IMG/VR virus record: IMGVR_UViG_3300025892_000205
Location: 1 to 20,567 of that record
Origin: a virus
Direction: 5' to 3' (one strand)
Length of the DNA stretch: 20,567 nt
The notes beneath the pieces were generated by a model. The model ran no database searches and had not been told where the DNA came from. It saw nothing but the letters and a program-made list of their open reading frames with translations. This document shows, piece after piece, positions 1-20,567 of the stretch (its first letter is position 1; each line of letters begins with the position of its first letter). The translations under genes and the position numbers were made by a program.

Positions 1-1
1 A

Positions 2-319
2 TCCAGAGCAGGACATAAGCTTAGAAGAGCTGACAAGAACAGAATTCAAGGCAAGATACAAATACATGAGAGATTAAAATTAAACGACAAAGGTCGACCC
101 AAGCTCCAGATATTTAAATCTTGCCCTAACTTAATAAGAGAAATACAATCTATACCTATTGACCCTAGTAGACCAGAGGATGTAGATACAAAAGCATCTG
201 ACCATGCTTATGATGCTCTAAGATATTTAGTTATGTCTAGACCTAGAGCAACTTCAGTATGGGAAGAAATGTCAAACAAAAAACGATGGACACCATCAGA
301 CCCAACATTTGGATATTAA
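2..319 (+). CDS. terL: Terminase large subunit, C-terminal part (5' end outside window)
   Basis: The open frame enters from the left edge and ends at TAA 317-319, giving 105 residues of what should be a protein several times longer. The visible part matches the RNase H-like nuclease domain of phage large terminases: the stretch KASDHAYDALRYLVM (about 30 residues before the end) is the typical C-terminal catalytic segment in which the Asp of HAYDALRY helps bind the metal. The preceding segment on the region SCPNLIREIQSIPIDP is also usual for this family. TerL cuts concatemeric DNA and, with its ATPase domain (not in this window), pumps it through the portal. The portal gene lies less than 1 kb downstream, as expected. 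The identification is strong; the subfamily cannot be judged from this fragment. Confidence 0.88.
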   Translation, partial: SRAGHKLRRADKNRIQGKIQIHERLKLNDKGRPKLQIFKSCPNLIREIQSIPIDPSRPEDVDTKASDHAYDALRYLVMSRPRATSVWEEMSNKKRWTPSDPTFGY

Positions 320-320
320 T

Positions 321-518
321 ATGAGAGATAAAATAAAAGAAAGTTTAATAGCACACGCAGAAGGTCATATAAAAAAACATTCTGCAAATGTAGAGATATA
401 TTTAAATAACTCAATAGGGATTGGAGAACATTCTGATATTATAGAAACTATTGAAAAAGAATTACAAATGATAGCTAAGTATGATGACCAACTAGAAGTA
501 TTAAGAAAGTATTTCTAA
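321..518 (+). CDS. Small conserved phage protein (65 aa), function unknown
   Basis: ATG at 321 follows the terminase stop by one base; an in-frame TTG at 309 inside the terminase gene is a less likely start. The 65-residue product is helical and charged, with MRDKIKESLIAHAEGHIKKH at the start, EHSDIIETIEKELQMIAKYDDQLE in the middle and KYF at the end. I recall similar small proteins close to terminase genes in marine myo- and podophages, but none with a known role. It has no membrane segment and no cysteine. Its stop overlaps the next start (TAATG at 516-520), so it is translationally coupled to its neighbour. It is real by context and composition; the function is unassigned. Confidence 0.75.
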   Translation: MRDKIKESLIAHAEGHIKKHSANVEIYLNNSIGIGEHSDIIETIEKELQMIAKYDDQLEVLRKYF

Positions 519-799
519 TGCCACTATATACTTTTAAAAATAAAAAGACTAATAAAGAATATGATGAGGTAATGTCATATGAAGAACTACAAGAATATTT
601 AAAACAAAAACATATACAACAAATATTTAAATTAAATATCTATAGATACTCAGATGCTGGTGGAATTAAAGACCAATTTACTGACTGGGCTAAAGATAAA
701 AATGTATCAGGTAAAGGAGAGTTTAATCCCTATGGAAAAGGTAAAAAAGGATTTGATAAAATGAAAAAAGAACAGGAGGGAAAAAAAGATAATGGTTAA
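518..799 (+). CDS. Small FmdB-like N-terminal protein (93 aa), function unknown
   Basis: Begins at the ATG overlapping the previous stop by one base. The N-terminus, MPLYTFKNKKTNKEYDEVMS, has the shape of the FmdB-type putative regulatory proteins often found in marine phages (MPxYxFxxxxTxxxxxxxMS), but the zinc-ribbon cysteines of cellular FmdB are absent, so zinc binding is not expected. The middle (EELQEYLKQKHIQQIF) is helical. The C-terminal third is rich in Gly, Lys and aromatic residues (FNPYGKGKKGFDKMKK) and probably disordered and basic. The end overlaps the next gene by 8 bases. Function unknown. Confidence 0.72.
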   Translation: MPLYTFKNKKTNKEYDEVMSYEELQEYLKQKHIQQIFKLNIYRYSDAGGIKDQFTDWAKDKNVSGKGEFNPYGKGKKGFDKMKKEQEGKKDNG

Positions 800-1103
800 G
801 AGAAAAATAAAAATAAATCCTAAAGCAAAAAGAGAAATAGACCGATATCCTCTTGTTGCTGTATACTGGCTTGATATTTGCTCAGACAGTTCGTGGCAAA
901 GTATGGAAGGTTGTAAGAAAGCTAAGTTACCAATATGTGTTACTAAAGGTCATTTATTAACTCAAACTAAAGGGGTTACTAGAATATTTGGAGATTATTC
1001 TTTGGCTGATGAAGCTACAGGTAAAATTGAAGAGATTGGAAATAGTACTATAATTCCTAATAGTGTTATAGTAGAAATTAAAAAAATAGTTGACAAAGGG
1101 TAA
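792..1103 (+). CDS. Conserved phage hypothetical protein (103 aa)
   Basis: A strong ribosome-binding site (AGGAGG near 775-780) inside the previous gene precedes ATG 792. After a basic N-terminus, residues 20-100 look like a small beta-rich domain: PLVAVYWLDICSDSSWQ, then LPICVTKGHLL, then IFGDYSLAD and STIIPNSVIVEIKKI. The pattern of V.W.D, a central C(V)TxGxLL and a final IPxxxIVxIxxI is one I recall from small proteins encoded near terminase and portal genes of marine phages; no function is known to me. The last codons contain the -35 box of the portal promoter. Certain as a gene, unknown in role. Confidence 0.75.
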   Translation: MVKRKIKINPKAKREIDRYPLVAVYWLDICSDSSWQSMEGCKKAKLPICVTKGHLLTQTKGVTRIFGDYSLADEATGKIEEIGNSTIIPNSVIVEIKKIVDKG

Positions 1104-1118
1104 TAATAAGTGTATTAT
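1090..1118 (+). promoter_or_regulatory. Sigma70-like promoter for the portal gene
   Basis: TTGACA at 1090-1095, a 17-base spacer, then TATTAT at 1113-1118 (one mismatch from TATAAT), preceded directly by TG. The predicted start is near 1125, leaving a leader of about 28 bases before ATG 1153, with AAGGA at 1141-1145 as ribosome-binding site. The -35 box overlaps the last codons of the 103-residue gene. Confidence 0.68.
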
Positions 1119-1152
1119 TATATTACTGCACAAATAATTTAAGGAATTATAT

Positions 1153-3354
1153 ATGGCTACCTACGACCAGATTAGAGAAGATACAAATTCTACTATGGAT
1201 GAAGCAAAAGAAAATGAAACTATTTCTAATCTTGTTGCTAAAATAAACTCTAGATTTCAACAATGTGAAACTACTAGAGAAGATGATGAGGATAGATGGT
1301 TACAATCTTTCCATAATTATCGAGGAAGATATTTTAAAAATGTAGCTTTTAGAGACCATGAGAAATCAAGAGTCTTTGTTAAAGTAACTAAAACAAAAGT
1401 ACTAGCAGCATATGGTCAATTGATTGATGTATTGTTTGGTGCAAATAAATTTCCATTAACTATTCAAGAAACTAGAGTACCTGAAGGTATAGATGAGTAT
1501 GCTCATTTAAATCCATTAAAAGAACAAATGGGTATGAATGAAAATGAAGAACCTACTCCAGGTATCGAAGGTAATATGGATTATATTCCTGGTGAACCTA
1601 CTATGTCACAATCAAATGGTGGATTAGGTTTTCCTGGTGATGGAAATGATTTAGCTCCTGGTACAACTTTCAATGATTTAAATAATGATGCTAACTTAGG
1701 TTCTTTAGAAAAAGAATATGAAGAAGCAGACTTATCATCTGGACCAGCACCAAGTCCTGAGATGCCTCAAATTAAACCTGCACAAATAGCAGCAAGAAGA
1801 TTAGAAAAATTAGTATTAGACCAAATAGAAGAATCAAATGGTAGTGTTGAATTAAGAAATGCAATCTTTGAAGCTTGTCTATTAGGAACAGGAATTATTA
1901 AAGGACCATTTACATATAATAAAACTTTACATAAGTATACTAGTAATGGTAATAGTAGAGAGTACACACCTGAAACTGTTAAAATTCCTAAAATGGAATT
2001 CGTTAGTATATGGGATTTTTATCCAGACCCTAATGCTAGAAGTATGGAAGAAGCAGAATTTGTAATTCAAAGACATAGATTAAATAGAAATCAAGTTTTA
2101 GATTTAGCTAACAGACCTTTCTTTGACAAACAAGCAATACTTGAATGTTTAAGAATGGGTGCTAAGTATAATAAAAAATCTTGGGAAACAGATATAGATT
2201 TAGAAAAAAGTCAATACCCTGATATTGAAAATAATAGATTTGAAGTATTAGAATACTGGGGAACAATAGATGCATTAAGTGCTAGAGAAGAAGGATTAGA
2301 ACTTGATGAATCAATTGATGACATGGAAGAAGTTCAAGTTAATGTTTGGATGATTCGAGATAAAGTAATTAGAATTGTTCAGAATCCATTTAAACCTTTT
2401 AGAACTCCTTATCAATCTTTTGTATATGAAAAAAATCCATATACATTTTTTGGTATTGGTGTTCCAGAAAATATGGATGATGCACAACAAATTATGAATG
2501 GTCATGCAAGAATGGCAATTGATAACTTAGCATTAGCAGGTAACTTAGTATTTGATGTAGATGAATCTGCATTAGCTTCTAATCAAACTATGGAAGTATT
2601 TCCTGGTAAGATTTTTAAAAGACAAGCAGGTGTTCCAGGTCAATCTATTTATGGCTTAAAGTTTCCAAATACTGCAAATGAGAATATGCAAATGTTTGAT
2701 AAGTTTAGACAATTAGCTGATGAATCTACAGGAATACCATCTTACTCACATGGACAAACAGGTGTTCAATCTATGACAAGAACAGCATCTGGTATGTCAA
2801 TGTTAATGGGAGCAGCATCATTAAATATTAAAACAGTAATTAAAAATATTGATGACCAATTAATTAAACCTTTAGGTGAAGCAATGTTCCAATGGAATAT
2901 GCAATTCTATGAAGGTGACTTACCAATATATGGTGACTTAGAAATTAAAGCAACAGGTTCTTCTAGTTTAATGAAGAAAGAAGTTAGAAGTCAAAGACTA
3001 ACTATGTTCTTACAAACTGTACAGAATCCTGCTATTGCTCCTTTTGTAAGAATGTCAGAAGTAATAAAAGAATTAGCTTTCTCTTTAGATTTAGACCCAG
3101 CAGAAATTTTAAATACAAAAGATGAAGCAGAAATATACGCAAAAATAATAGGACAACAAAATGCTAACAAAGGAACTAGCCCAGAAGCTCCTATCCCTGG
3201 TGAACTCGGAGCAATGGGTGGTAATGGAGGAGTACCTCCAGAAGCTACAGGAGCAAACAACCCTGGAAATGGCGAAAGCCCAATCGGACCTGGTAATACA
3301 CCAATGCCAGGGGAGATGGAATTTACTGGACAGACTGAAGAACCTGCCCAATAA
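1153..3354 (+). CDS. Portal protein (P22-like)
   Basis: The 733-residue product has the length of P22-type portals (about 725). The portal forms the dodecameric ring at one capsid vertex through which TerL packs DNA and to which the tail adaptor attaches. Support: position between terminase and scaffold/capsid; the region around residues 205-340 (IAARRLEKLVLDQIEESNG, ACLLGTGIIKG, then FVSIWDFYPDP) which is characteristic of this family; and a central segment with PENMDDAQQIMN and the helical stretch near TRTASGMSMLMGAA. Residues about 120-205 form an acidic, Pro/Gly/Asn-rich insertion, probably a surface loop. The last 58 residues are a Pro/Gly-rich low-complexity tail whose bases also encode a second gene in the +1 frame (3161-3376). 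Start chosen at ATG 1153 behind AAGGA. Confidence 0.85.
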   Translation: MATYDQIREDTNSTMDEAKENETISNLVAKINSRFQQCETTREDDEDRWLQSFHNYRGRYFKNVAFRDHEKSRVFVKVTKTKVLAAYGQLIDVLFGANKFPLTIQETRVPEGIDEYAHLNPLKEQMGMNENEEPTPGIEGNMDYIPGEPTMSQSNGGLGFPGDGNDLAPGTTFNDLNNDANLGSLEKEYEEADLSSGPAPSPEMPQIKPAQIAARRLEKLVLDQIEESNGSVELRNAIFEACLLGTGIIKGPFTYNKTLHKYTSNGNSREYTPETVKIPKMEFVSIWDFYPDPNARSMEEAEFVIQRHRLNRNQVLDLANRPFFDKQAILECLRMGAKYNKKSWETDIDLEKSQYPDIENNRFEVLEYWGTIDALSAREEGLELDESIDDMEEVQVNVWMIRDKVIRIVQNPFKPFRTPYQSFVYEKNPYTFFGIGVPENMDDAQQIMNGHARMAIDNLALAGNLVFDVDESALASNQTMEVFPGKIFKRQAGVPGQSIYGLKFPNTANENMQMFDKFRQLADESTGIPSYSHGQTGVQSMTRTASGMSMLMGAASLNIKTVIKNIDDQLIKPLGEAMFQWNMQFYEGDLPIYGDLEIKATGSSSLMKKEVRSQRLTMFLQTVQNPAIAPFVRMSEVIKELAFSLDLDPAEILNTKDEAEIYAKIIGQQNANKGTSPEAPIPGELGAMGGNGGVPPEATGANNPGNGESPIGPGNTPMPGEMEFTGQTEEPAQ

Positions 3355-3376
3355 TGTAAGAGACATAGTAAAATAA
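3161..3376 (+). CDS. Probable overprinted gene in the portal tail, 71-aa helical protein
   Basis: This frame lies +1 to the portal and overlaps its last 194 bases, then runs 22 bases past its stop. Unlike the other shadow frames here, the product looks like a normal folded protein: 71 residues, helical, with mixed charge and regular hydrophobics (LTKELAQKLLSLVNSEQW, EEYLQKLQEQTTLEMAKAQ, VIHQCQGRWNLLDRLKNL, NNVRDIVK). The pattern 'LLxLVNSxxWxxxxEYLxxxxEQ...hxxQGxxxxLxxLxxLxxxV' resembles small proteins I recall just after portal genes in other phages. The portal frame over the same bases is only Pro/Gly/Ala/Asn low complexity, as expected if the other frame is constrained. AGGA at 3150-3153 precedes ATG 3161. 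Function unknown; virion or packaging accessory is a guess. Confidence 0.68.
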   Translation: MLTKELAQKLLSLVNSEQWVVMEEYLQKLQEQTTLEMAKAQSDLVIHQCQGRWNLLDRLKNLPNNVRDIVK

Positions 3377-3384
3377 TATTAGTG

Positions 3385-3413
3385 TTGACTAATATAATTT
3401 ATATTGCTATAAT
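3385..3413 (+). promoter_or_regulatory. Sigma70-like promoter before the pre-scaffold gene
   Basis: TTGACT at 3385-3390 (one mismatch), a 17-base spacer, and a perfect TATAAT at 3408-3413, preceded by TTGC (TG one base before the -10 box, an extended -10). It lies in the gap after the overprinted gene. The predicted start, about 3420, coincides with the AAGGAG ribosome-binding site (3419-3424), so the leader before ATG 3429 would be about 9 bases. Confidence 0.72.
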
Positions 3414-3428
3414 TAAGCAAGGAGTAAA

Positions 3429-4412
3429 ATGAAAAGAATAAAAGCAAAGAAAATGGCAACAGGTGGATTAATGTCAATGCCACCTTATATAGCTAAACAA
3501 GATAAAACATCTGAAGGTATTACACCTTATGATGTTAATACTCCTATGTCTGCTAGGAAAGGTTTAGCTTCAAGAGTTCTAGATTCATCAAGAACAAGAA
3601 TGAATAAAGGTGGAGAAGCTTTCCCAGATTTAAGTGGTGATGGTGAGATAACACAGGAAGATATTTTAATAGGTAAAGGTGTGATTAAAAAAGCTTATGG
3701 TGGAATAATGGAACGAATGAAATTTGGTGAAGGTGATTCGGTTAAAGATAAAATTGAAGCTAGAAAGTTTAAACAACTTGAAAGTATGAAGGAAGAAGGA
3801 TTAGAATTAACACCTAAACAAGAACAAGAATTAGAAGCTTATAAAGCAAAAGATAGAAAAGTAGAAATGGCTATAGGTGGAGTTGTAGGTAATGAATCTA
3901 TAAGTAAATATAATCAAAGACCAGATTATCAAGCATATGCTGAAGGTGATATTGTTGAAGACGAAATGCCTGAAGACGAAATGCCAGTTATGCAAGAATT
4001 AGAAACTGAAGAAGAATCTTTACTACAACCAATGGGTATGGATGATGAAATGCCTATGGATGATGAAGAAGATATTACTGATGAAGACTTAGAAGGTATG
4101 GATGCTATTATTGATACTTCAGCTTTATCAGATGAAGAAGAACAACTATTAGATGAAGCAGTTGATATGCATCCAGAACTAGAAGCTATTATTCCAAAAT
4201 TAGTAGCAACAGAATTTACAGATGATGGAGAAGTAGAAGGACCAGGTACAGGAACTTCAGACTCTATCCCAGCACTTTTATCAGATGGTGAATTTGTATT
4301 TACAGCAAAAGCAGTTAAGAATATTGGTGTAGACAAATTAAGAAGTATGATGAAAAAAGCAGAAGAAGATTATGATGCTGGTATTCAATCTCAAGAAGAA
4401 GAGATAGTATAA
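3429..4412 (+). CDS. Acidic portal-to-scaffold protein with EF-hand-like loop
   Basis: The 327-residue product has three parts. The basic N-terminus (MKRIKAKKMATGGLMSMPPY) and a region with several Gly-Gly motifs are followed by an almost perfect EF-hand/dockerin-type loop, DLSGDGEITQED (residues 67-78), with Asp at 1, Ser 3, Asp 5, Gly 6, Thr 9 and Asp 12. A very acidic middle (about 170-255, rich in Asp/Glu/Met) follows. The C-terminal part holds GPGTGTSDSIPALLSDGEF (271-289) followed by VFTAKAV, a motif I recall from several marine phage structural proteins. Its place between portal and scaffold suggests a head-assembly or minor virion role; calcium binding is inferred from the loop only. 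RBS AAGGAG, start ATG 3429. No enzyme signature seen. Confidence 0.78.
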   Translation: MKRIKAKKMATGGLMSMPPYIAKQDKTSEGITPYDVNTPMSARKGLASRVLDSSRTRMNKGGEAFPDLSGDGEITQEDILIGKGVIKKAYGGIMERMKFGEGDSVKDKIEARKFKQLESMKEEGLELTPKQEQELEAYKAKDRKVEMAIGGVVGNESISKYNQRPDYQAYAEGDIVEDEMPEDEMPVMQELETEEESLLQPMGMDDEMPMDDEEDITDEDLEGMDAIIDTSALSDEEEQLLDEAVDMHPELEAIIPKLVATEFTDDGEVEGPGTGTSDSIPALLSDGEFVFTAKAVKNIGVDKLRSMMKKAEEDYDAGIQSQEEEIV

Positions 4413-4549
4413 AGAATTTATAGAGAAAGGTAACTCTATGGATAGACAAGCTACCTTATAATAATTATATTATAAGCCCTTGTAGTTTCGTTTTAAACAA
4501 AACACCTGCCTTAGCTACCTTCAGTTAAGAAGCCCTAAAGGAGGACACG
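4413..4549 (+). promoter_or_regulatory. Structured leader before the scaffold gene
   Basis: This 137-base gap is the longest in the window. It contains a hairpin ATAGAG/CTCTAT (4420-4425 with 4434-4439) whose loop is AAAGGTAA; a perfect 7-bp AT inverted repeat TTATAAT/ATTATAA (4456-4462 with 4469-4475); and two direct copies of GCTACCTT followed by AAGCCCT (4450-4457 with 4474-4480, and 4514-4521 with 4530-4536). AAGGTA at 4427-4432 can pair with TACCTT of either copy, and CCTT of copy B can pair with the AAGGAGG ribosome-binding site (4538-4544) of the scaffold gene. Alternative pairings of this kind could tune scaffold translation, but no ligand or known RNA family is recognised. Confidence 0.4.
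4438..4461 (+). CDS. Possible 7-residue leader peptide
   Basis: ATG 4438 reads MDRQATL then TAA. AAAGG at 4426-4430 stands 7 bases upstream, a good spacing, and lies in the loop of the hairpin 4420-4439. It could couple ribosome movement to folding of the leader before the scaffold gene. Chance occurrence is quite possible at this length. Confidence 0.2.
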   Translation: MDRQATL

Positions 4550-5479
4550 ATGAGTAACAAAAACGAAGAAGGAAGACAAGAAGCCGAAGCAAACCCTTAC
4601 AACAGGAAAAAATCTTGGCATACAGATGATGCTATGCCACAAGATAGAACCTCTGCTGATGAAGGTTTGTTTGTGCCAAACCCTGAAAGTAATCAAGGTT
4701 TATCAAATGCTACTGCCAATGGCAACCCAGATGATAATGCTGAGAATACTGATGCAACAATGGATAAGGTTCAAGACTCTGCACTAAATGTAGAATCTAA
4801 CCCTTATACAAAAGTTGATTATAAGAAAAGATATGACGACCTAAAACGATATTATGATAGGAAGTTAGGTGAATGGAACAGTAAAGAAAGTGACCTTAAA
4901 GTTCAACTTCAAGAGAACCGACCTAAGTACCAACCACCAAAATCGAAAGAAGAGCTTGAAGCTTTTAAAAACGATTATCCTGACATTTATGGAGTTGTGG
5001 AAACTGTATCTCACTTACAATCGCAAAATGAAGTTAAGACTTTACAAGACGAGTTAGAAGGTTTAAAGAAAGCAAATACTACTTTACAACAAAAGGAAGC
5101 TGCACTTGAACTTTCAAAATATCATCCTGACTTTGAGCAAATCAAAGAGTCTGATGATTTTCATAACTGGGCAGATACTCAGCCAATGGAAATTAAAAAC
5201 TGGATATATGAAAACAACTCTAATGGAGCATTAGCTGCACGAGCAATTGACTTGTATAAGAAGGACCGAGGACTTGGATTTGATAAAAAAACTACGAAGA
5301 GACAACCGAAGAATGAAGGTGCAGACTTGTTGGTTAAAACTAACGAACAAACTCAAGTGCCTGAATCTAAAGAACCTTTCTTCAAAAGGTCTGATATAAA
5401 AAAATTATCAGATGAAGAGTTTATGAAATATGAAAAAGATATTTTAAAAGCTCAAAGGGAAGGTAGAATTATAGATTAA
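4550..5479 (+). CDS. Capsid scaffolding protein
   Basis: The 309-residue product lies directly upstream of the major capsid gene, the standard place for a scaffold, which guides procapsid assembly and then leaves. The first 80 residues are polar and disordered (Asn/Asp/Glu/Pro). Two coiled-coil segments follow, about 90-122 (DYKKRYDDLKRYYDRKLGEW) and about 150-190 (LQSQNEVKTLQDELEGLKKA), separated by PKSKEELEAFKNDYPDIYGV. Then comes KYHPDFEQIKESDDFHNWA, a segment I recognise in scaffolds of marine podo- and siphophages, and a basic C-terminus, as expected for contact with the capsid shell. Start ATG 4550 has an excellent AAGGAGG five bases upstream. An AT hairpin spans its stop codon. Confidence 0.82.
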   Translation: MSNKNEEGRQEAEANPYNRKKSWHTDDAMPQDRTSADEGLFVPNPESNQGLSNATANGNPDDNAENTDATMDKVQDSALNVESNPYTKVDYKKRYDDLKRYYDRKLGEWNSKESDLKVQLQENRPKYQPPKSKEELEAFKNDYPDIYGVVETVSHLQSQNEVKTLQDELEGLKKANTTLQQKEAALELSKYHPDFEQIKESDDFHNWADTQPMEIKNWIYENNSNGALAARAIDLYKKDRGLGFDKKTTKRQPKNEGADLLVKTNEQTQVPESKEPFFKRSDIKKLSDEEFMKYEKDILKAQREGRIID

Positions 5480-5496
5480 TTCTATTTTCATTTTTA
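5464..5496 (+). terminator. Hairpin plus T-tract at the scaffold/capsid junction
   Basis: TAGAATTA (5464-5471) and TAATTCTA (5477-5484) form a perfect 8-bp stem with a 5-base loop, followed by TTTTCATTTTTA. The scaffold stop codon lies in the 3' arm. The stem has only one G-C pair, so it may be a weak attenuator or an RNA-processing site rather than a true terminator. Confidence 0.3.
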
Positions 5497-5523
5497 TCAA
5501 CAACTAACAAAGGAGTAACTACA

Positions 5524-6471
5524 ATGGCTAAATTCGCTGGTGGTTCAACATATAACTTTGGATTAGGTGTTTCAGGTCAAACTAATGGTTTTTTCATTCC
5601 TGAAATCTATTCAAAGAAAGTACAAATAGCTCTAAGAAAAGCTGCAGTAGCAGAAGCAGTATGTAACACAGATTACATGGGAGAAATCTCATCTTTCGGT
5701 GATACTGTTAACATTATCAAAGAGCCTCAAATAGCAGTAGCAGACTACACAAGAGGTCTGGCTGTAACATCAACTGACTTAACTGACCAAGAACTTGTTC
5801 TAACTGTAGACCAAGCTAAATCTTTTTCATTTAAGATTGATGACTTAGAGAAGAGATTCTCTCATGTCAACTTCCAAGCTATAGCTGCAGACAATGCTGC
5901 TTATGCATTAAGAGATGCTATGGATAGTAATATTCTAGCAGCTATTTCTGCAGGAGCAACTGCAACTACAGGAATGGGAACTACTTCAACTCCAATTGAT
6001 ATTGGATTTGGAAGTGGTGAAGTTGACCCTTTAAACCAAATGGCATTAGCTGCTAAGGAATTAGATGAAGCTAACGCACCTGAAGATGGAAGATGGTTTG
6101 TTGCTGCACCTGAATGGTACAATCAACTTTCTAACTCTGCATCAAAACTTTTATCAGTAGACTTTAATGCTGGTCAAGGTTCAATCAGAAATGGTTTAGT
6201 TGCATCTGGATTACTTAGAGGTTTTTCAATGTACAAATCAAACAACCTACCAACTAATGACTTATCTGGTGCTACACCTGCTGGTTCAGCAACTGCACCT
6301 GAAGCTCTATTCGGTCACATGAGTTCAACTGCTGCTGCGTCAAGCATGAACAAAGTGGAAACTGTTAGAGATACAGGTACTTTCTCAGATATCGTTAGAG
6401 GTTTAATGGTATGGGGAAGAAAAGTATTAAGACCAGAAGTAGCTGGTAAAATTATCTACGCAATAGATTAA
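5524..6471 (+). CDS. Major capsid protein (HK97 fold, podovirus type)
   Basis: The 315-residue product follows the scaffold and has the features of podovirus T7 gp10-like capsid proteins: an N-terminal segment FIPEIYSKKVQIALRKAAVAEAVC, the GDTVNI segment (about residues 60-65), a spine-helix region DDLEKRFSHVNFQAIAADNAAYALRDAMD, then APEDGRWFVAAPEWYNQL (A-domain entry), and a C-terminal GLMVWGRKVLRPEVAGKIIYAID. There is no N-terminal delta domain or protease gene nearby, which fits use of a separate scaffold. Codons use more C-ending forms (AAC, TTC, GAC, ATC) than the neighbouring tail genes, consistent with very high expression. Start ATG 5524 behind AAAGGAG. A GC-rich hairpin follows the stop. 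Confidence 0.9.
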   Translation: MAKFAGGSTYNFGLGVSGQTNGFFIPEIYSKKVQIALRKAAVAEAVCNTDYMGEISSFGDTVNIIKEPQIAVADYTRGLAVTSTDLTDQELVLTVDQAKSFSFKIDDLEKRFSHVNFQAIAADNAAYALRDAMDSNILAAISAGATATTGMGTTSTPIDIGFGSGEVDPLNQMALAAKELDEANAPEDGRWFVAAPEWYNQLSNSASKLLSVDFNAGQGSIRNGLVASGLLRGFSMYKSNNLPTNDLSGATPAGSATAPEALFGHMSSTAAASSMNKVETVRDTGTFSDIVRGLMVWGRKVLRPEVAGKIIYAID

Positions 6472-6487
6472 TTTTTAATACACTATT

Positions 6488-6522
6488 GGGTGGGGGTAGC
6501 AATATCCCCATCCTCTTAATTT
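6488..6522 (+). terminator. Hairpin after the major capsid gene
   Basis: GGGTGGGG (6488-6495) pairs with CCCCATCC (6506-6513): eight pairs including one G-U, with a 10-base loop, then TCTTAATTT. In such an AT-rich sequence this GC stem stands out. The T-run is poor, so partial termination or protection of the capsid mRNA 3' end are both possible. Confidence 0.5.
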
Positions 6523-6534
6523 AGGAGAAGAATT

Positions 6535-6639
6535 ATGTTAAGTAAATATTGGACAAACAAAATTAATCACTACAAAGAACATCATAAAAAAGAAGTTTTT
6601 ATTGTAGGTATTATAATTATAATCGCATACATTTTATAG
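6535..6639 (+). CDS. Tiny single-helix membrane protein (34 aa)
   Basis: ATG 6535 follows TAGGAGAAG with good spacing. The 34-residue product has a polar, basic, His-rich first part (KYWTNKINHYKEHHKKE) and ends in a hydrophobic run VFIVGIIIIIAYIL (residues 21-34), long enough for one membrane helix. It sits just after the capsid hairpin, and TAGGAGAA overlapping its stop serves the next gene. No family recognised. It could be a small membrane-acting factor such as a lysis or entry accessory, but this is only inferred from the helix. Confidence 0.6.
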   Translation: MLSKYWTNKINHYKEHHKKEVFIVGIIIIIAYIL

Positions 6640-6649
6640 GAGAAACAAT

Positions 6650-6799
6650 ATGCCAATGAAAAAAGCAATGCCTGGTGGAAAAATAGTAAACAAAGGTAAA
6701 TACAAACATGGTGGAAAAGTTCACCGAAATAAAAAAGGTCATGGTGGTATGATGACTATTACTATTCAAAAAAGTAAAAATAGTAATAAAAAGAAATAA
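6650..6799 (+). CDS. Small basic Gly/Lys/His-rich protein (49 aa)
   Basis: ATG 6650 lies behind TAGGAGAA. The 49-residue product is almost entirely Lys, Gly, His, Met and Asn: MPMKKAMPGGKIVNKGKY, then KHGGKVHRNKKGHGGMM and TITIQKSKNSNKKK. Proteins of this form with HGGK...GGMM I recall as common small genes in marine phage structural modules; none has a known role that I can state. The strong positive charge suggests contact with DNA or acidic capsid surfaces. Good RBS and tight packing between neighbours support it as real. Confidence 0.65.
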   Translation: MPMKKAMPGGKIVNKGKYKHGGKVHRNKKGHGGMMTITIQKSKNSNKKK

Positions 6800-6807
6800 G
6801 AATTAAT

Positions 6808-7080
6808 ATGGGTATAATGTCTTCACCTGCATGGACTCGTAAAGAAGGAAAAAATCCTAAAGGTGGACTTAATGCTAAAGGTAGAGCTTCTTACAATAAA
6901 GGTAAAACTAAAACTGGTAAGAAAAGAAAACTTAAAGCACCAAGTAAAGTAGTAGGTAATAAAAGAAGAAAGAGTTTTTGTGCAAGGATGAAAGGAATGA
7001 AGAAAAAACTTACATCTAAGAAAACTGCAAGAGACCCTAATTCAAGAATTAATAAATCACTAAGAGCATGGAACTGTTAA
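6808..7080 (+). CDS. Small basic phage protein with AWTRKEGKNPKGGLNAKGR motif (DUF6321-like)
   Basis: The 90-residue product begins with SSPAWTRKEGKNPKGGLNAK, continues GRASYN, and later has RRKSFCARMKGMKKKL and a C-terminal SLRAWNC. This is a very recurrent small protein family in marine phages (I recall it as DUF6321, from memory). It is strongly basic, with conserved Cys in SFCARM and at the C-terminus. It sits between capsid and tail adaptor genes, suggesting a minor head or nucleoid-associated protein, but no function is established to my knowledge. Its stop TAA (7078-7080) directly abuts the next ATG. Confidence 0.75.
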   Translation: MGIMSSPAWTRKEGKNPKGGLNAKGRASYNKGKTKTGKKRKLKAPSKVVGNKRRKSFCARMKGMKKKLTSKKTARDPNSRINKSLRAWNC

Positions 7081-7842
7081 ATGGCTAAAACTTACTTATC
7101 AATGACAAACGAATTACTGGTTGAAATAAATGAACCAGAAGTAACAACAGTATCAGGAGCATTAGGCATACAAAAATTCGTATCTAATTGTGTTAACAGA
7201 GCTTACTTTGATATTGTAGATGCAGTCGATGAATGGTCTTGGTTAAAAACTGCAGCACCTCAAAATGATTATTATGGTAATACATTTATTGAAACAGTAG
7301 CTGGACAAAGATGGTATCTTTTAAAAGCAGGTTCAACTGATGTAGATACAGATTATGATTCAGTTAACTGGGATGATTTTACTTTAACAACAGAAGGTGT
7401 TACAGGTAAGACAGCTCCTCATACAATTAATAAATTAGCATTTACAACTTTATCAGCTTGGAGAGCTAATTATGCTCAAGGTGAAGAAGCAAACAAAGCT
7501 AATTCACAAACTTATTCAACACCACTAAGAGTATTAAGAAGTTCAGATGGTAGAAGATTTGGATTATCTCCTATACCAGATGATGTATATAGAATATATT
7601 TCTTTGCTTATAATAGACCTACTGAATTATCAGTAGATACAGATAAGGTTTTATTTCCAGAACAATACAAACCAGTTTTACTAGCAAGAGCTAGATATTA
7701 TATTTATCAATTTAAAGACAATATTGCACAATCACAATTAGCTTTAGATGAATATAAAAAAGGATTACAAAATATGGCTGACCAATTAAACTCTCCTCAA
7801 CCAGAGTATATGTCAGATGTTAGATTTACATATTTATATTAA
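7081..7842 (+). CDS. Tail adaptor, tail tubular protein A-like
   Basis: The 253-residue product starts with LSMTNELLVEINEPEVTTV, followed by a segment on WSWLKTAAP and, in the C-terminal half, a strand-rich region LRVLRSSDGRRFGLSPIPDDVYRIYFFAYNRP and a helix rich in Ala/Arg/Tyr (QYKPVLLARARYYIYQFKD). This arrangement is that of the T7 gp11-type adaptor (tail tubular protein A), which forms the ring under the portal. Position after the capsid and before a long tail protein agrees. Length is a little above T7 gp11 (196). The first codon immediately follows the previous stop; there is no clear RBS beyond the end of the upstream gene, so coupling is likely. Confidence 0.75.
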   Translation: MAKTYLSMTNELLVEINEPEVTTVSGALGIQKFVSNCVNRAYFDIVDAVDEWSWLKTAAPQNDYYGNTFIETVAGQRWYLLKAGSTDVDTDYDSVNWDDFTLTTEGVTGKTAPHTINKLAFTTLSAWRANYAQGEEANKANSQTYSTPLRVLRSSDGRRFGLSPIPDDVYRIYFFAYNRPTELSVDTDKVLFPEQYKPVLLARARYYIYQFKDNIAQSQLALDEYKKGLQNMADQLNSPQPEYMSDVRFTYLY

Positions 7843-7851
7843 GGATAAACT

Positions 7852-9654
7852 ATGCCAACTCAAGGAGCTTCAATTACAGTACAAGGTGGCTTGGATTTAA
7901 TTTCAAGTTCTCATGCTTTATTTAGAACTCCTGGAGCTGCTACAGTTTTACAAAATTTTGAATCCTCTACTACAGGAGGATATAGAAGAGTAAGTGGTTA
8001 TGAAAAATTAGGAACATCAAGTGCTGTAATTCCTTCAGGATTAGCTACTGATACAGTTCATGGTATTACAGGATATGCTGGAGGTATAATTGTTGCTCAA
8101 GGCAATAATTTATATTTTAGTACATCAGGGAGTTCATATGTTCAAATTAATAAAGATACTTTTGTAACAGCTACTGGAACAGTTTCAATTACTTCAGGTT
8201 CTCCTACAGTAACAGGAACTAGTACTGTATTTACTTCTGAGTTTATTGTTGGAGATGATATTAAAATAGATGGAAATTTTTATAAAGTATTATCTATTAC
8301 AAGTGATACTGTTTTAACATTAGATATAAATGCTAATACTGCTAGTACACAAAATGGATTAACTTATTTTAAAGGTGGTATAGCTTCAACTGATTTAGCT
8401 AGTGCTACTACAATATTAAGAACCAATCAAAGTAATGTTCAGTTTATAAATTTTGAGTCTCATGGTGAAAATGGTACAATATATTTTGTAGATGGTCAAA
8501 ATAGAATAGGTGAATTTTTTATTGATGATAATAATAAATATCATTTTGAAGAAGTACATAGGTCTTCTCCAGAAAAATGTTCATTAATTGAAAGATATGC
8601 TGAAAGAATTGTAGTTTCAGGACAATCAACTAATCCTAGTTTAGTATATTATAGTACTAGATTAAAGCCTTATGATTTTGAAGGTGCTTCTGCAGGTTTT
8701 GTAGATGTTGGAGATATAGTAACAGGTATTAAGGTATTTAGAAATAGTTTAATTATATTTTGTAAAAATAGTATATATGAGTTGACAAACCTTGATTCTA
8801 CACCTATAATCAAATCAGTAACAAAAAATATTGGTTGTATAAGTGGTAATTCAATTCAAGAGATAGGTGGAGATTTAATTTTCTTAGCACCTGATGGATT
8901 AAGAACAGTCGCTGGAACAGCTAGAATTGATGATGTTGAATTAAGTTCTATATCTAGAAAAATACTACCCTTAGTTAATAATATTATTAATAATTTTAGT
9001 AACTACACTATTTCTAGTATGGTAATAAGAGAACGAAGTCAATATAGATTATTTTATTATCAAAGTGGACAAGCAAGTTTAGGACAAAAAGGAATTATAG
9101 GAACATTTAAATATAGTTCTGAAGGTATTCCTGCTTTTGAATGGAGTGAAACAAAAGGTTTATCTGTAAAATTTTGTACTTCTACTATTAATAATGATGG
9201 AACAGAAGCTCTATTTCATATTGATGAAACAGGTTATGTGTATAAACATGATACTGGTAATAGTTTTGATGGTTCAAATGTTGAAGCAGAGTTTCAAACA
9301 CCAGACATGGATTATGGTGATAATGGTTTAAGAAAAAGTTTATATAAAATAAAAGCAAATATTGAACCTGAAGGAACACAAAACGATTTAAATTTAAGAA
9401 TTAGATATGATTTTGAAAGTAGTGAAGTTCCACAACCAGGAAACTTTGCAGTAGGAAATTTAAGTTCTCCTTCATTATTTGGTACAGCAACATTTGGTAC
9501 AGGAAGATTTGGAGCAACAACATTACCAAGTAAAAGTGTAACAGTAACAGGAAGTGGTTTTTCTAATAACTTTAAATTTTTTAGTAATGATACAAATTCT
9601 CCATACTCAGTAAATGGAATGTTTGTTTCATTCATAGCAGGAGGAAGAAGATAA
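7852..9654 (+). CDS. Tail nozzle / phage stabilisation-type protein (600 aa)
   Basis: The product is beta-rich with no membrane segment. The N-terminus (VQGGLDLISSSHALFRTPGAATVLQNFES) is the form I know from podovirus stabilisation or tail tubular B-like proteins, with GGYRRVSGYEKLG shortly after. Residues about 105-170 form an insert of Thr/Ser/Val-rich strands (Ig-like look). The middle contains RIVVSGQSTNPSLVYYSTRLKPYDF and NSLIIFCKNSIYELTN, repeats consistent with propeller-like blades, followed by DLIFLAPDGLRTVAG. The C-terminus ends with a strand-rich domain. Genes of this type follow the adaptor and close the tail tube. Whether it equals T7 gp12 or P22 gp10 structurally needs fold prediction. 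A perfect consensus promoter lies within its coding sequence (8782-8810). Confidence 0.68.
   Translation: MPTQGASITVQGGLDLISSSHALFRTPGAATVLQNFESSTTGGYRRVSGYEKLGTSSAVIPSGLATDTVHGITGYAGGIIVAQGNNLYFSTSGSSYVQINKDTFVTATGTVSITSGSPTVTGTSTVFTSEFIVGDDIKIDGNFYKVLSITSDTVLTLDINANTASTQNGLTYFKGGIASTDLASATTILRTNQSNVQFINFESHGENGTIYFVDGQNRIGEFFIDDNNKYHFEEVHRSSPEKCSLIERYAERIVVSGQSTNPSLVYYSTRLKPYDFEGASAGFVDVGDIVTGIKVFRNSLIIFCKNSIYELTNLDSTPIIKSVTKNIGCISGNSIQEIGGDLIFLAPDGLRTVAGTARIDDVELSSISRKILPLVNNIINNFSNYTISSMVIRERSQYRLFYYQSGQASLGQKGIIGTFKYSSEGIPAFEWSETKGLSVKFCTSTINNDGTEALFHIDETGYVYKHDTGNSFDGSNVEAEFQTPDMDYGDNGLRKSLYKIKANIEPEGTQNDLNLRIRYDFESSEVPQPGNFAVGNLSSPSLFGTATFGTGRFGATTLPSKSVTVTGSGFSNNFKFFSNDTNSPYSVNGMFVSFIAGGRR
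8782..8810 (+). promoter_or_regulatory. Internal perfect-consensus sigma70-like promoter
   Basis: TTGACA (8782-8787), 17 bases, TATAAT (8805-8810), all perfect, inside the 600-residue tail gene. The codons used here include TTG for Leu and ATC for Ile, both uncommon beside the usual TTA and ATT/ATA of the gene. It would supply extra transcript for the fibre genes starting at 9658. No good internal start codon with an RBS is obvious just downstream. Confidence 0.45.
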
Positions 9655-9657
9655 ATT

Positions 9658-11577
9658 ATGGCAGGATATACTAGACAGAGTTCATTAAATAATGGTGATA
9701 TAATTACAGCAGCATTATTTAATAATGAATATAATCAATTATTAGCTGCTTTTAATGTAGCTTCAGGACATAAGCATGATGGAACAACAGCAGAAGGTCC
9801 AGTCATAGGATTAATTGGAGATGCAGGTCTTGCTACTCCTTTAAATAAAATTTTAATTGATACTACTAATGATGAAATAGGTTTTCATATTGATGTATCA
9901 GGAACTTCTACAGAACAATTTAAATTATTAGATGGTGCAATTGTACCTATAACAGATAATGATATTGACTTAGGTACAAGTTCTTTAGAATTTAAAGATG
10001 CTTTCTTTGATGGTACAGTTACTTTAGATGGTTTAGTAATTGGTTCAGCTACAAGTATTACAGATGTAGATACAGATTTAACTTCAGTATCAGCAAGTGA
10101 TGATACATTAGCTAGTGCTAAAGCTATTAAAACTTATGTAGACGCACAAGTAACAGTACAAGATTTAGATTTTTCTGGTGATACTGGTGGTTCTCAAGCA
10201 GTTGATTTAGATTCACAATCATTAACATTAACTGGTGGAACTGGTATTGATACTACAGGTTCTGCACAGACTATGACATTTGCAATTGATTCAACAGTTG
10301 CAACATTAACAGGTTCACAAACTTTAACTAATAAAGTTTTAGATATAGATAATAATACATTATCAAATGTAGAAGTAGATAATTTAAAATCTGGAGTTTT
10401 AGATATAGATTTAACTTCAGTTTCTGCTTCAGATGATACATTAGCTTCTGCTAAAGCAATCAAAACATATGTTGACTCACAAGTAACAGCTCAAGATTTA
10501 GATTTTCAAGGTGATACAGGTGGTGCATTAAATATTGATTTAGATTCAGAAACTTTAACATTAGCTGGTGGTACTGGTATTGATTCTGTTGGTGCAGGTA
10601 ATGGAGTTACTTTTAATATTGATTCTACTGTAACTACATTAACAGGTTCACAAACTCTTACAAATAAAACTTTAACTACTCCAGTAATTTCAACAATATC
10701 AAATACTGGAACTATAACTTTACCAACATCTACAGATACATTAGTAGGTAAAGCTACAACAGATACTCTTACAAATAAAACTTTAACATCAGCAGTATTG
10801 AATGATACTATTTCAGGTACTTCAATTAAAGATGAAGATAATATGTCTTCTGATTCTGCTAGTCATTTAGCCACACAACAATCTATTAAAGCTTATGTAG
10901 ATACACAAGTAGCAACAGTTCCAACTGGAGATATTACTGAAGTTGTAGCTGGTACAGGTTTATCTGGTGGTGGTACAAGTGGAGCAGTAACTTTAACTGC
11001 AGATACTACAGCTTCAAGTACAACTACATTTACTAACAAAACTATTGATGCTAATGGTACTGGAAATAGTATTACAAACCTTGAAGTTGCAGATTTAGCT
11101 TCAGGTGTTCTTGATACAGATTTAACAAGTGTTTCTGCAAGTGATGATACTCTTGCTTCTGCTAAAGCAATTAAAACATATGTTGATAATAATGTTTCTA
11201 GTGTAACACCTTCAAGCACAACTACATTTACTAACAAAACTATTGATGTAGATGCTACTGGGAATTCAATTACTAATTTAGCTGATGCAAATATTAAAGC
11301 TGCAGCAGCTATAGATGCTACAAAAATTCATGATGGGTCAATATCTAATACAGAATTTGGATATTTAAATGGTGTTACTTCAGCTATTCAAACACAGATA
11401 GATAGTAAACAAGCAACTATTGATGCTTCTGCTAGATTAAATGCTAATCTAGTTGGTGATGGTTCAGTAGACAATACAGAATTTAGTTACATTAATGGTG
11501 TAACTTCTTCAGTACAAACTCAATTAGATGCAAAAGCAACTAATGGATTTAGTATAGCAATGGCAATCGCTTTGTAA
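9658..11577 (+). CDS. Long tail fibre protein with internal repeats
   Basis: The 639-residue product begins with LNNGDIITAALFNNEYNQLL and SGHKHDGTTAEG, an N-terminal form typical of marine phage fibres that attach to the tail. The shaft is Thr/Ser/Asp/Leu-rich with repeated units: LTSVSASDDTLASAKAIK followed by TYVD occurs three times (residues 141-162, 252-273, 489-510), with STVxTLTGSQTLTNK and TTFTNKTIDxxxTGNSITNL units between. Near the end, two copies of NTEFxYxNGVTSxxQTQxD precede the C-terminus GFSIAMAIAL. Such low-complexity beta shafts form trimers. It probably gives the distal reach for receptor contact. RBS AGGAGG is encoded in the preceding gene's last codons. A promoter follows the stop. 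Confidence 0.78.
   Translation: MAGYTRQSSLNNGDIITAALFNNEYNQLLAAFNVASGHKHDGTTAEGPVIGLIGDAGLATPLNKILIDTTNDEIGFHIDVSGTSTEQFKLLDGAIVPITDNDIDLGTSSLEFKDAFFDGTVTLDGLVIGSATSITDVDTDLTSVSASDDTLASAKAIKTYVDAQVTVQDLDFSGDTGGSQAVDLDSQSLTLTGGTGIDTTGSAQTMTFAIDSTVATLTGSQTLTNKVLDIDNNTLSNVEVDNLKSGVLDIDLTSVSASDDTLASAKAIKTYVDSQVTAQDLDFQGDTGGALNIDLDSETLTLAGGTGIDSVGAGNGVTFNIDSTVTTLTGSQTLTNKTLTTPVISTISNTGTITLPTSTDTLVGKATTDTLTNKTLTSAVLNDTISGTSIKDEDNMSSDSASHLATQQSIKAYVDTQVATVPTGDITEVVAGTGLSGGGTSGAVTLTADTTASSTTTFTNKTIDANGTGNSITNLEVADLASGVLDTDLTSVSASDDTLASAKAIKTYVDNNVSSVTPSSTTTFTNKTIDVDATGNSITNLADANIKAAAAIDATKIHDGSISNTEFGYLNGVTSAIQTQIDSKQATIDASARLNANLVGDGSVDNTEFSYINGVTSSVQTQLDAKATNGFSIAMAIAL
10078..11187 (+). repeat. Three identical 22-residue fibre repeats, diverged in DNA
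   Basis: Copies at 10078-10143, 10411-10476 and 11122-11187 encode the same 22 residues. Codons differ at 9 (copy 1/2), 8 (2/3) and 11 (1/3) of 22 positions, all synonymous, including AGT/TCA serine switches. A degenerate fourth unit (SDSASHLATQQSIKAYVD) lies between copies 2 and 3. Confidence 0.85.
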
Positions 11578-11582
11578 GAGTG

Positions 11583-11611
11583 TTGACATATAAACAATAA
11601 ACTAGTATAAT
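11583..11611 (+). promoter_or_regulatory. Perfect-consensus sigma70-like promoter for the short-fibre cluster
   Basis: TTGACA (11583-11588), 17-base spacer, TATAAT (11606-11611). It lies in the 45-base gap after the long fibre gene and shares AGTGTTGAC with the promoter at 3385. The start would fall near 11618-11620, only 3-5 bases before ATG 11623, so the AGGA at 11613-11616 would lie upstream of the transcript start. Confidence 0.75.
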
Positions 11612-11622
11612 TAGGATAAAAC

Positions 11623-11949
11623 ATGGCACAAAACTTTCGAAGATACACAAGCAACGATGTAGGAACATCAGCAGCAACTTTATTTACTGCAGACAGTTTT
11701 GATACAGTAGTTGGTATATCAGTTTCAAATGTAACTGGTTCATCAGTTATAGCATCTGTATATATCAATGATGGTTCAAACGATATTTATTTAATTAAGG
11801 ATGCACCTATTCCTGCAGGTTCATCATTACAAGTATTAGATGGTGGAGCTAAATTTGTAGTTCAATCTGGAGATATTCTTAAAGTAATTTCAGATACAGC
11901 TTCATCTTTAGATGTTTGGGTATCAACAGTAGATGCAATAAGTTCATAG
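11623..11949 (+). CDS. Small beta-rich virion/fibre-associated protein (108 aa)
   Basis: The product is a single beta-rich domain: FRRYTSNDVGTSAATLFTAD, then VVGISVSNVTGSSVIASVYI, then YLIKDAPIPAGSSLQVLDGG, and a C-terminal AKFVVQSGDILKVISDTASS with DVWVSTVDAIS. I recall this pattern (small domain with 'SVxxxxVT..V.ASV.I' and 'PIPAGSSLQ') in marine phages among fibre and neck genes, without a known role. No membrane segment or cysteine. It is the first gene of the promoter-driven short-fibre group, and its end provides the TAGGAG ribosome-binding site for the next gene. Confidence 0.72.
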   Translation: MAQNFRRYTSNDVGTSAATLFTADSFDTVVGISVSNVTGSSVIASVYINDGSNDIYLIKDAPIPAGSSLQVLDGGAKFVVQSGDILKVISDTASSLDVWVSTVDAISS

Positions 11950-11953
11950 GAGA
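11947..11953 (+). promoter_or_regulatory. Ribosome-binding site supporting a TTG start
   Basis: TAGGAGA ends 6 bases before TTG 11960. No ATG lies between, and the residues directly after TTG (MAYIGNTPAEKY) are the conserved N-terminus of the family, so TTG is the start. Confidence 0.75.
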
Positions 11954-11959
11954 ATAAAT

Positions 11960-12829
11960 TTGGCTTACATAGGAAATACTCCAGCTGAAAAATATAGTGC
12001 TTTTCAGAAGCAAGACTTCACTACAAGTGCGACTACATCTTACACATTGGATAATCCAGTTGCTAATGCAAATGAGTTAGCATTATTTATTAACTTTGTT
12101 AGACAAGAACCTACAACTGCATATTCTGCATCTGGCACAAGTCTAACACTAACAAGTGCTACATCATCATCTGACGATATGTACTGTGTGTATTTAGGTA
12201 AAGCTGTTCAAACAGTAAATCCTCCAAATGCATCTGTTGGAAGTTCACAAGTTTCTGCTGATTTAATTACTGGTCAAACTGCTTTAGCATCTGAACCAGC
12301 TGATACTGATGAGTTTCTAGTAAGTGATGCTGGAACTTTAAAACGAATAGACTACTCACTTATCAAAGGTGGTGGAATTACAGTTGCAGATAGCTGGAGA
12401 TTAACAGCAGATATAACAAATACAGATGCCGATATAACTGCAAATCTTGAAAGAGACGATACTGCTGGAGCTGGTTACATTGGTTCGGCTATGACAGTAT
12501 CTTCTGGAATTTTTACTTTTCCATCAACTGGAGTTTATCAAATAGTAATGTATGCAAATTGGAACGTAACAAACGAAAATATATCTTTACTTCAAATGTT
12601 TACAACTATAAACAATTCTTCATATACTCAAAGAGCTGATATTAATGCATCAACTACTGGAGGTGCACATTATAAAAACAGTTCTGCCTCTGTTTTTTTT
12701 GATGTGACTGATACTTCGCAATGCAAACTTAAATTTGCAACTGACAGCATGAACTCCTCTTGTATTTTAAGAGGTTCAAGCACTAAAAACGAAACACATT
12801 TTACATTTGTAAGATTAGGAGATACATAA
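11960..12829 (+). CDS. Short tail fibre with C1q-like head (TTG start)
   Basis: The N-terminal domain (MAYIGNTPAEKYSAFQKQDF, then SYTLDNPV and LFINFVRQEPTTAYSASG) is a fibre attachment domain very common in marine phages. A linker with SSQVSADLITGQTALASEP follows. The C-terminal 145 residues resemble a C1q/TNF-like jelly roll: GIFTFPSTGVYQIVMYANW, then SLLQMFTTINNSSYTQR, FFDVTDTSQCKLKF, and the end NETHFTFVRLGD. The same head is found, diverged, at the end of 14089-14943. Such heads form trimeric receptor-binding tips. The start is TTG, justified by the TAGGAG site and family N-terminus. One base separates its stop from the next ATG. Confidence 0.75.
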   Translation: MAYIGNTPAEKYSAFQKQDFTTSATTSYTLDNPVANANELALFINFVRQEPTTAYSASGTSLTLTSATSSSDDMYCVYLGKAVQTVNPPNASVGSSQVSADLITGQTALASEPADTDEFLVSDAGTLKRIDYSLIKGGGITVADSWRLTADITNTDADITANLERDDTAGAGYIGSAMTVSSGIFTFPSTGVYQIVMYANWNVTNENISLLQMFTTINNSSYTQRADINASTTGGAHYKNSSASVFFDVTDTSQCKLKFATDSMNSSCILRGSSTKNETHFTFVRLGDT

Positions 12830-12830
12830 G

Positions 12831-13907
12831 ATGGCAATATCAAAAATACCAAGTGCTGGATTTCAAGACAATGTTAAGTTCAGAAACATCATCATCAATG
12901 GTGACATGAGCATAGCACAAAGAAGCACATCTGAAATTAATGTATCTACTGGTTATAGAACTTGCGATAGATGGAGAATATCAAGAGGTGCTGGTCAAAT
13001 TACAATGTCACAAGCAACAGATGCACCTACTGGTTCTGGTTTTGTAAAATCATTAAAATTTTTAGAGGCTAGTAGTGGTGCAAATCCAGGTGCTAGTGAT
13101 GTTAATCTAATAACACAAAGAATTGAAGGTCAAAATTTACAATACTTATTAAAAGGTACATCATCTGCTAAAAGTTTAACTTTATCATTTTGGATAAAAG
13201 CATCAGTTACAGGAACATATATTGCTCATCTTACTGATGATGATAACTCAAGATTTATTTCAAAAGCATACACAGTAAGTTCTGCAAATACTTGGGAGTA
13301 TAAAACAATTACCTTTCCACCAGATACTACTGGTGCATTTGCTAATGATAATGGTAGGTCTTTAGATGTAGAGTTATATTTTGGTGCTGGAAGTAATTTT
13401 ACTTCTGGAACTTTAAACACTACTTGGAACTCTTATACTGCTGCTAACCAAGCAGTAGGTCAAGTTAATGCTCTTGCAAGTGCTAATGACTATGTACAAT
13501 TTACTGGAGTACAATTAGAAGCTGGAGAAGTAGCATCTGATTTTGAGTTCTTGCCTGTTGATGTGAATTTACAGAGATGTCAAAGGTATTATTATCTTCA
13601 TGTTTCTGGTTCACAAGATGTAGGAGTAGGTGGCTATTATATTTCTTCACAGATATTTTTTAATATTACATTTCCTAATACTATGAGAGCAGTACCTACA
13701 GTAGTTTATGTATCAGGAACAAATTATTACAAAATATCAAGAAACGGTGCTACAGATAATTTTAATGATATAGCTGGAGGTGGTGTAGCAAGTCTAAATG
13801 AAATTAACTTGTATAACAATAGTCAAGTTAGTGGAACTGCTGGTCATGCTGGTTATGTTAGGTCAAATAATGCAAGTGCAAGTATAGCATTAAATTCGGA
13901 GTTATAA
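12831..13907 (+). CDS. Receptor-binding fibre protein with carbohydrate-binding-like domain
   Basis: The 358-residue product starts with a short segment then FRNIIINGDMSIAQRS and YRTCDRWRI, the entry to a conserved marine phage fibre domain. It continues with SLTLSFWIKASVTGTYIAHL, WEYKTITFPPDTTGAF and LDVELYFGAGSNFTSGTL, and YVQFTGVQLEAGEVASDFE then LPVDVNLQRCQRYYY, which together look like a jelly-roll carbohydrate-binding module. About 100 further residues form a C-terminal tip (VPTVVYVSGTNYYKISRNG). In other phages I recall this domain fused behind an attachment domain; here it is a separate gene without an obvious anchor, so it may bind the neighbouring fibre. Adsorption role inferred. 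Confidence 0.75.
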   Translation: MAISKIPSAGFQDNVKFRNIIINGDMSIAQRSTSEINVSTGYRTCDRWRISRGAGQITMSQATDAPTGSGFVKSLKFLEASSGANPGASDVNLITQRIEGQNLQYLLKGTSSAKSLTLSFWIKASVTGTYIAHLTDDDNSRFISKAYTVSSANTWEYKTITFPPDTTGAFANDNGRSLDVELYFGAGSNFTSGTLNTTWNSYTAANQAVGQVNALASANDYVQFTGVQLEAGEVASDFEFLPVDVNLQRCQRYYYLHVSGSQDVGVGGYYISSQIFFNITFPNTMRAVPTVVYVSGTNYYKISRNGATDNFNDIAGGGVASLNEINLYNNSQVSGTAGHAGYVRSNNASASIALNSEL

Positions 13908-13909
13908 TT

Positions 13910-14089
13910 ATGATTGATACAATTACAAAAAATTATTTAGATGGAGAGTTTGTAAGTTACCAAGTAACTTATGTAAATTCTAATATAGTTAAATCAGTAC
14001 CTTTAGTTGAAGACAACACAGATTACCAAGCAATACAGGAATGGATAGCAGATGGTGGAACAGTAATAGATAATGGAGGTTCAGAGTAA
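13910..14089 (+). CDS. Small fibre-associated protein (59 aa), chaperone-like
   Basis: ATG 13910 starts two bases after the previous stop and TAA 14087-14089 overlaps the next ATG by one base. The product (MIDTITKNYLDGEFVSYQVT, then VPLVEDNTDYQAIQEWIADG) has the features of small proteins that follow fibre genes in marine phages, the part 'VP.....NTDYQAIQ.W...G' being the recurrent piece. A role in fibre folding or assembly is inferred from position. No membrane segment. Confidence 0.75.
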   Translation: MIDTITKNYLDGEFVSYQVTYVNSNIVKSVPLVEDNTDYQAIQEWIADGGTVIDNGGSE

Positions 14090-14943
14090 TGGCTTATCTT
14101 GGCAGAGGATTAGATAAAATATCAAACATAGAGGTACTAGATAATATTACCTTTGATGGTTCTAGTTCTTATTCTATTACAAAAGGTTCAGTAGCATTTA
14201 CACCAAACTCTGCTCAATCATGCTTGATTAGTATTGATGGTGTGGTTCAAGCTACTAACTTTACAGTTTCAAGTTCTACAATAGACTTTGGCGTTGCTAT
14301 ACCAAGCACAAGCGTTTGTAATTTCTTTTTACATTATGGAACAGGAGTTATGACAGTACCTAGTGATGGCTCTGTAACTACTGCTAAACTTGGAGATAGT
14401 GCTGTTTCACTTGCTAAACTAACAGCAACAGGAACTAAAGATGCTACAACCTTTTTAAGAGGAGATAATAGTTTTAGCACATTACCAGCTAGTGGAATTA
14501 CAGAAGCTGATATTTTTAGAATTACAGCAGCTTTTAGTGCAAGTGCCGACCCAGTTTCATCAAACTGGGAGAGAGTAGATGATGCAAGTTTTTCTAAAAT
14601 TGGAACTGGAATGTCAGTTAGTTCTGGTATTTGGAGTTTTCCAACAACAGGATTATATAAAGTACAATTTAATATTCATGGTCATGCATATAATACTACA
14701 ATTAATAATGAATTATGGACTACTATAAATAATTCAACATATACTAGAGAAGCAATAGGTAGAGGTGGAGATGCTGATGGCTATTATTTTAATGTAGAAA
14801 TTCATACTTTTGTAAATGTAACTGATACCTCAAATGTAAAAGTAAAAGCAAGAGTTGATGCTGGTGGTACTTGGAGTGTTTATGGTAATACAGACCAAAA
14901 TGAAACATATTTAACATTTATTCGTTTAGGAGATAGCCAATAA
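14089..14943 (+). CDS. Second short tail fibre with C1q-like head
   Basis: The 284-residue product begins MAYLGRGLDKISNIEVLDNI, followed by FDGSSSYSITKGSVAFTPNS, CLISIDGVVQ and FFLHYGTGVMTVPSDGSVTT, the well-known fibre attachment domain of marine phages. A linker with AKLGDSAVSLAKLTATGTKD leads to a C-terminal head of about 150 residues: GIWSFPTTGLYKVQFNIHGH, then NELWTTINNSTYTREAIG, TFVNVTDTSNVKVK and NETYLTFIRLGDSQ. The head is alignable by eye with that of 11960-12829 (Gly-x-[FW]-[TS]-F-P-[ST]-TG-[VL]-Y, TTINNS.YT.R, VTDTS..K.K, NET.[FL]TF.RLGD), so the two are paralogous tips, differing mainly in loops. Overlaps both neighbours at TAATG. Confidence 0.77.
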   Translation: MAYLGRGLDKISNIEVLDNITFDGSSSYSITKGSVAFTPNSAQSCLISIDGVVQATNFTVSSSTIDFGVAIPSTSVCNFFLHYGTGVMTVPSDGSVTTAKLGDSAVSLAKLTATGTKDATTFLRGDNSFSTLPASGITEADIFRITAAFSASADPVSSNWERVDDASFSKIGTGMSVSSGIWSFPTTGLYKVQFNIHGHAYNTTINNELWTTINNSTYTREAIGRGGDADGYYFNVEIHTFVNVTDTSNVKVKARVDAGGTWSVYGNTDQNETYLTFIRLGDSQ

Positions 14944-15239
14944 TGGATTATTTACAAGAAGCATTAGCTTATTTTAATACAGATAAATCACAATGGTATG
15001 GCTGGAAAAAAGAAGACGACAATGGAAATAAAATTCCTAACTCTGAACGTATGCAATATCAACACATTAAGATTATTAAAGATGGTGCTACTATGCCAAC
15101 AGAAGCAGAAGTAAATGCTAAGATACAAGAATTAAAAGACACTGAACAAACAGCAATAGATAAGAAAGCATCTGGCAAACAAAAACTAAAAGACTTGGGA
15201 TTAGATGATGACGAAATCCAAGCATTAATAGGAGTATAA
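14943..15239 (+). CDS. Fibre chaperone-like protein (98 aa)
   Basis: The product has an N-terminal part with FNTDKSQWYGWKKEDDNGNK and ERMQYQHIKIIKDGATMPTE, and a C-terminal helical half, EVNAKIQELKDTEQTAIDKK then KQKLKDLGLDDDEIQALIGV. The helical part with a final 'LG...(D/E)EI.ALIG' is common in small proteins that follow fibre genes (XkdW-like or fibre assembly proteins, recalled from memory). The start overlaps the stop of the fibre gene at 14943, implying matched amounts of the two proteins. Confidence 0.72.
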   Translation: MDYLQEALAYFNTDKSQWYGWKKEDDNGNKIPNSERMQYQHIKIIKDGATMPTEAEVNAKIQELKDTEQTAIDKKASGKQKLKDLGLDDDEIQALIGV

Positions 15240-15243
15240 CAAT

Positions 15244-15756
15244 ATGGCATTAATTACATTAGGAGCAAACTCTGGTAAAGGAAAGATTTTGCAAGTTCAA
15301 TCTACAACTAAACTAGATGTTTTTACAACTACTTCTACAAGTTTTACAGATATTACTGGTATGTCAGTTTCAATAACTCCTTCAAGCACATCTAGTAAAA
15401 TTTTTATAACTGCTACTGGTTCTATAAGTATTGATGGTACTGATAGAAATGGTCTTTTAAAACTTGTAAGAGGAAGTACAGATATATTTTTAGCTGACCA
15501 ATCTGGCTCTAACAGAGTAAGAGCAAGTGGTGGTATTCATACTACACATGGAGTTTCGCAAGGTACAGAAACTTATAGTGCTAGTGTAATGTTTTTAGAT
15601 TCTCCAAATACTATTTCAGCAACTACGTATAAATTACAAGGTTTAACAAGCAGTAATTCTCAAACTTTTACATGGGGTAGAACAAGTGGTTCAGGAGATG
15701 ACATAAACAGAGCTACTTTTCCATCTAGTATAACAGTAATGGAGATAGCAGGATAA
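15244..15756 (+). CDS. Fibre tip-like protein (170 aa)
   Basis: A single beta-rich protein: VQSTTKLDVFTTTSTSFTDI, then GMSVSITPSSTSSKIFITAT, a middle LLKLVRGSTDIFLADQSG, and a C-terminal TYKLQGLTSSNSQTFTWGRT with SSITVMEIAG. This 'TSTSFTDITG.S.SITPSS.SSKI...' domain ending in 'S.I..MEI.G' is a recurring marine phage fibre or tip domain. It lacks an attachment domain of the type found at 11960 or 14089 except for the short start MALITLGANSGKGKILQVQS. It is followed at once by a chaperone-like gene, repeating the fibre/chaperone order. Confidence 0.7.
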   Translation: MALITLGANSGKGKILQVQSTTKLDVFTTTSTSFTDITGMSVSITPSSTSSKIFITATGSISIDGTDRNGLLKLVRGSTDIFLADQSGSNRVRASGGIHTTHGVSQGTETYSASVMFLDSPNTISATTYKLQGLTSSNSQTFTWGRTSGSGDDINRATFPSSITVMEIAG

Positions 15757-15759
15757 ATT

Positions 15760-16062
15760 ATGACAGATATAGTTAAAGCAATACAAAAAATAAATCCAAA
15801 TGCAGAAGTAACTGTAAATGGAGAAGATATAAATACTATTGAATGGTTAAATGGAACAACACCTATACCAGTAGCTGACATAGAAGCTAAGATGACAGAA
15901 CTACAAGCAGAGTATGACGCTAATCAATATCAAAGAGATAGAGCAACTGCCTATCCATCAATACAGGAACAGCTAGATTTACAGTACTGGGATAAGGTTA
16001 ATGGTACTACTAACTGGGAAGATGCTATTGCTAAAGTTAAATCAGATACACCTAAACCATAA
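15760..16062 (+). CDS. Fibre chaperone-like protein (100 aa)
   Basis: The product contains IQKINPNAEVTVNGEDINTI, a Trp, then TPIPVADIEAKMTELQAEYD, and a C-terminal TAYPSIQEQLDLQYWDKVNG with TTNWEDAIAKVKSDTPKP. The last segment (YPSIQEQLD.xYWDxVNGT..W..AI..VK...PKP) is a very common C-terminus in marine phage fibre-assembly-type proteins. Together with its position after 15244-15756 this supports a chaperone or tail-tip assembly function, inferred, not shown. TAATG overlap with the next gene. Confidence 0.74.
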   Translation: MTDIVKAIQKINPNAEVTVNGEDINTIEWLNGTTPIPVADIEAKMTELQAEYDANQYQRDRATAYPSIQEQLDLQYWDKVNGTTNWEDAIAKVKSDTPKP

Positions 16063-16205
16063 TGGCTAAGAAGTTTAAAGATTTTCTTTCTCATGAAAGA
16101 ATAGCAAAAGGAAGTTCACAAGGTAAAAGACCAAACACAAGTACTATGAATAAACATAAACGAAGACAAACAGGTGTAAAGATTTATAAAGGACAAGGAA
16201 GATAA
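16062..16205 (+). CDS. Small basic phage protein (47 aa)
   Basis: ATG 16062 overlaps the previous stop, TAA 16203-16205 overlaps the next ATG. The product is Lys/Arg-rich: MAKKFKDFLSHERIAKGSSQ, then GKRPNTSTMNKHKRRQTG and KIYKGQGR. The 'STMNKHKRR......YxGQGR' end is one I recall in other marine phage small proteins. No known function; charge suggests nucleic acid or capsid contact. Confidence 0.68.
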   Translation: MAKKFKDFLSHERIAKGSSQGKRPNTSTMNKHKRRQTGVKIYKGQGR

Positions 16206-16381
16206 TGCCAAGAAAATCAGCTACAGAAGTAAAGATAGATTTTTTAGTAAGAGAAATAAAAGAACTTCGTAATGAAACTAAATGTCTTAGAGCTGATATT
16301 AACAAAGGTAAAGGTGCTATCTGGATACTATTAATTATTTCTAGTATGATAGGTGGTGCATATAATTTTTTTATTAAATAG
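16205..16381 (+). CDS. Single-helix membrane protein, XhlA-like layout (possible holin)
   Basis: The 58-residue product has an N-terminal amphipathic, probably coiled-coil part (TEVKIDFLVREIKELRNETK then CLRADINKG) and one membrane helix about residues 38-56 (AIWILLIISSMIGGAYNFF), ending IK. Small coiled-coil plus C-terminal membrane helix ending in F-x-K is the layout of XhlA-type haemolysin/holin accessory proteins. No endolysin gene is in this window, so a lysis role is not backed by context; an entry or tail-linked membrane role is an alternative. Overlaps the previous gene by one base. Confidence 0.68.
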   Translation: MPRKSATEVKIDFLVREIKELRNETKCLRADINKGKGAIWILLIISSMIGGAYNFFIK

Positions 16382-16388
16382 GTAAACA

Positions 16389-18503
16389 ATGATTCCAAAA
16401 GTAAAAAGAATGAGACTAAATAAAATGAGACAGAAATTTGCTGTTGGTGATGAAGCTAGAAAGTTTGAAAAAATTCCTGAAGCTGCTAAACCTGTACAAC
16501 AAAAAGTAGGTGAAAGAAATCAATTTTTAGATAAATATGTTGCTGGTCAAATTAAATCACCAGAAGTAGCTGAAGCTGCAAAACAAAAATATACTAAACA
16601 AACTGTACAAGCTGATGAATTAATTAGTGGTACAACTATGACATCACCTACTGATATTCAAGATGTAGGTATTACTAAAGCTGCTATTACAGCTCCTACA
16701 AGTGCAACAGCTACACAAGTTCAAGCTCCTGGAACTTTTAATGTAGCAACTATGACTGGTGCTACAGGTACTGCTCAAACAGGTACTGCTCAAACTGGTA
16801 CTATTGGAACTCAAGCACAAGTAGGTACAGTTACTGGAACATTATCTGGTACTACTACAGGTGCTACAGCAGCTCCAACTACTTCAGCAATAGCTCAAGC
16901 TTCTCAAGGACAATTATCTGCTGGTGCATTAGCACAAGTTGTAAGTGGTACTGCTGCTACTGTTAATGGACAAACTGCTACATTACCTGCTGATATTCAA
17001 GCAGCAGTTGCTAGTAATCCTGCACAAGTTACAGCAACTATTATGCAACAACCTGCTGCAGTTCAAGCACAAGTTGCTTCATTACCTACAGATGCTTTAG
17101 TATCTACACAAATTAGTACTTTATTAGATGGTATTGATACTGGTAGTATTCCTACATGGGCAAGAGGTGCTGTTGAAAATGTTGAAAAGAATTTAGCTGC
17201 AAGAGGTTTAAGTAAATCTTCTATTGGTAGAGATGCATTAGTAAATGCTATTATACAAAATGCATTACCTATAGCACAATCAAATGCTACTGCGTTACAA
17301 CAAAGAGCATCACAAAATTTAACTAACGAACAACAAGCTTCTGTATTAACTGCTCAACAAAGTTTTCAAGCACAACTAGTTAATGCTGAAAATGATATGA
17401 AAGCAAATATGATGAATGGTCAGTTTGCACAAGAGTTAACAAAATTAAATGCTACTAATGAACAACAAGCAATTATTGCTTCAGCTAATCAACAACAGCA
17501 AGTAAGACTAGCTAATTTAGCTAACTTACAACAAGCTGGATTAACTCAAGCACAGTTAACTCAACAAATGGGTTTAGCTAATTTAAATAATTCTCAAGGT
17601 ACTGCTTTAGCAAATGCTCAAACAACTGCAGGTATGGATGTTTTAAATTTAAACAATCAACAGCAAACTGCAATTTCAAATTCTAATTTATTTAGAACAT
17701 TTGAATTACAAAATTTAAATAATTCTCAACAAGCTACTATGCAAAATGCTGTTCAGTTAGCTACAATGGATATGGCTAATTTATCTAATGCACAACAAAA
17801 AGCTGTATTAAATGCACAAGCTTTTTTACAAATGGATATGGCTAACTTAACTAATGCTCAACAGACTGAAGTAATAAATACACAGAATAGACAACAAGCT
17901 ATGTTAACTGACCAAGCTGCTGCAAATGCTGCTGAACAGTTTAATGCATCTAGTGAAAATCAAGCTACTGAATTTATGACTAATTTATCTAATACAATTA
18001 ATATTCAAAATGCTGCAAGAGATGATGCTATGACACAATTTAATATTACTGAAGCTAATCGAGTTGCAGCTTTAAATCAAGGTAATGATTTAGAAGCACA
18101 AAGATTACAAAGTACTCTTAATGCACAAATTGACCAGTTTAATGAACAACTTGAATATAATAGAAATCAATTTAATGTTCAAAATTCTTTAGCTATAGAA
18201 CAATCAAATGTTGCTTGGAGAAGACAATTAAATCAAGCTAATACTGCAGGAGAAAATGCTGTTAATCAAGCTAATGCAATGAACGCATTTAATTTAAGTA
18301 ATCAAGGATTATCTTTTTTATGGCAAGAAATGAGAGATTCTGCTAAGTGGGAGTATGATGCAACTCAAAATGCTAACGAACAAAAAACAAAATTAACATT
18401 AGCTGCTTTAGATAATGAAGCAGTCCAAGATGATAACAGAAGAAAACAATTAGAAAGTCTTGGTAATTTTGCTTATAAAATTTGGGATAACTGGGGTAAA
18501 TAG
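16389..18503 (+). CDS. Large Q/N/A-rich internal virion (ejection) protein candidate
   Basis: The 704-residue product is long, mostly helical and has no membrane segment. Residues 1-80 are basic and charged. Residues about 83-165 are Thr/Gly/Ala/Gln low complexity (ATGTAQTGTAQTGTIGTQAQ). A globular part (about 170-305) includes QISTLLDGIDTGSIPTWARG and GLSKSSIGRDALVNAI. Residues 309-506 are nine uninterrupted 22-residue repeats (xNLxNxQQ signature). Residues 510-704 continue as long helices rich in Asn/Gln, ending with WQEMRDSAKWEY and NFAYKIWDNWGK. Helical, Gln/Ala-rich proteins in this position of podovirus genomes are usually internal virion proteins ejected with the DNA to form a channel, like T7 gp14-gp16 in role but not in recognisable sequence. 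That function is inferred from position and composition. Confidence 0.66.
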   Translation: MIPKVKRMRLNKMRQKFAVGDEARKFEKIPEAAKPVQQKVGERNQFLDKYVAGQIKSPEVAEAAKQKYTKQTVQADELISGTTMTSPTDIQDVGITKAAITAPTSATATQVQAPGTFNVATMTGATGTAQTGTAQTGTIGTQAQVGTVTGTLSGTTTGATAAPTTSAIAQASQGQLSAGALAQVVSGTAATVNGQTATLPADIQAAVASNPAQVTATIMQQPAAVQAQVASLPTDALVSTQISTLLDGIDTGSIPTWARGAVENVEKNLAARGLSKSSIGRDALVNAIIQNALPIAQSNATALQQRASQNLTNEQQASVLTAQQSFQAQLVNAENDMKANMMNGQFAQELTKLNATNEQQAIIASANQQQQVRLANLANLQQAGLTQAQLTQQMGLANLNNSQGTALANAQTTAGMDVLNLNNQQQTAISNSNLFRTFELQNLNNSQQATMQNAVQLATMDMANLSNAQQKAVLNAQAFLQMDMANLTNAQQTEVINTQNRQQAMLTDQAAANAAEQFNASSENQATEFMTNLSNTINIQNAARDDAMTQFNITEANRVAALNQGNDLEAQRLQSTLNAQIDQFNEQLEYNRNQFNVQNSLAIEQSNVAWRRQLNQANTAGENAVNQANAMNAFNLSNQGLSFLWQEMRDSAKWEYDATQNANEQKTKLTLAALDNEAVQDDNRRKQLESLGNFAYKIWDNWGK
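16764..16808 (+). repeat. 15-bp tandem repeat in the low-complexity region
   Basis: ACAGGTACTGCTCAA occurs at 16764-16778 and again at 16779-16793 with no mismatch, followed by a degenerate third unit to 16808. It encodes TGTAQ repeats and could vary in copy number by slippage. Confidence 0.8.
17313..17906 (+). repeat. Nine tandem 66-bp units coding 22-residue repeats
   Basis: Units start at residues 309, 331, 353, 375, 397, 419, 441, 463 and 485 of the 704-residue protein, with no insertion or deletion. Most share x-N-[LA]-x-N-x-Q-Q at positions 1-8 (for example QNLTNEQQ, ANLNNSQG, QNLNNSQQ, ANLSNAQQ, ANLTNAQQ) and a hydrophobic residue at position 22. DNA identity is lower than protein similarity. 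22 is two 11-residue units, a period suited to a straight helix or hendecad coiled coil. Confidence 0.8.
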
Positions 18504-18518
18504 TATTAATAGTAAGTA

Positions 18519-18547
18519 TTGACAATGGTTAATATTACTGATATAAT
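18519..18547 (+). promoter_or_regulatory. Perfect-consensus sigma70-like promoter over the HlyC-like start
   Basis: TTGACA (18519-18524), 17 bases, TATAAT (18542-18547), no mismatch. The -35 box is immediately before ATG 18525, so the 5' codons of the HlyC-like gene form the spacer and -10 box. A transcript starting near 18554 would lack that start codon and would mainly serve the lysine-rich gene at 18938 and later genes. Confidence 0.65.
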
Positions 18548-18950
18548 AGAGGTAATAGAATTATATCGAAAGTTTTCTAGATATGATTCGTATACTGATA
18601 GAGAATTAGCAAAGTCAATAATTCCTTCTTTATCATTATCTCAATATAAAAAACATTATGACAATGGTAAATTAATAGGATTTACAAACTGGGCTAATGT
18701 TGATAATAAAACAGAATTATATTTTTTAAATACAGGTATAATTGAAAACTGGAATTGTGGAAATATAATGCTTCATGTTGATTTTGTTGCAACTAAAAAT
18801 ACAAAACAAATAATGAAGTGGTTAAAAGATAATGCATTAAAAACAATTGGTATAAATAAAAATATACATTGGATAAGATTAAATAAAAATAACACAGTAA
18901 GAACAATAATGAAACAAAAAACAAAGGATAGTTGGTTATGGGTAAGGTAG
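18525..18950 (+). CDS. HlyC-like (RTX toxin-activating) lysine acyltransferase homologue
   Basis: ATG 18525 gives 141 residues (an in-frame TTG at 18519 would add two). The HlyC/RTX-C family pattern is clear by eye: SIIPSLSLSQYKKHYDNGKL, then IGFTNWANVDNKTELYF, ENWNCGN, and HVDFVATKN with 'QIMKWLKDN' after. In HlyC these correspond to VLPAI..NQY, YCSWANLS.E.E, DWTSGD and FIDWIAPFG. The family transfers a fatty acyl group from acyl-ACP to lysine of a partner toxin. The Asp of the catalytic pair (HlyC Asp92) is conserved (HVDF), but the position of HlyC His23 aligns by eye, from memory of HlyC, to Tyr, so activity is uncertain. It overlaps the next gene, which encodes a protein with a lysine-packed N-terminus. 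Weak RBS. Family call likely; function inferred. Confidence 0.75.
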   Translation: MVNITDIIEVIELYRKFSRYDSYTDRELAKSIIPSLSLSQYKKHYDNGKLIGFTNWANVDNKTELYFLNTGIIENWNCGNIMLHVDFVATKNTKQIMKWLKDNALKTIGINKNIHWIRLNKNNTVRTIMKQKTKDSWLWVR

Positions 18951-20257
18951 TAAAAAAAATAACAAAGTCAATTAAAAAAGTAGCTAAGAAAATAACTAAG
19001 CCTATTACTAGAGTTGTAAAAAAAGTTGCTAAATCTGTAAAAAAAATTGGCAAATCTGTTATGAAAGGTGTTGCTAAAATATCTAATAAACTTGGTCCAC
19101 TTGGAATGATTGCTTTATCTATTGCTATGCCTTATGCATTAGGAGGATTAAGTTCTATAATTGGTACTGCAGGAGGAACTACAGGATTAATGAACTCATC
19201 TAATTTATTTTTAAAATCTATTGGTACAATAGGTAATTCTATAAGAACTGGTTATCAAGCTTTTAATACTTTTGCTGGAACAGTTAAACAAGGAATTAGT
19301 AAAACTATCGGTAAAGCATTTAGTAAACTTGCACCTAAAGGTAGTGGAAATATATTTAGTAGAATATCTCAAGGTGCTAAAAATTTATATAATGCAGGTA
19401 AAAACAAATTAAAATCTGTAATGCCAAAACCTTTAACAGCTAAAGAAGGTACAGTTGAAGTTTTTGGAATGGGAGACCCTGGTGTTTCTGTTATTAGTAG
19501 TTCAGATGCTGCTGCTGCAATTCAAAAAGGAACATTACAAGCTTCAGAATTAGGTAAACAAACTTTAACACAACCTGGTGGATGGTTTACTAAAACTAAT
19601 TCATCTGGTATTACTTCTGATAGACTTGTTACTGATACAATTAATGATGCATACAAAGCTAGACTAGATGGTTTTGGAGAAAATGCAAAAAGAATGTTTA
19701 ATGATATTAAAAGCAAAGCTATGGAAATGGATACTTATCTTAATGATGAACAAATTGGTTCATTTGTAGAAAATAATAATGCAGCTAAAAACTATACAAA
19801 TGAAATTATGGAATATGCTGGAGATATGGATTACATTGGAACAGGTACTGGTAAATATCAAATTAAAACAGAGATACCTGATTTAAGACAAACTGGTGAT
19901 TACGGGATGGGAACAACTTTACCAGGACAAGCTACTGAGTATACTTTTAATGGAGCAGAAACATTTGGTAAACAACAAGCTACACAAGGATTTTTTTCAA
20001 AAAATAAAAGTAAAATTGGAGATATAGCTAAAGGTTTATTAGCACCTACTCCTGAAACTCCTGAACTAGGAGTGCCAATTCCTACTGGTAGTTCTTATGG
20101 TATGACAAATTTTAATGCAAATTATGGTGGTACTGATATAAGAGGTTCAGGTGGAGGAGAGTTAGTTGCAAAAGTTTATGGTAACGCTGCAGCAAATAAT
20201 ATTAAAAACTATTATAAAAATATGAATTTATTAAATAATGGAGAAGTATATATTTAA
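18938..20257 (+). CDS. Lysine-rich membrane-active ejection protein candidate
   Basis: ATG 18938 is preferred over TTG 18932 because AAAGGA (18923-18928) is 9 bases upstream of it. The 439-residue product begins with 51 residues carrying 18 Lys, one Arg and no Asp/Glu, in 7-residue units such as VKKITKS, IKKVAKK and VKKVAKS, followed by a hydrophobic segment LGPLGMIALSIAMPYALGGL (52-71). This layout (cationic amphipathic helix plus membrane segment) is that of a membrane-penetrating peptide. Residues to about 170 remain Gly/Ser/Lys-rich with amphipathic helices (RTGYQAFNTFAGTVKQGI, SRISQGAKNLYNAGKNKL); the rest is mixed, ending in an Asn-rich C-terminus (NAAANNIKNYYKNMNLLNN). Position next to the 704-residue protein suggests an internal virion protein. 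It overlaps the HlyC-like gene by 13 bases. Confidence 0.7.
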   Translation: MGKVVKKITKSIKKVAKKITKPITRVVKKVAKSVKKIGKSVMKGVAKISNKLGPLGMIALSIAMPYALGGLSSIIGTAGGTTGLMNSSNLFLKSIGTIGNSIRTGYQAFNTFAGTVKQGISKTIGKAFSKLAPKGSGNIFSRISQGAKNLYNAGKNKLKSVMPKPLTAKEGTVEVFGMGDPGVSVISSSDAAAAIQKGTLQASELGKQTLTQPGGWFTKTNSSGITSDRLVTDTINDAYKARLDGFGENAKRMFNDIKSKAMEMDTYLNDEQIGSFVENNNAAKNYTNEIMEYAGDMDYIGTGTGKYQIKTEIPDLRQTGDYGMGTTLPGQATEYTFNGAETFGKQQATQGFFSKNKSKIGDIAKGLLAPTPETPELGVPIPTGSSYGMTNFNANYGGTDIRGSGGGELVAKVYGNAAANNIKNYYKNMNLLNNGEVYI

Positions 20258-20259
20258 AT

Positions 20260-20433
20260 ATGAGTACAGTAAATAAAGCAGGTAATTATACAAAACCTAC
20301 AATGAGAAAAAAAATATTTCAAAGAATAAAATCACAAGCTTCTCATGGCACAGGTGCTGGACAATGGAGTGCAAGAAAAGCACAGGCTCTAGCTAAAGCT
20401 TATAAGAAAGCAGGTGGAGGATACAAATCATAA
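20260..20433 (+). CDS. Small basic protein with GQWSARKAQ motif (57 aa)
   Basis: ATG 20260 follows the previous stop by 2 bases and TAA 20431-20433 overlaps the next ATG. The product contains AGNYTKPTMRKKIFQRIKSQ, then GTGAGQWSARKAQALAKAYK and KAGGGYKS. The GQWSARKAQxLAxxYxxxGGGYK motif is a recurrent small-protein domain (DUF5872-like, from memory) in phages and some cellular genomes. I recall that in many relatives this part and the following gene product are one chain; here they are two overlapping genes. Function unknown, strongly basic. Confidence 0.72.
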   Translation: MSTVNKAGNYTKPTMRKKIFQRIKSQASHGTGAGQWSARKAQALAKAYKKAGGGYKS

Positions 20434-20567
20434 TGGCATTAGCTAAGTCTCAACAAAGCTTAAAGAATTGGAGTAAGCAAAAGTGGAGAACTAAATCTGG
20501 TAAACCTTCTAGTAAAACAGGAGAAAGATATTTACCTAGTGCTGCTATAAAAGCTTTATCATCTTCT
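20433..20567 (+). CDS. Small basic protein, SLxxWxxQKWRTKSG family (3' end outside window)
   Basis: ATG 20433 overlaps the previous stop; 45 codons are visible before the window ends without a stop. The visible part, MALAKSQQSLKNWSKQKWRT, then KSGKPSSKTGERYLPSAAIK and ALSSS, matches the second half of the DUF5872-like chain whose first half is at 20260-20433. A Lys/Arg-rich remainder would be expected beyond the edge. Function unknown. Confidence 0.72.
   Translation, partial: MALAKSQQSLKNWSKQKWRTKSGKPSSKTGERYLPSAAIKALSSS

Follow-up and report, generated by a model that had tools for sequence, protein, structure and literature searches.

A gene that has never been annotated, designated X here, is present within the portal gene of abundant ocean phages, where it is nested almost wholly in the last 64 codons of the portal in the +1 frame. 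X is a real gene; there is no expression or proteomic evidence for it. The window in which it was found (the whole stretch of DNA analysed) comprises positions 1-20,567 (20,567 nt) of the IMG/VR record IMGVR_UViG_3300025892_000205 and is part of an HMO-2011 type phage. Taken as a whole, the observations are probably best explained if X was a gene following the portal that was overrun once by the portal, both being kept and later separated.

The features discussed are collected in Table 1. The coordinates, length, phase, AGGA and extension beyond the portal stop proposed for X in a first-pass annotation of this DNA are all correct by sequence reading, 194 nt of the frame lying within the portal gene and 22 nt past its stop codon. 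The portal scores 96.9 bits against SU10_portal PF23899 (cut-off 30) and matches those of isolates HTVC103P/104P at 75% and that of HMO-2011 at 47%. It is thus a member of the HMO-2011-type portals (phrog_332), from which it differs by the tail DNA shared with X.

Table 1. Features of the portal-X region in the window
Feature	Position	Strand	Remarks
Gene X	3161..3376	+	71 aa (71 codons), ATG to TAA, frame +1 to portal
Portal protein	1153..3354	+	733 aa, HMO-2011 type (SU10_portal, phrog_332)
Overlap, portal reading	3160..3354	+	P/G-rich C-terminal tail, motif ...SPIGPGNTPMPGEMEFTG; probably disordered
TAG in frame with X	3149..3151	+	12 nt (four codons) 5' of X ATG (direct reading)
AGGA, Shine-Dalgarno-like	3150..3153	+	Within portal Ile-Gly codons; seven bases 5' of X ATG
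Portal P-G-E codons (cca ggg gag)	3307..3315	+	+1 reading gives the invariant Q-G of X (cag ggg)
Next gene	3429..4412	+	327 aa; GPGTGTSDSIPALLSDGEFVFTAKAVK segment in common with tape-measure families; context only

Judged on the window alone, the open frame of X is only mildly unusual. The probability of finding it open under synonymous shuffling of the portal tail was P = 0.11, and another nested +1 run in the same window, taken as a comparison, reaches 53 codons. The case for X made initially, on the asymmetry between the two frames in a single genome, was therefore borne out by relatives and not by single-genome statistics, which are insufficient. Relatives were collected by scanning IMG/VR with the 71-residue product, which led to 104 confirmed cases (80 kept); portal scans added more. 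The X frame was open, began with ATG and stood in the +1 phase to the portal in all 154 first-round loci that reach that point, its start lying 172-199 nt before and its end 16-52 nt after the portal stop. Among distinct overlapping sequences, 209/209 have X open with an ATG start, and no premature stop, which would have counted against the gene, was found in X of the relatives. It is the relatives that make X decisive, since the product of the open-frame probabilities across 20 divergent portals is ~2e-23. A chance open frame is thereby ruled out in spite of the P-value obtained from the window.

The pattern of substitution points in the same direction. Within the window's own group (77 distinct sequences), identity of synonymous codons in the portal is 0.94 over the overlap vs 0.76 elsewhere, whereas amino acid identity of the portal is 63% over the overlap vs 81% in the rest. 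X has 71% amino acid identity with ordinary synonymous divergence, and nucleotide differences in the overlap fall mostly at third codon positions of X. The comparison of conservation by frame suggested at the outset thus comes out in favour of X (71% vs 63%), with synonymous change in the portal suppressed. Selection was quantified in four groups by an OLGenie-like count, with intervals from bootstrapping over codons; these are somewhat narrow because sequence pairs are not independent. dNN/dNS for X was 0.40 [0.33-0.49] in the window's group and 0.39, 0.23 and 0.42 in the three others, the upper 95% bound being 0.60 or less in all four. X is under purifying selection in its own frame. For the portal, dNN/dSN over the overlap was 1.13 [0.86-1.57] in the window's group, not different from 1; the other groups gave 0.65 and 0.48 (95% intervals below 1) and 0.73 (not different from 1). 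Both frames of the overlap are nevertheless selected, X in all groups and the tail through a motif conserved in all.

Individual codons of the portal also bear the mark of X. The counts for codon FINGERPRINTS given here (Ile and Gly codons) refer to loci and were not deduplicated. Where X overlaps, the Ile codon of the portal motif IGTG is ATC in 306 loci, ATT in 14 and ATA in 0; in loci without X overlap it is ATA in 77/96. ATA is never used under X because it would place a TAG in X. In every overlapping locus (362/362) the Gly codon bearing the AGGA reads GGA or GGG, against a background of 60% GGT in the rest of these portals. The AGGA initially read as a ribosome-binding site is indeed present, but on its own it is weak evidence since it sits in conserved portal codons (IIG). 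Given the TAG in frame with X upstream of the ATG, X needs its own start, and synthesis of X as a frameshift fusion with the portal was ruled out as very unlikely on the basis of this stop 12 nt 5' of the ATG. Initiation at the ATG is inferred from conservation and has not been measured.

These data bear directly on the suggestion that X is a spurious frame, kept open only by the amino acid composition of the tail. P/G/N-rich tails seldom create stops in the +1 frame and the window by itself gives a one-in-nine or so chance of an open frame, both of which the suggestion accommodates. It does not accommodate the conservation of X while the portal frame changes, the constraint on the ATG and on the Ile codons, the joint probability over divergent portals or the existence of free-standing homologues of X (below). 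The comparative data already refute it and we give it practically no credence.

The product of X is predicted to be a small, all-helical protein, as had been proposed from its sequence. The AlphaFold2 model has four helices (residues 4-14, 17-39, 43-60 and 62-70; mean pLDDT 93), and a motif, W..(M/L)EEYL...QG, is conserved. Searches of Pfam, PHROGs and PDB provided no named family matching well and no solved relative. A gene of ~70 codons is, however, found directly behind the portal in HMO-2011, roseophages and rhizobial and gammaproteobacterial phages, and X aligns end to end with its product, the W, YL, QG and subsequent leucines coinciding. The hhalign score between X and this portal-following family was 78 (probability 97-99%), with a maximum of 17.5 in 100 column shuffles; against the profile of the gammaproteobacterial set it was 74 (shuffled maximum, 19.5). 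Position agrees as well, both lying at the 3' end of the portal gene. In a Foldseek search of BFVD the best matches to the X model included phage proteins of 70 and 76 residues (TM 0.86 and 0.83); these agree in length with the Rhizobium and CHOED genes, although no entry names were shown. Profile comparison, then, establishes X as a homologue of the small gene that stands free after the portal in other phages (AFV50589-like in HMO-2011). The likeness to portal-following genes noticed at first sight is thereby substantiated, and homologues outside overlapping contexts, whose absence would have been damaging, do exist.

The closest known cases are those of HMO-2011 (AFV50589), the Roseobacter phages CRP-2/207/235/212, RHph_N3_19 (Rhizobium), phiM6 (Sinorhizobium) and the Vibrio phage CHOED (CHOED_090), each with a homologous ~70-aa protein in the same place that shares the W..YL..QG pattern with X and may have a similar predicted fold. 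Their copy either stands apart from the portal gene or shares 0 to ~100 nt with it; in the window, by contrast, 194 nt of X lie inside the portal gene, and X had not been annotated before. For HMO-2011 (L161), the record leaves the small gene 13 codons short of what its conserved start would imply. The place of X between the terminase/portal genes and those of the scaffold-/coat-region is kept in phages with little else in common. For this reason X may take part in assembling the head, probably together with portal or packaging components, a function inferred from gene order only and for which we see the chances as even.

The portal tail over X is of low complexity, its P/G/N/E composition being as originally described. 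It has a conserved motif, GxGxGxIGxGxxPxPGExxFSG, which is also present in portals with a free X. Tail profiles of overlapping and HMO/CRP-type phages match with a score of 60 (shuffles, 18), those of L289-type phages match overlapping tails at 60.7 (against 15.5 shuffled) and those of the gammaproteobacterial set at 28 (against 15.8 shuffled). X alone does not dictate the tail, since portal-frame readings of randomly back-translated X reached a tail score of 16.8 at most. These scores indicate that the tail is homologous in the overlapping and free-X arrangements. It is probably a flexible segment: in the AlphaFold2 model of the portal it has no secondary structure (pLDDT ~28), although disorder is only suggested by this because the whole model is poor (mean pLDDT 48.7). 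The idea that the tail is a mere by-product of the overlap is too weak, as its motif is conserved and kept where X no longer overlaps.

Which of the two frames is older was assessed from their distribution and from codon usage. The portals of Y3 and StenR_269 (26-27% identical) are the deepest outgroups and root the portal tree. Both have a homologue of X behind the portal (with the outgroup profile, 28 bits in Y3 and 23 in StenR_269, where shuffling gave at most 14 and 9, respectively), and both portals end in a Q/K/E-rich, helical-looking stretch without a P/G tail. This distribution favours X as older than the tail, which supports the original proposal that a standard downstream gene was overrun by extension of the portal. 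Codon usage favours the opposite order. Within the overlap, codons of the portal frame are used much as in the remainder of that gene (rho 0.62), which is not the case for those of X (rho -0.51), and a native-like frame paired with a frame of non-native codon usage is usually taken to mean that the latter is the newcomer. However, this test is confounded by phase because third positions of X are first positions of the portal, so that a tail rich in P, G, A and E necessarily makes the third bases of X GC-rich. The same effect explains the local GC peak. The region is indeed as rich in G and C as had been remarked, with values of 0.472 in X and 0.500 in the overlap vs 0.323 in the window as a whole; just 0.2% of 216-nt windows are equally GC-rich. 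Third-position GC is 62% in X vs 13% in the portal core, from which it appears that the composition of the tail is itself kept by selection.

The reverse history, in which the tail came first, X was born inside it by +1 overprinting and duplication later gave rise to free copies, draws on this native-like codon usage and on BLAST, which finds X only in this portal family and in one place in Y3. Against it stand the tree-rooting phages, which have X behind the portal and no tail, the confounding of the codon test, and the nature of the tail, a low-complexity and probably disordered partner as expected for the newer reading. We regard this history as unlikely and retain X as the probably older gene.

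In the portal-core tree rooted on Y3 and StenR_269, the ingroup consists of three clades, and overlapping lineages occur in every one. Forms with complete or partial separation fall within these clades: the L289 type and L444 (99/98, 100/99), a CHOED/Slicky01/MQM1 set and an HMO-2011/CRP/Rhizobium set. The nesting of L289 and L444 in overlapping clades has 95-100% support; the node joining clade C is weak (86/48). At least five state changes are required, either one gain and four losses or three gains and two losses, and state counts alone do not choose between these histories. A single gain is favoured by the register, which the overlapping lineages share. The QG codons of X begin 1 nt after the PG codons of the tail in 314/314 distinct overlapping DNAs, so that the overlap is most simply of one origin. 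Had it arisen independently in several lineages through separate portal extensions, a possibility that fits the count of five equally well, different registers would be predicted, and none was seen; moreover, the tail motif is common to all three clades and to free-X phages. We consider independent origins very improbable. The relatives point instead to a single entanglement of the two genes, followed by several separations in which neither protein was lost.

Separation that preserves both products needs two copies of the DNA, which makes tandem duplication or unequal recombination likely. Duplication, or unequal recombination between relatives, was probably the route, an inference for which no DNA scar is available: a scar of duplication was sought in the free loci and not found (mean z 0.13), and these loci contained no X remnants in the +1 frame of free tails, no tail remnants in free X and no DNA repeats between them. 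The remnant and repeat searches gave modest signals only in the HMO-2011 group. Portal ends in this group overlap the start of X in the same +1 phase and resemble the linker of the overlapping forms (HMO-2011 itself, 15.3 bits; 0/200 random readings as high), a likeness partly explained by the conservation of X at that point. A deletion model, in which the second half of X would have been fused to the tail at a CCAGGGGA microhomology, was rejected since the N-terminal half of X is also homologous to free X.

The missing scar is compatible with a different source for free X in L289-type and gammaproteobacterial phages, namely horizontal transfer in place of duplication of an overlapping copy. 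L289-type X scores at least as well with the profile of gammaproteobacterial X as with that of the overlapping clade, so transfer is not excluded for this type. The nearest BLAST relatives of L289 and L444 X are nevertheless the overlapping X of their own clade (28-40% identity), and the tails of both strongly match overlapping tails. Transfer is possible but doubtful, and duplication of the overlapping copy is preferred.

The proposed course of events would then be as follows. X would at first have been a separate gene behind the portal. A single extension of the portal frame through X, in the -1 frame of X, may then have taken place on the branch leading to the HMO-2011/CHOED-type portals. 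It would have given the portal a flexible tail rich in P and G, in which the bases coding for PG also serve for the QG of X. Selection would subsequently have maintained the two readings, preserving the sequence of X and, in the tail, the composition and a short motif. X would be translated from its own ATG at 3161 by means of the AGGA in the portal codons, while other ribosomes translate the portal. At least four lineages (about four) would have regained separate genes with both products retained. We lean, with some reserve, towards regarding this as a natural cycle of gene entanglement and release, in which one overgrowth is followed by later duplication and each copy keeps one protein. If this is true, one phage group holds the states before, during and after entanglement. 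A series of this kind, which permits the two members of an overlapping pair to be compared across all three states, is rare and allows tests of the origin, cost and undoing of overlaps, for example of which protein changes faster once freed.

Virus gene pairs overprinted in +1 on the same strand are a known kind (reviewed in PMC8227390). As here, they encode two proteins on one DNA, with ordered and disorder-prone partners and asymmetric constraint; what sets the present overlap apart is its inferred later reversal in several lineages, with neither product lost. A paper on the HMO-2011 group (PMC9038755) mentions portals without any word beginning 'overlap', and no report of a conserved gene inside the portal of such phages, or of release from an overlap, was found in the open-access literature searched. 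The Pelagibacter phages HTVC103P, HTVC104P, HTVC115P and HTVC033P have the same nested gene in the same register, and their records annotate only the portal. With X, very abundant marine phages (HMO-2011-type pelagiphages) gain a conserved gene of the structural region that had escaped annotation, a warning that nested genes are missed by gene callers even in core modules.

Several further loci deserve mention. X is intact but unannotated in these isolates (L157, L172, L158 and L159 for HTVC103P, 104P, 115P and 033P) and also in CRP-345 (L168) and Aeromonas phage 1233 (L494). It lies 157 nt downstream of the portal in CRP-3 (L491; 3215-3430), where another small gene stands between the two, and 287 nt downstream in L497. 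In L596, where the portal ends at 3189, the tail is conserved and no recognisable X is nearby, possibly reflecting loss or a diverged copy. In the window itself, the gene at 3429-4412 has its tape-measure-shared GPGTGTSDSIPALLSDGEFVFTAKAVK segment despite the podovirus-type module, an ATG-open +1 frame of 53 codons (4626-4787) is nested in a 309-aa gene at 4550-5479, and a tail-fibre-like protein at 9658-11577 contains repeated LTSVSASDDTLASAKAIKTYVD segments.
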